In this document: positions 1-64,000 of the stretch, one piece after another
Numbering within the stretch: position 1 is the stretch's first letter
Layout of the letters: every line of letters starts with the position of its first letter
Assembly: GCA_016191845.1 (NCBI GenBank)
Contig: JACPVF010000007.1
Coordinates: forward strand, 496,001-560,000
Length of the DNA stretch: 64,000 nucleotides
From: Chloroflexota bacterium
GTDB taxonomy: Bacteria; Chloroflexota; Anaerolineae; Anaerolineales; Villigracilaceae
Direction of reading: 5' to 3'
The notes under the pieces: generated by a model
Database searches by the model: none
The model's input: the letters and a program-made list of their open reading frames with translations, nothing else
Told to the model about the DNA's origin: nothing
Made by a program: the position numbers and the translations under genes

Positions 1-352
1 ATTAATTTATTGCTTTTTCCTTCCAATAAAAGTTGTATTGTTTCCCGTTCTCGGTGACTTAATCGGGGGAATGGTTGCATGGTAAGGTTTCCTTTTAGAT
101 TATTTTGCCGGCAGCCACCCTGCACACTCCTACAGAATGCCATGCGTGTGGGCAAGCGTGGACTCTGCTTGGAAGCAGGAAAAAACTCAATAAAACGCCC
201 AACTACGGCTTACATAGCGTGCCGTATAAAATCCAAAATTGGGGGGATTAAATAGCAATTTTGCTGTATAACACCATTTATCCCTCCCAAAATTATAAAT
301 CCATCTCACTCAAATCAGAGACACTGCACGGCGTCCCTGATTGCTTTTCCAG
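1..352. other. Gene-free left edge
   Basis: I find no convincing coding region here. The stretch is more AT-rich than the rest of the window. An imperfect inverted repeat is visible: the arm at about 234-253 (CAAAATTGGGGGGATTAAAT) faces ATTTATCCCTCCCAAAATT at 276-294. It could be a weak hairpin or a decayed repeat. The next gene is on the minus strand and ends at 353, so this stretch lies downstream of it. Confidence 0.4.
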
Positions 353-874
353 TCATGTGTCTTTCCTTGCGTTGGTCACCCACCGTGGAGACCAGTTGGC
401 CTTCTGACCGAGGATCAAATTCAACTGTGCGACGTGTTCCTGGACATGCCGCATATCGTCCAACAGCAGGGCCGCAAACGTAACCTCTCCCCAGGGGAAG
501 GTGCAAAGTTGGCGGGCCTTCTCATCGGTCAGGGTTTCGATGGTCGCCTGGCATTTCCTGCGCGTATGCTCCAGATAGGACTGCAATTCTTCCTTTTCGA
601 AGGATCTCTCTGGGAGGATACCCGCCGGGTCCAGCTCATCGAGCGTGAACGGAGCGGGGGGCAGGAAGCCTTCGGTGGCGCCAGACAGATACAGATCCAG
701 CCAAAACAGGGTGTGATAAACGATATACCAAAACTCGGAGGCCCTCGGCAACTGCGGATCCTCCCACAGGCGGACCTGCCATAATGAGTCGGGACAGGCC
801 AGCATGGCATTCTCGAGCATGTCAATGGTGGCCCCAAATTGTCGGGCAAGCGCGGTTCTCAAAGTTTCATCCAT
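353..874 (-). CDS. DinB-like four-helix protein
   Basis: A 173-residue protein resembling the DinB/YfiT family of small metal-binding helical-bundle proteins. Visible histidines that fit the family's metal triad are in YHTLFWLD (about residue 54) and in the late helix HVQEHVAQLN (about residues 143-147). Members often act as thiol-dependent S-transferases, but the substrate cannot be told from sequence. The gene stands alone, with the next minus-strand gene about 80 bp upstream. The ATG start gives the expected family length. Confidence 0.7.
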   Translation of the reverse strand: MDETLRTALARQFGATIDMLENAMLACPDSLWQVRLWEDPQLPRASEFWYIVYHTLFWLDLYLSGATEGFLPPAPFTLDELDPAGILPERSFEKEELQSYLEHTRRKCQATIETLTDEKARQLCTFPWGEVTFAALLLDDMRHVQEHVAQLNLILGQKANWSPRWVTNARKDT

Positions 875-955
875 GTCATCCTCTTGAAATAGTATCGTCG
901 CAAAACAAGAACATTGCTTGAAATGAAACAGGTCGTGTCCTAATTTCTGAATTGG

Positions 956-1528
956 CTAATACCCCCAACTTGCCACCCAAACCTGGTTCAACTCTGGGTC
1001 GAGGACAACCAGACTCCCGTCATGAAAACGCATTCCATCGCAACATCGATCCACAGCTGCGTACCAAATCTGATCGGAAGTCACCAGGCGCACCAGGCGC
1101 TCATCGCCATCGTAACGCGCCAAACCATTTTCGTCATGCCATTGCATGACGCTGTCCATGCCAAAAGAAGGCTTGAGTGCCTCAAAGGGGGCAGGTCCCC
1201 TCGTCCATATCTCCACATCCAAGGGCGGGGCCGCGGATAGCCAGCGCTCGATTGTCTTGTGATCGGTCTCGAAGGCCAGATAATATTCCCAATCCATGAT
1301 CCAGTCATCGTAAGCATAAGCAATGACTTTGGCATCGGCTGGCGGCTCCAGACCTGTAATGCGTACGAATCCATTCCAGGGAGGAAGGTAGAAATCTCCA
1401 AACAGGTGTCGCACATGGAGTGCTTCTCTGTTAACGTAGAGCGTTCCTGTCAACAAGAGACAAACAGAGAAGCCGAACAACAAGATCCCGATCCATTTCC
1501 CTTTTTCCAGGTTACTGCTCCTACTCAT
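956..1528 (-). CDS. Hypothetical membrane-anchored protein
   Basis: A 190-residue protein of unknown function. I place the start at the ATG at 1528 (MSRSSNLEKG) because an AAGGAAA Shine-Dalgarno-like site lies just upstream. A longer reading to 1753 would run through the upstream promoter region of the divergent sigma-factor gene. A hydrophobic helix at about residues 12-31 is followed by a soluble domain rich in Trp and Asp (YDDWIMDWEYYLAFETD). No family recognised. It is probably an N-terminally anchored extracytoplasmic domain. Confidence 0.6.
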   Translation of the reverse strand: MSRSSNLEKGKWIGILLFGFSVCLLLTGTLYVNREALHVRHLFGDFYLPPWNGFVRITGLEPPADAKVIAYAYDDWIMDWEYYLAFETDHKTIERWLSAAPPLDVEIWTRGPAPFEALKPSFGMDSVMQWHDENGLARYDGDERLVRLVTSDQIWYAAVDRCCDGMRFHDGSLVVLDPELNQVWVASWGY

Positions 1529-1647
1529 CAACGAATTTCCTTTGCAGCCCTTGATGCCAAACTCCACCTCCTGCGTATGAAAGCACAACTTGTTTCCCCA
1601 AAAATTATACATTGACTCCATCGTGTGATACTTTCTCCACCGGGCCG

Positions 1648-1653
1648 TATAAT
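1648..1653 (+). promoter_or_regulatory. -10 box of the sigma-factor gene
   Basis: A perfect TATAAT ends 8 nt before the ATG at 1662. With a normal 6-8 nt distance to the transcription start, the mRNA would begin at or next to the start codon, so the gene may be translated leaderless. No good -35 hexamer is seen at 17 bp. Confidence 0.5.
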
Positions 1654-1661
1654 GAAATAGG

Positions 1662-2195
1662 ATGACAGAGTCGCTGCGTTCGCTCGGCAAGTCGCTGTTC
1701 CCCGCCCGCGAGGTGGATTGGGAGTCCGTGTATCGGGCGGAACTGCCGCGCATCTACAACTTCTTCCGCTATCGCGTGGGCGATGGGCGCCTGGCCGAAG
1801 ACCTGACCGCCGAGACCTTCGAGAAGGCTTGGCGCAACCGTCAGCGCTACCGCCGCGACCTGGCCGCATTCTCCACCTGGCTGTTCACCATCGCCCGTCA
1901 CGTGGCCGCCGACCATTTCCGCAGGCCGCACCCCGAAGTCCCATTGGAGGCGGCGGCGGCCGTCAGCGGCGGGGAGAACGTCGAAAGCCTGGTCCAGCGG
2001 CGGGCCGATTTCGAACGGCTGGCCGCCCAGTTGGGTCAGCTCGACGAACGCGAACGCGACCTGGTGGCGCTCAAATACGGGGCGGGACTCACCAACCGCG
2101 CCATCGCCCGCCTCACCCACCTGAGCGAATCCAACGTGGGCAGCCTGCTGCACCGCGTCGTGCAGCGCCTGCGCACCGCCCTGGAGGAACCATGA
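1662..2195 (+). CDS. Sigma-70 family (ECF-type) RNA polymerase sigma factor
   Basis: A 177-residue ECF-size sigma factor. Region 2 is at about residues 25-90 (IYNFFRYRVGDGRLAEDLTA, then FSTWLFTIARHVAADHFRR). Region 4, an HTH, is at about 120-170 (LDERERDLVALKYGAGLTN, then LSESNVGSLLHRVVQRLR). The last codons overlap the start of the next gene by 4 nt (ATGA), which indicates translational coupling to a membrane protein that probably controls it. The signal sensed is unknown. Confidence 0.88.
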   Translation: MTESLRSLGKSLFPAREVDWESVYRAELPRIYNFFRYRVGDGRLAEDLTAETFEKAWRNRQRYRRDLAAFSTWLFTIARHVAADHFRRPHPEVPLEAAAAVSGGENVESLVQRRADFERLAAQLGQLDERERDLVALKYGAGLTNRAIARLTHLSESNVGSLLHRVVQRLRTALEEP

Positions 2196-3031
2196 ACGAC
2201 GATTTCCTCTCGAATTTCCGCCAGCCACCGCGGCCCGAATTTGCCGCCGCGTTATATGACCGCCTCACGCTGAAAGACTCCCCCTCGCCGACCCATCGTC
2301 CTGCGGCGCGACGTCTCGCCCTCGCGTCCGCCCTGACCTTCAGCCTGATCCTGACCCTCAGCCTGGCCCTGTCACCCTCGCTGCGCGCCGCCGCCCAGTC
2401 CGCCGTCGACTCGATCATTGCAAAGATCATCGTGCGTGGCACGACCGTCCTGGTCACTGACGATATTGTCACGCCCACCCTGGAGGCCGAGACCGAGTCC
2501 TATTCCCAATTGTGGACCGCGTCCAGCCCACAGGAGATCGCCGCCAGCCAGCCCTACTTCGACAAACTGCCCGCCTGGGTCCCAGCCGGATACACCCTGC
2601 AGGAGCGGGCCGCGCTGTTCTACGGATCCATGTACGCGGAGACGCCTTCCTCCGCCGCCTACCAGTGGCGGGACGCCCAGGGGCACACGATCCAGCTCGA
2701 GGTTCTCCACGGCGACTGTCCCAACGGCTACGATCCCGACCGCCCATCGGATTGCGACCTGGCTGTCTACCTCGTCGTGAACCTGAAAAACCAACCCCAG
2801 GTGCTCTCCGTGAACGGACATCCCGCCGTGTTCTACAAGGGTGCCATGGGCTTCTACAACCTGGCCGACCCCGTGCGGGCCTGGAATCCCTCCCGATGGA
2901 AGGCCGCTGCACACCCCGGGCAGGGCGCGTCGCTCCTCTGGGATGCCGATGGCCGCACCTTCTTCCTGATCGTCGAGTCGGAGTCGATCTCCAGAGAGGA
3001 TGTGTTGCGCCTGGCCGAGTCCATCCCGTAA
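2192..3031 (+). CDS. DUF4367-like membrane protein, probable sigma-factor partner
   Basis: A 279-residue protein. It starts at the ATG inside the ATGA overlap with the sigma-factor stop. The N-terminus is short and cytoplasmic. One hydrophobic helix at about residues 47-68 (ALASALTFSLILTLSLALS) precedes an extracytoplasmic domain resembling DUF4367 (LPAWVPAGYTLQE near 130, and a C-terminal FFLIVESESISREDVLRLAE). No HxxxCxxC zinc anti-sigma motif is present, so the anti-sigma role is inferred from coupling and topology alone. A strong terminator follows. Confidence 0.65.
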   Translation: MNDDFLSNFRQPPRPEFAAALYDRLTLKDSPSPTHRPAARRLALASALTFSLILTLSLALSPSLRAAAQSAVDSIIAKIIVRGTTVLVTDDIVTPTLEAETESYSQLWTASSPQEIAASQPYFDKLPAWVPAGYTLQERAALFYGSMYAETPSSAAYQWRDAQGHTIQLEVLHGDCPNGYDPDRPSDCDLAVYLVVNLKNQPQVLSVNGHPAVFYKGAMGFYNLADPVRAWNPSRWKAAAHPGQGASLLWDADGRTFFLIVESESISREDVLRLAESIP

Positions 3032-3056
3032 GCGCAAGATACAGCAACGATAAAAA

Positions 3057-3088
3057 AACGCTGACCATTCCTGGTCAGCGTTTTTTTT
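3057..3088. terminator. Bidirectional intrinsic terminator
   Basis: AACGCTGACC pairs with GGTCAGCGTT across a 6-nt loop. A T-run follows on the plus strand and an A-run precedes it, so it can serve the convergent sigma-factor operon and the ferric-reductase-like gene. Confidence 0.85.
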
Positions 3089-3092
3089 ATCT

Positions 3093-3899
3093 TCAATCCG
3101 AGCCTTGCGGCGCCCTCGCCCGAGACGGGGTCGTGGAGACGGCCGTCGCCGCAGGGACGGGAACGGGACGGGCGGCCGGGGCAGGTCGTGGCTGCGGTTT
3201 CTGCGGGAAGAGCTTGTCCGCGGCGCTGGCCAGGATGCGGTACAGTAACAGGAAGAGCAGGCTGCCGGCCGAGAGCCAGTAGAATTTCTGCACCCAGTCC
3301 AGGCCCGAGTCGGTGCCGGTGAAGATGCCGTGGAAGAGTCCCATCAGGTACATGGCAAAACTGGCGTAGTGGATGACGCGCCACGTCTTCTGGCCGATGC
3401 CCTGCCGCACGTAGAAACTGAGCGTCACCAGCAGCCAGACGTAAAATCCCAGTTGGCCGATGCCCACCCAGAACGGACGATAGGTGGTGGTGGAGAAAGG
3501 CATCAGCACCTGCACGAAGGTGAAACCGATGTAATGGTCGCCCAGCAGGATCAACGCGTGGAAGATGGCGAAGGCGATGCCCAGCAAATTGACGTACTCA
3601 TGGATGGCAAAGGCCGCGGGCGCTCCGGGCCACAGGCGCGCCATCTTGTTGGTGATGCTCAGGCCGAGCGCCATCGAAACCCACAGCAGGCTGATCGAGG
3701 CGAAGGCCGTGGCGCGCGCCAGGTACCAGAAGACCTTGGGGGCTTCACCGCCCAGCGAGAAGGCCATGTTGGGCAGCCAGCTCGGCAGCACCAGCACCGC
3801 CAGCAGCAGGCCGGCCGTCAGCGCGAGCAGGAAGGTGAGAAAGGTCTGGAGGTTGACCGAGGATTCCATCTCGGCGGGTTCGGGGAGATTTGCGGGCAT
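3093..3899 (-). CDS. Ferric reductase-like transmembrane protein
   Basis: A 268-residue integral membrane protein with about six helices, similar to the ferric-reductase/YedZ haem-b family. Likely haem ligands are the paired histidines in IHEYVNLLGIAFAIFHALIL and RVIHYASFAMYLMGLFHGIF. After the last helix comes a Pro/Ala-rich basic tail, with no flavin or NAD domain, so it must pass electrons to or from another protein. It lies downstream of an ApbE gene in the same orientation, separated by a repeat element at 3917-4029. The partner is not identifiable. Confidence 0.75.
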   Translation of the reverse strand: MPANLPEPAEMESSVNLQTFLTFLLALTAGLLLAVLVLPSWLPNMAFSLGGEAPKVFWYLARATAFASISLLWVSMALGLSITNKMARLWPGAPAAFAIHEYVNLLGIAFAIFHALILLGDHYIGFTFVQVLMPFSTTTYRPFWVGIGQLGFYVWLLVTLSFYVRQGIGQKTWRVIHYASFAMYLMGLFHGIFTGTDSGLDWVQKFYWLSAGSLLFLLLYRILASAADKLFPQKPQPRPAPAARPVPVPAATAVSTTPSRARAPQGSD

Positions 3900-3916
3900 A
3901 TTACCTACTTTCTTTC

Positions 3917-4029
3917 ATGTCGTTGCGAGGGCGAAGCCCGAAGCAACCTCATCATTCTTTGACAACAGGAGGTTGCTTACCACTGACGTGGCACACGTCG
4001 TCGGCCCTCGGGCCTTCTCGCAACGACAT
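3917..4029. repeat. Inverted-repeat element, copy A (113 bp)
   Basis: The ends are a perfect 13-bp inverted repeat, ATGTCGTTGCGAG and CTCGCAACGACAT. Internal sequence is also partly self-complementary (GGGCGAAGCCCGAAGCAACC facing later GGTTGC and GGCCCTCGGGCC). No coding capacity. A relative lies at 52462-52558. The right end touches the stop codon of the ApbE gene. It resembles a MITE-like or REP-like palindrome. Confidence 0.8.
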
Positions 4030-4952
4030 CAGAGATACTTCCTGAGTCTTTCGTTATACAAGCCCTGGCCGTCTTCGAGGACGATGAAGCCTGCCAGGCT
4101 GGGGTCGGCATCGAGCCAGGCCATACCCGCCAGTCCGCCGCGGATCAACGCGGACTTGGCGGCGGCCTCCGCCTCGAGCACGGTCGGCGCGACGACGGTG
4201 GCGCTCAGCACATCGGTCTGCGCGGACAGACCCGTGTGCGGGTCGATGATATGGTGGCGCAAGAAGTCGCCCTGCTGCCAGCGACGGTGATCGGTACCCG
4301 AGGTGGCTACGGCCTCGCCGCGCAGCAGGATCGTCCCGAGGCTGTCTTCCTCCTTGCGCGTGAACGGATTGGTGATCGTGACCTCCCACGAGCCGCCGTT
4401 CAACAGCGGGCCGCTGGAGGCCACGTCGCCGCCGGCGTTCATCAGGGCGGGACCATACTCGGAGAGTCGCAGCATGGCCTGGTGGGCGGCCCAGCCTTTG
4501 GCCACACCGCCGAAATCGAGGCGGATCCCTTCGGGCAGGCTGATGGTGCGCCCGGCTTCGTCCCAGGTCACAGCAGAGAGCGGGCGGACCGCCGTCAGCG
4601 TGGGGAGATGCGTCGGCAGGCGTACACCCGCCAACAGGTCGAAGTCGCGGTCATAGCCGACCTCACGCAGGGAGTCCGCGATGGTGGGCGTGACCAGCCC
4701 GTCGGTCCAGGCTTCGGCGTCCAGCGCGGCCCGAAAGACCTGCCAGAACGTCTCGGAGACGGGTATGGGGCGGCCGTTCGAACGGTTGAGGTGCGAGAGT
4801 TCGCTGTCGAGGCGGAAGCGGCTGAGGGCCTGCTCCCATTCCTCGAACCAGGCTGGCACCCGGGCGAGGACTTCGGGGGCTTGGCCCGAGTCCACGTCCA
4901 GGCAGGCCAGCATGTGCGTGCCCATCGCGCGGAAGGACAGGCGGTGGATCAT
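4029..4952 (-). CDS. apbE: FAD:protein FMN transferase (ApbE family)
   Basis: A 307-residue ApbE-like enzyme, which in this family attaches FMN covalently to Ser/Thr of target flavoproteins on the outer face of the membrane. Visible family features are FRAMGTHM near the start, LDFGGVAKGWAAHQA (about residue 180), ALMNAGGDVASSG and the metal-site segment TSGTDHRRW. I chose the ATG at 4952, two bases after the upstream stop, because further upstream the frame is the shadow of the Gly-rich gene. No lipobox or signal peptide is seen. No FMN-acceptor motif D-x-[ST]-G-A-[ST] was spotted in the neighbouring genes. Confidence 0.85.
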   Translation of the reverse strand: MIHRLSFRAMGTHMLACLDVDSGQAPEVLARVPAWFEEWEQALSRFRLDSELSHLNRSNGRPIPVSETFWQVFRAALDAEAWTDGLVTPTIADSLREVGYDRDFDLLAGVRLPTHLPTLTAVRPLSAVTWDEAGRTISLPEGIRLDFGGVAKGWAAHQAMLRLSEYGPALMNAGGDVASSGPLLNGGSWEVTITNPFTRKEEDSLGTILLRGEAVATSGTDHRRWQQGDFLRHHIIDPHTGLSAQTDVLSATVVAPTVLEAEAAAKSALIRGGLAGMAWLDADPSLAGFIVLEDGQGLYNERLRKYL

Positions 4953-4953
4953 C

Positions 4954-5337
4954 TTACGAGGAACCTGTTCCGCCGCCGCCCCCTCCACCACCGCCTCCAC
5001 CTCCGCCGCCCGTGCCGGGCAGGGTGACGCCACCACCGCCTCCGCCTCCACCGCCCTTGCGGACGTTGGTAACGGTGATCTGGGTCTGCGGGGCTACACC
5101 GCCCAGGTAGATCTTGATCTGTGGCAGGGCTGTGGGGGCCGCCGTAGCCGGCTGTTCAGAGATGGGCTGGGGAGGCGGCGGTTGGGTCGGTTGGGTGCTT
5201 TCCTTTGCCAGCGCACGGTCGGGGCCTGCGAACAGGTTCCACAGGCCGAGCGTCAGCGCCATGGCCAGGGCGGCCAGGAACATCTGGATGTCGTTCCAGT
5301 TGCGGGACGCGGGTTTGTTGGGAGAATTGGGAGCCAT
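4954..5337 (-). CDS. Small membrane protein with poly-glycine tail
   Basis: A 127-residue protein. A hydrophobic helix at about residues 19-38 (FLAALAMALTLGLWNLFAGP) is followed by a Pro/Gln-rich stretch, a short segment (LPQIKIYLGGVAPQTQITVT) and a C-terminus of long glycine runs broken by VTLPGTGG. Unknown function. It sits 8 bp after the PepSY-like gene and is immediately followed by apbE, so it is probably part of the same extracytoplasmic electron-transfer unit. Confidence 0.65.
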   Translation of the reverse strand: MAPNSPNKPASRNWNDIQMFLAALAMALTLGLWNLFAGPDRALAKESTQPTQPPPPQPISEQPATAAPTALPQIKIYLGGVAPQTQITVTNVRKGGGGGGGGGVTLPGTGGGGGGGGGGGGGGTGSS

Positions 5338-5345
5338 AAGGGATC

Positions 5346-5840
5346 CTAATCGTCGTGGTCTTCGCCACCATCGTGGTCTTCCCCGCCTCCATTATCGCTG
5401 CCGCCGCCCGTCTGCGCGGGGGCGCTGACGTCCTCCTGCTTCTTGCGATGCGAAGGCACGGTGTTGACCACCACGGTCGGCGTGATCTTGCCAATGGAAA
5501 GGATCTGGCCCTCGGGGCTGACGTAGACCAGGTCGCCCGAGCTGAAGGTCACCAGGTAGGCCTGCATGCCATTGAAGTCGGCGGTTTCCACGCTAAAGAG
5601 GTCGGTACGTCCCAACACCTGCGAGGCCAGCGCGGCGGCCTGCTCGGGCGTGATCGCAGCCGTCGTGGGAGCGACCGCCGCCGGGGCGGAAATGTTTTCG
5701 ACGATGGGGGCAGACGTGGGTGGTTGCACGGCAGCCACGCTCGATTTGACGACGTTCTGATACGCCGACGCCACACCGACCAGCACGGCCAGCATGAAGG
5801 CGGTCAGGGCGGCGGAAATGAACAGGGTACTTTTTCGCAT
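5346..5840 (-). CDS. Exported PepSY-like protein
   Basis: A 164-residue protein with an N-terminal signal or anchor helix (LFISAALTAFMLAVLVGVAS, about residues 5-24). A domain resembling PepSY/YkuD-associated modules follows: EQAAALASQVLGRTDLFSVE, then a beta segment ending DLVYVSPEGQILSIGK. The tail is acidic and Gly/His-rich (GGGEDHDGGEDHDD) and could bind metal. It is the first gene of the apparent operon with the poly-Gly protein, apbE and the ferric-reductase-like gene. Confidence 0.6.
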   Translation of the reverse strand: MRKSTLFISAALTAFMLAVLVGVASAYQNVVKSSVAAVQPPTSAPIVENISAPAAVAPTTAAITPEQAAALASQVLGRTDLFSVETADFNGMQAYLVTFSSGDLVYVSPEGQILSIGKITPTVVVNTVPSHRKKQEDVSAPAQTGGGSDNGGGEDHDGGEDHDD

Positions 5841-6056
5841 GGTTGTCTCCTTTGGTCAGGTTCTTGCTATACAAAAAACCTAGTCGCCAGGGGCCGCCAA
5901 AAGGTTATGGGCTTTTATGAGAAACAAGTGAGAAAATGTCCACTTTGGAGAGATGTAGGGAAAATTTGTCAAAAAATGCAGAAATCCCGGCATTTTTCGT
6001 CCTTTTCGCCGCCTCAACTCCCGGGTCACCCCCTGTTTTGTTTTATAATCTTCGCC
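5841..6056. promoter_or_regulatory. Divergent intergenic region with -10 box
   Basis: This 216-bp region separates the PepSY-like operon (minus) from the C39-like peptidase (plus). A perfect TATAAT at 6044-6049 lies 7 nt before the ATG at 6057, so the peptidase mRNA is likely leaderless. The rest is AT-rich. A small hairpin is possible at AAAAATGCAGAAATCCCGGCATTTTT. I see no RNA gene. Confidence 0.5.
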
Positions 6057-7394
6057 ATGTTACCCCAACGAAAATGGCTCTGGCTGATCCCGCTTGGGTT
6101 GGTGCTGGCGGTCGGCCTGTATTTCCTGCCGCCCATCCACGAGCGCCTGGCCTGGCGCGTGGACAACCTGCGGACACAGATCAACTACTACTTCAACCCG
6201 CCCGATGAGGCGGTCTTCCAGCCCAGTCAGCAACAGGTGGATTTCGACTCCATCCTGGCGACCACCCGCGCCGAGTACATGCTGACCCTCACCCCGCCCG
6301 CCACTGGGACGCCTACTCCCACCCGGCTGGGACCCACCTCCACGCCAACCGCCACGTCCACGCCCCTACCGGGTTCTGTTAACCTGACGGGCTTCCGCTA
6401 CGAGCATCAGCACAACCGCTGGAATTATTGCGGTCCCGCCAACTTCTCGATGGCGCTCAACTTCTGGGGCTGGAGCGGCGACCGCGATGTGATCGGGCGG
6501 ACGGTCATGCCGGGCAACACCGATAGCAAGGGCCAGCCCGCCAACACCGACAAGAACGTGATGCCCTACGAGCTCCAGGACTTCATCTCCGCGAACGTCC
6601 CGGGCATGACCTCCGTCCTGCGTTACGGCGGCGACATCGACCTGGTCAAACGCCTGCTCGCGGCGGGATTCCCCGTGGTGGCCGAGAAAGGCTACTTCGA
6701 AGGCGATGCGCTGGGCGTCGTCAGTTGGATGGGCCATTACCAGTTCATCACGGGTTACGACGACGCCAAACGCGAAGTCACCGTGCAGGATACCTGGAAC
6801 GACGGCCCGAACTTCCGCATCTCCTATGACGAGTTTATGAACGGCTGGCGTTCGTTCGATTACATCTTCGTGGTGGTTTACCCCGCCAACCGCGACCGTG
6901 ACGTGATGAGCCTGCTGGGTCCGCTGGCTGATGAAGACACCGCCGCCCGCATCGCCCTGCAGCGTGCCCAGCAGGAGAGTCAGAGTCTGACGGGCATGGA
7001 CCGCTACTTTGCCCTCTTCAACGAAGGCACCAGCCAGGTCGCCTTGGATAATTACGCCGACGCCGCGCGCGCCTACGACGAGGCCTTCACCGCCTACGCC
7101 CAGATCAACAGCGCCGAGAACCAGCGTCCCTTCCGCATGATGTGGTATCAGACGGGGCCCTATTTCGCCTACTTCTACACCGGCCGCTACCAGGACGTGA
7201 TCGACCTGGCTACCACCACGCTCAAGCCGCGCCCCAAGCCCGATCTGGAAGAATCCCTGCTCTGGCGCGGACGCGCATACTCCATGCTCGGCCAGACCCA
7301 ACTGGCCATCAACGATTACCGCGCCGCGCTCAAGGTCCACCCGAACTGGTTCCCCGCCGTGCAGGCCCTGCAGGAATTGGGATTGAAACCATGA
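6057..7394 (+). CDS. Membrane-anchored C39-like peptidase with TPR tail
   Basis: A 445-residue protein. An N-terminal helix (about residues 6-22) is followed by a Thr/Pro linker (TPTPTRLGPTSTPTATSTP, about 83-102), then a C39-type papain-like domain. The catalytic Cys is in NYCGPANFSMALNFWGW and the His in GHYQFITGYDD, followed by VQDTWND. The C-terminal 140 residues form TPR-like helices ending in LLWRGRAYSMLGQTQLAIND. It probably cleaves or binds peptides outside the membrane. The ATG start follows a -10 box directly. The upstream in-frame extension is antisense to the PepSY gene and was discarded. Confidence 0.78.
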   Translation: MLPQRKWLWLIPLGLVLAVGLYFLPPIHERLAWRVDNLRTQINYYFNPPDEAVFQPSQQQVDFDSILATTRAEYMLTLTPPATGTPTPTRLGPTSTPTATSTPLPGSVNLTGFRYEHQHNRWNYCGPANFSMALNFWGWSGDRDVIGRTVMPGNTDSKGQPANTDKNVMPYELQDFISANVPGMTSVLRYGGDIDLVKRLLAAGFPVVAEKGYFEGDALGVVSWMGHYQFITGYDDAKREVTVQDTWNDGPNFRISYDEFMNGWRSFDYIFVVVYPANRDRDVMSLLGPLADEDTAARIALQRAQQESQSLTGMDRYFALFNEGTSQVALDNYADAARAYDEAFTAYAQINSAENQRPFRMMWYQTGPYFAYFYTGRYQDVIDLATTTLKPRPKPDLEESLLWRGRAYSMLGQTQLAINDYRAALKVHPNWFPAVQALQELGLKP

Positions 7395-7468
7395 TCCGCG
7401 CTGAGCGAAGTCGAAGCGCCTGGTCAGCATCTCTGAAACTTCTTTCAGGATGGAAAAAACGGTAAACG

Positions 7469-8704
7469 ATGAAAATATTACACTTCGCCGACGCCCATAT
7501 CGACATGGCCAACTACGGGCGGCACGACCCCGCCACAGGATTGCCGCTGCGCGTGCTCGACTTCCTCAAGTCGCTGGATACCATCGTGGACGCGGCCATC
7601 CGCGAACGTGTGGACCTGGTCATCTTCGCGGGCGACGCCTACAAGGATCGCTCCCCCGCCCCGACCTTTCAGCGTGAGTGGGGCAGGCGCATCATGCGCC
7701 TCTCACAGGCAAAGATTCCCACCCTGCTGTTGGTCGGCAACCACGACCTCTCGCCCGCGGCGGGACGCGCACATGCCATCCAGGAATTTGCCACGCTCGA
7801 AGTCCCATATGTGCGCGTGCTGGACCGGCCGCAATTCCTCGGCCCCGATGACCTGTGGGGCGTGCCCGCCCAAGTCATCGCCATGCCGTGGATCGCGCGC
7901 TCGAGCCTGATGGCCTCGCTCGAACTGAGCGCCGAAAAACCCGAAGAGATCTTCTCGAACATCGAAGAGCGCATCTCCGGGCTGGTCGAGGGCTGGCTGG
8001 CAGAAGCGGACCCGTCCCTGCCGATGATCCTCACTGCGCACGCTTCGGTCGAAGGCGCCACTTTCGGCGCGGAGCGCATGGTCATGCTCGGCGCGGATTT
8101 GGTCCTGCCGACGGCGCTGGTCAAGGACCGACGGCTGGATTACGTGGCGATGGGCCACATCCACAAGCCGCAGGACGTGAACCAGGGACAGCACCCGCCT
8201 GTGATCTACCCGGGCTCCATCGAGCGCGTGGACTTCGGCGAGGCCCGTGACGACAAGTTCTTCATCCTCGCGGAGGTCTCGCGCGGCAGCGCCAGGGTCG
8301 ACTGGAAAAAGATCGAGGGGACGCGTCCGTTCCTCGAACGGCGGATCACCCTCACGTCCAGTGAAAATGTGACCGAGGTTCTCAAGGCTGCACTGCCCGA
8401 TCCCAAAAAGATGGACGGGGCCATTGTCAAACTGGCGGTAGAGTATCCACGCGAGTGGGACACACTGATCGACGAGTCCGCCCTGCGTCAATATGCCGAA
8501 AACACCTTCGAGTTTCACCTCGTCAAGCGGCCGCAGATCGAGTCGCGCGTCCGCATCCCCGAGGGTCAGACCGTCAGCAGCCTGGGTCCGCTCGACCTGC
8601 TGGAGCAATACTGGCGTGCCGTCAAAGTGGACAAGGCCGAGGATGTGGCCGCCTTGCAGGCTTTGGCCGGGGAAATTCTTTCCGAAGAGGACCTGGACGA
8701 GTAA
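7469..8704 (+). CDS. SbcD-like DNA repair exonuclease (metallophosphoesterase)
   Basis: A 411-residue protein with the ordered calcineurin-like phosphoesterase motifs: FADAHID (residues 6-12), IFAGDAYKD, VGNHDLS, LTAHASVEG and MGHIHKPQ. These form the two-metal site of SbcD/Mre11-type nucleases. The C-terminal third is the capping region. No sbcC/rad50 ATPase is adjacent, so whether it works in an SbcCD complex is not shown. The start codon gives the conserved beta strand MKILHFAD. Confidence 0.85.
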   Translation: MKILHFADAHIDMANYGRHDPATGLPLRVLDFLKSLDTIVDAAIRERVDLVIFAGDAYKDRSPAPTFQREWGRRIMRLSQAKIPTLLLVGNHDLSPAAGRAHAIQEFATLEVPYVRVLDRPQFLGPDDLWGVPAQVIAMPWIARSSLMASLELSAEKPEEIFSNIEERISGLVEGWLAEADPSLPMILTAHASVEGATFGAERMVMLGADLVLPTALVKDRRLDYVAMGHIHKPQDVNQGQHPPVIYPGSIERVDFGEARDDKFFILAEVSRGSARVDWKKIEGTRPFLERRITLTSSENVTEVLKAALPDPKKMDGAIVKLAVEYPREWDTLIDESALRQYAENTFEFHLVKRPQIESRVRIPEGQTVSSLGPLDLLEQYWRAVKVDKAEDVAALQALAGEILSEEDLDE

Positions 8705-8785
8705 CACGCCCGGTCTGACACCCGCCACTTGACACCTGACGATTGAGCCCTGATACTTAATCAAATCCACCAAGCGAGGTTTCCG

Positions 8786-10075
8786 ATGTCGCAAAAAAGT
8801 TCGCGTTATCGCTGGTTCGTGGTTGTCGTCTTTTTCTTCTTCATGCTCCTGCACCAGACCGACAAATTGATGATCGGCCCCATGCAGCAGGATATCATGG
8901 CCGATTTCAAGATCGACCTGGCCCAATGGGGATTGATCAACTCTGGGGCGCTGCTGGTCGGCACGCTGCTTTATCCCATCTGGGGCTACCTGTATGATCG
9001 TTATGCGCGCGTCAAACTGCTGGCACTGGCCTCCTTCATCTGGGGCGCCACTACCTGGATGAGTTCCGTGGTGCGCACCTATCCCTCCTTCCTAACGACC
9101 CGCGCCTCGACGGGCATCGACGACTCTTCGTACCCTGGCCTGTACTCGCTGGTGGCCGATTACTTCGGCCCCGAACTGCGTGGAAAGATCTACGGCATCC
9201 TGCAACTGGCCCAGCCCATCGGCTACCTGATGGGCATGATCCTGGCGTTAATGGTGGCCCCGTTAATCGGCGGCTGGCGCGTGGCCTTTTACATCACAGG
9301 CTCGCTGGGACTGGTCATCGCCGTGGCCATCTACTTCGGCGTCAAGGAAATGCCGCGCGGGCAGGCCGAGCCCGAGTACGCCGACAAGAACGCCGAAGAG
9401 ATCGGACAGTTCCATTTCTCGTGGAAGGAAGCCGTCGAGATCTTCAAGAAACCCACCATGTGGTTCGTCTTCCTGCAAGGCTTCGCGGGTGTCTTCCCCT
9501 GGAACGTCATCACCTACTTCTTCTTTGGCTATCTGATGGCCGAGCGCGGCTACGACAACAACTCCGTGCTGACCACGATGGCGCCCGTCATCCTGATCCT
9601 GGCGGCGGGATATTTCGTCGGCGGCTATATGGGCGACTGGCTGTTCAAGTACACAAACAAGGGCCGCATCATCGTCTCGAGCGCGGGCGTGCTGCTGGGC
9701 GCAGTATTCATCTACATGGCCATCACCACTCCCGTGCAAGACAAGACCACCTTTCTCATCTACATGTGTCTGACGGCTCTCTTTATGCCGCTCTCCTCAC
9801 CCAATGTCACCGCCACTGTGTATGACGTGACCGTGCCCGAGATCCGCTCCACGGCGCAGGCGGTGGAATATTTCATCGAGAACATTGGCGCCGCCTCCGC
9901 TCCCGCGCTGGCGGGCGCGCTGTCCCTTGTATATGGACAGGGCAACACCATCCTTTGGGTGTGCGTCATCGCCTGGGTGCTATGCTTCGTCTTCTATCTG
10001 GGTGCGCTCTTCACCATCGACCGAGACATTCACAATCTGAGAAACCAAATGGCCGAGCGCGCCAAATCGATGTAG
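8786..10075 (+). CDS. MFS transporter
   Basis: A 429-residue major facilitator superfamily protein with about 12 hydrophobic helices and the loop-2/3 signature region YPIWGYLYDRYARVKLLAL. A charged central loop (about residues 195-215) separates the two halves. Substrate unknown; the overall look is that of anion/organic-acid or sugar-phosphate type MFS carriers. A palindrome at 10081-10107 followed by a T-run probably terminates it. Confidence 0.82.
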   Translation: MSQKSSRYRWFVVVVFFFFMLLHQTDKLMIGPMQQDIMADFKIDLAQWGLINSGALLVGTLLYPIWGYLYDRYARVKLLALASFIWGATTWMSSVVRTYPSFLTTRASTGIDDSSYPGLYSLVADYFGPELRGKIYGILQLAQPIGYLMGMILALMVAPLIGGWRVAFYITGSLGLVIAVAIYFGVKEMPRGQAEPEYADKNAEEIGQFHFSWKEAVEIFKKPTMWFVFLQGFAGVFPWNVITYFFFGYLMAERGYDNNSVLTTMAPVILILAAGYFVGGYMGDWLFKYTNKGRIIVSSAGVLLGAVFIYMAITTPVQDKTTFLIYMCLTALFMPLSSPNVTATVYDVTVPEIRSTAQAVEYFIENIGAASAPALAGALSLVYGQGNTILWVCVIAWVLCFVFYLGALFTIDRDIHNLRNQMAERAKSM

Positions 10076-10080
10076 GTTCT

Positions 10081-10107
10081 GTAGAGGCACGGGTACCGTG
10101 CCTCTAC
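10081..10107. repeat. GTAGG-family palindrome 1
   Basis: GTAGAGGCACGGG is followed by its complement TACCGTGCCTCTAC, then TTTTTT. It is a member of the GTAGG...CCTAC palindrome family, here with GTAGA ends, and probably also works as the terminator of the MFS gene. Confidence 0.75.
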
Positions 10108-10113
10108 TTTTTT

Positions 10114-11256
10114 ATGCAAACGATCCAGGTCAACCTCTCCGATAAAAAGCAGGTACGGGATTTCCTGTCCCTGCCGTTCTCCATTTATCGGGACGTCCCA
10201 CAATGGGTGCCGCCCCTGCAAATGGACGAAAGAGCCCGCCTGGACCCCAAACGGTTTCCGTACTACCGACATTCCCAAGCCTGCTTCCTTCTCGCTTATC
10301 AGCGAAGCGATCCTGCGGACGAAGGGACTCGCCCCGTAGGCCGCCTGGCTGTGTTGGACAACCGCCGCTACAACGAGTTCAACCACGAATCCACGGCTTT
10401 CTTCTATCTCTTCGAATGCGAGGACAACCTCTCCGCCGCAACGGGACTCTTCGAGGCGGGATTTGCCTGGGCGCGCTCGCGCGGGCTGACCCGTATCCTT
10501 GGTCCAAAAGGCTTTACTCCACTGGATGGATTCGGTCTGCTGGTGAAAGGTTTCGAGCATCGTCCCGCCTTTGGCCTGCCTTACAACCCCGCCTATTACG
10601 CCCCGTTAATCGAGGCCCAGGGATTCGTCCCACACGACGAATCCGTCTCGGGCTATCTTGGCGCGAACATCCAGTTCCCGCCGCGCATCCACGCGCTGGC
10701 CGACCGCCTGGCCCAACGCCGAGGGCTGCACATCCTGCGCTGTTCCACCCGCGCCGACCTGCGTGCGCTAATCCCGCATCTCAAGGAACTCTACAACCGC
10801 GCCATCGAAGGCACCTCGGGCAACACCCCGCTGACCGATGAAGAGGTCAATGGCCTGTTCAATCAACTAATCTGGCTGGCGGACCCAAAACTGATCAAGC
10901 TGGTGATGAAGGACGGCCAGGCCGTCGGCTTCCTGCTGGCCTATCCGGATGTCTCTGCCGCGCTGCAACGCACCTGCGGACGCCTGTTCCCCTTCGGCTG
11001 GTTGACTCTGCTGCGCGAATTGCGCCGCACCGATTGGATCAACATCAACGGGGCGGGACTACTGCCCGAATACCGCGGCTCAGGTGGAACAGCGATTTTG
11101 TATAGTGAATTGTTCAAGTCCATCCAGGAGAATCCGCGCATCCGTCATGCCGAGGTGGTCCAGATCGGCGTTGAAAATGAAGCCATGCAGCGTGAGATGG
11201 AAAACTTCGGCGTGGATTTCTACAAGACCCACCGCACCTATCGAAGGGAGTTATGA
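10114..11256 (+). CDS. GNAT-like N-acetyltransferase domain protein
   Basis: A 380-residue protein. It begins at the ATG 6 bp after the palindrome ([20 protein letters not shown]). The opening segment [19 protein letters not shown] and the later [12 protein letters not shown] and [15 protein letters not shown] resemble two-lobed GNAT-fold proteins; the last contains a likely acetyl-CoA loop. Substrate unknown. It overlaps nothing but is followed within 2 bp by the HD-domain gene. Confidence 0.65.
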
Positions 11257-11257
11257 C

Positions 11258-11800
11258 ATGAACGATGTACACCTTCTGCTCAAGGCAGCGCGTTTCTCGG
11301 CCGAGAAGCACCGCGACCAACGACGCAAAGACAGTCACGCCTCGCCCTACATCAATCATCCGCTTCAAGTAGCCGAGGCCCTGGCCTCCATCGGCGGCGT
11401 GCAGGATGTTTCTCTGCTGGTGGCTGCCCTCCTGCATGACACTGTCGAGGATACGGGCACGCGTCCCGAGGAGATCGAAGCCGAGTTCGGCGCGGAGGTG
11501 CTATTCCTCGTGATGGAGGTCACCGACGACAAAGGCCTGCCCAAGCCCGAGCGCAAACGCCTGCAGGTCGAGCATGCGCCACACAAATCACATCGCGCCA
11601 AACAACTCAAGTTGGCCGACAAGATCTGCAACGTCAACGATATCCTGAACACTCCGCCTGCCGACTGGTCCCTGCAGCGCAGACGGGAATATCTGTTGTG
11701 GACCGAGCAGGTGGTCGAGGGGTTGCGGGGAGCGAATCCCGGCCTTGAACGCCGCTACGACGAGTTGCTGGCCGAGGGGAAGCAGGCTTTGGGATTGTAA
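11258..11800 (+). CDS. HD-domain protein, MESH1/SpoT-hydrolase-like
   Basis: A 180-residue single-domain HD phosphohydrolase of the size and layout of MESH1-type (p)ppGpp or NADPH phosphatases. Motifs: [12 protein letters not shown], the metal-binding [11 protein letters not shown] (HD plus ED) and [13 protein letters not shown]. No synthetase or TGS domain is attached. It begins 2 bp after the stop of the acetyltransferase-like gene, so the two are co-transcribed. Confidence 0.8.
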
Positions 11801-11838
11801 AGTCTATAAAATATGGTGAACCTGACAGGTTCACTTCT

Positions 11839-12042
11839 TCACTTCGACGCGGGCAGCGCCTCCAGCATTTTCCTCGTGGCTTGGGCAATTTCCATTACCG
11901 CAGCGTCGAAGGCGGCCTGGTTGGCGCGGGATGGCTTGCGATATCCGCTCACCTTGCGGACGTATTGCAGGGCGGCTTCGTACACTTCCGTTTCCGTGGC
12001 GGGACGGTCGGGCAGGCGCAGGGGTTTGATGCTTCGGCACAT
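11839..12042 (-). CDS. DUF2277 family protein
   Basis: A 67-residue protein with the family's hallmark opening MCRSIKPLR and the conserved core LQYVRKVSGYRKPSRAN. Function unknown in the family. It is convergent with the HD gene, with 38 bp between stops. A terminator for the sdh operon lies behind its start. Confidence 0.8.
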   Translation of the reverse strand: MCRSIKPLRLPDRPATETEVYEAALQYVRKVSGYRKPSRANQAAFDAAVMEIAQATRKMLEALPASK

Positions 12043-12082
12043 GGGGACTCCTTTTTCTGATTATAGAACACCGCCAAACAAA

Positions 12083-12112
12083 AAAAGGCCGCGTCGAGAG
12101 ACACGGCCTTTT
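12083..12112 (-). terminator. Terminator of sdhCDAB
   Basis: AAAAGGCCG and CGGCCTTTT enclose a 12-nt loop. It lies 14 bp past the end of sdhB, read on the minus strand, and upstream of the DUF2277 gene. Confidence 0.75.
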
Positions 12113-12125
12113 GCTTACCTTGTAA

Positions 12126-12830
12126 CTACACTTTACCTGTAATCATTGCCATTTTCAACTCACCGATGGCCTTGGTGATCTCGATCTCACGCGGACAGGC
12201 CATGGTGCAATTGAAGACTGTGTGACAGCGGGCGATGCCATCGGTCTCGGTGATGACGTGCATACGTTTATCAGCGGCCTCGTCGCGGCTGTCGAAGACG
12301 AAGCGGTGAGCAGCCACCAGGGCAGCAGGTCCGAGATATTCCTCCCCACCCCAGAACGATGGGCAGGAGGTGGTGCAGGCTGCGCACAGGATGCACTTGG
12401 TGGTGTCGTCGAAGCGCGCACGCTGCTCAGGCGATTGCAGGCGCTCGCGCCCGCCCTCAGGTAATGGGCTGTCGTTGATGAACCAGGGCAGCACCTTCTT
12501 ATAGTTGTCGAAGAAGGGCTCCATATCCACGATCAGGTCCTTGATGACCTTCAGGCCGAGCAGTGGCTCGACCGTGATCTTGGTCCCCACATCACGGACA
12601 AGGGTTTTGCAGGCCAGGTGGTTGCGGCCATTGATACGCAGCGCATCCGAACCGCACACGCCGTGTGCGCACGAGCGGCGGAACGAGAGCGTACCATCCG
12701 TGTGACCTTTGACCAGTTCGAGCAGATCCAACACACGGTCGGTCTCATGCGCCTCGAGGGTGTATGTTTCGTAGTGGAAGGTCTTATCTACTTCGGGGTT
12801 ATAGCGGAAGATTTTCAGTGTTACCTGCAT
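12126..12830 (-). CDS. sdhB: Succinate dehydrogenase/fumarate reductase iron-sulfur subunit
   Basis: A 234-residue SdhB that carries electrons from the FAD subunit to quinone. The 2Fe-2S site is SCAHGVCGSDALRINGRNHLAC (split: SCAHGVCG near residue 53 and NHLAC near 68). The 4Fe-4S/3Fe-4S region has CILCAACTTSCP and CHTVFNCTMACPREIEI. The start at 12830 (MQVTLKIFRYN) is chosen by homology; the longer frame antisenses sdhA. It is the last gene of sdhCDAB. Confidence 0.93.
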   Translation of the reverse strand: MQVTLKIFRYNPEVDKTFHYETYTLEAHETDRVLDLLELVKGHTDGTLSFRRSCAHGVCGSDALRINGRNHLACKTLVRDVGTKITVEPLLGLKVIKDLIVDMEPFFDNYKKVLPWFINDSPLPEGGRERLQSPEQRARFDDTTKCILCAACTTSCPSFWGGEEYLGPAALVAAHRFVFDSRDEAADKRMHVITETDGIARCHTVFNCTMACPREIEITKAIGELKMAMITGKV

Positions 12831-12840
12831 GGTCGCCTCA

Positions 12841-14631
12841 CTAGTAAACGCGTTCCTTGGGCTGGTACTTGGTAATGACCACCGGCTTGTAGCCGATCTG
12901 CACCTTGCTGTCCTTCTTCCAGACCAGGGTGTGCTTGAGCCAGTTCTGGTCGTCGCGCTTGGGGAAATCCTCGCGCGAGTGACCGCCGCGGCTTTCCTGG
13001 CGGTTGAGGGCACACTCGGCCACCACCTCGGCCACGTCGAGCATGTTGCCCAGTTCCCAGGCGTTGAGCAGTTCGGTGTTGAAGATGCGGCCCGTGTCGG
13101 TCACCTTGACGTGCTGGTAGCGTTCCTTCAACTCGTGGACTTTCTGGATGGCGTCCTTCATGCTCTTCTCGTTGCGATAGATGCCCACGTCGTCGAACAT
13201 GACCTTCTTCATCTCGGTGGCGATGTCGAAGGCGTTCTCCTTACCCGAGCCGTTGCGCAGGGCATCGAACTGGGCGAGAGCAAACTCGTCCGCGTTGGCA
13301 GGCAAGGGCGTGAAGTCCGTATTGTTGGCGTACTCAGCGGCGCGCAAGCCTGCATGCTTGCCGAACACAACCAGGTCCAGCAGGGAGTTGGTCCCCAAAC
13401 GATTGGCGCCGTGAACCGAGACACAGGCACACTCGCCCGCCGCGAACAGGCCGGGGAAGGGTGTGCTCTTATCGTCGATGACCACTTCGCCGTACTTGTT
13501 GGTGGGGATGCCGCCCATCGTGTAATGCGCGGTCGGCTGGATCGGCATCATCTGCGTGATCGGGTCCACGCCAAGGTAAACACGGCAGAAGTCGATGATG
13601 TCGGGCAGTTTGGCCAGCACCTGCTCGCCCGTGATGGTGTAGGGTGAACCGTCGGTGTTGGTGCGGCCATCCATGGCAGCATACTTGATGACCGACTCGG
13701 GGCGCACGTCTAGGTAGACGTAGTTCGAGCCGTTCACGCCGCGTCCCTCGCGGATCTCGGTGTAGATGGCGCGGCTGACCACATCGCGCGAGGCCAGGTC
13801 CTTGACAGTCGGCGCATACTTGGGCATGAATCGCTCGCCCTTGCCGTTGATCAGGACGCCGCCTTCACCGCGCACGCCTTCGGTGATGAGGATGCCCAGC
13901 TTGTAGATACCCGTCGGGTGGAACTGGAAGAATTCCATGTCTTCGAGCGGCAGACCGCGGCGCAGCAGGATGGCGGCGCCGTCGCCCGTGTAGGCATAGG
14001 CATTCGAGGTGACCTCGAAGATGCGACCGTGTCCGCCCGTGGCGAAGATGACGGACTTGGCGTGGAAGGTATGGACCTCACCGGTGGCCAGTTCCACGGC
14101 CACCACGCCGACGGTTTTGCCGTTGACGTTTAGGAAATCCAATACCTGGTACTCATCGTAGAAAGTGACGTTGTTCTTGAGGCACTGCTGATACAGGGTT
14201 TGCAGGATCATGTGCCCCGTGCGGTCGGCGGCGTGCGCCGCGCGGCGGACGGGTTTGCCCGTCACATTATTGGTGTGGCCGCCGAACGGGCGCTGGGAGA
14301 TCTTGCCCTCGGGCGTGCGGTCGAATGGCAGACCCATGTGCTCCAGTTCGAGCACGGCGTCGATGGCTTCGTTGGTCATGAACTCGATGGCATCCTGGTC
14401 GCCCAGGTAGTCCGAACCCTTGACCGTGTCATAGGTGTGCCATTCGGGTTTATCTTCTTCATAATTCCCCAGCGCGGCCGAAATGCCGCCCTGGGCAGCG
14501 CCCGTGTGGGAGCGCGTGGGATACAACTTACTGATGACCGCCGTCTTTGCGCCGCGGGAGGCATACAAACCTGCCATCAACCCCGCGCCACCCGCACCGA
14601 CGACGACCACGTCAAATTGGTGAATGGTCAT
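12841..14631 (-). CDS. sdhA: Succinate dehydrogenase flavoprotein subunit
   Basis: A 596-residue catalytic subunit that oxidises succinate to fumarate. The N-terminal dinucleotide motif is [16 protein letters not shown]. The covalent FAD-attachment histidine is in [15 protein letters not shown]. Substrate-site segments [20 protein letters not shown] and [20 protein letters not shown] are present. It lies between sdhD and sdhB, 10 bp before sdhB. Confidence 0.95.
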
Positions 14632-14644
14632 GGAATCTACCGTC

Positions 14645-15079
14645 CTATGAAGTCCAGATGATGTACAGTCCCATCAAGCTCATGGAGACCATCATAACAA
14701 TGCTCAGCAAACGCACGATCTTGCGTCCGCGCTCGCCGGTGATGTAATCATCGGCGATCACCACCAGGCCGTGCACGCCGTGGGCTGTGGCGACCAGCAA
14801 CAGGGCGCTGGCCACCAGCTTCCAGAAGGGCGTGGCAAAGGGAGTCGTATCCTCCAGCGCCGTGCTTTGGACGTGGGTCACGTTGGGCATGAAACCCCAA
14901 CGCAGCACGTCGGCCATGTTCATGTTGTTGCGGGCTCCCATGATCAGCGCCCCGATGATCGCAAACAGGATCAACGCATACATCCCCAACGCGGACAGGC
15001 GCGTAAAGACCCACATGATGCTTTCGAAGTTGGTCAGGCCGCGCCCGACGATGGACAGGTTTCTCGATTTAGGTGCCAT
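14645..15079 (-). CDS. sdhD: Succinate dehydrogenase membrane anchor subunit
   Basis: A 144-residue protein with three hydrophobic helices (about residues 27-47, 86-108 and 121-142). The middle helix has [16 protein letters not shown], with histidine and Asp positions typical for haem and quinone sites. I set the start at ATG 15079 (MAPKSRNLS), one base after the stop of sdhC, giving the usual length. Confidence 0.82.
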
Positions 15080-15080
15080 G

Positions 15081-15458
15081 TTACCCTCCCGCCAGTCCCG
15101 TGCGCAGGATGACGAAGGCCGCCAGCGCATAAATGGGCAGGAAGACCGCCCACTCAATCCAGATGGCTTCGCGCTGGTAGGGGATCAGCTTGGGCCACAG
15201 ATCCAGGATCGTGATGCGCAAGCCGTTGATGGCGTGGAACAACACGAAGAAAAATACGAAGATCTGGAAGACCCAGTTTTCATAGATTTTGTTGGCAAAC
15301 TGACCAATGTCCCCCCCAAAAAATGATGACAGGATGTGGATCGTGACAAATGTCGCCATCCCCAGCCCGCCGATACGGTGCAGCACGAACACCAGCATCG
15401 GCCCTCCGCCTTTGTACCGCAAGCCGGTACCCAGGCTCACGTTCCTCTTCAGGCCCAT
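15081..15458 (-). CDS. sdhC: Succinate dehydrogenase cytochrome b subunit
   Basis: A 125-residue protein with three helices. The likely haem ligand lies in FVLHRIGGLGMATFVTIHIL, and a second family-typical segment is LFHAINGLRITILDLWPK. The start at 15458 (MGLKRNVSLG) has a GGAGG site just upstream; the longer frame has no support. First gene of sdhCDAB. Confidence 0.85.
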   Translation of the reverse strand: MGLKRNVSLGTGLRYKGGGPMLVFVLHRIGGLGMATFVTIHILSSFFGGDIGQFANKIYENWVFQIFVFFFVLFHAINGLRITILDLWPKLIPYQREAIWIEWAVFLPIYALAAFVILRTGLAGG

Positions 15459-15689
15459 TGCGGCCTCCTTTGTGGATATGAGTTTGAGATTGTCAATTAT
15501 CCCTTCGGTAGTTGTATGACAAAAGTGACAATACTCATGGAATATTCGTTTCAGATTTCCTTCAATAAAGACGGGATAGACCCTTATAATCCACAATCAT
15601 AAGAACGTGGCCTATTCTAACCGAATTGGTTACCGGTTGCGAGGAATGTTCGCCAAATTCCCGCGCAAATCGGAAGCAACGGAGGTGTC
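15459..15689. promoter_or_regulatory. Divergent promoter region, sdh and qcr operons
   Basis: This 231-bp region separates sdhC (minus) from the Rieske gene (plus). A perfect TATAAT at 15585-15590 reads toward the Rieske gene and leaves an untranslated leader of about 90 nt. No clear -35 is seen. GGAGG-type ribosome sites precede both first genes. Shared control of the two respiratory operons is plausible but unproven. Confidence 0.5.
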
Positions 15690-16181
15690 ATGTCTGGTTC
15701 TTTTAGCCGACGGGACTTCATCAAGGCCGCCACGGCGCTTATCGGGGGGGTGATCGGTGCCGCACTGGGTGTTCCCGCCATTGGGTATCTGGTCGACCCT
15801 GCTCTGCGCGCCAGCGCCAAAGAGGGCTGGGTGCCGATCCTCAAATTGGAGGATGTCCCGCTTGGGAAACTCATCCCCTTTTCCTTCACCCGCGTCCAGG
15901 TCAACGGCTGGGAACGCACGTCCACCACATTTAGCGGATACGTGCTGCGCAAGTCCGAAGACCCCAAGGATATGCTCATCCTGAACAGCCGCTGCACCCA
16001 CCTGGGCTGCACCGTCAACTGGAAGGAAGATGCTCAGGCCTTCATCTGTCCCTGCCACGACGCAAAGTTCAGCAAGGAAGGCGCGGTGCTCGACGGGCCT
16101 CCACCCCGACCGCTGGATCGCTTCGAGGAATTCCGCGTCAACGAAGCCGGCGTCATCGAACTCTTCTTCAAGGCAGGTTAG
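15690..16181 (+). CDS. qcrA: Rieske 2Fe-2S subunit of the bc-type complex
   Basis: A 163-residue protein. An N-terminal twin-arginine-like motif (SRRDFIKAA) and a hydrophobic anchor (about residues 13-33) precede the Rieske fold. Cluster motifs are CTHLGCTVNW (about 110-119) and CPCHDAKFSKEG (about 127-138), followed by GPPPRPLDRF. It transfers electrons from quinol to cytochrome c. One base separates its stop from the cytochrome b gene. Confidence 0.92.
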   Translation: MSGSFSRRDFIKAATALIGGVIGAALGVPAIGYLVDPALRASAKEGWVPILKLEDVPLGKLIPFSFTRVQVNGWERTSTTFSGYVLRKSEDPKDMLILNSRCTHLGCTVNWKEDAQAFICPCHDAKFSKEGAVLDGPPPRPLDRFEEFRVNEAGVIELFFKAG

Positions 16182-16182
16182 G

Positions 16183-16842
16183 ATGTGGAAAAAAGCTTAT
16201 GAATGGCTCGAGGAACGCCTCGGCCTGAAAGCCCTGTACGATAACCTGCTCGACCGCCCCGAACCGAAGGGCAACTGGTGGAACACCCTGGGTTCAGCCA
16301 GCCTGTTCCTGTTCGTCATTCAGGGATTGACGGGGATATTCCTGACGGTGTACTACACGCCCTCGCCCGACCACGCCTACGACTCAATTCAATACATCAT
16401 GAACGGGGTCGCCTTCGGCTGGCTCATCCGCGGCATCCATCACTGGGGCGCATCGTTGATGATTATCATCGTCTTCGTACACATGCTGCGTGTATTCGTG
16501 ACGGCCTCCTTCAAGTATCCGCGCGAGTTGACCTGGCTGATCGGCATCGGTTTGTTGCTGCTGACTCTCGGCATGGGCTTCACGGGCTATTTGCTGCCCT
16601 GGCACCAGATGGCCTACTGGGCCACCACGGTCGGCACGCAGATCGCGGGTAGTGTACCCTTCCTTGGCGAGTTCATCCTCAAAGCCCTGCGCGGCGGACC
16701 CGACCTGAGCGCCCTTACGCTTCAGCGCTTCTTCGCCGCCCACATCTGGATGCTGCCCGCCGGGCTGGCTGGCCTGATCGGCGTGCACCTGTACCTCATC
16801 ATCAAGCACGGTGAGTCGCATTATCCCTCGCGGGACGAGTAG
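16183..16842 (+). CDS. qcrB: Cytochrome b (N-terminal, b6-type) subunit
   Basis: A 219-residue split cytochrome b with four helices, like cytochrome b6. Haem-ligand histidines appear in GIHHWGASLMIIIVFVHML and LPWHQMAYWATTVG plus FFAAHIWMLPAGLAGLIGVH. The start at 16183 (MWKKAYEWLE) follows the Rieske stop. The C-terminal half (subunit IV) is in the next gene, so the cytochrome b is split as in b6f and many Gram-positive-type complexes. Confidence 0.93.
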   Translation: MWKKAYEWLEERLGLKALYDNLLDRPEPKGNWWNTLGSASLFLFVIQGLTGIFLTVYYTPSPDHAYDSIQYIMNGVAFGWLIRGIHHWGASLMIIIVFVHMLRVFVTASFKYPRELTWLIGIGLLLLTLGMGFTGYLLPWHQMAYWATTVGTQIAGSVPFLGEFILKALRGGPDLSALTLQRFFAAHIWMLPAGLAGLIGVHLYLIIKHGESHYPSRDE

Positions 16843-16857
16843 CTGAGCGGAGTCCCC

Positions 16858-18270
16858 ATGAACGACGAAACCAAAAAACAGATCAACCAACGCTACGAAC
16901 GCGAACTCCAGCGCGGCGAACGTTTCTGGCCCGACAGCATCTTCAAGGATGTGATCGTTTCGCTGGCCATCTTTATCGTGCTGGTGCTGCTGGCCACCTT
17001 CATCGGTGTGGAGAATTCCCCCAAGGCCGACCCCAGCGACACGGCCTACATCCCGCGCCCTGAGTGGTATTTCCTATTCCTCTTCAAGTTCCTGGCCCTG
17101 TATGGCCAGATCCCCGTACTAGGCAAGATCGAGTGGCTGGCCACCGTACTGGTTCCCGCCATCGGTATCGGCCTGCTGACCCTGCTGCCCTTCATCGACA
17201 AATCCCCCTGGCGCTACTACACCCGCCGCATGCTCCCACTGACGGTCATGGGCATCATCGTCTTCGATATGGTTCTCTTGACGCTGGTGGCTGATATCCC
17301 CACCGTCTCTGAAAGCGGCTCTAAGTTGCCAGGCATCTTGCAGGCCGTCATGGGACTCGCCATTCCCGGGCTGGCGCTGATCATTTTGTACTACCTGGCC
17401 TATCGACGGGGGGATGACAACCCTGTTGCCCCCATGCTCTGGACCTCGGGCCTGGCCGCCGTTTTGATGGTTGGATTCGCCGCTGCGACGTTCGTCGCCA
17501 CTCCGCCCGTCGCCAAAACGGAGGAGACCGTCGCCAACACCCTGATCGAGCAGATCAGCGCGGGCCAGGACCTGTATTCGGTCCACTGCGTGGAATGCCA
17601 CGGCGACGACGGCAAGGTGGAGAAGATCGAAGGTGTGAAGGGGCTGGAAGGCAAGGAGATCAGCCCCATCAACAGCCACGACGTGCTCTATACACTCAAC
17701 GACGCCGCCATTGCCGAGATCATCAACTACGGCCGTCCCGATGCGGGCATGAATCCCTTCGGCAAGGCCTACAATCCTGAAGGCCTGACCAAAAGCGAGA
17801 TCGACTACATCGTCATCTTCATGCGCTACAACTGGGACGACCGCTTCGAGAAACCCGTCATGAAGCCGCTCTTCCCAGCGCTGGCCGGCGGCGAAGTCCC
17901 CTCGTATGACGTTCACATCGCGCCCATCGTCAAACGCTACTGTGTCTCCTGTCACCGTGCGGGCAAGGATAACAACAACTTCTTGATGACCAGCTATCAG
18001 GAGATCCTCACGACGGGCGACCAGGCGGACAAGAACCTGGTCAAAGGCGACATGAACTCCTACCTGCTGCAGGTCATCCAGGGGCAGGCCATTCTCGACG
18101 AGAAGGGCGAAGAGCTGATTGGCGTCATGCCGCCCAAGGGACACCTGCCTGCAGATGTGATCGATGTCTGGATCCGCTGGATTATGAACGGCATGCCGCA
18201 AACCGCCGAGGAGGCCGCCGCGTTGTACGTCCCCCCGACTCCCGTGCCCACGCCCACACCTGCTCCATGA
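16858..18270 (+). CDS. Subunit IV fused to a two-haem cytochrome c
   Basis: A 470-residue fusion. Residues 1-215 resemble subunit IV of b6f, with the quinol-site PEWY in RPEWYFLFLFKF (about 68-79) and several helices. After an anchor (about 197-213) come two c-type haem sites: CVECH at residue 244 and CVSCH at 362. The end is a Pro/Thr linker (PPTPVPTPTPAP). It completes the bc-type complex with its own cytochrome c electron acceptor, replacing a separate c1 subunit. It lies 15 bp after qcrB. Confidence 0.88.
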   Translation: MNDETKKQINQRYERELQRGERFWPDSIFKDVIVSLAIFIVLVLLATFIGVENSPKADPSDTAYIPRPEWYFLFLFKFLALYGQIPVLGKIEWLATVLVPAIGIGLLTLLPFIDKSPWRYYTRRMLPLTVMGIIVFDMVLLTLVADIPTVSESGSKLPGILQAVMGLAIPGLALIILYYLAYRRGDDNPVAPMLWTSGLAAVLMVGFAAATFVATPPVAKTEETVANTLIEQISAGQDLYSVHCVECHGDDGKVEKIEGVKGLEGKEISPINSHDVLYTLNDAAIAEIINYGRPDAGMNPFGKAYNPEGLTKSEIDYIVIFMRYNWDDRFEKPVMKPLFPALAGGEVPSYDVHIAPIVKRYCVSCHRAGKDNNNFLMTSYQEILTTGDQADKNLVKGDMNSYLLQVIQGQAILDEKGEELIGVMPPKGHLPADVIDVWIRWIMNGMPQTAEEAAALYVPPTPVPTPTPAP

Positions 18271-18286
18271 CCACCTTTTGAAATGG

Positions 18287-18320
18287 CACAGACGGGACAC
18301 GTGTCCCGTCTGTGTTTTTT
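18287..18320 (+). terminator. Terminator of the qcr operon
   Basis: A perfect palindrome with half-site CACAGACGGGACAC at 18287-18300, followed by TTTTTT. It lies 17 bp after the stop. Confidence 0.85.
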
Positions 18321-18356
18321 ACAAGTACAATATCAAAAAATTGAAACGGAGAAACC

Positions 18357-18692
18357 ATGAAAACATCCAGTGGACTTGAGTACATCGAAGTACAGGCAGG
18401 CACGGGCGCACAGGCTGCGGCAGGAAAGACGGTCAGCGTGCATTACACGGGCAAATTCCAGGACGGTCGCGTGTTTGACAGCTCCATCTCACGCGGACAA
18501 CCGATCAGTTTCAAATTGGGCGCCGGGCAGGTCATCAAAGGCTGGGACGAGGGCATCGCCCTGATGAAGGTCGGCGGCAAGGCCCAGCTCATCATCCCAT
18601 CGAACCTCGGGTATGGCGAACGCGGCGCGGGCGGGGTCATCCCTCCCAATGCCACTCTGGTCTTCGATGTCGAACTGGTGGATGTGAAGTAA
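18357..18692 (+). CDS. FKBP-type peptidyl-prolyl isomerase
   Basis: A 111-residue single FKBP domain without signal peptide, so probably cytoplasmic. Conserved segments are [50 protein letters not shown] and [16 protein letters not shown]. It has its own promoter (TACAAT at about 18326) with a GGAG ribosome site, and is followed by a terminator. Confidence 0.93.
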
Positions 18693-18723
18693 AGCAACAC
18701 ACGTTTCATTGTTTTTTTGATTG

Positions 18724-18757
18724 AAATGCGACCATGAATGTATGGTCGCATTTTTGT
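18724..18757 (+). terminator. Terminator after FKBP gene
   Basis: AAATGCGACCAT pairs with ATGGTCGCATTT across a 6-nt loop, followed by a T-rich tract. Confidence 0.8.
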
Positions 18758-18797
18758 TTTCCCGTCTCTTAAGCGCTCCGAGAAAAGTAAAAAATTC

Positions 18798-18826
18798 TTG
18801 ACATTTAGTATGATTTATATTACTAT
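18798..18826 (+). promoter_or_regulatory. Strong sigma-A-type promoter
   Basis: TTGACA at 18798-18803 and TACTAT at 18821-18826 are separated by 17 bp. It drives the membrane-protein/Xre pair starting at 18866. Confidence 0.75.
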
Positions 18827-18865
18827 AAGTGGCGTAGATTTTACATAGCTGAAAGAGGCAAAAAA

Positions 18866-19318
18866 ATGGCATTCCAAGAGAAAAATATCGTTGCTTCGTT
18901 GTCCACCTTCGCCCTTATCCTGGGGTTCTATTCGGTCAGAGTCCTGCAAATGGTTCGAACCGAAAGCTTCACTGCTACGAACCTGTTTTGGCTGTGGGGA
19001 ATGGTGGCTGTGTTTGCGGTAATTGGGACCATCCTTGTAAGCATCTTTGCCCACATTGCCGGCGGTATTGTCCATAAGATCCGCACGAACGAAGATCCGA
19101 ACATTGAAGATATCCAGGATGAACGCGATCAACTCATCGACCTGAAGGGGACACGCGTGGCGTACACCTTCTCCTCCATCGGGGTGGCGCTGTCCATGCT
19201 GACCTTCGTCTTTGGCCAACCGCCGCTGGTCATGTTCGGTTCCTTGATCTTCTTTGGCCTCCTTGCCCAGGTCGCTGCTGATATCTGGCGACTGACTCTG
19301 TATCGGAGAGGATTCTAA
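18866..19318 (+). CDS. Small membrane protein paired with Xre regulator
   Basis: A 150-residue protein with four hydrophobic segments (about residues 9-28, 38-65, 91-110 and 116-135). A polar loop after the second carries NEDPNIEDIQDERDQLIDLK. This arrangement, a DUF2178-like four-helix protein directly upstream of a small Xre regulator, recurs in bacteria, but the role is unknown. The stop is 2 bp from the next start. Confidence 0.65.
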   Translation: MAFQEKNIVASLSTFALILGFYSVRVLQMVRTESFTATNLFWLWGMVAVFAVIGTILVSIFAHIAGGIVHKIRTNEDPNIEDIQDERDQLIDLKGTRVAYTFSSIGVALSMLTFVFGQPPLVMFGSLIFFGLLAQVAADIWRLTLYRRGF

Positions 19319-19320
19319 AA

Positions 19321-19548
19321 ATGGCAAAGGGCAGGATCAGTAACAATATTCGGAAATTACGTTTTTTCCGCGATGAAATGACCCAGCAGCAACTGGCCGA
19401 GAAAGTCGGCGTGACCCGCCAAACGATCATCGCCATGGAACAGGACAAATACTCCCCATCGTTGGAATTGGCTTTTCGCATCGCGCACGTTTTCGGAGTG
19501 CCGTTGGAAGAAGTCTTTTCTTATCACCCCAAAGATTTGCAAGATTGA
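19321..19548 (+). CDS. Xre-family HTH regulator
   Basis: A 75-residue single-domain repressor. The helix-turn-helix is MTQQQLAEKVGVTRQTIIAM (about residues 20-39), followed by LELAFRIAHVFGVPLEEVF. It resembles YozG/Cro-type regulators that are coded next to a small membrane protein. It probably controls its own operon and perhaps the DUF4386 gene 41 bp downstream. Confidence 0.88.
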   Translation: MAKGRISNNIRKLRFFRDEMTQQQLAEKVGVTRQTIIAMEQDKYSPSLELAFRIAHVFGVPLEEVFSYHPKDLQD

Positions 19549-19589
19549 CTTGCAAATTCAAAATCATAAAGTTATAAAGGAACAGCAAA

Positions 19590-20294
19590 ATGATCTCGAA
19601 TAAATCTTATCGTAAAACAGAAATATGGCTGGCTTTGCTATGGATCATCACCGCCGCCGGCGCCATCGGCGGTGCAGCCCTGATCAACCCCATCATCAAC
19701 GCACCAGAGTATCTGACGATGGTCTTCCCCAAAAGCGTGACCATCACCAGCGGAATGTTCGGCTGGATGATCAATGATATCGGCATCGTATTTATCGGTC
19801 TTTTGATCTACCCAATCCTCAAGAAACATAGCGAAAGCATGGCGCTCGGGTATGTGAGTATGCGGATGTTCGAGTCTCTGCTGATGATCGTCGGCGTCTT
19901 CTTCGCCATGTTGCTCATCCCGTTGAGCCGCGAATTCATCCAGGCCGGGGCTGCGGATGTCGCCCAGTTTCAAGTCATCGGCTCGATCCTCAAACAGGCA
20001 GAAAACTGGTTCCTGAACCTCTTGCAGTTGGTTTTCCTCGGCATTGGCGGACTCATTCTTAACGTGATCCTTTATAAAACCAAACTCGTTCCTCGCGCCA
20101 TCTCCGTCTTTGGTTTTATTGGGTACGCCTTGCTATTACCCGCCGCTGTCATTGGTCTGTTTGGGCTTCTCGATCCAACACCTGGCGGCCCGGGGTCAAT
20201 CCTAGCGGTTCCCGTCGCCATCTGGGAAATCATCATTATGCCAGTCTGGTTATTCACAAAGGGATTCAATACCGAGGCAATTTCAACCAAATAA
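19590..20294 (+). CDS. DUF4386 family membrane protein
   Basis: A 234-residue protein with about six helices. The opening SYRKTEIWLALLWIITAAGA and the loop SREFIQAGAADVAQFQVIG are typical of DUF4386. The function of the family is unknown. It lies in the same orientation as, and probably under control of, the Xre regulator. Confidence 0.7.
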   Translation: MISNKSYRKTEIWLALLWIITAAGAIGGAALINPIINAPEYLTMVFPKSVTITSGMFGWMINDIGIVFIGLLIYPILKKHSESMALGYVSMRMFESLLMIVGVFFAMLLIPLSREFIQAGAADVAQFQVIGSILKQAENWFLNLLQLVFLGIGGLILNVILYKTKLVPRAISVFGFIGYALLLPAAVIGLFGLLDPTPGGPGSILAVPVAIWEIIIMPVWLFTKGFNTEAISTK

Positions 20295-20385
20295 ATATGG
20301 TCAATGTGTAATTCACGAACCACACTGTGTGATATTGCCTCTTGCAACCTGTGAGAGGCATATCACAAGGGTTTTGAAACTTACC

Positions 20386-21102
20386 ATGAACAACGACAAT
20401 CTGCAAAATACTCTCTATCACCTGGCACAATCTGGCGCATTTTCCAATCCTGCCTATCATACACTGTTGCATGATTACACCACATATCATGCCGTGCTCT
20501 TTATCGAGGGAGGCATTTTTATGCTTATTCTCATGGCGCTAAGTGTATATTTTTGGCAACGGTTTAGGAGAATACAAAAGGCCACAACTCACCACTGGGC
20601 ATTTGAGAAAAAAACGTATTTTTCTTTTGGCCTGGTGAGCACCGTCGTCACGTTATTCATGCTTTTGATCGTGGCTGCGAACCTAAGCAATGTGTTAAAT
20701 CCTCAAGAGGGATTTATCCAATCTATTACGGACCTCGGTACGCCGCAGGAGGGCACGCAAAAAGCTGCGCTTTATCAGGCAGTCGATATTTGGGCGCAAT
20801 CGGGTAGTGCCCAACCGCCATCTATTTTGCAAAATGGAGTGGACAATCGGCTCTCCTGGCAGCGGCCAAAGGCAATCGTGTGTAGCATCTTGTTAGTTTT
20901 GGTCGCTATCTTCACCATGAGCATATGGCGGAAACTGATAAAGTTTTCGCGTGTCAGTGAGGCCATGTGGAGTCTGAAGGAGAAAGCGCTCATCGCAATT
21001 GGAGTACTAGCTATTCCTGTCACGCTATTACTCATGTTAATGGCGCTGGCAAATACGCAAGCATCGTTTGCGCCCATCATGCTGACCTTGCTATTTAGCT
21101 AG
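20386..21102 (+). CDS. Hypothetical four-helix membrane protein
   Basis: A 238-residue protein of unknown function. I use the ATG at 20386 (MNNDNLQNTLYHL). Hydrophobic helices lie at about residues 40-60, 83-105, 164-184 and 202-230. Its codon use is more AT-rich than that of the neighbours. The preceding 90 bp lacks a clear promoter. No family recognised. Confidence 0.55.
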   Translation: MNNDNLQNTLYHLAQSGAFSNPAYHTLLHDYTTYHAVLFIEGGIFMLILMALSVYFWQRFRRIQKATTHHWAFEKKTYFSFGLVSTVVTLFMLLIVAANLSNVLNPQEGFIQSITDLGTPQEGTQKAALYQAVDIWAQSGSAQPPSILQNGVDNRLSWQRPKAIVCSILLVLVAIFTMSIWRKLIKFSRVSEAMWSLKEKALIAIGVLAIPVTLLLMLMALANTQASFAPIMLTLLFS

Positions 21103-21190
21103 TTGGGAGGTCAGACGTTTTGTATTGGTCGCAAGTTAGCGGAATCCACACAAAGCGATTGCGACACATCGGTTAAGTTCCAAAATAAAA

Positions 21191-21220
21191 CGAGTCGGGA
21201 TTGCGTCCCGACTCGTTACT
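21191..21220. terminator. Bidirectional terminator
   Basis: CGAGTCGGGA and TCCCGACTCG enclose a 5-nt loop. T-rich and A-rich flanks allow it to serve both the membrane-protein gene and icd, which converge here. Confidence 0.75.
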
Positions 21221-21236
21221 TTTTACTTCTTGCTCA

Positions 21237-22637
21237 TTACATGTGCTTGATGATCGCATCCCCAAACTCGGAGCACTTGACCTCGGTGGGGTTGTCCATC
21301 AGGCGGGCGAAGTCGTAGGTCACGGTCTTGGCGGCGATGGCGCCTTCCATGCCCTTGACGATCAGGTCGGCAACTTCGGTCCAGCCCATGTAGCGGAACA
21401 TCATCTCGCCGGAGAGGATGACCGAGCCCGGGTTGACCTTGTCCAGGTCTGCGTACTTGGGCGCGGTGCCGTGAGTGGCCTCAAAGATGGCATGACCGGT
21501 CTCATAGTTGATGTTGGCGCCCGGAGCGATGCCGATACCGCCCACCTGCGCGGCCAGCGCGTCAGAGAGGTAGTCGCCGTTGAGGTTGAGGGTGGCAATC
21601 ACGTCATAGTCGCGCGGGCGGATGAGGGTGAACTGCAGGCTTACGTCGGCGATGGAGTCCTTGATCAGCAGCATCTTCTTCCACTTGCCGTCGCCGTGGG
21701 TGTCCCACAACTTGAGCGCTTCCTCGACCTCGGCCTTGATCTCAGCCTGCTGGGCGGGCGACATCATGTCGAAGCCCGGGTCGATCGCCTTGGCATTGTC
21801 TTCCACACTCAGGTTGGCATCCTTTTCCTTGTTGCCAAGGATCCAGGTCTCGCGTTCGGTGACGATCTGGCCGCGGAACTCGCGCTTGGCCAGTTTGTAA
21901 CCCCAATCCTTGAAGGCGCCTTCGGTGAACTTCATGATGTTGCCCTTGTGGACAAAGTTCACGCTCTTGCGCTTGTTGTCGAGCGCCCACTGGATGGCGG
22001 CACGCACCAGGCGCTCGGTGCCTTCCACCGAAACGGGCTTGATGCCGATGCCCGCAGTCTCGGGGAAGCGCATCTTGGCGTATTCCTTGGGGAAGGCTTC
22101 CTTGAACAGGTCCTTGAACTTCTGGTTGTCCTCGGTGCCGTACTGGAACTCGATGCCCGTGTAGATGTCTTCGGTGTTCTCACGGAAGATGACCATGTCC
22201 ACGTATTCGGGGTGCTTCACGGGCGAAGGTACGCCCTGATACCAACGGACCGGGCGCTGGCAGACATACAGGTCCAGCAGCTTGCGCAGGGCCACATTCA
22301 AGGAGCGGATGCCGCCGCCGATGGGGGTGGTCAGCGGGCCCTTGATGCCCACCAGGAATTCCTTGAAGGCCTCGGTGGTCTCGTCGGGGAGCCAGGTCTG
22401 CCAGAGCTTGAAGGGCTTTTCGCCCGCGTACACTTCCATCCAGTGGATCTTGCGCTTGCCGCCGTAGGCCTTTTCCACGGCCGCATCGAACACGCGCACA
22501 GAAGCGCGCCAGATGTCGCGGCCCGTCCCATCGCCTTCGACGAACGGGATGATCGGGTTATCGGGGACCTGGAGCTTGCCGTCCTTGATATTGATCTTGG
22601 CCCCACCTTCCGGGACCTTCACATTTACGTATGCCAT
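21237..22637 (-). CDS. icd: Isocitrate dehydrogenase (NADP-type)
   Basis: A 466-residue enzyme that converts isocitrate to 2-oxoglutarate with reduction of NAD(P). Typical segments are [15 protein letters not shown] near the start, [75 protein letters not shown] and [12 protein letters not shown]. Cofactor preference is inferred from family similarity. The start at 22637 ([10 protein letters not shown]) has a GGAGAG site upstream. Confidence 0.93.
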
Positions 22638-22736
22638 TGTTTCTCTCCTTAGCGAAATTATCAGAAAAATTATATACCCGCATTTCACCCAAATTCAGTG
22701 ACAATTGTCATGACAATCGCCCCGTTTTGTCGAAAA

Positions 22737-22771
22737 GAGACGTCGGAAGCTTTTTCCGTTTCCGACGTCTC
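22737..22771. terminator. Terminator after CDF gene
   Basis: GAGACGTCGGAA pairs with TTCCGACGTCTC across an 11-nt T-rich loop. It lies just past the CDF stop on the minus strand, between the CDF gene and the start of icd. Confidence 0.65.
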
Positions 22772-22774
22772 CCG

Positions 22775-23722
22775 TCACATCTGTTCGTGGACGTGGGCCT
22801 GTCCCGCTTCGATGCAGCAGTACAAGCCCTCGGGCTGACAGCTCGCACATTCCAATTGCAGCGTGGCGTGGGCAATGTTGTACTCGTGCGCCAGCAGTTC
22901 GTTGACCTGCGCCTGGATTCCTGCCCCCATGCTGATGGGCAGATCCGCCGTCAGGATGTGCGCCGACATGGTGCGCAGGCCGCTGGTGATGCTCCACACA
23001 TGCAGGTCGTGGACACCCAGCACGCCGTCGATCTTTTTGATATCGCGCACCATGGCCTCGATGTTCACATCGCGCGGTGTGGACTCGAGCAGGATGTCCA
23101 CGGTTTCACGCAGGATGCCCCACGCGCCCCACAGGATCATCGCGCCGATCAACACACTGACCAACGGGTCGAGCCAGTCCCAGCCCGTGAAGTAGATGAC
23201 GACACCCGCCAGAACCGCTCCCAGCGTGGACAGCACATCGCCCATCAGATGCACGAAGGCCGAGCGCAGGTTGAGGTCGTGCTCGCTGCCTTTCTGGACC
23301 AGCAGAGCGGTGACCAGGTTGATGATGAAGGCCACTGCGCCGACGCCGACGAGGATTCCCGCCTTGACCTCGGACGGCGACATGAAGCGATGATACGCCT
23401 CGACGAAGATGCCGATGGCGATCACCACCAGCGTCGACGAGTTGACCAGCGCCACCAGAATGCCTGCGCGATGATAGCCGTAGGTCTGACGCGCGTTGGC
23501 GGGTTGAGCCGTCAGGCGGATGGCGAACCAGCTCAAGCCGAGCGCGATAACGTCGGTCAGGTTGTGGGCGGCGTCTGTCAGCAGGGCCAGGCTGTTCGAG
23601 AAGAGTCCCGCCGCAGCCTCGAAAATGACAAAGGCCAGGGTCAGGCCGAGGGACAGGGCCAGGCGTCCCGTCGTTTGTTTGGCGACGTCGCCAAAATGAG
23701 AGTGTGCGTGTGAATCGGTCAT
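22775..23722 (-). CDS. Cation diffusion facilitator (zinc-type exporter)
   Basis: A 315-residue CDF protein with six helices and a cytoplasmic C-terminal domain. Metal-site motifs are TDAAHNLTDVIALG (HxxxD in helix 2) and FVHLMGDVLSTLGAV (HxxxD in helix 5). A His-rich N-terminus (DSHAHSHFGD) and the C-terminal HVHEQM may also bind metal. It is 4 bp downstream of an ArsR repressor with a zinc-type site, which points to Zn(II), Co(II) or Cd(II) efflux. Confidence 0.9.
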   Translation of the reverse strand: MTDSHAHSHFGDVAKQTTGRLALSLGLTLAFVIFEAAAGLFSNSLALLTDAAHNLTDVIALGLSWFAIRLTAQPANARQTYGYHRAGILVALVNSSTLVVIAIGIFVEAYHRFMSPSEVKAGILVGVGAVAFIINLVTALLVQKGSEHDLNLRSAFVHLMGDVLSTLGAVLAGVVIYFTGWDWLDPLVSVLIGAMILWGAWGILRETVDILLESTPRDVNIEAMVRDIKKIDGVLGVHDLHVWSITSGLRTMSAHILTADLPISMGAGIQAQVNELLAHEYNIAHATLQLECASCQPEGLYCCIEAGQAHVHEQM

Positions 23723-23726
23723 TTAT

Positions 23727-24014
23727 CTATCCATGCTCCACATGATCGAGCCCAAGTTGGAACAGCCGCGCGACATGGTCATCGTCGAGGCTGTAAAACA
23801 CCTGCCGCCCCGATTTGCGCGCCCGCACGAGGTGCATGTGCCGCAGTCCGCGCAGTTGATGCGAGACCGCCGACTCGGAGAGTTCGACCAGCAGCGCGAT
23901 CTCGCCCACGTTGCGTTCGCAATCCATGAGCGTGGAGATGATGCGCAGGCGGGTGGGGTCGCTGAGCGCGCTGAAGAGTTCGGCCAGGTGAGTGAAGTGG
24001 GTGGGCTTGATCAT
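23727..24014 (-). CDS. ArsR/SmtB-family metal-sensing repressor
   Basis: A 95-residue winged-helix repressor. The HTH is VGEIALLVELSESAVSHQLRGL. The C-terminal helix carries DDHVARLFQLGLDHVEH, which matches the DxH...HxxH alpha-5 zinc site of CzrA/SmtB. No alpha-3 CxC site is seen. It precedes the CDF gene and has a matching operator 11 bp upstream, so self-regulation with the exporter is likely. Confidence 0.9.
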   Translation of the reverse strand: MIKPTHFTHLAELFSALSDPTRLRIISTLMDCERNVGEIALLVELSESAVSHQLRGLRHMHLVRARKSGRQVFYSLDDDHVARLFQLGLDHVEHG

Positions 24015-24024
24015 GATTTTATAA

Positions 24025-24046
24025 TATATGAATACTTGCTCATATA
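24025..24046 (-). promoter_or_regulatory. ArsR/CzrA-type operator
   Basis: On the minus strand the sequence reads TATATGAGCAAGTATTCATA, closely resembling SmtB/CzrA operators (TGA-N8-TCA core). A -10-like TATTAT lies between it and the start codon, so bound repressor would block the promoter. Confidence 0.7.
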
Positions 24047-24123
24047 TTCATTATTATCGGACAAAAAAGAAAAGCCGTCAAGGAATTTATGAGAGCATAG
24101 CGGATTGAAAGGTGTAGGATTTT

Positions 24124-24222
24124 TACCGCGAAGGCCGCGACACCTGCCCTGGCGGGCGGTGCTAGGGAGAACGCGAAGAAAAACCTTTAAAATCTTCGCG
24201 CTCTTTGCGCGCTTGGCGGTTC
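24124..24222. repeat. CGCGAAG inverted-repeat element, copy 1
   Basis: The left end ACCGCGAAGGCCGCGA faces TTGCGCGCTTGGCGGT at the right, and a central GAAAAACCTTTAAAATCTTC is shared in form with the copy at 37417-37491. It is non-coding and fills most of the gap between the ArsR operator and the membrane-protein gene end. Confidence 0.65.
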
Positions 24223-24243
24223 AAAAACTCTTGCCAATTAACA

Positions 24244-26280
24244 CTAGGGTTTCCCGCCGCAGAATAAGCCGCTGACCACGTCATCCATCCCAGGCGCGAG
24301 CGGATATCCGTAGCCGCCCATCGCGCGCAGGGTCTGACAGGCTTGCATTTTGTAGAAGGCCACCGAGTTGATGCGCGTAGAGATCTGCTTGACCTGTTTC
24401 TCATCACCCTGCACCGCGGCAGCTTGCAGGAACGGCATCCATTCGATCTGGTCGTTGGGATGCAGGCCGAGCTTCGCAACTTCCTTGTTCAGGTCAATGA
24501 TGCTCTGCCAATCCCCCACCTGACGGGCCAGGTCCGCTTTTTGATAGTAGTAGCACCAATCGTGAGTCGGCTCCGCGCCGAAGACCGATGTGGGCACTTC
24601 GGCAAATGATGCATCGGTCACCACATTCTCGATCTTCGAATTCTGTGCGAGCAGGATGAAGGCATCCTTGTCCGTGGCGGAAAGGTCAGGCCAGCGCGCG
24701 TCCAACACGTGGACGCAGGTGCTCGGGTCGGGCTGACTGATGACCAATGCGTTGCCGTAGTCGATGACAAACGTGTGGCTGCGGATGGTGCGCTCCACTG
24801 AAAGTCTGCCCACGTACGTATCGAGCAAATCGTTATTGGTCAACGACATGGCGGTGACAGGATAAACTACAGGCGAGGCATTCGTCGGCGTGGGGAAATA
24901 GATCAGGTCCGCAGGGCCAGAGACGGTCTCGTAATCTTCCGTGTATTCGATCTGCGGATAATTCACGGCCAGCATCGTCCCTGCCTTAAGAGCGGGCACG
25001 CGCCAGCTGAACTGCCACCAGAACTCGTTGATCTTCTGCTCCTCGGCCAATGCCTTGCTGCCCAACCCTACCTGCGAAAGCGCCGTCAGCGCCAGCATCA
25101 ACGAGAGGAAGACCATCCGCGCACGCTCGGAGTTGATCCAGGATGCGAAGGTCGTCACCAGCAACACGCCACCCAATGACGCGGGCAGCGAGTAATGTGA
25201 ATAAGCATCGAACACGATGTAGCGATTGACCACCACCACAGGCAGGATGCCTGCACACAGGCCGACCAACCCGAGCAGGGTCATCTCTGCGCGCCAGTTG
25301 GTCTCCGCCGTGGACTGCGCTTCGCGCCCCGCCGAAGTCTGATTCGCCACCCAAAACAGGATCAGCACCCCAGCCGCCACCACGACAGCGATGACCATTT
25401 CCTTCAATGTATTGCCGTAGAAATTTTGTTGGAACGGCGCGACCCAGGCCGCCACCGTCACGTTGAGCGCGCTGCGCACAAAGTTGAGCAGCCAGTCCGC
25501 GCCGACGTGTAACGGGTCACCGAACAGGTTGCCGACCTGTTCACCGAGGTCCGTGGCCTTGCGTTCATTGTTGAAGATGAAAATGCGCCAGAATAAGAAT
25601 CCAGCGGGAATGATGACGTTGATCCACCAGACACGCAGTGTCTCACGTACCTTCGTCCAAAACGTGGACGAAACTTCCCGTTGTGCCACCAAAACGAAGA
25701 TCAATGCCAAGCGGAACAGTTCCATGCCCGTGGCATATTCGACCAACGCCACGTATAGCCAGCCCGTGAGGATCGCGCCTGCTGTAAAAGCCATGCGTGA
25801 AGCAAGAGTTTGACTTGGAAAGGCCTTGACCGTCAGCGCGAACGAAAACACCATCAACGAAGCGCTCAATACAATGGGCTGATATTCGATGCCAGCCACC
25901 CACCACAGAAAGCCAGGAAATGTGCCGAATAAAGCGGCTGCGATCCATGCAGCGCGGCGTTGTGCGGGCCAAATTAACTGGACCAACCAGTAAACGCACA
26001 GACTGCCCAGCACACGCCACAGCAGCGTGAGCAGATGATTGGTCAGTGGATTGAAATGAGTCAGGGAAAAGAGCGCTTCGAAGAACAATCCGCGCACAGG
26101 GCGGTCGCTCAGGAACATATCCCAGAAGATGCCGCGCCCACCGATCACACCGTCGTAGAGGAAGTACCACTCGTCGCGGTAGTAGCCCAAGCGTAGTACG
26201 CTTGGAAGATACACAAGCACGTTGACCAGGACCAGCAGGATGACCTCGGTCCAGCGGGAATGTTTCAGTCGATCGAGCAT
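24244..26280 (-). CDS. Polytopic membrane protein, GT-C-like
   Basis: A 678-residue protein with about 11 helices in the first 400 residues and a soluble C-terminal domain of about 250 residues. The first periplasmic loop has YYRDEWYFLYDG, resembling the acidic catalytic loop of GT-C glycosyltransferases. That suggests a lipid-linked sugar transferase, but the assignment is weak. It is the last gene of the yebC-ruvC-ruvA run, 3 bp after ruvA, although a functional link is not obvious. Confidence 0.6.
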   Translation of the reverse strand: MLDRLKHSRWTEVILLVLVNVLVYLPSVLRLGYYRDEWYFLYDGVIGGRGIFWDMFLSDRPVRGLFFEALFSLTHFNPLTNHLLTLLWRVLGSLCVYWLVQLIWPAQRRAAWIAAALFGTFPGFLWWVAGIEYQPIVLSASLMVFSFALTVKAFPSQTLASRMAFTAGAILTGWLYVALVEYATGMELFRLALIFVLVAQREVSSTFWTKVRETLRVWWINVIIPAGFLFWRIFIFNNERKATDLGEQVGNLFGDPLHVGADWLLNFVRSALNVTVAAWVAPFQQNFYGNTLKEMVIAVVVAAGVLILFWVANQTSAGREAQSTAETNWRAEMTLLGLVGLCAGILPVVVVNRYIVFDAYSHYSLPASLGGVLLVTTFASWINSERARMVFLSLMLALTALSQVGLGSKALAEEQKINEFWWQFSWRVPALKAGTMLAVNYPQIEYTEDYETVSGPADLIYFPTPTNASPVVYPVTAMSLTNNDLLDTYVGRLSVERTIRSHTFVIDYGNALVISQPDPSTCVHVLDARWPDLSATDKDAFILLAQNSKIENVVTDASFAEVPTSVFGAEPTHDWCYYYQKADLARQVGDWQSIIDLNKEVAKLGLHPNDQIEWMPFLQAAAVQGDEKQVKQISTRINSVAFYKMQACQTLRAMGGYGYPLAPGMDDVVSGLFCGGKP

Positions 26281-26283
26281 ATG

Positions 26284-26859
26284 TTATTGGAAATAACCCA
26301 GCGCCATGCGCAGACGTTCTTCCACGTCAGTGGGCGCATCCTTGGGCAGGGACTGGATGGCAGCCTGCGCCTCGACCACCGAGTAGCCGAGGGCGGTCAG
26401 CGCAGCCAGGACTTCGCTGTCGAAGTCGGTCATCGCGGCAACGTGGGCCAGCGCATCGCTCGGCTTGAGTTTGTCCTTGAGGTGCAGGGCGATCTTCTGG
26501 GCGGTCTTCTTACCCACGCCGGGGACGCGGCTCAACAGGTCGGCTTCCTCGGCGAAGATGGCGCGTTGCACGGCATCCAACGTCAGCGTGGAGAGCACGG
26601 AGAGTGCCACCTTGGGGCCCACGCCATCCACGCCCAGCAGCAGGTTGAACAAGTCACGATCCGCCTGGGACTCGAATCCGTACAGAGTCAGCGCGTCTTC
26701 GCGCACGACGAGGTGGGTATAGAGGAACGCCACCTCGCCCACTTTGAGCTTGGTCCGCAACGGCGCGGGGGCAAAGACGCGCATTCCCACCCCGCCGACT
26801 TCGAGGATAAGGGCGGTATCTTCGATCTGGGTAATTTCACCACGCAGGGTTGCTATCAT
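26284..26859 (-). CDS. ruvA: Holliday junction helicase subunit RuvA
   Basis: A 191-residue RuvA that binds four-way junctions and loads RuvB. Domain I starts MIATLRGEITQIEDTALILE; the helix-hairpin-helix motifs are LLLGVDGVGPKVALSVLS and LLSRVPGVGKKTAQKIAL; domain III (about 145-191) is the RuvB-binding end. ruvC lies upstream in the same direction; ruvB is not in the window. Confidence 0.94.
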   Translation of the reverse strand: MIATLRGEITQIEDTALILEVGGVGMRVFAPAPLRTKLKVGEVAFLYTHLVVREDALTLYGFESQADRDLFNLLLGVDGVGPKVALSVLSTLTLDAVQRAIFAEEADLLSRVPGVGKKTAQKIALHLKDKLKPSDALAHVAAMTDFDSEVLAALTALGYSVVEAQAAIQSLPKDAPTDVEERLRMALGYFQ

Positions 26860-26876
26860 GGGGCTATTTTACCTTT

Positions 26877-26940
26877 TAAACACGAAGGACACGAAGGGCA
26901 CAATGGCTTTCCTCTGTGTCCTTGGTGCCCTTCGTGTTTA
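26877..26940. repeat. ACACGAAGG inverted-repeat element
   Basis: AAACACGAAGGACACGAAGG faces CCTTGGTGCCCTTCGTGTTT, a long imperfect hairpin. It fills the ruvC-ruvA gap, and its edge contains the TAA stop of ruvC. A related half (CCTTTGTGTCCTTTGTGGTT) sits in the valS T-box leader. Confidence 0.7.
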
Positions 26941-27417
26941 ATATCTTTTCGTGTTCAAATGCGTGATGGCGATGGCCAGCGCGTCGGCGGCATCGTCGGG
27001 TTTGGGGATGGAGTCGAGTTGCAACAGGGCGCGGACCATATCCTGGACCTGGCGTTTGTCGGCGGAGCCATAGCCTGCCACGGCCTGCTTGACCTCGTTC
27101 GGGGTGTATTCGAAGGGCTCGATACGGGCCTGTTGCAGGGCGAGCATCACCACGCCGCGCGCCTGTCCAACCGCGATGGCGGTGCTGACATTACGCTGGA
27201 AGAACAGCTTTTCCACGGCGGCGGTGTCGGGGTGAAATTGCGCCAACAGGTCGCGCAGCTGGTCGTAGAGCATCTCCAAGCGGGCGGGGGCGGTGGCATC
27301 CTTGGGGGTGAGGATCACGCCGTATTTAACGGCCACCAGGCTCCCGTCGCGTTCGAGGCGGACGAGGCCAAAGCCGGTTGTGGCGGTACCAGGGTCAATT
27401 CCGAGGGCGAGGGTCAT
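26938..27417 (-). CDS. ruvC: Holliday junction resolvase RuvC
   Basis: A 159-residue junction endonuclease. Catalytic acidic residues are visible in LGIDPGTATTGFGL (Asp7), VEKLFFQRNVSTAIAVGQARG (Glu), and the C-terminal DDAADALAIAITH. It has the standard length. The stop codon is provided by the adjoining repeat. Confidence 0.94.
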   Translation of the reverse strand: MTLALGIDPGTATTGFGLVRLERDGSLVAVKYGVILTPKDATAPARLEMLYDQLRDLLAQFHPDTAAVEKLFFQRNVSTAIAVGQARGVVMLALQQARIEPFEYTPNEVKQAVAGYGSADKRQVQDMVRALLQLDSIPKPDDAADALAIAITHLNTKRY

Positions 27418-27427
27418 TAAATAAAAA

Positions 27428-27455
27428 GTAGGGGCGGATCATGATCCGCCCCTAC
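27428..27455. repeat. GTAGG-family palindrome 2
   Basis: A perfect 28-bp palindrome with half-site GTAGGGGCGGATCA. It sits between yebC and ruvC in an otherwise tight operon. Confidence 0.85.
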
Positions 27456-27463
27456 AAATCATT

Positions 27464-28219
27464 TTACTCAGCTTCGAGCGCGGCCAGGGCTTCTTCGGAG
27501 ACCTTGACGTTGTGGAACACATCCTGCACGTCGTCGAGTTCTTCGATGGTCTCGATCATCTTGAGGACCGAGAGCGTACCATCCACATCGAGGTCGATCT
27601 CCTGTTTGGCAATCATACGCAGGCCCGCTTCGTCGGGCTGGACGTGCACCTTGTGCAACGCATCGGCAATGGTCTTGAAAGCGTCGACGGGGCCGTAGAT
27701 CTCGATGGTGTCTCCGCCATCGACCACGTCATCGGCGCCCGCTTCCACGCCGAGTTCGAAGGCCTTGTCGAAACCCAACTGACTGATGGGGAAGGCAAAA
27801 TACGACTTGCGGTCGAACTGCCAGCCCACCGCGCCCGCTTCAGCCATGTTACCACCCGCCTTGCTGAAAGCGTGGCGCAGGTCGGCGACGGTACGATTGC
27901 GATTGTCGGTGACGCAGGATACCATCATGGCCGAACCATGCGGACCATAGCCCTCAAGAGTGATTTCCTCAAATGCGGCACTGTCCTTATCCTCGCCCGC
28001 ACCGCGCTTGATGGCACGCTCGATATTATCCTTGGGCATGTTCTCGGCACGAGCCTTGTCCACAGCCAGGCGCAAACGGAAATTGGAATCGATATCGCTG
28101 CCGCCTGCGCGTGCCGCCATGACGATCTCACGCGATAGACGGGTGAAGATCGCACCGCGCTTGGCGTCGGCTACGCCTTTCTTGCGTTTGATGGTAGACC
28201 ACTTAGAATGACCAGACAT
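27464..28219 (-). CDS. yebC: YebC/PmpR family regulatory or translation protein
   Basis: A 251-residue TACO1/YebC-like protein with the hallmark opening MSGHSKWSTIKRKKGVADAK and GGSDIDSNFRLRLAVDKARA, then ERAIKRGAGE. Family roles include transcription control and relief of ribosome stalling at prolines. It starts the yebC-ruvC-ruvA cluster found in many bacteria. Confidence 0.93.
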   Translation of the reverse strand: MSGHSKWSTIKRKKGVADAKRGAIFTRLSREIVMAARAGGSDIDSNFRLRLAVDKARAENMPKDNIERAIKRGAGEDKDSAAFEEITLEGYGPHGSAMMVSCVTDNRNRTVADLRHAFSKAGGNMAEAGAVGWQFDRKSYFAFPISQLGFDKAFELGVEAGADDVVDGGDTIEIYGPVDAFKTIADALHKVHVQPDEAGLRMIAKQEIDLDVDGTLSVLKMIETIEELDDVQDVFHNVKVSEEALAALEAE

Positions 28220-28279
28220 GACTATCTCCTTGCGCCACAATCGTGGGGATTTTTGAAAATTAGCGGCGGAATTATACCA

Positions 28280-29116
28280 TTAGACGAAGAAGCCCACCCC
28301 CAACGCGCCAGGTCCTGAGTGGACCACGATGGCGGGCGGCAATTCGTAAATGGGGATTTCCTGAACGGGAATGCGGGTCTTCAACTCGACAGCCAGCGCC
28401 CGCGCCTCCTCCTCCGCGTGGACCTGGAGCAGGCACAGGTGGGCATCTTCGCCGCCCTTGCACTGCTCGACGGCCACCTCGATCAGGCGGGCCATGGCGC
28501 GCTTCTTGGTGCGTTGCTGTTCGAAGGGTTCGACCTGCCCGTTCTTGACCTGCAGGATGGGTTTGATCTCAAGCAATTCGGCCAGCAATTTCTTCGCACC
28601 GCCGATGCGTCCACCCTTGGCCAGGTATTCGAGTGTATCCACCAAAAAGTACAGTCGTCCACGGGGAATCAGGTCGTTCAGTTTCGCCACAATCTCGTCA
28701 GCGGACTTGCCCGCCTTGGCCATATCGTCAGCCACCAGCACCAGCGAGCCAAGGTTGCAGGAGATGGTCTGTGTGTCCACAATGTGGACGTCGACATCGG
28801 GGAAGTCCTGGGCGGCGGTCTGTGCCGAGCGGACGGTGCCGCTGGCCTTGGCCGTCGGGGCGACCACCACGATCGACTCACCCTTCTCCCCAGCCTGGCG
28901 GAAGATGGGGTGATACAGCGTCGGTTCGGGGGCCGAGGTCTTGGGCAGGGTGGCCGAAGCCTTGAGTTTTTTCAGGAAGGCGGCGGTGTCGAGTTCGGTA
29001 TCGTCGTGGTAGGTGTCGTCTCCAAAGACCACGATCTGGGGGATGAGTGGGATTCCGCGCTCGGCGAGCATCTGGCGCGGCAGGCCGCAGGTGGTGTCCG
29101 CAATGATTCTAACCAT
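28280..29116 (-). CDS. DegV family fatty-acid-binding protein
   Basis: A 278-residue DegV-type protein. Typical features are the opening VRIIADTTCGLP, SATLPKTSAPEP (SxPS/T region), VVAPTAKASGTVRSAQTAAQ and the late VVHSGPGALGVGFFV. In Gram-positives DegV (FakB) proteins present fatty acids to a kinase; a FakA is not in the window. The ATG at 29116 is preceded by GGAGG at 5-nt spacing, so I prefer it to a TTG 12 nt upstream. Confidence 0.88.
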   Translation of the reverse strand: MVRIIADTTCGLPRQMLAERGIPLIPQIVVFGDDTYHDDTELDTAAFLKKLKASATLPKTSAPEPTLYHPIFRQAGEKGESIVVVAPTAKASGTVRSAQTAAQDFPDVDVHIVDTQTISCNLGSLVLVADDMAKAGKSADEIVAKLNDLIPRGRLYFLVDTLEYLAKGGRIGGAKKLLAELLEIKPILQVKNGQVEPFEQQRTKKRAMARLIEVAVEQCKGGEDAHLCLLQVHAEEEARALAVELKTRIPVQEIPIYELPPAIVVHSGPGALGVGFFV

Positions 29117-29206
29117 GATGACCTCCAAAAAATGATTAACTTCATTTTATGCCGCGAAGGTCATATCGGCTATGTGTGATTCATCCTTATTTCAGACGGG
29201 AAAAAC

Positions 29207-29237
29207 AACCAGCGCGAGACAATGTCTCGCGCTGGTT
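29207..29237 (-). terminator. Terminator of the msrPQ operon
   Basis: AACCAGCGCGAGAC pairs perfectly with GTCTCGCGCTGGTT over a 3-nt loop, directly after the msrQ stop on the minus strand and followed there by a short T-run. Confidence 0.8.
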
Positions 29238-29238
29238 T

Positions 29239-29922
29239 CTATTCGGAAGCAGGCTTGGGTTGGGACTTCGGCCGGAGCAACGGGAGCAGGAATCGGTCCC
29301 GCAGTGAGGCCAGGGCACGGCGAACAGGCGGCAGGCGGAAGATCAGCAGGAACAGGAGCACCAGTCCATAGACCAACGGGCGGACAATGTCGCCCTGCAG
29401 AGCAAGAAAGGTGCCCTTCTTGCTCCAGCCATAATGCAGGATCACCAATGGGGCAATAAAGTAGATGACTTGGTGCAGGCGTTTCCAGTTCTTCTTCAGA
29501 CGGACTTTCCACACATCGAAGGAGGTGATGGCCAACGGGACAAGCAACAGGAAGGCCGTCATGCCAACGATGATGTAGGGCTTTTGGAACACGGTCTGGA
29601 TGATGAGACTCCAGGCCAGGCCGAAATCCAGGTCGAGGAAGATAAGAACGTGGATGGTGGCGTACAGGAAGGCGTACAACCCCAGGGCACGGCGGCGTTT
29701 GAGCGGTTCCTTCCAGCCGAAGAGGGTGTTCATCGGCGTGCAAGCCAGTGAGAGCAGCAACAAGGTGACGGCGGCGCGACCCGTGCGCTGTTCCATGGCC
29801 TGGATGGGATTGGCCGTCAGGTTATCCGTCAGGAAATCGAAGATGAGGCGCGCAAGGGGAAACCATGCGCCGACGTGCATGATGATCTGGAGCGGGGTAT
29901 AGCGTTGAAAAAAGTTTTTCAT
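29239..29922 (-). CDS. msrQ: MsrQ-like haem-binding membrane subunit
   Basis: A 227-residue protein with about six helices, of the MsrQ/YedZ family that feeds quinol electrons to MsrP. Family features are NPIQAMEQRTGRAAVTLLLL, LACTPMNTLFGWKEPLKRRR and LGLYAFLYATIHVLIFLDLD; a haem His lies in LKKNWKRLHQVIYFIAPLVI. The start MKNFFQ at 29922 is preferred; a start 18 nt upstream is possible. It lies 74 bp after msrP in the same operon. Confidence 0.9.
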   Translation of the reverse strand: MKNFFQRYTPLQIIMHVGAWFPLARLIFDFLTDNLTANPIQAMEQRTGRAAVTLLLLSLACTPMNTLFGWKEPLKRRRALGLYAFLYATIHVLIFLDLDFGLAWSLIIQTVFQKPYIIVGMTAFLLLVPLAITSFDVWKVRLKKNWKRLHQVIYFIAPLVILHYGWSKKGTFLALQGDIVRPLVYGLVLLFLLIFRLPPVRRALASLRDRFLLPLLRPKSQPKPASE

Positions 29923-29996
29923 GCTGGCTGGTTGGGGCACGACGTATCATGCAGAGACCGAATTGGATCCTCACTGCCTGCCGCGCCCATGCTCAA

Positions 29997-30950
29997 CTAA
30001 TACTCTACCATCAAATCCATGCCATCGTACAGGTGTGCGACCTGTTCGCCGTAGCCGTTGAAAGGCAGGGTGGCGCGGCGGGAGAACTCGCCGATGCGGC
30101 GTTCGGTGGTCTGCGACCAGCGAGGATGAGAACGGGCGGGGTTGACGTTGGAATAGAAGCCGTATTCATCGGGGGCCAGGTCATTCCAGAAGGTGGCCGG
30201 TTGCTCGGCAACCAATTCGATCTTGACGATGGACTTGATCGACTTGAAACCGTACTTCCACGGCACCACCAGTCGGATGGGCGCGCCGTTCGGGTTGGGC
30301 ATCGGCTCACCGTACAGACCCGTGGCGAGGAGGGTCAGGTCGTTCATGGCTTCATCGAGGCGCAGACCTTCCTGATAGGGCCAGGGGTAGAACCCCGATT
30401 TCTGCCCGGGCATCTCGTCGGGGCGATAAACCGTCTCGAAACGGACGAACTTCGCGTCAGAGGTCGGTTCGACCTCCTTGAGCAGGCTGGCCAGGGTAAA
30501 GCCCGTCCACGGGATGACCATGCTCCAGGCTTCCACGCAGCGCAGGCGATAGATGCGTTCCCCCTGCGTGAATTTCTTGAGCAGGTCTTCGATGCCGTAG
30601 GTCTTGGGGTTATTGACCAGACCGCCCACCTCCACGGTCCATGGGCTGGAGGCGAACTTCTGCGACATGGGCGCGACGCCCTGCTTGTCGGTGGTGAACT
30701 CGTAGTAATTGTTGTAGTTGGTAATATCCTCGAAGGTGTTGACAGGATCACCCAATTCATCGGTCTGACCGTTTGCCTGGGGCGCAGATGCCGACGGGGT
30801 GGCGGTCACCTGTGGGGCGCAGGCCGCCAATAGGGCCGAGCCAGCTGCAAGTCCCGCAGCCTTGATAAAGTCACGCCGCGAGAGATACAGTGATTTGGGG
30901 GTGATCTCAGAAGGGAGAACGGGAACGGATTTATATTTGTTGTCCATCAT
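29997..30950 (-). CDS. msrP: MsrP-like molybdopterin methionine sulfoxide reductase
   Basis: A 317-residue periplasmic enzyme that reduces methionine sulfoxide in envelope proteins. The twin-arginine signal is SRRDFIKAAGLAAGSALLA with a lipobox-like AACAP. The Moco ligand cysteine is in YRLRCVEAWSMVIPWTGF; VPWKYGFKSIKSIVKIELV is also conserved. It starts 6 bp after the stop of the selenocysteine thioredoxin gene and precedes msrQ, so all three are probably one transcript. Confidence 0.93.
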   Translation of the reverse strand: MMDNKYKSVPVLPSEITPKSLYLSRRDFIKAAGLAAGSALLAACAPQVTATPSASAPQANGQTDELGDPVNTFEDITNYNNYYEFTTDKQGVAPMSQKFASSPWTVEVGGLVNNPKTYGIEDLLKKFTQGERIYRLRCVEAWSMVIPWTGFTLASLLKEVEPTSDAKFVRFETVYRPDEMPGQKSGFYPWPYQEGLRLDEAMNDLTLLATGLYGEPMPNPNGAPIRLVVPWKYGFKSIKSIVKIELVAEQPATFWNDLAPDEYGFYSNVNPARSHPRWSQTTERRIGEFSRRATLPFNGYGEQVAHLYDGMDLMVEY

Positions 30951-30956
30951 CAACCT

Positions 30957-31469
30957 CTATTCGTTTTCTGCCAGAAGGGTCTGAATGGCCGCTTCGGTCT
31001 CTGCATAGGAGCCTTCGCCGATGTGAACATAGCGAATGCGGCCTTGTTTATCGATCAGATATAGGGTGGGCCAGTAGCGGTTGTGATAGGCCCGCCAGGT
31101 GTCACCATGGTTATCCTGTGCCACGGCGTATTCGATGCCTTCACGCGCGACGGCCGCTTTCAAATTATCCAAGTCGGCTTCGTAACCAAACTCGGGATAG
31201 TGATTACCGATCACAACCAGACCCTGGTCCTTGTACTTACTATGCCATTCCCTCAACGAGGGAATCACATGCTGACAATTAATTCAGCCAAAGGTCCACA
31301 TATCGAGCAGCACCACCTTGCCACGCAGGTCGGCCAGCCGTAACGGCGCATCGACATTCAGCCAGGTATCACTGATCAACTCGGGAGCAGGCCCAAGGTC
31401 TGAGAGTGAAGAGCGGGGGGAGCATCCCGTCAGCACAATCAGGAGGAAGCCAAGCAGAAATCGTCTCAT
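30957..31469 (-). CDS. Selenocysteine-containing TlpA/thioredoxin-like lipoprotein
   Basis: Read through an in-frame TGA at 31284-31286, this gene gives a 170-residue TlpA/redoxin-like lipoprotein. A signal peptide ends in the lipobox LTGC (Cys16). The active site reads [13 protein letters not shown] (Sec62, Cys65), exactly the position of the first Cys in the family's usual CINC motif. The cis-Pro loop is YWPTLYLID and the fold continues to the normal end. Without read-through the product would be 61 residues and useless. A SECIS-like hairpin lies 18 nt after the TGA. A point mutation to a pseudogene is the main alternative. First gene of the operon with msrP and msrQ, probably reducing oxidised envelope thiols. 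Confidence 0.85.
31242..31270 (-). promoter_or_regulatory. Candidate bacterial SECIS hairpin
   Basis: In the mRNA sense, ATTCCCTC pairs with GAGGGAAT over a GTT loop. Below a G-G mismatch the stem continues as ATGT with GCAT. The stem starts 18 nt and the apical loop 26 nt after the TGA, and the first loop base is G. These properties agree with the published description of bacterial SECIS elements (loop about 16-37 nt after UGA, G early in the loop). Confidence 0.8.
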
Positions 31470-31492
31470 CAGTTCGTTTCCTTGATGAAACG

Positions 31493-31529
31493 ATTGTAAA
31501 AAATCTTCCTTACGAAAGAATTACGAAAG
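31493..31529 (-). promoter_or_regulatory. Promoter with OmpR-type direct repeats, selenoprotein operon
   Basis: On the minus strand, two copies of CTTTCGTAA (31529-31521 and 31518-31510) recur with an 11-bp period. They are followed after 10 bp by a -10 box TACAAT (31498-31493). No -35 hexamer is present; the repeats occupy that position, as in PhoB/OmpR-activated promoters. The layout matches the site at 33527-33573. Confidence 0.65.
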
Positions 31530-31542
31530 ACTGAGAAGTTGA

Positions 31543-32766
31543 TTAAGGAAGAGTAAAGGAGAACGTGGCGCCCTGTCCTGGTTCGCTGACGACCTGCATG
31601 CTCCCGCCGTGCGCTTCGACAATGCCGCGCGCAATGGCCAGCCCCAAGCCCGCCCCACCCGACCGTCGGCTGCGGGATTTTTCACCGCGATAGAACCTTT
31701 CGAAGAGATGCGGAAGATCTTCAGGGCGGATACCCTCGCCCGTGTCGCTCACGCGGATTTCGACACCCGTGCCTACCCGTCTCGCCGTGACCATCACCTG
31801 TCCGCCAGCCGGTGTGTGCCGCAGCGCATTGCTGACCAGATTATTGAGCACGCGTCCGATACGCTGCGTATCCATGAGCACGGGATCGATATTCGGGTCG
31901 GCATCTCCTGCCAGTTGCACAGATCGTTGCACCGCCAATGCCGAGAACGATTCAAGTGTGTCAGAGATCAAATCAGTCAGAGACGATTCAGCACAGTCGA
32001 GCGGCAAGCCGCCTGCATCGAGTTGAGCCATCTGGAACAGGTCATCAATCAGCACAGAGAGGGCGCGTACATCACGCTGGGCGGTCTGCAGATAACGGCT
32101 GACGGTCTGCGGCTCGTCCACCACGCCGTCGGCCAGGGCCTCCAGAATGGCGCGGATCGAGGCCAGCGGCGTTTGCAGGTCGTGCCCCACCCAGGCGATC
32201 AGATCGGCGCGTAGATGTTCGAGTTCACGCTGTTTGCGGTCGGCTGCCTCGAGACGGGCTGCCATCTGGTTGAAGGCTTCGGCCAGGGCCGCCACCTCGT
32301 CGCGCCCGTTGACGGGGACACGTGTGTCGAGCTGCCCGTCTGCCAATCGTTCGGCAGCTTCCTTCAACAAGTGTACGCGCTCTGTGATGGTGGTCGAGAG
32401 GAAATATCCAAGCGCCATCGCCATGCCGCCCGCAAAGATCAGTAGCACAATGGCCAACAACAGGTCATGTTGACTGGCAAACATCATCTGCGCCGAGAAC
32501 CAAACATTGAAAAAGGTCAGCAGGCTGGATAAGGCATATCCACCCAACAAAGTCCAGCGCATGGAGGAGGAACGCGTCAACCAGCCAAGGCGGTAGGCGC
32601 CATAGCCCGCCATCGCCGAGGCCAGTGCAGTGACGCCCAAAAAGAGCGCCATCAGACCCAATTCGACCAACGGCGGGGCCATCATCATCTTGAAGATGAC
32701 CAACGACACGGCCACGATCGATAAAATTCCAAGAGCAAAGCGGATGGAGAGGGAAGATGCCTTCAT
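31543..32766 (-). CDS. Sensor histidine kinase (HAMP-type)
   Basis: A 407-residue kinase with about four N-terminal helices (residues 8-140) and almost no extracytoplasmic loop. Then come a HAMP domain (LADGQLDTRVPVNGRDEVAA), the phosphoacceptor box GHDLQTPLASIRA, the N-box NLVSNALRHTP and G boxes DTGEGIRPEDL and GGAGLGLAIA. The short external part suggests a membrane-borne or redox signal. It overlaps the response-regulator stop by 4 nt. Its operon ends close upstream of the selenoprotein promoter. Confidence 0.92.
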   Translation of the reverse strand: MKASSLSIRFALGILSIVAVSLVIFKMMMAPPLVELGLMALFLGVTALASAMAGYGAYRLGWLTRSSSMRWTLLGGYALSSLLTFFNVWFSAQMMFASQHDLLLAIVLLIFAGGMAMALGYFLSTTITERVHLLKEAAERLADGQLDTRVPVNGRDEVAALAEAFNQMAARLEAADRKQRELEHLRADLIAWVGHDLQTPLASIRAILEALADGVVDEPQTVSRYLQTAQRDVRALSVLIDDLFQMAQLDAGGLPLDCAESSLTDLISDTLESFSALAVQRSVQLAGDADPNIDPVLMDTQRIGRVLNNLVSNALRHTPAGGQVMVTARRVGTGVEIRVSDTGEGIRPEDLPHLFERFYRGEKSRSRRSGGAGLGLAIARGIVEAHGGSMQVVSEPGQGATFSFTLP

Positions 32767-33455
32767 GGTTCGAATTTGTACCCCACGCCCCACACGGTCA
32801 GCAAGCGCACAGGTTTGGAAGGATCGCGTTCGATCTTTTCGCGCAAACGGCGGACATGTACCGTGACCGTGCCCGCATCGATGTATTCCGCGCCGCCCCA
32901 CACACGTTCGAGCAACTGCTCGCGCGTGAAGACCTGGCGCGGATGACGGGCCAGCAGATAAAGCACGTCGAATTCCTTGGCGGTCAACTCAACGAGCGAT
33001 GCCGCCACCGTGACCGTGCGGCTGCGCGGATCGATGAGCAATCCCTCGAACTCCAACGCGCGCTCCGCCTCGACCTCAGCCTGTTCCCGTTTCGTGCGGC
33101 GCAGCACCGCCCGCACGCGGCTGACCAATTCCTGCGGGCTGAACGGCTTGATGACGTAATCGTCCGCGCCCATTTCGAGGCCCGCAATGCGATCGATCTC
33201 CTCGCGGCGCGCCGTCAGCATGATGACCGGCACATCGGAGCGCTCGCGCAGCCAGCGGGTCAGCGAGAGGCCATCGATCTCGGGCAGCATCAGATCCATC
33301 ACCACCAGGTCGGGGATCCCGCGCTCGAGCAGGTTCATGGCTTGCTTTCCGTCTGCGGCGGTCTGGATGCTGTAGCCCGCCCTCTGTAGGTATAGACCAA
33401 CCACCTCAGCGATGCTCGGTTCATCTTCCACAATCAGGATGTATTTCTCATTCAC
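32763..33455 (-). CDS. OmpR-family response regulator
   Basis: A 230-residue regulator. The receiver has EDEPSIAEVV, the phospho-Asp in VVMDLMLPEIDG and the K-containing YVIKPFSPQEL. A C-terminal winged helix follows (LTAKEFDVLYLLARHPRQVF, then YIDAGTVTVHVRRLREKIE). It is coupled to the kinase by ATGA. Repeats of the OmpR/PhoB type upstream of both neighbouring thioredoxin genes are its likely targets. Confidence 0.94.
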   Translation of the reverse strand: MNEKYILIVEDEPSIAEVVGLYLQRAGYSIQTAADGKQAMNLLERGIPDLVVMDLMLPEIDGLSLTRWLRERSDVPVIMLTARREEIDRIAGLEMGADDYVIKPFSPQELVSRVRAVLRRTKREQAEVEAERALEFEGLLIDPRSRTVTVAASLVELTAKEFDVLYLLARHPRQVFTREQLLERVWGGAEYIDAGTVTVHVRRLREKIERDPSKPVRLLTVWGVGYKFEP

Positions 33456-33526
33456 ATTTCAATGATACCTGAATGTCCCAATGAAGTTATTAAGGATTTC
33501 TTACGATCCTGCCGAATGCTTCAGGG

Positions 33527-33573
33527 TTCTGTAAGTATTCGGTAGGATTTCCTTAAGATGGACTTGCTATCAT
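33527..33573 (+). promoter_or_regulatory. Triple 11-bp-period repeats and -10 box, thioredoxin lipoprotein gene
   Basis: TTCTGTAAG (33527), TTCGGTAGG (33538) and TTCCTTAAG (33549) repeat with an exact 11-bp period. Ten bp later a -10 box TATCAT is at 33568-33573. No -35 is seen. A further half-match, TTTCTTACG, is at 33497. The divergent gene is the response regulator itself, so the region may also mediate autoregulation. Confidence 0.65.
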
Positions 33574-33605
33574 GTCGCCCATCAACTCACAAAGGAGACA
33601 ACCCA

Positions 33606-34304
33606 ATGAAATCCCGAAATATCCTGTTTTCCCTGCTGCTGGGCCTGAGCCTGGTGTTGGTCGCTTGCGGCACACCGTCCACGCCCGAGGCGATGATGGA
33701 CAAGCCGACCGCGGAAGTCATGATGGATAAACCGACTGAAGATCCCATGATGATGCACGAGACGGCCACCCCCAGTGCGGTGATGATGTACGACAACACC
33801 CCCACCCCTGAAGCCATGATGGACTCATCCTCTGGCGATGCCATGATGGAGTCCCCCGCCTGGTTCAGCGCGACCCTGACCAATGTCAACACAGGACAGA
33901 TGTTCTCGATCAATGATTTCAAGGGCAAGGTGGTGTTGGTCGAAACGATGGCAGTCTGGTGCTCAAACTGCCTCAAACAGCAGGGACAAGTCAAAGCCTT
34001 GCATGAGATGCTCGGCATGCGCGATGACTTCGTCAGCGTGGGCCTGGATATCGACCTGAACGAAAATGCCGACCAACTCAAGGGGTACGTATCAGACAAT
34101 GGGTTCGACTGGTATTACGCCGTGGCTCCGGCCGACGTGGCGCACGACATCGCCGCCCAATATGGCGACCAGTTTCTCAACCCGCCTTCCACTCCCATCG
34201 TGATCATCGACCGTCACGGCACGGCCCATCCGCTGCCCTTTGGCATCAAGAGCGCCGATGACCTGATGAAAGCCATCCAGCCTTACCTGGATGAAGGCAT
34301 GTAA
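33606..34304 (+). CDS. Thioredoxin-like lipoprotein with Met-Met repeats
   Basis: A 232-residue protein. A signal peptide ends in lipobox LVACG (Cys21). Residues 28-80 contain repeated Met-pair motifs (EAMMDKPT, EVMMDKPT, DPMMMHET, EAMMDSSS, DAMMESPA), a possible soft-metal (copper) binding segment. A TlpA-like redoxin domain follows with active site AVWCSNCLKQ and cis-Pro region NPPSTPIVIID. Anchored outside the membrane, it is probably reduced by the CcdA-like protein coded next. Confidence 0.85.
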   Translation: MKSRNILFSLLLGLSLVLVACGTPSTPEAMMDKPTAEVMMDKPTEDPMMMHETATPSAVMMYDNTPTPEAMMDSSSGDAMMESPAWFSATLTNVNTGQMFSINDFKGKVVLVETMAVWCSNCLKQQGQVKALHEMLGMRDDFVSVGLDIDLNENADQLKGYVSDNGFDWYYAVAPADVAHDIAAQYGDQFLNPPSTPIVIIDRHGTAHPLPFGIKSADDLMKAIQPYLDEGM

Positions 34305-34313
34305 ATAAGCCCA

Positions 34314-34347
34314 AAGGTCCTAAAGGTTGCACAACCTTTAGGACCTT
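34314..34347 (+). terminator. Palindromic terminator/attenuator
   Basis: AAGGTCCTAAAGGTT pairs perfectly with AACCTTTAGGACCTT over a 4-nt loop. It lies between the thioredoxin lipoprotein and ccdA genes, and resembles the palindrome at 56284-56316 (CCCTAAAGG...CCTTTAGGG). The T-run is poor, so it may be a repeat that only partly terminates. Confidence 0.55.
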
Positions 34348-34356
34348 GATCAGAAT

Positions 34357-35025
34357 ATGGAGACCATCCTCACTTCCCTCTCGATTGGATTGCTAGCCAC
34401 CACCAGCCCGTGCGTACTTCCCTTATACCCCGGGATCCTAGCCTATCTCAACGGCGGACAAAACAACCTGCGCGAAAAGCCAGGCCGCTATCTACTGGGC
34501 TTCTTCGTGCTGGCAGGCGTATTGACCATGATGCTGGCGTTGGGCGGGATTATTGCCTTGCTATCGATCTCGGTGGGACGGGCGCTCTCGGTTGTCATCC
34601 CGCTCGCTGACTTTCTCATTATCCTGCTGGGCGTGTTGTTGCTGTGCGATATCAACCCGTTCAAGCAATTGCCACAGGTGCAAGTGCCCATGCTCTCGCA
34701 TCCCTTCGTCAACGCATTTCTCTACGGCTTACTATATGGGCCTATTGTCCTGCCATGTTCGGGGCCGCTGGTGGTCAGCATCTTTGCACTCTCGCTGACA
34801 ACAGCAGAAGCCTTGAGCAAACTCACCATCTTCTTCTGGTTCGGGTTGGGATTCGGCCTGCCGCTGTTGGCTTTGTCCTTCCTTTCGGGAGCCGCACAGC
34901 GTTGGATCACCCGCCAATTCGCCATGTACACGCGGACGATCAATATCTTCAGCGGTCTGCTTTTGGTCGGGATCGGGGCGTACGATTTGTACGTGAATTG
35001 GGCTTTGATTGCAGCTTTTCTTTAG
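34357..35025 (+). CDS. CcdA/DsbD-like thiol electron transporter
   Basis: A 222-residue protein with six helices. The first helix has the reactive-cysteine context TSPCVLPLYPGILAY and the fourth has GPIVLPCSGPLVVSI, the paired cysteines of CcdA/DsbD that move electrons from cytoplasmic thioredoxin to envelope thioredoxins. Located after the thioredoxin lipoprotein, its probable client. Its last 77 bp overlap the end of the convergent GGDEF gene. Confidence 0.88.
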   Translation: METILTSLSIGLLATTSPCVLPLYPGILAYLNGGQNNLREKPGRYLLGFFVLAGVLTMMLALGGIIALLSISVGRALSVVIPLADFLIILLGVLLLCDINPFKQLPQVQVPMLSHPFVNAFLYGLLYGPIVLPCSGPLVVSIFALSLTTAEALSKLTIFFWFGLGFGLPLLALSFLSGAAQRWITRQFAMYTRTINIFSGLLLVGIGAYDLYVNWALIAAFL

Positions 35026-36658
35026 GCTGCCCCGCCCTTTTCAGCGGAATCTCGTACATCAACACACGATTCCCCCCCTGAGACTTGGCCCGGTACATGG
35101 CCTGATCGGCAGCGTCCAACACATCCTCCCCGCGCACGCCATGGGACGGGTAGTAGGCCAGACCGATGGACAGAGATGCCTGTCCAGCCGTCCCCGTGCC
35201 GAACAATTCCTGAGTCAGAAAGTCCGTTCGAATTTGCTCCGCGCGTTCGAAAGCCACTTCGATGGCCGTGTTGGGCAGTACAATGACGAATTCTTCGCCG
35301 CCATACCGGCACGGGATGTCACTGCGGCGGATGGATCCCTTGATCAATCGCGCCAACGATTGCAGGGCCCGGTCACCGGCCTTGTGTCCATAACGGTCGT
35401 TGATCCGCTTGAACTTGTCCGCGTCCATCATGATGATCGAGACCGGGTATCCCTGCCGTTCGGCACGGGCCAGTTCCTGTTCAAGAGTCTCTTCCAGGTA
35501 ACGGCGGTTGTATAGGTCAGTAAGTGGATCGCGGGTGGCCTGCTTGCGGAGTTTCTTTTGCAGACGCTGGATATCGTCAAGACGAACGCGCAATTCCTGG
35601 TTGGTCTGGCGCAGTTTCTGCTCGGCATTCCAGCGTTCGCTGATGTCACGGAAGAGGATGAGGAAGCCTGGAAAGGCGGAACGGTTCTTGAGTGGCGTGA
35701 TGCTGATATCGAAATAAACCCCATCCAACCGTTGACTCGGCACCTCGCCACGAAATTCGCGTGTGAGGCCTTTCAAACGGACAGCCAGGTCGCGCCACTC
35801 GGGAAAGACCTCCAGTCCGGGTTTGCCGATCACATCACGGGCATTTAAATACAGGAGCTTTTCTGCTGCAGGGTTCATATCGAGGATACGCAGAGAAGCG
35901 TCTGCCACAATCAGGCCGTCATTCATGTGTTCCACCAGCAGGCTGCGCGCCACCGGCAGGAGATCGAACATGCCGAGGTGAAAGATGGCGTAGTAGAAAG
36001 CCAGTCCGGAAATGGCAAAGGCCACAGGAGTCAGGTCCAGGTCGCGCAAGGGACTGAAGTGGAACTGGTTGAGAACGCTAATCAGCCAAGGGATGCTGGT
36101 CCCAACCAGAAAGGCTCCCGCCTGCGAGCGGAACAGCGGTCCACCGTGGAACAAACTGCGGACCAGCAGAATGGTGCTAAGCAACAGGAGTGCATAGGAA
36201 TACACCACATTGAACCAATATGCAGGGCCGCGTGTCCAATGGAAATAGGTGTAGCCTCCCATCGTGTAGTGAATGGATGAACGCAAAAACCAATGGTGCG
36301 AGTCGTTGGTCCAGATAATGATCAACAGGATCAGTGGTTCGACCAGCATCAATGCCATCAACAGACGTGTGATGAAATGTTCGCGCTCGGTGATACGCAG
36401 GACAAGGAAAAAGAAACTAAAGGGCGTCAGAAGCACGCCCAGGTACATGGCTTTCAGCCAAAATAACTGCGCATCACGATCCACATCGAGCCAAACCAAC
36501 ACATAACAGATTGACCAAAAGGTGAATACCCCCAGGCTAAACGCCAGTGCCGAGGCCCCCCGAGTCCGCCGCTTCTGCCAGGCGGCAATCGCCGCCACCC
36601 CCGAGGACAGGGCAGAGATCAGGAGTGGTATGGCATAAGGGTGGAACTGCAGTTGCAT
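34949..36658 (-). CDS. Diguanylate cyclase with 7TM sensor and PAS domain
   Basis: A 569-residue protein. The first 220 residues form seven helices of the histidine-kinase N-terminal 7TM type. A PAS domain follows (MNDGLIVADASLRILDMNPA). A coiled linker leads to a GGDEF domain with the intact active site CRYGGEEFVIVLP and ATRDPLTDLYNRRYLE. It should make cyclic di-GMP. The basic C-terminal tail (KEKLQSKPNSRTNRTPRSRP) is coded antisense to the end of ccdA. The start is uncertain: ATG at 36658 or TTG at 36673. Confidence 0.9.
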   Translation of the reverse strand: MQLQFHPYAIPLLISALSSGVAAIAAWQKRRTRGASALAFSLGVFTFWSICYVLVWLDVDRDAQLFWLKAMYLGVLLTPFSFFFLVLRITEREHFITRLLMALMLVEPLILLIIIWTNDSHHWFLRSSIHYTMGGYTYFHWTRGPAYWFNVVYSYALLLLSTILLVRSLFHGGPLFRSQAGAFLVGTSIPWLISVLNQFHFSPLRDLDLTPVAFAISGLAFYYAIFHLGMFDLLPVARSLLVEHMNDGLIVADASLRILDMNPAAEKLLYLNARDVIGKPGLEVFPEWRDLAVRLKGLTREFRGEVPSQRLDGVYFDISITPLKNRSAFPGFLILFRDISERWNAEQKLRQTNQELRVRLDDIQRLQKKLRKQATRDPLTDLYNRRYLEETLEQELARAERQGYPVSIIMMDADKFKRINDRYGHKAGDRALQSLARLIKGSIRRSDIPCRYGGEEFVIVLPNTAIEVAFERAEQIRTDFLTQELFGTGTAGQASLSIGLAYYPSHGVRGEDVLDAADQAMYRAKSQGGNRVLMYEIPLKRAGQPKEKLQSKPNSRTNRTPRSRPKADR

Positions 36659-36717
36659 GAAGGATGTGTTCAATCAGACATAGGATTGTCCCATTATGAC
36701 ACAAGACAGGGTCAGTC

Positions 36718-37398
36718 TTATAGGAAGAAAGTCCCGCTTTTTATCTGGACCTCGACCTGTCCGCCGCGATACAACGTGACCTGCCCCCGCCCGTGAACCG
36801 TCCAGCCGCGCCCATCGAAGAGCATCCCTGTCCCTTCGTCGATGCCGATCAGCGTGGCAGCGGGAATCCGTTTTGCCAGCATCGCAGCCCAGTGTTGGCC
36901 GAAAGTATCATGATGTGGCAGGACGCAGGCATTTGGGATCAAGTTCAATCCGTTGAGGAGTTTTTCTTCATACGGATCATAATAATGTTCACACATCACC
37001 ATCGCGCCTGCACTCGACCCTGCAAGGACAGCACTGTTTCGATGTGCCTCCAGCGCAGACCGCCACACCAGACTGTTCGTCAAAGTCTCCCCCGTATAAC
37101 GCGAAAAGCCTCCGAGCAGATAAATCAATTTTGCAAAGCGCAATTTCGCAGCAATGACTTCGTCATTCGCGCTGGTTTTATCGATAACGTAGACCACCTC
37201 CACATCTTTTGCCCCCAGCGCCCGAAACCATCTGACCCCGTTGCTCCCCGCACGGACGTGGTTTTGGTCTGGCGCAGCAGCCGTCGGCAGGATGCGGATG
37301 GGCGCATCGAATCCGCCCGCCAACTCAATGGCACGCAGGTCAGGCTCGGACATATGCCCGCCGAATTCCGCTCTGCCTTCGAGAAGAATGCAGCCCAT
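36718..37398 (-). CDS. Cyanophycinase-like S51 peptidase
   Basis: A 226-residue protein of the peptidase S51/class-I glutamine-amidotransferase-like fold. The nucleophile elbow is LAGSSAGAMVMCEHYYDP, preceded by IYLLGGFSRYTGE; a likely catalytic His is in VLPHHDTFGQHW. The ATG at 37398 has GGAGG 5 nt upstream. Cyanophycin use is not shown; other dipeptide substrates are possible. Confidence 0.78.
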   Translation of the reverse strand: MGCILLEGRAEFGGHMSEPDLRAIELAGGFDAPIRILPTAAAPDQNHVRAGSNGVRWFRALGAKDVEVVYVIDKTSANDEVIAAKLRFAKLIYLLGGFSRYTGETLTNSLVWRSALEAHRNSAVLAGSSAGAMVMCEHYYDPYEEKLLNGLNLIPNACVLPHHDTFGQHWAAMLAKRIPAATLIGIDEGTGMLFDGRGWTVHGRGQVTLYRGGQVEVQIKSGTFFL

Positions 37399-37416
37399 AC
37401 AACCTCCATACTTTTT

Positions 37417-37491
37417 TTGAACCGATAAGCCCGCGAAGATCGCCAAGAAAGAATCCTTTAAATCTTTACGCCCTTAGCCCTCTTCGCGGTG
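37417..37491. repeat. CGCGAAG inverted-repeat element, copy 2
   Basis: AAGCCCGCGAAGATCGCCAA faces the right end CCCTCTTCGCGGT, around a centre GAATCCTTTAAATCTT like that of the copy at 24124-24222. Its right end codes the last residues and stop of the flavoprotein gene that ends at 37474. Confidence 0.65.
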
Positions 37492-38694
37492 AATGATTTT
37501 CAACCAATCCAATACGCCATGTGCTGCCACCCGTCCGCCGGCGAAGCAGGCCGTGAGCAAGTAGCCGCCCGTCGGCGCTTCCCAATCGAGCATTTCGCCG
37601 GCACAAAATACACCGGGGATCGCCTTCAGCATCAAATGCGCATCAAGCGAGTCAAAAGTCACGCCACCGGCACTGCTTATGGCTTCATCCAACGGGCGAG
37701 GACGGAGTAACGGCACAGGCAAATGTTTGATAGCCGCTGCCAGTTTGGCAGAATCGTTGAAATCTTCCTTCGCAACGAATTCATGTAACAAGCCGACCTT
37801 CACACCTTTGAGACCAACCGTCCGCTCGATGTGACTTGACATCGAACGTGAACCGCGTGGCTTGGACAAGGCGGCGGTTAACTTCTCCTGCGTGGAACCA
37901 GGCGCAAGGTCCAGGAACAGGACGGCGCGGCCGTGAGCCTCGATCCCGTCGCGCAGTCGCGCCGAGGCGGCGTAGATCAGGCTGCCTTCCACGCCTTCCC
38001 TGGTGATGATAAATTCACCCTGCTGTTGGAAATCTCCAAACGAGAGGACGACCGACTTGATGGGCTGCCCCTCGAAGCGTGTTCGGAAATGTTCGGACCA
38101 GTCCACGTCGAAGCCGCAGTTGGCGGGACGTAATTCCCGCACCTGGACCCCGGCCTGTCTCAGGCCATCAACCCATTCGCCCGTCGAGCCGAGACGCGCC
38201 CAACTGCCGCCGCCCAGCGCGAGGATGGTCGCATCGGCGCGGACAAGGCGTTCGCCTTCGAGCATCTCGAAACGCAACGCGCCTGATGAGTCCCAGCCTG
38301 TCCATTTGTGGCGCAAATGGACGATCACTCCGCTTCCGTCGAGTCGCTTCAACCAGGCGCGCAGCAATGGACTGGCCTTCATGTTGACAGGGAAAACGCG
38401 GCCTGAGGTGCCAACAAAGGTCTCGATGCCGAGGCCCTTGGCCCAGTCACGCAAATCATCGGGTGTGAAGTCTTTAAGCCAGCCTGCGACCTCAGGCGTG
38501 CTATAACGTTGAACGAAACGTTCAAAGGGTTCAGAATGCGTCAGGTTGAGGCCGCTCTTGCCCGCCATGAGGAACTTGCGCCCGAGGGAGGACATCGAGT
38601 CGTACACATCCACGCGGACGCCATGCTGACTGAGCACTTCGGCGGCCATCAGGCCCGCAGGTCCGCCGCCGATAATGGCACAATGTGTTTCCAC
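37474..38694 (-). CDS. HI0933/BaiN-type NAD(P)/FAD-dependent oxidoreductase
   Basis: A 406-residue flavoprotein of the HI0933-like family. The FAD motif is AIIGGGPAGLMAAEVLS near residue 7, followed by SLGRKFLMAGKSGLNLTHSE. The C-terminal flavin site is VFCAGEMLDWEAPTGGYLL. Substrate unknown. Its last residues (HREEG) and stop come from a repeat element. Its start lies 3 bp downstream of the comEC stop, so the two are likely co-transcribed. Confidence 0.87.
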   Translation of the reverse strand: METHCAIIGGGPAGLMAAEVLSQHGVRVDVYDSMSSLGRKFLMAGKSGLNLTHSEPFERFVQRYSTPEVAGWLKDFTPDDLRDWAKGLGIETFVGTSGRVFPVNMKASPLLRAWLKRLDGSGVIVHLRHKWTGWDSSGALRFEMLEGERLVRADATILALGGGSWARLGSTGEWVDGLRQAGVQVRELRPANCGFDVDWSEHFRTRFEGQPIKSVVLSFGDFQQQGEFIITREGVEGSLIYAASARLRDGIEAHGRAVLFLDLAPGSTQEKLTAALSKPRGSRSMSSHIERTVGLKGVKVGLLHEFVAKEDFNDSAKLAAAIKHLPVPLLRPRPLDEAISSAGGVTFDSLDAHLMLKAIPGVFCAGEMLDWEAPTGGYLLTACFAGGRVAAHGVLDWLKIIHREEG

Positions 38695-38697
38695 GTT

Positions 38698-41127
38698 CTA
38701 CTCTCCGCTATCCACGGCCGCTTCCCGCTCGGCCTCGACCTGCATGGTGGCTCCATCCGTCGTGACCTGGATCCAGCCGCTGCGGTCGGTACGCAGCAGG
38801 TTATATCCACCAGATGCTTCAAGCGCCTCGGGACTGGGCAGGCCATCGGGATCGCCGGCTGCCACGCTGAGCACAATCAACTGCGGATTGAGATTCTGCA
38901 CCCAGTCGACGTTGGTGGTGGCGAAGAAGCCCGAGTCAGCTAGCAGCAGCACATCCACGGGACCAATGACATTGCCATATTCGAGCGACTCCATCGTATC
39001 GGCATCCATGCCGATCGGCAGCAGCGCACGGAAATCCTTCCACTGGATCAGCAGCACGCTCCCGCGTGGACCGACGGACTGGACCTCGATAAAGGCGCCG
39101 TCCCCCAACTCCAAGCGTTGTCCCGCTTCCGCGTACACGGTGGGGATGTTCTCGGCAGCCAGATACTTGTCCACCTGCTCGGCCGAGTAGGAACCCTGGA
39201 CGTATCCGCTCCACAACACACTCTGCGGCGGATAGCGCTCCAGCACGCGCGGCAGGGCGGCCATCTGATTCTCGGTCGTGGAGGCCACGATCAGCCAATC
39301 CAGTTGACGATGGAAGACGGGCAGGCGACGACCTAGTTCGTCGGAGAGTGTGGCGGCGCTGGGCCCGCCGTTGACCAGTACAGAGCGCCCGTCGGGTGTC
39401 TGGATCAACACCGCGTCCGCTGAGCCGACGTTTAGGAAGGTGATATGCAATTTCCCATCGGGCAGGGTGGCCGTGGAGCGCCAGACCAGCAGGGTCAACG
39501 CCAGCAAAGCGGTCAACACCCCCGCGATGGACAGAGTCCGCACGCGCTCGCCCAGGGCGGAGAAAGCGTCTTTCAAACGGGACCAGTTCAGAGTCAGGCC
39601 AAAGAGAACGATATAAAAGGCAGCCACCCACCAGGGCGAAGAATCCCCCAGGTAGAGCGTCCCATGCGGGATGCGGTCGAAGAATTCCACCGCACGAATG
39701 GTATATTCCACGAAGGGCCAGGCCACCCAGGCAGCCAGTTGGCCAATCGGGAACCAGGCCAGCGCCAGCAGCACGGCCACGCCGCCCAGGATCATTACCG
39801 CAGGCTGCGGCGGAAGGATGAAGGGGTTGGCGATCAGCGAAACAAGGGAGATGCGTTTGAATTGATAGGCCATGATCGGAAGGGTGGTGATCTGCGCGGC
39901 AAGGGTCAGCAGGACGAAGTCAGAGATGGGAGGGAGGATTTGTTCGACGGTCGCGGTAGGGACGCGCAATTTGAGAAGAAAGGTCTGCGCCAGGTTGGAG
40001 AGCGGCTCGGCGTAGAGAATCAGGCCGAGGGTGGCCATGACGGAGAGTTGAAAGCCCACATCGCCCACGATGAGCGGATTCCAGGCCATCATACCCAGCG
40101 CGGAAAAGGCCAGCATGTTGAGGCCCATGTTGCGGCGGCCAAGTTGACGGCCGACCAACCCCAGGATACCCATGATGGCCGCACGCACCACGGCCGCATC
40201 CGCGCCGACGAGCAGGGTATAGAAGAGGATGGCAAGGATGGCAAAAAACGAGCCCAGGCGTTTGCCGAACACGCGGCTGAACAAGCTGACGAAGATGCCC
40301 GCAATGATCGAGATATTGAAGCCCGAGATGGCAATGATGTGCGCGGTGCCTGTATTCTTGAAGGCGTCTTGCAACTCGCGCGTCAGGCCCGTATCCACGC
40401 CGAGCAGGATGCCCGCCAGCAGCGAGGCCTCGGGGTCGGGGAACAGGCGATAGACCAGGCCCAGCAGGCGCTCTTTGAGGCCATACATCGCCTTGTCAAA
40501 GGGCTTCCCACGCTCCCCCGGCAAAACGGTGACCTCAGCCTGGCTCATATATGAATAGATGCCGTCGCGCGCGAGATAATCGCGGTAGGAGAATTCCTCA
40601 TCCTCGGGCGGAGTCTTGAGCTGGCCGCGCAGGCGCAGGCGTTCACCGTAATGATAGCCCTCATTCTCGTCCACACGGACCAGGATGGTCCCGTGAACGG
40701 GCAGGTCGCCCGTACCCGAATCCACCGCCTCGACCTCGATGCGCAGGTTGGTATAGGTGTCGCGGCGGTCGGGCATGTCGGCCACCCAGCCCGTCACCAG
40801 CAGGTCGTATTCGCGGTCATTGAAGAAGGCCACGTCGAAAGGCGTGACCGCGTGTTGGCTGAACTGATAACGTGCCGCGCCGACGAAGAGTCCCAGCAGC
40901 GAGAGGGCCAATAACCAAACCTGAACCGTCGGCGCGAATCGCCGCGTCAACAGCAGGAGCAGGATCACGCCCGCCATGCACAGGATCCAGATGTAGAGGG
41001 GAAGTCCCAGCCAGACCGCCAGCCCGATTCCGCCAAAGAACGACAATGCGATCCAGACCAGCGGCGTGTGTGCTGTGAGCCGGTCCAGGGCCTGTTCGCG
41101 CAGGGAAGGAGTGGGCGACGGCGTCAT
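38698..41127 (-). CDS. comEC: ComEC/Rec2-like DNA uptake channel
   Basis: An 809-residue protein with an N-terminal DUF4131-like region, a Competence-domain membrane core (GTAHIIAISGFNISIIAGIF, about residue 250) and a C-terminal metallo-beta-lactamase-like domain (HITFLNVGSADAVLIQTPDG, about 580). In place of the HxHxDH metal motif it reads IVASTTENQMAALPRVLE, so the nuclease-like domain appears to have lost metal binding. It may still form the single-strand DNA channel of natural transformation. Confidence 0.88.
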   Translation of the reverse strand: MTPSPTPSLREQALDRLTAHTPLVWIALSFFGGIGLAVWLGLPLYIWILCMAGVILLLLLTRRFAPTVQVWLLALSLLGLFVGAARYQFSQHAVTPFDVAFFNDREYDLLVTGWVADMPDRRDTYTNLRIEVEAVDSGTGDLPVHGTILVRVDENEGYHYGERLRLRGQLKTPPEDEEFSYRDYLARDGIYSYMSQAEVTVLPGERGKPFDKAMYGLKERLLGLVYRLFPDPEASLLAGILLGVDTGLTRELQDAFKNTGTAHIIAISGFNISIIAGIFVSLFSRVFGKRLGSFFAILAILFYTLLVGADAAVVRAAIMGILGLVGRQLGRRNMGLNMLAFSALGMMAWNPLIVGDVGFQLSVMATLGLILYAEPLSNLAQTFLLKLRVPTATVEQILPPISDFVLLTLAAQITTLPIMAYQFKRISLVSLIANPFILPPQPAVMILGGVAVLLALAWFPIGQLAAWVAWPFVEYTIRAVEFFDRIPHGTLYLGDSSPWWVAAFYIVLFGLTLNWSRLKDAFSALGERVRTLSIAGVLTALLALTLLVWRSTATLPDGKLHITFLNVGSADAVLIQTPDGRSVLVNGGPSAATLSDELGRRLPVFHRQLDWLIVASTTENQMAALPRVLERYPPQSVLWSGYVQGSYSAEQVDKYLAAENIPTVYAEAGQRLELGDGAFIEVQSVGPRGSVLLIQWKDFRALLPIGMDADTMESLEYGNVIGPVDVLLLADSGFFATTNVDWVQNLNPQLIVLSVAAGDPDGLPSPEALEASGGYNLLRTDRSGWIQVTTDGATMQVEAEREAAVDSGE

Positions 41128-41207
41128 TGGCGTGTATCATAGCATATAATTTATGGGTACGATACAATCTTGGTCGTCGTCCCTTCGTTGATCACAAGGT
41201 CCATTGC
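41128..41207 (+). promoter_or_regulatory. Divergent promoter region, comEC and SDR genes
   Basis: The gap holds TATAAT (within CATATAATTTATGG) and a TACAAT in CGATACAATCTTGG, the latter about 40 nt before the ATG at 41208. Either could drive the SDR gene. No clear -35 boxes. Confidence 0.4.
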
Positions 41208-42677
41208 ATGAACGATTCCAGGCTTATTCTCGTCACCGGCGTCACCGGCTACGTGGGCGGACGTCTCGTCCCGAAACTGCTCGATGCGGGCTACCGCGTG
41301 CGCTGCATCGTGCGCGACCCCGAGCGCATCCGCGACTTTCCGTGGGCCAAACGCGTGGAAGTCTTCGCCTGCGACATGAGCCACCGCGAACGCGCGGTCG
41401 AGGCCATGCAGGGAGTCGACGCCGCCTACTATCTCATCCACGGGCGGCAGGGCGGCAGGGATGCGGCCCATCGCGACCTGGATGTGGCCCGCGTCTTCGC
41501 CGAAGCCGCTGACGAGGCGGGCGTCAAACGCATCCTCTACCTCGGCGAGTTGGTCGACCCCGCTGGGCATCTCTCTCCGTACCTGCGTTCCCGCCACGAG
41601 ACGGGCTATCTCCTGCGTCAGGGCGGCGTGCCTGTCACCGAGTTCCGTGCAGGCATGATCGTCGGCTCGGGCAGCGCCCTGTTCGAGATGGTGCGTTATC
41701 TCACCGAGCGCGAGCCGCTGCTGGTCTGCCCGGCCTGGTTCTTCTCTCAGGCGCAGCCCATCGCCATCCGCGATGTGTTGTCGTATCTGGTGGCTGCACT
41801 GGAGACTCCCGAAAGTGTCGGCAAGATGATCGAGATCGGCGGCCCGACCCACCTGACCTATGCCGACATGCTGCTGGCCTACGCCCAGGAACGCGGACTC
41901 AAACGCCGCCTGATCCGCACACCGATCTACGCGCCGCTGCTTTCGGCCTATTGGGTCCACATGATCACACCCATCCACTGGCGCGTGGTCCTGCCGCTGA
42001 TCGAAGGCCTGCACGCCAGCCTGATCGTCCGCGACGAAACGGCGCGCCGCCTTTTCCCGCAGATCCAGCCCATCGACTTTGCCACCGCCGTCCACCTCGC
42101 GCTGGGACGCATCCAGCGTGACAATGTCGAGACCTCCTGGGCCGACGCGCTGGTCACCTCGTTGGGTGACCGCAAGCCCTACGATTTCTCGGTGCAGGAA
42201 GGCATGTTCATCGAACGCCGCCGCCTGTCCCTCGACCTGGAGCCTGTCACCGTGTTCCGTGCCTATACCGGCATCGGCGGCGCGCGAGGTTGGATGTACA
42301 TGGATTGGGCCTGGGCCTTGCGTGGTTGGATGGACAAGGTCATCGGCGGCGTGGGCCTGCGCCGCGGCCGCCGCCACCCCGACGATATCCGCGCGGGCGA
42401 GGCACTCGACTTCTGGCGCGTCGAAGCCGTCGAGAAGGATCGCCTCATGCGCCTGCAGGCCGAGATGAAGGTCCCGGGCAAGGCCTGGCTCGAGTTCCAA
42501 TCCGATCCGCAGGAGGGCGGCGGGACGCTTTTCACTGTCACCGCCTATTTCGATGCACACGGCCTGCCGGGTTTCCTCTACTGGTACGCCATGTGGCCCT
42601 TCCATAAGTTCATCTTCGACGGCCTGGCTCGCAGGCTGGCCTCCCGCGCGCGCGTACTAGCGCATTCTTATCAATAA
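41208..42677 (+). CDS. NAD(P)-binding SDR protein with DUF2867 domain (paralogue 1)
   Basis: A 489-residue protein. An atypical SDR domain (about residues 1-300) starts with the nucleotide loop LVTGVTGYVGGRLVPKLLDA, then DAAYYLIHG and LGELVDPAGHLSPYLRSR. A C-terminal DUF2867 domain begins near 320 (YDFSVQEGMFIERRRLSLDL) and ends FLYWYAMWPFHKFIFDGLAR. The substrate is unknown. The start MNDSRLILVTG is chosen by the SDR fold. A close paralogue follows. Confidence 0.85.
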   Translation: MNDSRLILVTGVTGYVGGRLVPKLLDAGYRVRCIVRDPERIRDFPWAKRVEVFACDMSHRERAVEAMQGVDAAYYLIHGRQGGRDAAHRDLDVARVFAEAADEAGVKRILYLGELVDPAGHLSPYLRSRHETGYLLRQGGVPVTEFRAGMIVGSGSALFEMVRYLTEREPLLVCPAWFFSQAQPIAIRDVLSYLVAALETPESVGKMIEIGGPTHLTYADMLLAYAQERGLKRRLIRTPIYAPLLSAYWVHMITPIHWRVVLPLIEGLHASLIVRDETARRLFPQIQPIDFATAVHLALGRIQRDNVETSWADALVTSLGDRKPYDFSVQEGMFIERRRLSLDLEPVTVFRAYTGIGGARGWMYMDWAWALRGWMDKVIGGVGLRRGRRHPDDIRAGEALDFWRVEAVEKDRLMRLQAEMKVPGKAWLEFQSDPQEGGGTLFTVTAYFDAHGLPGFLYWYAMWPFHKFIFDGLARRLASRARVLAHSYQ

Positions 42678-42731
42678 ATCTTATCCGTATCTTTCTCCTT
42701 CGCCAAAGGAAGAAAGAGGAAAGCAGCCGCC

Positions 42732-44162
42732 TTGACCGCTTCCCCCCTGATTCTCGTTACCGGTGCCACAGGATACATCGCCAGCCGTCTCATCCCCCGT
42801 TTATTGGAACGCGGCTATCGGGTCCGCGCCCTGGCCCGCCAGCCGTGGCGACTCCGGGGCCGTGCCTGGTTCCGCCATGTGGAGGTGGTGTCCGGCGACG
42901 TGATGCTCCCGTCCACGTTGACCGCCGCGATGGAGGGAGTCCACACCGCGTATTATCTGATCCACAACATGTCCAGCGGACGGGGCTACACCGAAAAGGA
43001 ACTGGACGGCGCAAGGAATTTCACCGCCGCCGCCGAAGCCGCCGGCCTGGAACACATCATCTACCTCGGCGGGTTGGCTGACCCACAGGCACACATCGCT
43101 GCTCACATGCGCTCGCGCATCGAGACCGGCGAAGTATTGCGCAATTGCCACGTGCCCGTCACCGAATTCCGCGCGGGGGTCATCGTCGGCCCGGGCAGCA
43201 TCTCATTCGAGATGATCCGCTTCATGACCGAATTGCTGCCGCTCGTGCCGGGTCCCGCCTGGATGCGCAACCGGTCCCAGCCCATTGCCGCGCAAAACGT
43301 ACTCGACTATCTGCTGGCCGCGTTGGAGACCCCCGAAGGCCAATGTCAGGTCTTCGAGATCGGCGGCCCGGACCTGATGATCTATTCGCAGTTGATGCTC
43401 GAATATGCCCGTTTGCGCGGACACAAACGCCGCATGATCCTGCTGCCATACATCCCGCTCTGGTTTATGGCGTTCGGTGTGGGGTTGACCACGCCCGTTC
43501 CACAGCGCATCGCCTATGCGCTGATCGACGGTCTGCGCAGCGACAGCCGCGTGCAGGAGCCCACAGCGCAGCAGGTCTTCCCGAACGTAAAGTTGATCCC
43601 ATTCCAGCAGGCCGTGCAGGATTCCCTCGCGCAGCTACACCCCAATCACCTCGAACCCGTCTGGACGGATGGTCGTCGCCCTGTGGTCAACGTTAAACAC
43701 GAAGGCTTCTTCATCAACCATCGCTCCATGCATGTGGAGGCTCCGCCCGAAACGGTCTGGCGTGTAATCCACTCGCTGGGCGGCGAGAATGGCTGGCTGT
43801 ATGCGGATTGGTTATGGAAACTGCGCAGTTGGCTCGATTCCCTCCTGCGCCCACACAAAACTTCACGATCTTCTCCGCGTCGCGGTACGACACTTCAACC
43901 CGGAGAAATCCTCGACTTCTACCGCGTCGAAGACGTCACTTCGGCACGTCTGTTGTTGCACGATGAACTGCTCACTCCCGGTGATAGTTGGATGGAATGG
44001 CAGATCATCCCTGACGGTGATGGCACCCACCTGACCCAGACCGGCTACTTTGCCCCGCGCGGACTGTCAGGCTTCCTTTATTGGAACCTGCTTTACCCCA
44101 TCCATGAGTTTGTCTTTCGCGGCATGTTCCGTGAGATCGCGCGGCGCAGCGAAAAAAAGTAG
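42732..44162 (+). CDS. NAD(P)-binding SDR protein with DUF2867 domain (paralogue 2)
   Basis: A 476-residue tandem paralogue of the preceding gene with the same two domains: LVTGATGYIASRLIPRLLER, then TAYYLIHN, LGGLADPQAHIAAHMRSRIE and a C-terminal FLYWNLLYPIHEFVFRGMFR. Probable TTG start next to the SDR strand; GAGGAAA upstream can act as ribosome site. The gene's TAG stop is part of palindrome 3. Confidence 0.83.
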   Translation: MTASPLILVTGATGYIASRLIPRLLERGYRVRALARQPWRLRGRAWFRHVEVVSGDVMLPSTLTAAMEGVHTAYYLIHNMSSGRGYTEKELDGARNFTAAAEAAGLEHIIYLGGLADPQAHIAAHMRSRIETGEVLRNCHVPVTEFRAGVIVGPGSISFEMIRFMTELLPLVPGPAWMRNRSQPIAAQNVLDYLLAALETPEGQCQVFEIGGPDLMIYSQLMLEYARLRGHKRRMILLPYIPLWFMAFGVGLTTPVPQRIAYALIDGLRSDSRVQEPTAQQVFPNVKLIPFQQAVQDSLAQLHPNHLEPVWTDGRRPVVNVKHEGFFINHRSMHVEAPPETVWRVIHSLGGENGWLYADWLWKLRSWLDSLLRPHKTSRSSPRRGTTLQPGEILDFYRVEDVTSARLLLHDELLTPGDSWMEWQIIPDGDGTHLTQTGYFAPRGLSGFLYWNLLYPIHEFVFRGMFREIARRSEKK

Positions 44163-44185
44163 GACGAGAATGTGCCTCGTCCTAC
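44159..44185. repeat. GTAGG-family palindrome 3
   Basis: GTAGGACGAG and CTCGTCCTAC enclose a 7-nt loop. It fills the gap between convergent genes, and its first bases provide the TAG stop of the SDR gene. Confidence 0.8.
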
Positions 44186-44190
44186 TGCTT

Positions 44191-45207
44191 CTACCCAGAT
44201 GAAGTTGCAGCTGGTGATGACTTCTTCGGCGGTGCAGGCTTGATGATCGATATGAAGAAATAGATGATGGCCAGAATGACAGCTGTCATCAGGAGAGAGA
44301 GGGGAAGACTGATCGGGAAATTATCGAAGGACTTTCGCCCGGCAAAGAGTAGCAAGTTCGAGAATAAATAATAGAAAAGCGTATTCCTTCCGATTGGTGC
44401 AAGAATGTTCCGCGCAATAGGTACCATCTCCAAAATGCGCGCACCCGAGTACCAGGCCATAAGGAACAGAATGCCCCCCACGATCCACTGGGTGTCAGGC
44501 GGGAAGCGATCCGCTTGCATGACGTGGTAATGCACATACCGGTAGGCGATCACGCCCACCGCGCCTGCAATGGTGAGGGCCCATGAAAAACCGATCTTAT
44601 GCCGCGCCACGGCGATACCCAGCAGGAAGAAGATGAAATAATGTAACACGGGGAAGCCGGTGACCACCTTCAACTCACAACCGATAAACAGGCACAACTG
44701 TGGAGACTTGACCCATGCATAGGGCAGGAAGGGCACAAGCAGCAATAAGAGCGATGTCACCGCCAGGCGCGGCCATGAGTCGACGATCCAGTCGAGCTGG
44801 CGCATCAGAAGTCCACCGATCAAAGAGGTCAATGCGAAGGCGGGCAGGAACTCGGATAACTCAGGCAGGGTGTTCAAGAACAGGATATCCACCAAAGCGG
44901 TGGGAGTCCATTCCTTGGCATGGATGATCAATTCGTAGGCAATTCCCGAAATATAAAAGGCAATCAGGATGCGCGCCGCGTTGGACAGGATCTGTACAAA
45001 CGTCAACCGTCCGCGCGTGTAAGAGACATACATGCCATAACCAAAGCAAAACAGGAATCCCGAAAAGGTCACGATGCTCAGGGTGTAGTAGATATTCCCG
45101 GCAATGCCGTTGGTCGTACTCCAAAAATCCATCATGTGACCCCAGACCATGCCGATCACAAAGATACCTTTGAGCACATCGATGCCGTCGTCGCGTTTGT
45201 GTTCCAT
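44191..45207 (-). CDS. Acyltransferase-3-like membrane protein
   Basis: A 338-residue protein with about 10 helices. The opening DDGIDVLKGIFVIGMVWGHM resembles the acyltransferase family 3 start, where an N-terminal Arg/His pair is typical. It ends in a Pro/Lys/Ser-rich tail. The family O-acylates sugars and other surface molecules; the substrate is unknown. Related membrane families of unknown function cannot be excluded. Confidence 0.65.
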   Translation of the reverse strand: MEHKRDDGIDVLKGIFVIGMVWGHMMDFWSTTNGIAGNIYYTLSIVTFSGFLFCFGYGMYVSYTRGRLTFVQILSNAARILIAFYISGIAYELIIHAKEWTPTALVDILFLNTLPELSEFLPAFALTSLIGGLLMRQLDWIVDSWPRLAVTSLLLLLVPFLPYAWVKSPQLCLFIGCELKVVTGFPVLHYFIFFLLGIAVARHKIGFSWALTIAGAVGVIAYRYVHYHVMQADRFPPDTQWIVGGILFLMAWYSGARILEMVPIARNILAPIGRNTLFYYLFSNLLLFAGRKSFDNFPISLPLSLLMTAVILAIIYFFISIIKPAPPKKSSPAATSSG

Positions 45208-45258
45208 GGAAACTCCTCGCGCAATTTTACTGGAAAATTCAAAAATTTCTGTGCGTGG

Positions 45259-45264
45259 TACAAT
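45259..45264 (+). promoter_or_regulatory. -10 box of the cobalamin operon
   Basis: TACAAT lies about 15 nt upstream of the first conserved riboswitch helix. No strong -35 is seen. Confidence 0.45.
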
Positions 45265-45275
45265 CTGCTCATAAT

Positions 45276-45400
45276 CAAATACGGCCAGTCAGCGGCGAAG
45301 CCAGTGAGATTCTGGCGCTGTCGCGCAACTGTGAAGGCAGCCATTGCTGCCCAAGTCAGGTCGCCCGCCCTGGTCGGTTCGCCACACTCTCGCGGAAAGG
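45276..45400 (+). ncRNA. Cobalamin riboswitch
   Basis: The core GCCAGTGAGATTCTGGCGCT, then GTCGCGCAACTGTGA, and the B12-box-like AAGTCAGGTCGCCCGCC occur in the standard order. Downstream GGAGGTGGAGGA can pair with TCCTACCTCC, and a terminator hairpin follows. It precedes a BtuFCD-type importer, which is the expected target: with cobalamin bound, expression of the transporter would fall. Confidence 0.88.
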
Positions 45401-45437
45401 AGGTGGAGGATGGCCTGCCCGGATTGCCTCTCCTACC

Positions 45438-45469
45438 TCCCCTGTCACCACGGCAGGGGATTTTGATTT
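45438..45469 (+). terminator. Riboswitch expression-platform terminator
   Basis: TCCCCTG and CAGGGGA close a 9-nt loop, followed by TTTTGATTT. Positioned between the riboswitch core and btuF. Confidence 0.7.
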
Positions 45470-45479
45470 CAAATTTTGC

Positions 45480-45505
45480 ATAGGTCGGGACATAATCCCA
45501 CCTAC
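45480..45505. repeat. GTAGG-family palindrome 4 (degenerate)
   Basis: ATAGGTCGGGA faces TCCCACCTAC around CATAA. One end base and one stem base deviate from the family pattern. It lies between the riboswitch terminator and btuF. Confidence 0.6.
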
Positions 45506-45522
45506 AGCACACAGGAGTTTCC

Positions 45523-46431
45523 ATGTTTCGTAAGTTGACCTTCATCCTGCTCGCCCTTGGATTATTACTGACGGCCTGCAGCCCGTCCGCCCCGTCGGCG
45601 GGTTCCATTCAATTGACCGACGGCCTTGGCCGTGAGGTTTCCCTCGCCGCCCCCGCCCAGCGCATCGTCTCGCTGGCACCTTCCAACACCGAGATCCTCT
45701 TCGCCATCGGCGCTGGGAGCCAGGTGGTGGGCCGCGACGAATTTTCCGATTACCCTGCCGAAGCAGCCAGTGTCGAAAAGGTTGGCGGCTCGATGGGTGA
45801 GTACAGCGTCGAGGCCATCGTGGCGCTCAAACCCGACCTGGTCCTGGCAGCCGAGATCAACACGCCCGAGTTGGTCAAACAACTCGAAGACCTCGGTCTG
45901 ACGGTTTACTATCTCAAGAATCCCAAGACCATCGAAGAGATGTATACCAACCTGGGCATCGTGGGCCAGTTGACCGGACATGATGTGACCAGTGTGGTGG
46001 ATGGTCTCAAGGCACGTGTCAAGGCCGTGGATGACAAGATCGCCACCGCCACAGAACGTCCAGCCGTGTTCTACGAGATCGACGCCACCGACCCTGCCAA
46101 GCCGTATACTTACGGCCCTGGCTCTTTTGGTGATCTGCTCATCACGCGCGCAGGCGGAATCAACGTCGGCGGACAGTTGACCGACCCCTATCCGCAGATC
46201 AGCCTGGAGCAGTTGGTCGTTTCGAATCCGTCGATCATCCTGCTGGGCGATGCGCAATGGGGCACCACGCCCGAATCCGTTCTGGTTCGCCCAGGCTGGG
46301 AGAGCATCGCCGCGGTGCAGTCCAAGTCGGTCTTCCCCATCGACGACAACATGATCAGCCGCCCGGGTCCGCGTTTGGTGGATGGGCTCGAAGCACTGGC
46401 AAAATTGATCCATCCCGAATTGTTCCAATAA
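45523..46431 (+). CDS. btuF: Cobalamin-type ABC transporter substrate-binding lipoprotein
   Basis: A 302-residue BtuF/FecB-like binding protein. The lipobox is LLTACSPS (Cys about 19). Family features are RIVSLAPSNTEILFAIGAGS and DLVLAAEINTPELVKQL. Cobalamin specificity is inferred from the riboswitch upstream and from the permease and ATPase genes that follow. Confidence 0.9.
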   Translation: MFRKLTFILLALGLLLTACSPSAPSAGSIQLTDGLGREVSLAAPAQRIVSLAPSNTEILFAIGAGSQVVGRDEFSDYPAEAASVEKVGGSMGEYSVEAIVALKPDLVLAAEINTPELVKQLEDLGLTVYYLKNPKTIEEMYTNLGIVGQLTGHDVTSVVDGLKARVKAVDDKIATATERPAVFYEIDATDPAKPYTYGPGSFGDLLITRAGGINVGGQLTDPYPQISLEQLVVSNPSIILLGDAQWGTTPESVLVRPGWESIAAVQSKSVFPIDDNMISRPGPRLVDGLEALAKLIHPELFQ

Positions 46432-46438
46432 ATTACAG

Positions 46439-46466
46439 GTAGGGGCGGACAGTTGTCCGCCCCTAC
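46439..46466. repeat. GTAGG-family palindrome 5
   Basis: 28 bp, half-site GTAGGGGCGGACAG with one central mismatch. It lies between btuF and btuC, 7 bp before the btuC ATG. Confidence 0.85.
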
Positions 46467-46473
46467 GGCTTCC

Positions 46474-47466
46474 ATGAAACGCTCTGTTCTAATTTCTTTT
46501 CTCCTTCTCCTCCTTGCCCTGACCCTCAGCCTGGCCATCGGTTCGGTGTTCCTCACGCCCTCCGAGTTGTGGAACGTGTTGCTCGGGCGCGGCACGCCCA
46601 CAGCGATGCAGATCGTGTGGGCCATCCGCCTGCCACGCACAGTGTTGATCGTGCTGACAGGCATGGCGTTGGCGGGCAGCGGTACAGCCTATCAGGGACT
46701 CTTCCGCAACCCGCTAGCCGATCCATTCCTGATCGGCGTGGCTTCGGGCGCGGGCCTGGGCGCAGTCATCGCGATGAGCGTCAAATGGCCGTACTCGTTT
46801 TGGGGGCTGATGGCCGTGCCGATGGCGTCGTTTCTTGGTGCGTTGTTGACCGTCTTCGCCGTTTATTTCGTGGCTCGCGTCGGGAACACGGTCCCCACCA
46901 CGAATCTGATCCTGGCGGGCGTGGCCATCTCGTCCTTTGCCACGTCATTGACCTCGTTCCTGATGCTGCGTTCGACGGGCGAGGTGCGGCGCGCCTTGGG
47001 TTGGCTGTTGGGCGGAGCCAGCCAGGGGGGCTGGACAGCCATCCTGGCGCTGTTGCCTTATCTGGCAATCGGCCTGGGAATCCTGCTGTTGAGCGGACAC
47101 ATCCTCAACTTATTGCAATTCGGCGATGACCAGGCTCAGCAACTTGGACTGAACGTGGGACGTGCGCGGGCGTTGGTGCTGGCGGCGGCTTCGCTTTCGG
47201 CGGCAGCCGCCGTGGCTTTCTCGGGCATCATCGGATTCATCGGGCTGATCGTCCCGCACATCATCCGCTTATGGGTGGGCGGAGATTATCGTCGCGTGAT
47301 GCCGCTATCCATTTTAGGTGGGGCCACAGCCCTGCTGCTTTCGGACGTGCTGGCACGCGTGCTGTTGGCGCCGCAGGAATTGCCCGTGGGAATCGTCACC
47401 TCGCTGGCAGGAGCACCCTTCTTTTTGTGGGTATTGCGGCGCGCGAAGAATCAGGGATATTGGTGA
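46474..47466 (+). CDS. btuC: Cobalamin-type ABC transporter permease
   Basis: A 330-residue FecCD-family permease with about 9-10 helices. Family segments are RLPRTVLIVLTGMALAGSG, YQGLFRNPLADPFLIGVASG and GFIGLIVPHIIRLWVGGDYR. The ATG at 46474 is chosen; an upstream TTG in the same frame lies inside palindrome 5. The stop is 3 bp before btuD. Confidence 0.92.
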   Translation: MKRSVLISFLLLLLALTLSLAIGSVFLTPSELWNVLLGRGTPTAMQIVWAIRLPRTVLIVLTGMALAGSGTAYQGLFRNPLADPFLIGVASGAGLGAVIAMSVKWPYSFWGLMAVPMASFLGALLTVFAVYFVARVGNTVPTTNLILAGVAISSFATSLTSFLMLRSTGEVRRALGWLLGGASQGGWTAILALLPYLAIGLGILLLSGHILNLLQFGDDQAQQLGLNVGRARALVLAAASLSAAAAVAFSGIIGFIGLIVPHIIRLWVGGDYRRVMPLSILGGATALLLSDVLARVLLAPQELPVGIVTSLAGAPFFLWVLRRAKNQGYW

Positions 47467-47469
47467 GTT

Positions 47470-48243
47470 ATGTTAAAAATTGAAAATCTCTCGGCTGCTT
47501 ATCACGAACATCCCGTCCTGCGTGGCATCTCGCTGGAGGTGAAGAACGGCGAGGTGCTGGCGTTGATCGGGCCGAACGGCGCAGGCAAGTCTACGTTGAT
47601 CCGCGCGGTGAGTGGCGTGATTCCCTACACTGGCCAGGTCCGCACCAATGGCGATGACTTCGCTGCGCTCACGTCCATGCAGCGCGCGCGCTACATCGCG
47701 GTGGTGCCGCAGGCCATTTCGCTCCCGCCCGCCTTCACGGTCTGGGAGACGGTGCTGATGGGACGCACACCCTATCTGGGATTTCTCGGCCACGCCTCCG
47801 AGCAGGATGAGGAGTTGGCGCGCCGCTCCCTGGAGCGGGTCCATGCCCTGGAGTTGATCGACCGCCGCGTGGGCGAACTCTCGGGTGGAGAGGCTCAACG
47901 TGTGCTGCTGGCTCGCGCCCTGACGCAGTCCACACCCATTCTGCTGCTCGACGAGCCAACCGCGCACCTCGACCTGCAATACCAGGTCAGCCTGCTGGAA
48001 TTGGTCCGCGACCTGGCGCGCAAGGACAACCTGGCCGTGCTGGTTGCGCTGCATGACCTGAATCTGGCCGCGCGTTATGCGGACCGCATTGCGCTCCTGG
48101 TCGGGGGTGTGGAAAAAGCCGTGGGGACGCCGAATCAGGTCCTTCGTCCGGAATTGATCGAGGCGGCTTATTGTCTGCCTGTGCACGTTGTCCCACATCC
48201 ATTTCATGAAGGTCCCCTTGTCCTGCCCGCCGAACGAAGCTAG
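47470..48243 (+). CDS. btuD: Cobalamin-type ABC transporter ATPase
   Basis: A 257-residue ATP-binding subunit: Walker A IGPNGAGKSTLIRA, Q-loop VVPQAISLPPAF, signature ELSGGEAQRVLLARAL, Walker B ILLLDEPTAHLD and the switch LVALHDLNLAARYADR. It energises the BtuC channel. Confidence 0.94.
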   Translation: MLKIENLSAAYHEHPVLRGISLEVKNGEVLALIGPNGAGKSTLIRAVSGVIPYTGQVRTNGDDFAALTSMQRARYIAVVPQAISLPPAFTVWETVLMGRTPYLGFLGHASEQDEELARRSLERVHALELIDRRVGELSGGEAQRVLLARALTQSTPILLLDEPTAHLDLQYQVSLLELVRDLARKDNLAVLVALHDLNLAARYADRIALLVGGVEKAVGTPNQVLRPELIEAAYCLPVHVVPHPFHEGPLVLPAERS

Positions 48244-48263
48244 AATTGCTTCAGCGAGGCGGC

Positions 48264-48689
48264 ATGAAGAAGCGCATTCCCAACGCAGAAGACAAATACC
48301 CGATCGAGATCGAGATGGGCCTGCTCGACGAGAAAACGCAGATTCTGGTCGGCTGGCCGGGCTATCGCACGTCCTTCAATAAATCAGGGCTGGGGTACGT
48401 TGAGACGGTCGCCGAAGAAGCGCATATCGAAGGTCTGATGCTGCGTTGGTTGTTGACGGGGAAATTCATTGTTCGCAATCCAATCTACCTATTTTTCATG
48501 ACAGTGCTGGCTCTGATGTTGGGAGTCCTGCCTGCGTTGGGAATTGCGGTCGAATTGCTGGCAGGCAATTACAGCATCCTCATGCTGTTGGTTGTAGCTT
48601 TTCCCCAGTTGACCCTGGGTGGGCTGTTATCATATAACGTCATCCTGAGCCTGCTGGACAAGGACAGTCGGTCCATCACGGGGGATTGA
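48264..48689 (+). CDS. Hypothetical small membrane protein
   Basis: A 141-residue protein starting at ATG 48264 after a GAGGCGG site. A polar N-terminus (about 70 residues, with EIEMGLLDEKTQILVGWPGY) leads to two helices (about residues 77-98 and 105-128). No family recognised. It follows btuD by 20 bp and may share the transcript. Confidence 0.55.
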   Translation: MKKRIPNAEDKYPIEIEMGLLDEKTQILVGWPGYRTSFNKSGLGYVETVAEEAHIEGLMLRWLLTGKFIVRNPIYLFFMTVLALMLGVLPALGIAVELLAGNYSILMLLVVAFPQLTLGGLLSYNVILSLLDKDSRSITGD

Positions 48690-48692
48690 CGC

Positions 48693-48721
48693 TTGACTCG
48701 CTTTGTGCGGAAATGTATAAT
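48693..48721 (+). promoter_or_regulatory. Promoter of the valS T-box transcript
   Basis: TTGACT (48693-48698) and TATAAT (48716-48721) are separated by 17 bp. Confidence 0.75.
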
Positions 48722-48727
48722 CCCAAC

Positions 48728-49017
48728 CATTCAGGAGTAGTATGTGGACTGGCGCGCTGATAGAGAAGGAAGTCATCGGCTGGAAACTTCCACAGCAACA
48801 AGCCGCAGAAGTCGCCTGAAGCATTTGACGAAGAAAGCGAACCGCAAGTAGACCGTCACGGGTTTGCCCGTTACAGCATGGGCTGATGAACACGTCAGCT
48901 ACAGAGTGCGTTCTTACCCTTAGTGACCTTTGTGTCCTTTGTGGTTAAAAACGAACCGAGGTGGTACCGCGGAGTAAATGCTTCGTCCTCTTATTGGACG
49001 AGGCGTTTTTATTTTAA
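48728..49017 (+). ncRNA. T-box leader of valS
   Basis: The T-box itself is GAGGTGGTACCGCGGAGT (about 48958-48975), which pairs with the uncharged tRNA acceptor end in the antiterminator. Upstream are the AGAGAAGGAAG-containing stem I region (about 48760-48835) and the stem III type element ACGGGTTTGCCCGTTACAGC. The terminator TCGTCCTC-loop-GGACGAGG followed by TTTTT is at about 48983-49010. Uncharged tRNA-Val should allow read-through into valS. A repeat-like segment lies in the linker at 48919-48951. Confidence 0.88.
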
Positions 49018-49108
49018 GACACGAGAGAACAGAAAGTAGAGAGCAGCCTCTGTTCCCAGCCGTGTTCTCTACTCTCTACGATCTACTCTCTGCAACCAAG
49101 GAGCAAGA

Positions 49109-51814
49109 ATGACGAAACACGAATTACCAAAGGCATATGACTTCAAATCCACCGAGCCGCGCATCTACGAGATGTGGGAGAAGGGTGGCTACTTCAAGCC
49201 GCACAACGACCCGAACAAGCCCGACTTCGACCCGACGGTCAAGCCGTTCGTGATCTCCATCCCGCCGCCGAACGTGACGGGTGAGCTGCATCTCGGTCAC
49301 GCCATGTTCGTCAGCATGGAAGATCTGATGATCCGCTACCACCGCATGAAGGGGTACTCCACGCTGTGGGTGCCAGGCACCGACCATGCGGGCATCGCCA
49401 CGCAGTTGATGGTGGAACGTCACCTGCTCAAAACCGAAGAGGTCACGCGTGAAGAAATCGGCCGCGATGAATTCCTCAAACGCACCTGGGAGTGGAAGCG
49501 CAAGTACGCGGGCCAGATCACGGGACAGATCCGCCGCCTGGGCGCCTCCTGCGACTGGGAGCGCGAGCGCTTCACCCTTGATGACGGCCTGAGCCGCGCC
49601 GTGCGCGAAGCCTTCGTGCGCCTCTACGAAAAGGGACTCATCTATCGCGGCCCGCGCCTGATCAACTGGTCGCCTGGACTCAAGACCGCCGTCTCGGACC
49701 TCGAAGTGGAATACTCCGAGGAGCAGGCCACGCTGTATTACTTCAAGTACAGGCTGGCTGATGACGGTAGGGGCGATCCGACGGATCGCCCTTACATCCC
49801 TGTTGCCACCATCCGCCCTGAGACCATTCTGGGCGATACGGCCGTGGCTGTCCACCCCGAGGATGAACGTTACAAGAAGTTCATCGGCCGCAAGGTGGTG
49901 GTGCCGATGGTGGGACGCGAGATCCCCGTCATCGCTGACGATTATGTGGCGATGGAATTCGGCACGGGCGCGCTCAAGATCACGCCTGGACATGACCCGA
50001 ACGACTACGCCATTGCCCAGCGCCACAACCTGCCGATCATCTCGATGCTCGATCAGGCGGCGAAGGTCAACGAAAACGGCGGCAAATATCAGGGTCAGGA
50101 CCGATTCGAGGCGCGCAAGAACCTGTGGGCTGACATGAAGGCCGCAGGGCTGGTCATCAAGGAAGAGCCGTACCTCACCACCATCCCGCGCTCGCAGCGT
50201 GGCGGCGAAATTGTCGAGCCGATGATCTCCGAGCAGTGGTTCGTGACCATCGAGCCGCTGGCCAAGGCTGCGCTCGAAGCCGTGCGCGATGGACGCATCC
50301 GCATCGTGCCCGAACGCTTCGAGAAGATCTACTACAACTGGCTGGAGAACATCAAGGACTGGTGCATCAGCCGTCAGCTGTGGTGGGGACACCGCATCCC
50401 CGTGTGGTATTGCCCGGATGGCCATATGACCGTCGCGCGCGAGGACCCGACCGAGTGCGCCACCTGCGGCTCGAAGGACATCCATCAGGACGACGACGTG
50501 CTCGACACCTGGTTCTCGTCTGGCCTGTGGCCATTCTCGACGCTCGGCTGGCCCGAAGAGACACCCGACTTCAAATATTTCTATCCCACCTCCTACATGG
50601 AGACGGGATACGACATCCTGTTCTTCTGGGTGGCGCGCATGATCATGAGCGGCATCGAGTACACGGGACAGGTGCCCTTCCACACCGTGTACCTGCACGG
50701 CCTGATCCGCGACGAGCACGGACACAAGATGTCCAAGACCAAAGGCAATGTGATCGACCCGCTGATTGTCATGGATGATCTCGGCACCGACGCGCTGCGT
50801 TTCACGCTGTTGGTGGGTTCCACGCCTGGCAACGACATGAGCCTCTCGGTCAAGAAGGTGGAAGCCAATCGCAACTTTGCCAACAAGTTGTGGAATGCGG
50901 GGCGCTTTGTGATCAACGCCATCGGGAGTCAGGAACAAGCCGCCGAACTCGGCGAATACACCCTCGCCGACTCCTGGATTTGGGCCCGCCTCCAGCAGCT
51001 CGTCCGCGACGTGGAGCGCCTGTTTCAGAACTTCCAGTACGGCGAGGCGGGGCGCCAGATCTACGAGTTCGTGTGGTCGGACTTTGCCGACTGGTATGTG
51101 GAGATCGCCAAGCAAGAACTGGCCGAGGGCGGCGCCCGAGCCGCTCGTGCCGCCGATACGCTGACGCGCGTCTTCGACATGGCCCTGCGCCTGTTGCATC
51201 CTTTCACGCCCTTCGTGACCGAAGAGATCTGGGGCCACCTGCGCGAAGCCCTGCTCGACTCTTCGCTGGCCAGCATCGCCGCAGACTGGCCCAATGCGCT
51301 AATCGTGGCTCGCTTCCCCGAGCCGCGCGACCCCGAAGGCTGGGAAGAATCCAAGCTGGCCGACTTTGCATTGATCCAGGATATCATCCGCTCGATTCGC
51401 AACCTGCGCGCGGAGAAGAACCTGCCACCGTCCAAGAAGCTGGCTGCCACACTCGTGGGTGGTGCAAAGACCAACCTGCTCACGGAACAGTCCAGGGTCA
51501 TCGCTACGCTGGCAGGCCTGGATACCGCACAACTCTCCATCGTGGAGTCGCTCGCGTCCAAGCCTGAAAGCGCCACGGCATTGGTTGTCGGTGCGGTGGA
51601 GATCTACCTCCCGCTGGCAGGCGCGGTGGATTCCGCCGAGGAACGCTCCCGTCTCGAAAAGGAACTCAAGGAAGCTGAGTCTCACATCGAGCGCCTCGAA
51701 AAGCTGCTCTCCAGCGACTTCGCCAACAAGGCTCCCGCGCCCGTGGTTGCCAAGGAGCGTGAGAAACTGGCTGGTTACAAGGAAACCGCCGAGAAGATCA
51801 AGGCACAGCTATAA
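49109..51814 (+). CDS. valS: Valyl-tRNA synthetase
   Basis: A 901-residue class-I synthetase. HIGH motif region PPNVTGELHLGHAMFVSMED (about residues 51-70); editing-domain start VATIRPETILGDTAVAVHPE (about 232); KMSKS region GHKMSKTKGNVIDPLIVMDD; C-terminal coiled coil (about 832-901). Residues 220-229 (GRGDPTDRPY) are coded by an in-frame copy of the GTAGG palindrome. Controlled by the T-box leader. Confidence 0.96.
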   Translation: MTKHELPKAYDFKSTEPRIYEMWEKGGYFKPHNDPNKPDFDPTVKPFVISIPPPNVTGELHLGHAMFVSMEDLMIRYHRMKGYSTLWVPGTDHAGIATQLMVERHLLKTEEVTREEIGRDEFLKRTWEWKRKYAGQITGQIRRLGASCDWERERFTLDDGLSRAVREAFVRLYEKGLIYRGPRLINWSPGLKTAVSDLEVEYSEEQATLYYFKYRLADDGRGDPTDRPYIPVATIRPETILGDTAVAVHPEDERYKKFIGRKVVVPMVGREIPVIADDYVAMEFGTGALKITPGHDPNDYAIAQRHNLPIISMLDQAAKVNENGGKYQGQDRFEARKNLWADMKAAGLVIKEEPYLTTIPRSQRGGEIVEPMISEQWFVTIEPLAKAALEAVRDGRIRIVPERFEKIYYNWLENIKDWCISRQLWWGHRIPVWYCPDGHMTVAREDPTECATCGSKDIHQDDDVLDTWFSSGLWPFSTLGWPEETPDFKYFYPTSYMETGYDILFFWVARMIMSGIEYTGQVPFHTVYLHGLIRDEHGHKMSKTKGNVIDPLIVMDDLGTDALRFTLLVGSTPGNDMSLSVKKVEANRNFANKLWNAGRFVINAIGSQEQAAELGEYTLADSWIWARLQQLVRDVERLFQNFQYGEAGRQIYEFVWSDFADWYVEIAKQELAEGGARAARAADTLTRVFDMALRLLHPFTPFVTEEIWGHLREALLDSSLASIAADWPNALIVARFPEPRDPEGWEESKLADFALIQDIIRSIRNLRAEKNLPPSKKLAATLVGGAKTNLLTEQSRVIATLAGLDTAQLSIVESLASKPESATALVVGAVEIYLPLAGAVDSAEERSRLEKELKEAESHIERLEKLLSSDFANKAPAPVVAKEREKLAGYKETAEKIKAQL
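49767..49795. repeat. GTAGG-family palindrome 6, inside valS
   Basis: GTAGGGGCGATCCG faces CGGATCGCCCTTAC with one centre base and one stem mismatch. It is in frame with valS and adds about ten codons in the segment between YFKYRLADD and the editing-domain strand. Confidence 0.85.
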
Positions 51815-51831
51815 CAACCGTCCAAGATGAG

Positions 51832-51861
51832 AAGGGCGCACTGTGGTGCGCCCTTTTTGTT
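51832..51861 (+). terminator. Terminator of valS
   Basis: AAGGGCGCAC and GTGCGCCCTT close a 4-nt loop, followed by TTTGTTT. It lies 17 bp after the stop. Confidence 0.85.
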
Positions 51862-51966
51862 TGTGACAAACCCAACCCGAATCAGCGACATTCGTCACTT
51901 CGCGCCGCATGCCCCATCAGGTATCTTTTAGGCCGCATAGTAAGATTTCAAATAGGAGAAACCATC

Positions 51967-52158
51967 ATGACCATGAAGATCACTGAAGATTGCATCGCCT
52001 GCGGCGCATGCGTTCCCGACTGCCCGACCGAATCGATCAGCGAAGGCGACGGCACCCTGTACGTCATCGACCAGGCCACCTGTGTCGAGTGCGAAGGTCA
52101 CTATGACTCCCCGCGCTGCGTGGCAGCCTGCCCGGTCGACTGCATCGTCAAGGCGTAA
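51967..52158 (+). CDS. Ferredoxin, 2[4Fe-4S]-type
   Basis: A 63-residue ferredoxin. The first cluster motif is CIACGACVPDCP. The second is an altered CVECEGHYDSPRCVAACP, with an 8-residue insertion between its second and third cysteines as in Alvin-type ferredoxins. It has its own GGAG ribosome site and stands alone between valS and the FMN riboswitch. Confidence 0.92.
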   Translation: MTMKITEDCIACGACVPDCPTESISEGDGTLYVIDQATCVECEGHYDSPRCVAACPVDCIVKA

Positions 52159-52164
52159 CTGCGT

Positions 52165-52170
52165 TATAAT
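52165..52170 (+). promoter_or_regulatory. -10 box of the riboflavin-transport operon
   Basis: TATAAT 17 nt before the first helix of the FMN riboswitch. It overlaps the end of the ferredoxin gene region, and no clear -35 is seen. Confidence 0.5.
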
Positions 52171-52186
52171 CTTCCCAACTAAATAA

Positions 52187-52328
52187 AACCTTCGGGGCAG
52201 GGTGTAATTCCCGATCGGTGGTATAGCCCACGAGCCTGTTTGGGTACATCGTCTTTCCTCCTTGGGAAAACGGGCATGATCCGGTGTGATTCCGGGGCCG
52301 ACAGTTATAGTCTGGATAGAAGAAGGTC
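52187..52328 (+). ncRNA. FMN riboswitch (RFN element)
   Basis: All conserved blocks are present in order: CCTTCGGGGCAGGGTG, AATTCCCGATCGGTGGTA, AGCCCACGAGCC, GATCCGGTGTGATTCCGGGG, CCGACAGTTATAGTCTGGAT and the closing AGAAGGT. It precedes a three-gene ABC importer whose likely ligand is therefore riboflavin or a precursor. FMN binding should favour the terminator at 52361. Confidence 0.95.
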
Positions 52329-52360
52329 TTGACCCATGTTCTGGGTTTGATTTGACTTAA

Positions 52361-52397
52361 GTCCCCGAAAACGTTCGTTGTTTTCGGGGACTTTGTT
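52361..52397 (+). terminator. FMN riboswitch terminator
   Basis: GTCCCCGAAAAC pairs with GTTTTCGGGGAC over a 7-nt loop, followed by TTTGTT. It lies 33 nt after the aptamer. Confidence 0.8.
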
Positions 52398-52461
52398 CAT
52401 CAGGCGTGGACCCTGGGCCTGATTCCGCGCCCCGTTGGTTTTGACCATCGAGGCGTTTTTT

Positions 52462-52558
52462 ATGTCGTTGCGAGGAGGGCCGAAGGCCCACCTCCTGTTT
52501 GAGTGATTTGCTGTTTTGCGGAGATTGCTTCGGGCGCATGGTGCCCTCGCAATGACGT
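52462..52558. repeat. Inverted-repeat element, copy B (97 bp)
   Basis: Ends ATGTCGTTGCGAGG and CCTCGCAATGACGT, 12 of 14 paired. Related to copy A at 3917-4029. It sits between the riboswitch terminator and ribX. An in-frame ATG of the ribX frame (52552) lies within its right end. Confidence 0.75.
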
Positions 52559-52569
52559 CCAAAGATATT

Positions 52570-53361
52570 ATGACCAAACCTTCTCTTACCAAACACATCC
52601 GCTCCCTGCGCCCCTGGCTGGGACTCGCTTCCCTGCTGGCGGGTTTTCTGCTCTGGCAGTTCGCCGCACAGACGGGCGGCCTGCCCTCGTTCATCCTGCC
52701 CACTCCTGTGGACGTCTGGTCTCGTTTCGTGCGTGCTGCCGCGGACAGGAGTCTCTTCCTGCACATGGGCGTGACCCTGACCGAAATCCTGAGCGGGCTA
52801 CTCGCGGGGGTGGCGGCGGCAACCTGTCTGGGGTACCTGGTGGCCAAGTCACGCCTGTTGGAGAATTTGCTGGCACCGTATCTGGTGGCGAGTCAGGCCG
52901 TGCCGCTGGTGGCGATTGCACCGTTGCTGGTCATCTGGTTTGGACCGGGCATGTTCTCGAAGATTCTTATTTGTGCACTGATCGTGTTCTTCCCCGTGCT
53001 GGTCAACACCGTGGTGGGCGTGCGGGCTGTTCCGCCCGCCCTGTATGACCTGATGGGTTCGTTGCGCGCCACGCGGACACAAATCCTGTTAAAGCTCGAG
53101 GTCCCTGCCGCGCTGCCAATCTTCCTGGGCGGACTGCGCATCGGGGCCACGCTCTCCGTGATTGGTGCGGTCGTGGGCGAATTCGTCGGCGCGGATCGAG
53201 GGTTGGGATTCCTCATCAATGTCGGACGAGGGCAGTACGACACATCCCTGGTCTTCGTAGCCATCTTTGCATTGGTAGTCATGGCGCTGGTGCTGTATGG
53301 CATGGTAGCTTGGTTCGAAAAACGCCTGCTCATCTGGCAGGAAACATCACACACTCTGTAG
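52570..53361 (+). CDS. ribX: Riboflavin-type ABC transporter permease
   Basis: A 263-residue binding-protein-dependent permease with six helices and the cytoplasmic EAA-like loop LMGSLRATRTQILLKLEVPA. Riboflavin assignment rests on the FMN riboswitch and on the RibXY systems described in Chloroflexi. The start is ambiguous: MTKPSL at 52570 or MTSKDIM at 52552, the latter using an ATG from the repeat element. Neither has a strong Shine-Dalgarno. Confidence 0.87.
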   Translation: MTKPSLTKHIRSLRPWLGLASLLAGFLLWQFAAQTGGLPSFILPTPVDVWSRFVRAAADRSLFLHMGVTLTEILSGLLAGVAAATCLGYLVAKSRLLENLLAPYLVASQAVPLVAIAPLLVIWFGPGMFSKILICALIVFFPVLVNTVVGVRAVPPALYDLMGSLRATRTQILLKLEVPAALPIFLGGLRIGATLSVIGAVVGEFVGADRGLGFLINVGRGQYDTSLVFVAIFALVVMALVLYGMVAWFEKRLLIWQETSHTL

Positions 53362-53370
53362 GAGAGATTC

Positions 53371-54366
53371 ATGTTTAGGAAGTTCGTTTTGCTCATGCTC
53401 GGGATGGCACTTGCCCTCTCGGCCTGTACCAGTTCGGGGTCCGCGACACCTGAGTCAACAAAAGGGGCTGCGGCGCTGACCAAAATCCGCCTGCCGATGG
53501 GATACATTCCCAACGTTCAGTATGCACCGTTCTATGTTGCAGTGGACAAGGGATATTTCGCCGAGGAAGGCATTGAAATCGAGTTCGATTACTCGTTCGA
53601 AACAGACGGGATCGCGCTGGTGGGTGCAGGGGAATTGCCTTTTACAGTGGCATCGGGTGAACAGGTGTTGCTGGCCCGTGCGCAGGGATTACCTGTGGTT
53701 TATACGTTCGCCTGGTATCAGCAATTCCCGATCTCGGTGGTATCTGCACCCGAGTTGAACATTACCCAACCCGCCGACTTGAAGGGGCACGTCATCGGTC
53801 TGCCCGGCCTGTTCGGGGCAAATTACATCGGCCTGGAGGCGCTGCTCTTTGAGGGCGGGCTGAAAGATTCGGATGTGACACTGGAGGCGGTCGGTTTCAA
53901 TCAGGTTGAGGCATATGCATCGGGTCAAAAGGATGTGGTGGTGGGGTACACGGCCAATGAGCCGATCGTGCTGGCGGCGCAGCAATTCAAATTCAATGAG
54001 ATGCGTGTCTCCGATTATGTCCAATTGACCGCCAACGGAATCGTCTCCAACGAGAAGACCATTGCAGAGCATCCCGAACTGGTGCGTGGCATGGCCAGGG
54101 CACTTGCACGCGGCATGGCCGACACGATCGCCGACCCTGACGCGGCATACGAGATCTGCAAGAAGTACGTGGAGAATTTAAGTCAGGCCGACGAAAAGGT
54201 TCAAAAGCAGGTACTGCTCACTTCGATCGAGTTGTGGAAGGCAGATCATATCGGACTATCTGATCCGCAGGCCTGGAGTAACATGAACGACCTGTTGGTG
54301 AAGATGGGCCAACTCTCCACGCCATTGGATGTGAGCAAGGCGTTCACGAACGATTTCGTGCCTTAA
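53371..54366 (+). CDS. ribY: Riboflavin-type ABC transporter binding lipoprotein
   Basis: A 331-residue NMT1/THI5-like binding protein. The lipobox is ALSACTSS (Cys about 18). Family features are RLPMGYIPNVQYAPFYVAVD and GYFAEEGIEIEFDYSF. NMT1/THI5-like proteins bind thiamine precursors or riboflavin; context favours riboflavin. It starts 10 bp after ribX with an AGGAGA site. Confidence 0.88.
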   Translation: MFRKFVLLMLGMALALSACTSSGSATPESTKGAAALTKIRLPMGYIPNVQYAPFYVAVDKGYFAEEGIEIEFDYSFETDGIALVGAGELPFTVASGEQVLLARAQGLPVVYTFAWYQQFPISVVSAPELNITQPADLKGHVIGLPGLFGANYIGLEALLFEGGLKDSDVTLEAVGFNQVEAYASGQKDVVVGYTANEPIVLAAQQFKFNEMRVSDYVQLTANGIVSNEKTIAEHPELVRGMARALARGMADTIADPDAAYEICKKYVENLSQADEKVQKQVLLTSIELWKADHIGLSDPQAWSNMNDLLVKMGQLSTPLDVSKAFTNDFVP

Positions 54367-54377
54367 TGTGATAAATC

Positions 54378-54407
54378 GTAGGGACGACCCCGCTGGGTCG
54401 TCCCTAC
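54378..54407. repeat. GTAGG-family palindrome 7
   Basis: GTAGGGACGACCC and GGGTCGTCCCTAC around CGCT, 30 bp. It lies between ribY and the ATPase gene and ends 11 bp before the ATG; the ATPase ribosome site AGAAGGA follows it directly. Confidence 0.85.
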
Positions 54408-54417
54408 AGAAGGAACC

Positions 54418-55158
54418 ATGTCATCCAATCCCATCCTCACCGTCTCCAACCTGACCGTGACCTTCCCAGACAACAATGGTGGTCTGCGCGCCCTGGACGA
54501 GGTCTCGTTCGAGGTCTGTCCACAGGAGTTCATCTGCGTGCTGGGGCCCTCGGGCAGCGGAAAGACCACCCTGCTGCGTGTGCTGGCAGGATTGCTCCCT
54601 CCCACTATGGGTGAAGTCAACTTCGGTGATCACCAGCAGCCGCGCATTGGCATGGTCTTTCAACAGTCCAATCTCATGCCGTGGCGGACGGTGCTGGAAA
54701 ACATTCGCCTGCCGCTGGAATTGACGGGCGCAGCTGACGCCGAATCCCGTGCAAGAGAGTTGATTGACCTGGTAGGGCTGACCGGCTTCGAGAATAACTG
54801 GCCGCGGGACCTCTCGGGCGGGATGGCCCAGCGTGTGGCCATCGCCCGCGCCCTGATCCATGACCCTGACCTGCTCCTGCTCGATGAACCTTTCGGCGCC
54901 CTCGATGCCCTGACCCGCGAACGCATGTGGATGGAACTCTCCCGCATCTGGCAGGCGCGGCAAAAAACGGTGGTGATGGTGACACACTCGATCAACGAAT
55001 CGCTTTTTTTGGCAGACCGTGTGCTGGTACTCAGCGCCCGCCCGGGCCATGTCAAACTGGATCTGGAAGTGGACCTGCCCCGTCCACGCGTGGACGACAT
55101 CCGCTATACCCCACCCTTCGGGCAACTGGCCAGAAAGTTGAAAGCGGCAATCGAATAA
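54418..55158 (+). CDS. Riboflavin-type ABC transporter ATPase
   Basis: A 246-residue ATP-binding protein of the nitrate/taurine/NMT1 importer type. Walker A GPSGSGKTTLLRVLAG, Q-loop VFQQSNLMPWRTVLENI, signature DLSGGMAQRVAIARALI, Walker B LLLLDEPFGALDAL, switch VMVTHSINESLFLADR. Third gene of the riboswitch-controlled operon. Confidence 0.93.
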   Translation: MSSNPILTVSNLTVTFPDNNGGLRALDEVSFEVCPQEFICVLGPSGSGKTTLLRVLAGLLPPTMGEVNFGDHQQPRIGMVFQQSNLMPWRTVLENIRLPLELTGAADAESRARELIDLVGLTGFENNWPRDLSGGMAQRVAIARALIHDPDLLLLDEPFGALDALTRERMWMELSRIWQARQKTVVMVTHSINESLFLADRVLVLSARPGHVKLDLEVDLPRPRVDDIRYTPPFGQLARKLKAAIE

Positions 55159-55160
55159 AA

Positions 55161-55191
55161 AGAGAGGCGAACTTTGAAAGTCCGCCTCTCT
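55161..55191. terminator. Bidirectional terminator
   Basis: AGAGAGGCGAACTTT faces AAAGTCCGCCTCTCT with one mismatch. It lies between the converging ATPase gene and the small membrane-protein gene. Confidence 0.7.
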
Positions 55192-55194
55192 GCT

Positions 55195-55425
55195 TTAGAA
55201 CAACCCTCTCAGGAATAACAGTAATCCGATCAACGCCAACGGGACACCGACAATTGCGCCAACGATGGTCAGGCTGACAATCACACCGACCACGATCAGC
55301 ACAATACCCAGCACCATCGCCACGAAGCGTCCGGTCAACTCCACGATCACGGCCAGCAAACGCCAGATCGCCGCAAACGGCCACAAAAACCACGGAATGT
55401 GATTGTGTTTTTCATTTGTCGTCAT
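55195..55425 (-). CDS. Small two-helix membrane protein
   Basis: A 76-residue protein from ATG 55425 (MTTNEKHNHIPWFLW), preceded by GGAGG. Two long hydrophobic stretches (residues 11-28 and 33-72) fill most of it. No family recognised. The longer upstream frame is antisense to the DsbA gene and was discarded. Confidence 0.65.
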   Translation of the reverse strand: MTTNEKHNHIPWFLWPFAAIWRLLAVIVELTGRFVAMVLGIVLIVVGVIVSLTIVGAIVGVPLALIGLLLFLRGLF

Positions 55426-55512
55426 AGGAACCTCCAAGAATAGTATACGGAATCGAACACCAAAAGGTGCAGAAGCGGCCTGACGCCACAGCCCATCCAA
55501 AACCTGAATACT

Positions 55513-55543
55513 TTGGACTCCAAAATACAAGAGGCAGTATAAT
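55513..55543 (+). promoter_or_regulatory. Promoter of the DsbA-like gene
   Basis: TTGGAC (55513-55518), a 19-bp spacer, and TATAAT (55538-55543), which ends 8 nt before the ATG. The transcript is probably leaderless or nearly so. Confidence 0.6.
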
Positions 55544-55551
55544 CCCCGCCT

Positions 55552-56277
55552 ATGAACGATATCCCTTCCCCCACCCCCCACGAAGAAACGATCACCATTA
55601 AACGTAGCCACTTTTACACCATCCTGATTGTCCTGGCCTTTGGCGTCGGCCTTGCGGTTGGATACGCCTGGGGCAATAACAGCGCGACGAAAAACGTCGC
55701 CGCCCAACCCGCCGCGGCGCAGGTCAACGCCCCGAGCGGCCCGCAGCGCGTGGATAACATCCCCACCGATGGCTATCCCAGCCTCGGTCCGGCCGATGCG
55801 CCCATCACCATCATCGAGTTCAGCGACTTCCAATGCCCGTACTGTCGCAAGTTCCATCAGGATACCTATCAGGCCCTGCTGGATGCCTATCCGGGTAAGA
55901 TACGTTTCGTGTATCGAAATCTGCCGCTGACTTCCATCCACCCCGAGGCCTTCCCCGCCGCGGTGGCCTCGCTCTGCGCCCAAGACCAGAATGCCTTCTG
56001 GCCCTTCCATGAGAAGTTATTCAATGGTGCGGACCTCGGGCGGGACATTTACATCCAGTATGCCTCCCAGTTGGGGCTGGATGTTCCCGCCTTCACCGCC
56101 TGCCTGACCAGCAACAAGCATGATAACGCCATCATGGACGACTCGGATTATGCGATGTCCATCGGCGTGAGCTCCACCCCGACCTTCTTCGTTAACGGTT
56201 ACCCGGTTGTGGGTGCATATCCGCTCGAATACTTCAAACAAGTCATCGACCAGGAACTGGCTGGCACGCTCCAGTAA
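55552..56277 (+). CDS. DsbA-family thiol oxidoreductase, membrane-anchored
   Basis: A 241-residue protein. An N-terminal helix (about residues 22-40) precedes a Pro/Ala linker and a DsbA/DsbG-type thioredoxin domain. The active site is FSDFQCPYCRKFHQDTY (CPYC, about residue 95); cis-Pro region SSTPTFFVNGYPVVGAYP. It probably makes or shuffles disulfides in exported proteins. Confidence 0.92.
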   Translation: MNDIPSPTPHEETITIKRSHFYTILIVLAFGVGLAVGYAWGNNSATKNVAAQPAAAQVNAPSGPQRVDNIPTDGYPSLGPADAPITIIEFSDFQCPYCRKFHQDTYQALLDAYPGKIRFVYRNLPLTSIHPEAFPAAVASLCAQDQNAFWPFHEKLFNGADLGRDIYIQYASQLGLDVPAFTACLTSNKHDNAIMDDSDYAMSIGVSSTPTFFVNGYPVVGAYPLEYFKQVIDQELAGTLQ

Positions 56278-56283
56278 AAACAC

Positions 56284-56316
56284 TGAGACCCTAAAGGCTC
56301 CCCCTTTAGGGTCTCA
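56284..56316 (+). terminator. Palindromic terminator
   Basis: TGAGACCCTAAAG faces CTTTAGGGTCTCA around a short C/G-rich loop. It is similar in form to the palindrome at 34314-34347. Confidence 0.65.
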
Positions 56317-56352
56317 AAATGAAATCTCAAATCTATTCTTGGAGGGAGCAAG

Positions 56353-57018
56353 ATGAAGAAATTTGTTGCCGTGGCAGGCAATATCGGCGTGGGAAAGTCC
56401 ACGTTGGTAAGTATGTTGTGCAATCATTTAGGGTGGGAGCCATTTTATGAGCCGGTCAACGAGAACCCGTACCTTGCGGATTTCTATGCCGATATGAAGA
56501 GTTGGGCCTTCCACTCGCAGATCTACTTTCTCACACACCGTTTGCGCTCGCACCTCAAATTGGCACAGTGGACCAGTTCCGTGATTCAGGATCGCAGTCT
56601 ATACGAAGATGCGGAAATTTTCGCCCGCAACCTGTATGTGCAAGGACATATCTCTGCGCGCGACTACCGCACCTATCGCGAGTTATATGAGACCGCCACG
56701 CAGTTCCTGCCGCCACCCGACCTGGTAATCTATCTGCGGGCCTCGGTGCCGACCCTGCTCAAGCGCATCTCCCATCGCGGACGGGATTATGAGCAGACCA
56801 TCGCGCCCGAGTACCTGGAGAGTTTGAACACGTTGTACGAGGAATGGATCGATAATTTCACGCTATGCCCCATGCTTTCGGTGCCAGCCGACGATCTGGA
56901 CTATGTGGCACACCCCGGCCATCTGCGGTTGATCGTCAGCAAGGTGGAAGAGAAGCTGACCGGTAAGGACGAGGTGGTGTTCGAGCCCGAGGAGGTGGCT
57001 CGCGCTACAGAAGATTAG
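56353..57018 (+). CDS. Deoxynucleoside kinase
   Basis: A 221-residue dNK-family enzyme that phosphorylates deoxynucleosides for salvage. P-loop VAGNIGVGKSTLVSML (residues 6-21), substrate residues in EPVNENPYLADFY, the DRS motif VIQDRSLYEDAEIF (about 78) and a lid region LLKRISHRGRDYEQ. The exact base (A, G or C) is not told by sequence. A good GGAGG ribosome site precedes the ATG. Confidence 0.92.
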   Translation: MKKFVAVAGNIGVGKSTLVSMLCNHLGWEPFYEPVNENPYLADFYADMKSWAFHSQIYFLTHRLRSHLKLAQWTSSVIQDRSLYEDAEIFARNLYVQGHISARDYRTYRELYETATQFLPPPDLVIYLRASVPTLLKRISHRGRDYEQTIAPEYLESLNTLYEEWIDNFTLCPMLSVPADDLDYVAHPGHLRLIVSKVEEKLTGKDEVVFEPEEVARATED

Positions 57019-57047
57019 CCAGGGTGCGTATAGAGATAGGCGATTCT

Positions 57048-57480
57048 CTATCCACAGGCCACATTTAGGGTTGCCCCCGTCCCGACAAAGGCGAGCCGTT
57101 AACTCCAATCTGTGGATAAGTTGCGGAAAACTGTGGATAAAGAGCCTCCTTTGTGGAGAACTGGCTCAATTGTTCCAAAAATCGAGGAAACTGGCCAAAA
57201 AGAAGCCCCCCATATTTGGGGGGTCTTTTCGTTCATATCCAAGATATGGAAGTGTGGATAAGTCGCTATTTTTGTGGATAATCTGTCCCGTTTCTTCCAC
57301 AGGATTCCCTCCACAGGGTTGGAGGAGATCAGAAACGGAATCAACCCAAGGCATGGGGGCAGTCGGATGGAGTCGGTCTATATCTTGGGGTCGTCTGGGC
57401 TGTGTCCACACTATCCACAGGGCCTACTACTGATTCTAAGAGTCTATATCCTACTAATATCCTGCTTGAATATAGGATGG
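57048..57480. other. DnaA-box cluster, candidate replication origin
   Basis: Four perfect DnaA boxes, all read as TGTGGATAA, lie at 57111-57119, 57132-57140, 57253-57261 and 57273-57281. One-mismatch sites are at 57048-57056, 57152-57160 and 57411-57419. To the right is an AT-rich stretch (57436-57478) with TATATCCTACTAATATCC and an inverted TATAGGA. A terminator-like hairpin (CCCCCC-ATATTT-GGGGGG) is at about 57206-57223. No coding region is convincing across 57019-57535. Confidence 0.7.
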
Positions 57481-57535
57481 GATTCTTGTACAATCTTCTT
57501 GAAAGCCCCAACTCCAACTCATTGGGAGGCTCATT

Positions 57536-57796
57536 ATGGATATGATCAAAGTCTCTGCCAACTCCCGTACCGCTGCCGTCGCCGGGGCGATCGCAGGGGT
57601 TGTCCGTGAACATAAACGGGCGGAAGTGCAGGCCATCGGTGCAGGCGCTGTGAACCAGGCCGTCAAGGCATTGGTGCTGGCCACGGGATATCTGAAGAAC
57701 GATGGCATCGATGTGGTCTGCGTCCCTGAGTTTGTGGATGTGGAGATCGATGCAAAGGTGCGCACTGCCATCAAACTGGTGGTTGAACCCCGCTAG
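57536..57796 (+). CDS. spoVS: Stage V sporulation protein S homologue
   Basis: An 86-residue SpoVS with the family hallmark IKVSANSRTAAVAGAIAGVV and RAEVQAIGAGAVNQAVKALV. It is an Alba-like nucleic-acid-binding fold, found also in non-sporulating bacteria. A GGGAGG ribosome site lies 9 nt upstream of the ATG, and a TACAAT -10 box is at about 57489. It flanks the DnaA-box cluster. Confidence 0.94.
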   Translation: MDMIKVSANSRTAAVAGAIAGVVREHKRAEVQAIGAGAVNQAVKALVLATGYLKNDGIDVVCVPEFVDVEIDAKVRTAIKLVVEPR

Positions 57797-57798
57797 TT

Positions 57799-57847
57799 GA
57801 CCCCGCTTCAGAGGCCCGCCGCTGCGACCCTGAAGCGGGTCCGTTTT
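57799..57847 (+). terminator. Terminator of spoVS
   Basis: CCCGCTTCAG and CTGAAGCGGG enclose a GC-rich loop, followed by TCCGTTTTT. Confidence 0.8.
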
Positions 57848-57941
57848 TGCGGCAGGGTGGTTTATAATTCCGACAGGCTCCGACATACGGAATTGGCCTG
57901 TCGTTATCTTTATGTCCCCTTCTTTCATCTGATCAGACTTG

Positions 57942-60569
57942 ATGCCCATGCATACACCCCGCTTTATCCGTGGATTGTTGATTTCCCTGGTCCTGCTCAG
58001 CTTGTTGAGCGGGATGGTCGGTCCGCGGCTGATGCCGGCTCTGGCTGCGCCGCAGAAGCAGACAGCGACGAACGTGGTTATCAGCGAGTTCCGAACTACA
58101 GGCCCCGGGGGCGGTACCGATGAGTTTGTTGAAATTTATAATCCTACAGCCAATCCGATTGATATTAGTGGATGGCAGATTTGGGGTTCAAATAGTTCGG
58201 GAATCAATAATTCACGAGCAACAATTCCTGCACTTACCACCTTGCAAAGTGGGCAGCATTACCTTTTTACTAACAGCGGCTATACAGGTTCAACGCCTGG
58301 TGACATAACTTACGGTACAGGGATTACGGATGATGGTGGTATTGCTCTCAAAACAACTGTTGGGACCATTGTTGATCAGGTGGGAATGAGTTCTGGGTCA
58401 GTGTTTATTGAAGGCACCCCGCTGTCTCCTCTACCTGGTAATAGCGATAAAAGTTATGAGCGTATCTCAGATAGCTCAGGCATGTGTATTGATGGAGACA
58501 ATAATTCCACTGATTTCTTTTTGCGTTCTCCTAGTGATCCACAGAATTTTTTTAGTCCAGTAACCACTTGCGGGGTTCCTACTCCAACAGCATCGCCTAC
58601 AAATACGTCTACCAGTACTAACACTCCAACAGACACCTTGACGCCTACGCTGAGTCCCACAGCTACACTTTCCTTTACCCCTGTCACGTTTACAGTAACT
58701 AAGACCCCTACAATTACCAATACTCCCATTGCTCCTCACCTTGTCATTAGTGAAATCGCCTGGGGTGGAACGCGGGCATCCGGTCTTGATGAGTGGATTG
58801 AATTATATAATCCGACCCCAGTCGACATCATCTTGACAGGCTGGCAAATTCGTGCCAAAGATGGGACACCCTCGATTGCACTTAAGGGAAATATTTCTGC
58901 GAATGGATATTACCTGATTGAGCGTGTGGATGATCAAGTGGTCAGTGATGTGGCTTCGGATTTACAAGTTGATTTTGCTCCACTTTTAGATACGGGAGAA
59001 GCCTTGGAATTATTAGATCCAACCCGTGACGTAATTGACACGGCGAATAAGACTGGCGACGCCTGGCCTGCTGGGGGAAGCACAGGCAATCATCCCAGCA
59101 TGGAGCGTGTCATGTCTGGTGGATTGATTGTCCCTGATGGCCCCTTTGCCTGGGTCACGAACACGGGTGTTGTAAAGAATGGACACGATGCAGCAGGAAA
59201 TACGATCTATGGAACTCCGGGACAGCCCAATTGGGCCTTCTCAGTAACCATTACACCCACAGCTACCAATACCAGCACTCCTACCCGCACCCCTACACGG
59301 ACTATTACGCCTACTGGGACGCGTCCCACTTCTACACCCACGACAAAACCCACTCAAACCGTGATTATCAATGAAGTTGCCTGGATGGGGACGGCCTCGG
59401 ATCATAGTGCCGAGTGGATCGAGTTATGGAATCCTGGCGATGTTGATGTTAGTCTGAGCGGGTGGACGCTTAAGGCGACTGATGGGTCACCAAATATTGC
59501 TTTAAGCGGCTCCATACCTGCTAAAGGGTTTTACATCATTGCACATTCTACATCTTTTCAATTGTTGCCTGTCAATTTACTTGCCTCCTTCTCCTTGAAT
59601 GATGATGGCGAATCCCTGCAACTTATCGATAACCAAGCAAAAGTAATAGATACTGCTAATCCTGATGGAGGTAAGTGGCCGTCAGGTATTAAGTGTTCCA
59701 ATAGTGGGAGCGCCACACCCGTTCCTAATACCTGTGCCACTATGGAGCGCGACTTGGCAAAGGGTTTTGGAGATGCTCATTGGTATACTTTTGCAGGAAC
59801 ACCCACTGTCTTGGATTACGGTGGACAATTGATCCGCGGCACGCCGGGCTATGACAACTGGGCCGTCAGTGTGACGGCCACTCCCACAAAGGCTCCTGTC
59901 ACCAGCACGCCCACTCGCAGGCCGGGGAGTGTCGTCCCAACGCCCACTGCCACGGTGGTAATCAACGAATTCCTGCCGCGTGCGGGTTTCGACTGGAATC
60001 AGGACGGCAAGGTGGATGTGTTCGACGAGTTCATCGAGATTGCCAACCTTGGCCCGGTGGATGTCAACCTGGCGGGCTGGAAACTGGACGATGCCGCTGG
60101 TCAGGGATCCAACCCCTACACTCTGCCCGCCAAGACACTCAAACCCGGCGAACGGATCGTGTTCTATGCCTCGCAGACCAATGTCCTGCTCAGCGACGGC
60201 GGGGACACCGTGCGTCTGCTGAATCCCAACAACGTGATCAAGGACGCGCGCTCGTACTCCATCGTCAAAGTTCCGGATGTGAGCTGGTGCCGTCTGCCCG
60301 ACATCAACGGCTCGTGGTACGCGGACTGCTTCCCCACCCCGAACCAGCGCAATTCGCGCACGGGTGAAGTCCCCGTTGCGCCGCCCGGCACAGGGTTGGA
60401 AGAACCGCTCTGCCTCCTGCCTGATACCCTGCCTGAGCCTTTCCGCCAGGCGGAATGCAACGGCTTCGGCGCGGACATGTGGCAGTCCATGTACTGGGAT
60501 GTCCTCGGCTGGTTCAAGGATTTCATCGTCCCGCAAAATGACAGCAAGTGGGAGACCTTCGTGGAATAA
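57942..60569 (+). CDS. Exported protein with four lamin-tail domains
   Basis: An 875-residue secreted or surface protein. A signal peptide (about residues 1-36, ending ALAAP) is followed by LTD domains starting at about 45 (VVISEFRTTGPGGGTDEFVE), 266 (LVISEIAWGGTRASGLDEWI), 474 (VIINEVAWMGTASDHSAEWI) and 672 (VVINEFLPRAGFDWNQDG), joined by Thr/Pro/Ser linkers. The middle half is visibly more AT-rich than the ends. TATAAT at 57863-57868 probably drives it. Starts at ATG 57942 or 57948 are equally possible. Confidence 0.85.
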   Translation: MPMHTPRFIRGLLISLVLLSLLSGMVGPRLMPALAAPQKQTATNVVISEFRTTGPGGGTDEFVEIYNPTANPIDISGWQIWGSNSSGINNSRATIPALTTLQSGQHYLFTNSGYTGSTPGDITYGTGITDDGGIALKTTVGTIVDQVGMSSGSVFIEGTPLSPLPGNSDKSYERISDSSGMCIDGDNNSTDFFLRSPSDPQNFFSPVTTCGVPTPTASPTNTSTSTNTPTDTLTPTLSPTATLSFTPVTFTVTKTPTITNTPIAPHLVISEIAWGGTRASGLDEWIELYNPTPVDIILTGWQIRAKDGTPSIALKGNISANGYYLIERVDDQVVSDVASDLQVDFAPLLDTGEALELLDPTRDVIDTANKTGDAWPAGGSTGNHPSMERVMSGGLIVPDGPFAWVTNTGVVKNGHDAAGNTIYGTPGQPNWAFSVTITPTATNTSTPTRTPTRTITPTGTRPTSTPTTKPTQTVIINEVAWMGTASDHSAEWIELWNPGDVDVSLSGWTLKATDGSPNIALSGSIPAKGFYIIAHSTSFQLLPVNLLASFSLNDDGESLQLIDNQAKVIDTANPDGGKWPSGIKCSNSGSATPVPNTCATMERDLAKGFGDAHWYTFAGTPTVLDYGGQLIRGTPGYDNWAVSVTATPTKAPVTSTPTRRPGSVVPTPTATVVINEFLPRAGFDWNQDGKVDVFDEFIEIANLGPVDVNLAGWKLDDAAGQGSNPYTLPAKTLKPGERIVFYASQTNVLLSDGGDTVRLLNPNNVIKDARSYSIVKVPDVSWCRLPDINGSWYADCFPTPNQRNSRTGEVPVAPPGTGLEEPLCLLPDTLPEPFRQAECNGFGADMWQSMYWDVLGWFKDFIVPQNDSKWETFVE

Positions 60570-60574
60570 AAATG

Positions 60575-60602
60575 AGGTGGACCTTTCAAGGTCCACCTAT
60601 TT
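60575..60602 (+). terminator. Terminator of the LTD-protein gene
   Basis: AGGTGGACCTT and AAGGTCCACCT over a 2-nt loop, followed by ATTTGTTT. Confidence 0.7.
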
Positions 60603-60611
60603 GTTTATAAA

Positions 60612-60638
60612 AAAGTCCCCGAGTATCTCGGGGACTTT
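60612..60638. terminator. Terminator of the RRM gene
   Basis: AAAGTCCCCGA and TCGGGGACTTT over a 5-nt loop. It lies just past the RRM stop on the minus strand, with an A-run (T-run on minus) beyond. Confidence 0.8.
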
Positions 60639-60650
60639 CGCTTTCTAGAT

Positions 60651-60983
60651 TTAGTAATCGCGACGATTGCCGCCGCCGCGGTTTCCACCACGGCCGCCGA
60701 AGCCACCGCGTCCACCGCCGCCGCCTTCACCCTCTTCGCGCGGACGGGCGATGCTGACGCGCAGGTCGCGTCCGCCCAGCTTCTTGCCATTGGCCACATC
60801 AATGGCCTTCTGTGCTTCGGCTTCCGACGCCATCTCCACGAAGGCGAAACCCTTCGAGCGGCCCGTTTCACGGTCCTTGATGACGGCCACAGAAGTCACA
60901 GCTCCTGCCTGTCCGAACAGGGCCTTCAATTCATCTTCTGTGGTTGAATAAGCCAAATTTCCAACGTACAACCTAGTTCCCAT
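60651..60983 (-). CDS. RRM RNA-binding protein with Gly/Arg tail
   Basis: A 110-residue protein. One RRM domain: RNP2 LYVGNLA (residues 5-11) and RNP1 KGFAFVEM (about 44-51). The C-terminal 30 residues are Gly/Arg-rich (GGRGGFGGRGGNRGGG), as in cyanobacterial cold-induced Rbp proteins. It probably acts as a single-stranded RNA chaperone. The ATG at 60983 is preceded by AGGAG. Confidence 0.94.
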   Translation of the reverse strand: MGTRLYVGNLAYSTTEDELKALFGQAGAVTSVAVIKDRETGRSKGFAFVEMASEAEAQKAIDVANGKKLGGRDLRVSIARPREEGEGGGGGRGGFGGRGGNRGGGNRRDY

Positions 60984-61127
60984 GGTACTCCTGGTGATTT
61001 GCCCGTTCTGCGGGCTGGAAAAGTGCAGGCGTCGGACCGCCTCGGAAAAGGACAAGCCAAACCCCTGTGACGATGCGCCGAGTATAACACACCCTTATTT
61101 TCTTACATAGTTTTCAGGGTCGGGCTG
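60984..61127. other. RRM gene leader region
   Basis: The 144-bp gap upstream of the RRM gene lies behind the S51-like gene stop. It includes a possible long 5' leader, which is common for cold-regulated Rbp genes. A -10-like TATAAC/TATACT (read on the minus strand as GTTATACT) is near 61084. No clear hairpin. Confidence 0.3.
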
Positions 61128-61802
61128 CTATGTGATTGGCTGCCCCTCTTCCAACTCCTGCTTTTCCTCGTTCGGGCGCAGGATCCAGGCCGGGCCGCGC
61201 ACCAGGGTGATCTTTTTCCCATCCACTTTGATACTGGCGCGGTCCGACAGCAGGACAATGGGATTGTCGTGGAAGAAGAAATAATCCGCCAGCCAGTCGT
61301 CCAATTCGCTCTGCCCGCGCGCATCTTCGGGATAGTGCGGCTTGAAGTTGAACGGTGTAACGTCCAGCCCGTTGAAATGGGAGGTCGCCACCGTGTTCAG
61401 ATCCCTGGACGTGAGGATGTTCGGCCCGCACAGGATGGTCCCCGCGCTGAAAGCGACCACGGGCAGCCCCGCCTGGACCTTTTTCTTCAGGTAGGGCATC
61501 AGCCCGCTGATGTGTAACCGGTGGTTGAGCAAGAAAGTATTGCCCCCGGGAATGCAAACCAACGCCGAACGCCGCAGAATGGACTCCATCTCAGGCAGCG
61601 TCATCAACTCGGCGTTGATGGTTTCCACCTTTGCCACTCCTTTAAAGAATTCTCTGGTCGATTCCTGCCAGCGCTCCGCATATAACACCGCCAGAGGCAG
61701 ATAGGCAACCGTGGCATCCGATTTTCCTTTTAGGTATTGACGGCAAGCCTCTTTGATATCTTCTTCGTCGAATTTGGAGAATAGACTCAAGGTGGGCATC
61801 AA
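61128..61802 (-). CDS. Peptidase E-like S51 family protein
   Basis: A 224-residue protein with the S51 fold: CIPGGNTFLLNHRLHISGLM (about 83-102), the nucleophile elbow VVAFSAGTILCGPNIL (Ser about 119) and SHFNGLDVTPFNFKPHYPED carrying a likely catalytic His. It may cleave aspartyl dipeptides, but the substrate is unproven. It overlaps tmk by 4 nt, so the two are translationally coupled. It is distinct from the S51 protein at 36718. Confidence 0.8.
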   Translation of the reverse strand: MMPTLSLFSKFDEEDIKEACRQYLKGKSDATVAYLPLAVLYAERWQESTREFFKGVAKVETINAELMTLPEMESILRRSALVCIPGGNTFLLNHRLHISGLMPYLKKKVQAGLPVVAFSAGTILCGPNILTSRDLNTVATSHFNGLDVTPFNFKPHYPEDARGQSELDDWLADYFFFHDNPIVLLSDRASIKVDGKKITLVRGPAWILRPNEEKQELEEGQPIT

Positions 61803-62416
61803 GACCTCCCCAGCGCGGAGGCTAGTACGGTGCGCAGATCAGCCTGCACCTGCTCCCAGGGCTGACCTGCGTCGACGACCGACCAGCGTGCGGGGTCCAG
61901 TTTGAGCATCTCGAGGTAGCCCGCGCGGACGCGGCGGTGGAAGTCCACGGTGTAGGCGTCGAGGCGGTTCCACTCGTCCTGGCGGGTCTTGCGTTTGAGG
62001 CCCACCTCCACATCGAGGTCGAGCAGAATGGTCAGGTCGGGGACCAGGCCGCCGGTGGCGTAGCGGATCAGGGCGCGGACCTGTTCCAGGTCCTGTTGGT
62101 GACCATAGCCCTGATAGGCAATGGTCGAGTCGGCATAGCGGTCGGACAGCACGATCTCGCCCGCCGCCAGCCGTGGGCGGATGACCTGTTCCACGATCTG
62201 GGCGCGCGCCGCCTGGTAGAGCAGCGTTTCGGTGCGCGGATGCATCTCCACGTTCTTAAGATCGTGGATCACTTCGCGGATCTGCTCGCCGATGGATGTG
62301 CCGCCCGGCTCGCGTGTGGGAAACACGATATACCCCTTCTCGCGCAGATACTCGACGAGATGAGGGATGTGGGAAGTCTTGCCGGAGCCTTCGGGGCCTT
62401 CAAGGGTGATGAACAT
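61799..62416 (-). CDS. tmk: Thymidylate kinase
   Basis: A 205-residue dTMP kinase. P-loop ITLEGPEGSGKTSHIPHLVE (residues 3-22), substrate motif FPTREPGGTSIGEQIREVIH, DR(Y/H) motif VLSDRYADSTIAYQGYG and a LID-like region KRKTRQDEWNRLD. Together with the deoxynucleoside kinase nearby it serves nucleotide supply. Confidence 0.95.
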   Translation of the reverse strand: MFITLEGPEGSGKTSHIPHLVEYLREKGYIVFPTREPGGTSIGEQIREVIHDLKNVEMHPRTETLLYQAARAQIVEQVIRPRLAAGEIVLSDRYADSTIAYQGYGHQQDLEQVRALIRYATGGLVPDLTILLDLDVEVGLKRKTRQDEWNRLDAYTVDFHRRVRAGYLEMLKLDPARWSVVDAGQPWEQVQADLRTVLASALGRS

Positions 62417-62552
62417 GGGTACCGTCTTATGATTCAGAATTTCCTAATTATACGTTTATATTTTGCACACAATCGAGGGGATGCGTTTAATTTTCCTGTA
62501 ATTTTCCCGTCCTACAATTTCCACTTGGAACCTTGAACTTCAAGGAGACAAC

Positions 62553-63695
62553 ATGACAACCAAACGAATCCTTTACCTTTTTCTCGTTGCAGTCATCGCT
62601 GGCGTGTCCGCGCTTTCGGGCGCGGTGGCGGGCGGCGTGGCCGTGTATCGCCTGCTTGGGAACCAGCAGACGGTTTCTTCTTCAGCCGCGGATGTGTCCA
62701 CGGGCGGCGGCCCCGTCCAGACGCTGACGCTCAACTACACCGATATCCAGACCAGCATCACCCAGTCTGCGCAGAAGGCCGGGCCCGCGGTGGTGACTGT
62801 GGTCGGGACCATCCCCGGGCAGTCGACCTTCTTTGGCGTCAGCCCCGACCAGACCGTCAGCGGCAGCGGATTCTTTATCTCGGACAAGGGCTATGTGCTG
62901 ACCAATAACCATGTGGTGGAAGGTACCAGCCAGGTCTATGTGGTGTTGGCCGATGGGACCCAACAGGACGCCGCCGTGGTGGGCGCCGACCCCTACTCTG
63001 ACATCGCCGTGCTGAAGACCAGCGGCGCGGTACCCGCCGTGGCGCTCATCGGAAACTCGGACCTGCTCCAGCCGGGTGAGTCGGTCATAGCCATCGGCTC
63101 GCCGCTGGGTGACTTCAAGAACACCGTGACCGTGGGCGTGGTCAGCGCCACGGGCCGTAGCATCGACACAGGCCAGGGATACCAGATCGAGGACTTGATC
63201 CAGACCGACGCAGCCATCAATCACGGCAACTCGGGTGGCCCGCTGGTGGACCTGGCGGGTGAGGTGATCGGCATCAACACCATGATCGTCCGCAATACCG
63301 GCAGCGGCGACGTGGCCGAGGGCTTGGGCTTCGCCATCCCGATCAACACGGCCCGCGCCGTGGCCGAGCAGATCATCCAGAAGGGCTATTTCGCCCGCCC
63401 GTACATCGGCATCCGCTTCCAGCCGATCAACCCTGATATCGCTTCGCGCTACAACCTGGCGGCCCAGTGGGGCGTGTACGTCACTCAGGTGGTGAGCGGC
63501 AGTCCCGCCGACAAGGCCGGCCTGAAGGAAGGCGACATCATCATCAAGCTGGATGACACAGCCCTCGACGAGACCCACTCCTACATCAACACCCTGTTCA
63601 CCTACAAGGCAGGCGACCCGGTCAACTTGAGCGTGATGCGGGACGGCAAACTCATCCAGGTACCGATCACGTTGGGCGAGCAAAGCCATAACTAA
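62553..63695 (+). CDS. HtrA/DegP-family serine protease with PDZ domain
   Basis: A 380-residue membrane-anchored protease. N-terminal helix at about residues 5-30; trypsin-like domain with catalytic His in LTNNHVVEG, Asp in DPYSDIAVLKT and Ser in NHGNSGGPLVDLAG; one C-terminal PDZ domain (VTQVVSGSPADKAGLKEGDI). It degrades or refolds damaged envelope proteins. A GGAG ribosome site precedes the ATG. Confidence 0.95.
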   Translation: MTTKRILYLFLVAVIAGVSALSGAVAGGVAVYRLLGNQQTVSSSAADVSTGGGPVQTLTLNYTDIQTSITQSAQKAGPAVVTVVGTIPGQSTFFGVSPDQTVSGSGFFISDKGYVLTNNHVVEGTSQVYVVLADGTQQDAAVVGADPYSDIAVLKTSGAVPAVALIGNSDLLQPGESVIAIGSPLGDFKNTVTVGVVSATGRSIDTGQGYQIEDLIQTDAAINHGNSGGPLVDLAGEVIGINTMIVRNTGSGDVAEGLGFAIPINTARAVAEQIIQKGYFARPYIGIRFQPINPDIASRYNLAAQWGVYVTQVVSGSPADKAGLKEGDIIIKLDDTALDETHSYINTLFTYKAGDPVNLSVMRDGKLIQVPITLGEQSHN

Positions 63696-63730
63696 CCGAA
63701 ACGTGGAATCAAAGCTTCTGCACTCTATAA

Positions 63731-63765
63731 AAAAAGGACAGGTTCTCAACCTGTCCTTTTTCTTG
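63731..63765. terminator. Bidirectional terminator
   Basis: AAAAAGGACAGGTT and AACCTGTCCTTTTT over a 3-nt loop, between the convergent HtrA and R3H genes. Confidence 0.85.
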
Positions 63766-63776
63766 TGATCCATGAT

Positions 63777-64000
63777 CTATTCGCGGAAGATGCGCACGTG
63801 TCGCCGCGGTTCCTTGCCGTACGAGTGGCTGACCAGTTCGGCGCCGCGGGCCATTTCGTGCTGCAGGCGCCGAACCAGCGAGGGACCCGGGGGCAGGTCC
63901 ACCCAACGCTCGCCGTTGAGAACGGCCGCGATGGCCTGCTGGGTTTGCTCACGTACCAGGTCCAACTCTCCGCTGGCGGGAGCGGCGTCGGTGCGCAGGC
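63777..64000 (-). CDS. R3H-domain protein, C-terminal part (runs off window)
   Basis: The minus-strand frame is open to the window edge, so only the last 73 or so residues are seen. They form an R3H-like single-stranded nucleic-acid-binding module: RRLQHEMARGAELVSHSYG gives the Arg-x3-His signature, followed by KEPRRHVRIFRE at the end. In related proteins it follows an AAA-type ATPase domain, which would lie outside the window. Confidence 0.75.
   Translation of the reverse strand, partial: LRTDAAPASGELDLVREQTQQAIAAVLNGERWVDLPPGPSLVRRLQHEMARGAELVSHSYGKEPRRHVRIFRE

Follow-up and report, generated by a model that had tools for sequence, protein, structure and literature searches.

We describe a gene, here labelled tlpU, that is predicted to encode a selenoprotein: a redoxin lipoprotein in which an in-frame UGA is read as selenocysteine (Sec). 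We put the probability of this reading at about 0.95, judging from sequence, because the genome carries the Sec machinery, because TGA is exchanged with Cys codons among relatives of the gene, and because a hairpin tracks the TGA. The wider proposition, that tlpU is both a selenoprotein and a member of an oxidant-repair cluster, we regard as highly probable. The features concerned (Table 1) lie in a 64,000-nucleotide stretch of DNA from a bacterium of the Chloroflexota, which we refer to as the window.

Table 1. Features of the tlpU locus, with positions counted from the first nucleotide of the window
Feature	Position	Strand	Description or basis
tlpU (our own label), predicted Sec-containing redoxin lipoprotein	30957..31469	minus	170 aa, UGA = U62; Pfam, AlphaFold
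UGA within the frame, predicted to encode selenocysteine (UINC motif)	31284..31286	minus	TGA/TGC/TGT exchange across relatives
Lipobox LTGC, residues 13-16	31422..31433	minus	Sequence
Bacterial SECIS hairpin	31247..31265	minus	8-bp stem, GUU loop starting 26 nt after UGA
Promoter box conserved in relatives, YGTAATCnTTTyGTAAGG, with paired GTAA units spaced by 11 bp	31507..31528	minus	Motif scan of relatives
TACAAT, probable -10 element	31493..31498	minus	TAnAAT after box in relatives
msrP, molybdopterin methionine-sulfoxide reductase, Tat signal	29997..30953	minus	NF003767 456.7 bits (cut-off 207), TIGR01409, PF00174
msrQ, haem-binding membrane subunit	29239..29940	minus	NF003831 167.1 bits (cut-off 130)
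Sensor histidine kinase, HAMP-HisKA-HATPase	31543..32901	minus	Pfam profile search
OmpR/PhoB-type response regulator	32763..33455	minus	PF00072, PF00486
tlp2, second redoxin-like protein, CSNC motif, divergent	33558..34304	plus	PF08534 24.1 bits, just below cut-off (26.6)
ccdA-like (DsbD_TM) membrane electron carrier	34357..35025	plus	PF02683 42.7 bits (cut-off 27.1)

The tlpU frame holds one TGA alone, within the motif MWTFG-U62-INC, at which ORF calling under translation table 11 splits the gene into frames of 61 and 103 aa. A first-pass annotation of this DNA had the coordinates right and had correctly seen a single frame on both flanks of the TGA; to this we add the strand, which is minus. 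The predicted protein opens with a lipoprotein signal ending in LTGC, which we take to be a lipobox, and continues into a redoxin domain whose TGA occupies the place of the first active-site Cys; relatives carry TGC or TGT there, in keeping with the U-I-N-C motif proposed at the outset. The claim that lipobox, cis-Pro loop and full length are intact likewise holds: in an alignment of 53 sequences (U displayed as C), P134 of YWP, at the cis-Pro position, is nearly invariant, and N38, W58, C/U62, N64, C65, G88, H90, P92, E93, E97, D119 and W133 are invariant.

Profile and fold searches place tlpU among redoxins with a TlpA/ResA-like thioredoxin fold. Both AhpC-TSA (PF00578, 53.1 bits against a cut-off of 26) and Redoxin (PF08534, 39.7 against 26.6) exceed their Pfam cut-offs, and no NCBIfam model for the protein attains its own cut-off. 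We could file the gene neither as TlpA (NF047696, 26.3 against 230) nor as ResA (NF002854, 55.9 against 170), since these scores are far under the curated cut-offs, and we therefore call it TlpA/ResA-like only. The AlphaFold model (mean pLDDT 93.3) finds its best PDB match in the C-terminal domain of DipZ (2hyx, E 4.9e-20, TMq 0.83, 47% identity), followed, within the top 50 fold hits, by NHLRC2 (6gc1) and SOQ1 (7djk), with ResA and pneumococcal Etrx2 (the latter at E 1.5e-11) among the further matches. DipZ is also the top sequence match (phmmer against PDB sequences, E 4.3e-41), with SOQ1 and NHLRC2 sharing the first ranks. The earlier label 'TlpA-like' thus stands as a description of the fold and fails as a statement of the nearest group, which is that of the DipZ/NHLRC2/SOQ1 redoxins.

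Relatives of tlpU were sought in 396 genomes of the window's class, 291 of which match at 1e-10 (weak paralogues included), and these were joined by 69 loci from a contig search and 60 fetched stretches. The stretches were hand-picked (chiefly hits interrupted by a stop in frame, with some Cys hits added as a contrast), and the TGA:Cys proportions are therefore not frequencies. At the codon of interest the first alignment (105 rows) has TGA in 30, TGC in 53, TGT in 20 and CGT in one, with one row uncovered, and the second (60 rows) has TGA in 45, TGC in 9 and TGT in 6. Pooled, with omission of L096 (codon uncovered) and L182-L184 (repeats of L037, L027 and L028), the 161 relatives and paralogues comprise 72 TGA, 62 TGC and 26 TGT rows (88 Cys) and one CGT row; six of the Cys rows are paralogues from the tlpU genome itself at ~30% identity (L021-L026), and certain species are apparently present twice (e.g., L029/L058, L031/L059, L036/L074, L044/L084). 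At least 63 of the 72 TGA rows are distinct in their downstream sequence, and both flanks of the TGA are conserved across all 72. Every stop within the two alignments is a TGA at the Sec codon, except one stop in L124. The first-pass annotation had suggested aligning homologues at the TGA for Cys/Sec exchange, and that exchange, TGA against TGC or TGT, is what the rows display: in tlpU the UGA aligns with a conserved Cys, and in other species UGA occurs with Sec/Cys exchange.

In these samples, every Sec form that we saw belongs to the class of the window or to a record that fits it: all 27 other-class matches among the 30 of 201 genomes that match at 1e-40 in a draw across the phylum are without a stop, and the ten TGA rows from the contig search are all titled Chloroflexi, Anaerolineae, Anaerolineales or Anaerolineaceae. 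Plasmid records yielded 1090 matches to tlpU, all below 60% identity. Contigs whose titles name Diapherotrites and Woesearchaeota (L108 and L119) also bear the redoxin, with Cys.

A tree of 144 of the 161 rows (at least 40% identity and 100 aa, repeats entered once, the trait residue masked), built by a 'quick' method that flagged long branches for L089 and the NHLRC2-like rows, requires at least 20 changes between Sec and Cys, seven of them forced by supported branches. On this tree L057 (TGT) adjoins L027 (TGA), and L057 keeps a perfect hairpin; L168 (TGT) likewise retains a SECIS-like hairpin. These two probably represent recent Sec-to-Cys changes that left a fossil SECIS, and the hairpin of one further Cys row (L104) is probably there by chance. 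Also of interest are three rows that resemble long Sec proteins of the NHLRC2/SOQ1 type: L147, L151 and L154 (TGA at 3191, 3031 and 3116 in match orientation) have read-through frames of 680, 623 and 545 aa with the motifs YCUMNC, FCUINC and YGUINC, respectively. L148-L150, L152, L153 and L155-L159 are likely further examples; NHL repeats in these proteins were assigned by eye, not by profile.

The hairpin begins 18 nt past the TGA, where ATTCCCTC (31265-31258) and GAGGGAAT (31254-31247) enclose a GTT loop (31257-31255), and the earlier description of it (8-bp stem, GTT loop, start at 18 nt, loop at 26 nt) is exact. The bSECIS model, as set out in the accessible text of one 2026 catalogue (PMC13188914), calls for a stem 4-16 bp long, a loop of 3-9 nt with G among its two opening nucleotides (most often GG or GU), a distance of 16-37 nt between UGA and loop, and a minimum free energy (MFE) of -7.5 kcal/mol or lower; the tlpU hairpin lies within each of these bounds (loop 3, stem 8, GUU, 26 nt, -17.8 kcal/mol over 50 nt). 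Folding the 60 nt after the TGA, as had been proposed, gave a SECIS-like hairpin that goes with TGA across rows; the energy is -18.4 kcal/mol (z -3.58) and none of 200 shuffles is as low. When codons of the window gene were shuffled so as to preserve the peptide, the hairpin score was reached in 14 of 5000 trials and the 50-nt energy in 0 of 1000.

How far such a hairpin discriminates depends on its definition. A loose hairpin (stem of at least 4 bp, spacing 16-37 nt) is present after the codon in 70 of 72 TGA rows and in 50 of the 87 Cys rows; since 1299 of 2025 arbitrary TGA triplets in the window satisfy it as well, this looser definition carries little information by itself; the MFE limit is satisfied by 71/72 TGA rows and also by 67/87 Cys rows. 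A strict hairpin (at least 6 bp, loop start at 23-26 nt, score at least 14, a threshold set after inspecting the rows) follows 62/72 TGA rows, 3/87 Cys rows and 41/2025 TGA triplets on both strands of the window. L122 (CGT) and L123 (<60 nt downstream) are omitted from these counts, leaving 87 Cys rows that each extend 60 nt past the codon. Rows of at least 50% identity have the strict hairpin in 55 of 59 Sec and 3 of 67 Cys cases, and those of 38-50% identity in 7 of 12 and 0 of 14. The ten TGA rows without it are L073, L075, L160, L143, L149, L150, L151, L155, L157 and L159; L073 and L075 are close TGA relatives that perhaps have another SECIS form, and L160 is a partial match.

The stem itself covaries. 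Among rows of at least 50% identity, the six innermost pairs can form in 43 of the 51 distinct Sec sequences as against 3 of the 63 distinct Cys sequences. Pairs 3, 6, 7 and 8 carry compensatory substitutions, both halves of the stem differing while pairing is kept, and the loop is GTT or GGT in 44 of the 51 distinct Sec rows. At 38-50% identity the window's stem register is found in 0 of 12 Sec rows, the register being shifted where a hairpin is present. The hairpin is not forced by the peptide, because Cys relatives with an identical or near-identical peptide (L078, L036) spell the region differently and because codon-preserving shuffles seldom match it (for six Sec rows, the observed score was matched in 2 to 16 of 5000). 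Fold energy is less decisive than hairpin score in such shuffles: the number folding as well, per 1000, is 401 for L035, 116 for L145, 76 for L048, 16 for L037, 9 for L050 and 0 for L020. Across the seven supported independent pairs on the tree, the hairpin accompanies Sec in a mean of 5.3 and the opposite association occurs in none, a result that alone is not significant (sign test, median p 0.0625).

The genome examined (4.63 Mb in 18 contigs, 99.17% complete) contains all four of the selA, selB, selC and selD genes for which the first-pass annotation had proposed a search. The tRNA-Sec gene (selC) scores 70.4 bits against a cut-off of 47 and has the anticodon TCA according to ARAGORN; SelB (326 bits), SelD (348 bits) and SelA (532 bits) each exceed the curated cut-off. 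selD (L017, C11:231350-232282) has an in-frame TGA of its own, followed at a spacing of 33 nt by a 7-bp hairpin (GGCGCAG-GTT-CTGCGCC) with the same GTT loop as in tlpU, and it served as our positive control in place of a Sec formate dehydrogenase, for which we found no match over cut-off in the genome and no in-frame stop in the 10 matches listed. We rejected the presence of selA as a discriminating test: it is uninformative because nearly all sampled genomes of the class carry the gene (64/70 with a close tlpU match, 57/64 with a weak match or none). The selA-less genomes with a close match have the TGA form in four cases (G283, G315, G353 and G393, 78-86% complete) and the Cys form in two (G184 and G301, 93% complete).

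Other fates of the UGA fit these data poorly. If it were an ordinary stop, or the mark of a pseudogene or an assembly error, the protein would end at residue 61, as the two ORFs called under table 11 imply; we consider this very improbable, given that 72 rows carry TGA at this one codon between conserved flanks (at least 63 of them distinct downstream), that the hairpin covaries and that the Sec machinery is complete. Less probable again is decoding as another amino acid, through general recoding or leaky read-through, in favour of which we found nothing: the genes around tlpU are unbroken under table 11, the exchange is with Cys codons only, bar the single CGT row, and the genome has a tRNA-Sec with a TCA anticodon.

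The predicted selenoprotein gene tlpU lies on the minus strand in the order response regulator, histidine kinase, tlpU, msrP, msrQ, with tlp2 and the ccdA-like gene diverging on the plus strand. As the first-pass annotation had it, the setting is an msrPQ operon, both genes lying beside tlpU, adjacent to one another, with model scores above cut-off. The true start of msrP may be a few codons inside the listed ORF, and that of the histidine kinase ORF may have been placed too far upstream. The five-gene order recurs in close relatives of either form, and selenium is not essential to the operon because Cys forms keep it. Divergent tlp2-ccdA genes occur in 12 of 17 rows with kinase, msrP and at least 4 kb upstream (manual count). 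Among rows of at least 50% identity with enough flank, msrP is next to the tlp gene in 12/58 Sec and 22/62 Cys rows, and a kinase precedes it in 13/53 and 17/65; most Sec rows, the remoter ones, have neighbours other than msrPQ.

Upstream of tlpU we found a conserved promoter box, probably a response-regulator site. The scan covered 71 rows (L020-L124, at least 55% identity, enough upstream sequence) at a score threshold of 15, which is reached in 20 of the 26 rows where kinase and msrP both adjoin the gene and in 0 of 45 others (0/7 with msrP but no kinase, 0/3 with kinase only, 0/35 with neither). The six kinase and msrP rows without the box are L034, L035, L072, L077, L081 and L083, and where msrP occurs without the kinase (L032, L033, L066, L070 and others) the box is degenerate or absent. 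Seventeen of the 20 box rows built the matrix (leave-one-out), after the motif had already been seen, and two of the three outside it resemble species already in it. A link between the box and the adjacent response regulator is likely but unproven, because the matrix rows overlap the scored rows and 6 of 26 miss the box. In the window, the box before tlpU scores 31.3 and the runner-up 8.7. A box shared with tlp2-ccdA has no support, the scores upstream of the divergent tlp2 being 0.2-0.3; a weak GTAA/GGTAG repeat is visible by eye at 33527-33548.

Among characterized proteins, the C-terminal thioredoxin-like domain of Mycobacterium tuberculosis DipZ (2hyx/5cyy) is the best match to tlpU in both sequence and fold. 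DipZ has a CcdA-like membrane part fused to its redoxin domain, and its active site uses Cys. The tlpU product, in contrast, is a stand-alone lipoprotein of 170 aa with a predicted Sec, and CcdA is encoded by a separate gene nearby; the likeness is to the redoxin domain alone. NHLRC2 and SOQ1 are next best, and tlpU is without their NHL repeats. Some relatives in the window's class differ from tlpU in joining a thioredoxin domain with Sec to a long, repeat-like C-terminus.

As a UxxC protein with a thioredoxin-fold redoxin domain, tlpU resembles several catalogued selenoproteins: 'Redoxin family protein' (PF08534), 'Thiol-disulfide isomerase-like protein' (cd02966) and 'Prx-like thiol:disulfide oxidoreductase' (PF00578) in one catalogue (PMC13188914), and 'Prx-like 3, pfam08534, UxxC' in an ocean survey (PMC2398784), as both are described in the text available. 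Compared by description, tlpU may fall within a catalogue entry such as 'Redoxin family protein' (HEU0032618.1 / MBA3499694.1). The accessible text of PMC13188914 makes no mention of MsrP, DipZ, NHL, Chloroflexi or Chloroflexota, and its operon section names no msrPQ.

Two known systems share parts with the cluster. The available portions of PMC3914527 and PMC3914529 describe a pneumococcal route in which SpMsrAB2 is reduced by lipoproteins of thioredoxin fold, themselves supplied by CcdA proteins. This Etrx1/Etrx2-CcdA-SpMsrAB2 pathway of Streptococcus pneumoniae resembles the locus in combining a thioredoxin-fold lipoprotein, CcdA and an extracytoplasmic methionine-sulfoxide reductase; it differs in that Sec is unreported in those portions and the reductase is MsrAB, whereas at our locus CcdA and redoxins, one with a predicted Sec, adjoin the molybdoenzyme MsrP, which with MsrQ occupies the place of MsrAB. 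In E. coli, chlorine stress switches on msrPQ through the two-component system HprSR, with MsrQ acting as the partner of MsrP (PMC9302797, from the text available). There, too, a two-component system accompanies msrPQ (hprRS / hiuH-msrPQ), although that text names hiuH in the operon and no redoxin. By analogy, the tlpU cluster appears to combine parts like those of E. coli hprRS-msrPQ and of pneumococcal CcdA-Etrx-MsrAB2.

We envisage that tRNA-Sec, carried by SelB and directed by the hairpin 19-37 nt downstream, would insert Sec at the tlpU UGA. The product would be a lipid-anchored redoxin on the outward-facing side of the membrane with a U-I-N-C active site, in which Sec62 would attack and Cys65 resolve. 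Its promoter is probably activated by the adjacent two-component system, jointly with msrPQ, as the conserved box suggests. Under envelope oxidative stress MsrPQ would reduce methionine sulfoxide with electrons delivered via MsrQ, and the tlpU protein would reduce disulfides, sulfenic acids or peroxides of exported proteins, its own electrons perhaps passing from the cytoplasm through the neighbouring CcdA and Tlp2. This exact role, that of a selenol/thiol reductase anchored to the membrane, induced alongside MsrPQ and kept reduced by CcdA/Tlp2, we put forward tentatively, at somewhat short of even odds; the 'more reactive envelope reductase' of the first-pass annotation likewise stays a conjecture.

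Two other roles deserve weighing. The selenoprotein might act chiefly as a selenol peroxidase, on peroxide or hypohalous acid, instead of as a protein-disulfide reductase: AhpC-TSA is its top Pfam match (53.1 bits), the operon is like an oxidant-stress operon, and Sec at the attacking position fits peroxide chemistry in general. We think this unlikely, in that the closest solved folds are DipZ, NHLRC2 and SOQ1, then ResA and Etrx2 (top 50 fold hits), and that the motif is UxxC whereas the one given for Sec peroxiredoxin in the available catalogue text is TxxU (PMC13188914). Direct electron donation to MsrP, on the pattern of Etrx1/Etrx2 and SpMsrAB2, would agree with the makeup of the cluster, in which a methionine-sulfoxide reductase lies with CcdA and a pair of thioredoxin-fold proteins, the same kinds of parts as in CcdA-Etrx-MsrAB2; it appears less likely still, for MsrQ, the partner of the molybdoenzyme MsrP, occurs here and, as reported in the text available, is required in E. 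coli (PMC9302797).

Standard-code ORF calling splits the gene, and its phylum is seldom mentioned in the selenoprotein literature that we searched. As the first-pass annotation had noted, UxxC thioredoxin-like selenoproteins are known; a selenoprotein in an msrPQ operon was not encountered in open-access titles and the opening parts of abstracts, among the matches listed. In the same literature, selenoprotein with DipZ returned nothing, and selenocysteine with NHLRC2 only another subject. As far as these sources go, UxxC redoxin selenoproteins are a known kind, and the msrPQ-operon setting is what differs. tlpU adds an extracytoplasmic selenoprotein that gene order links to methionine repair.

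We give about an even chance to a broader proposal: that the window's class (probably Anaerolineae) has a distinct family of UINC redoxin selenoproteins in the DipZ/NHLRC2 group, long NHLRC2-like selenoproteins included; that one branch is the selenium-dependent arm of an envelope repair regulon under two-component control (redoxin, MsrPQ and CcdA); and that Sec and Cys have often been swapped within the operon, leaving fossil SECIS elements behind. Because both forms share the operon and two Cys genes keep the hairpin, the relatives allow a direct comparison of Sec with Cys, and the tlpU set offers a view of selenocysteine gain and loss. If the proposal is true, the operon would be a natural series in which to ask why selenium is kept or dropped.
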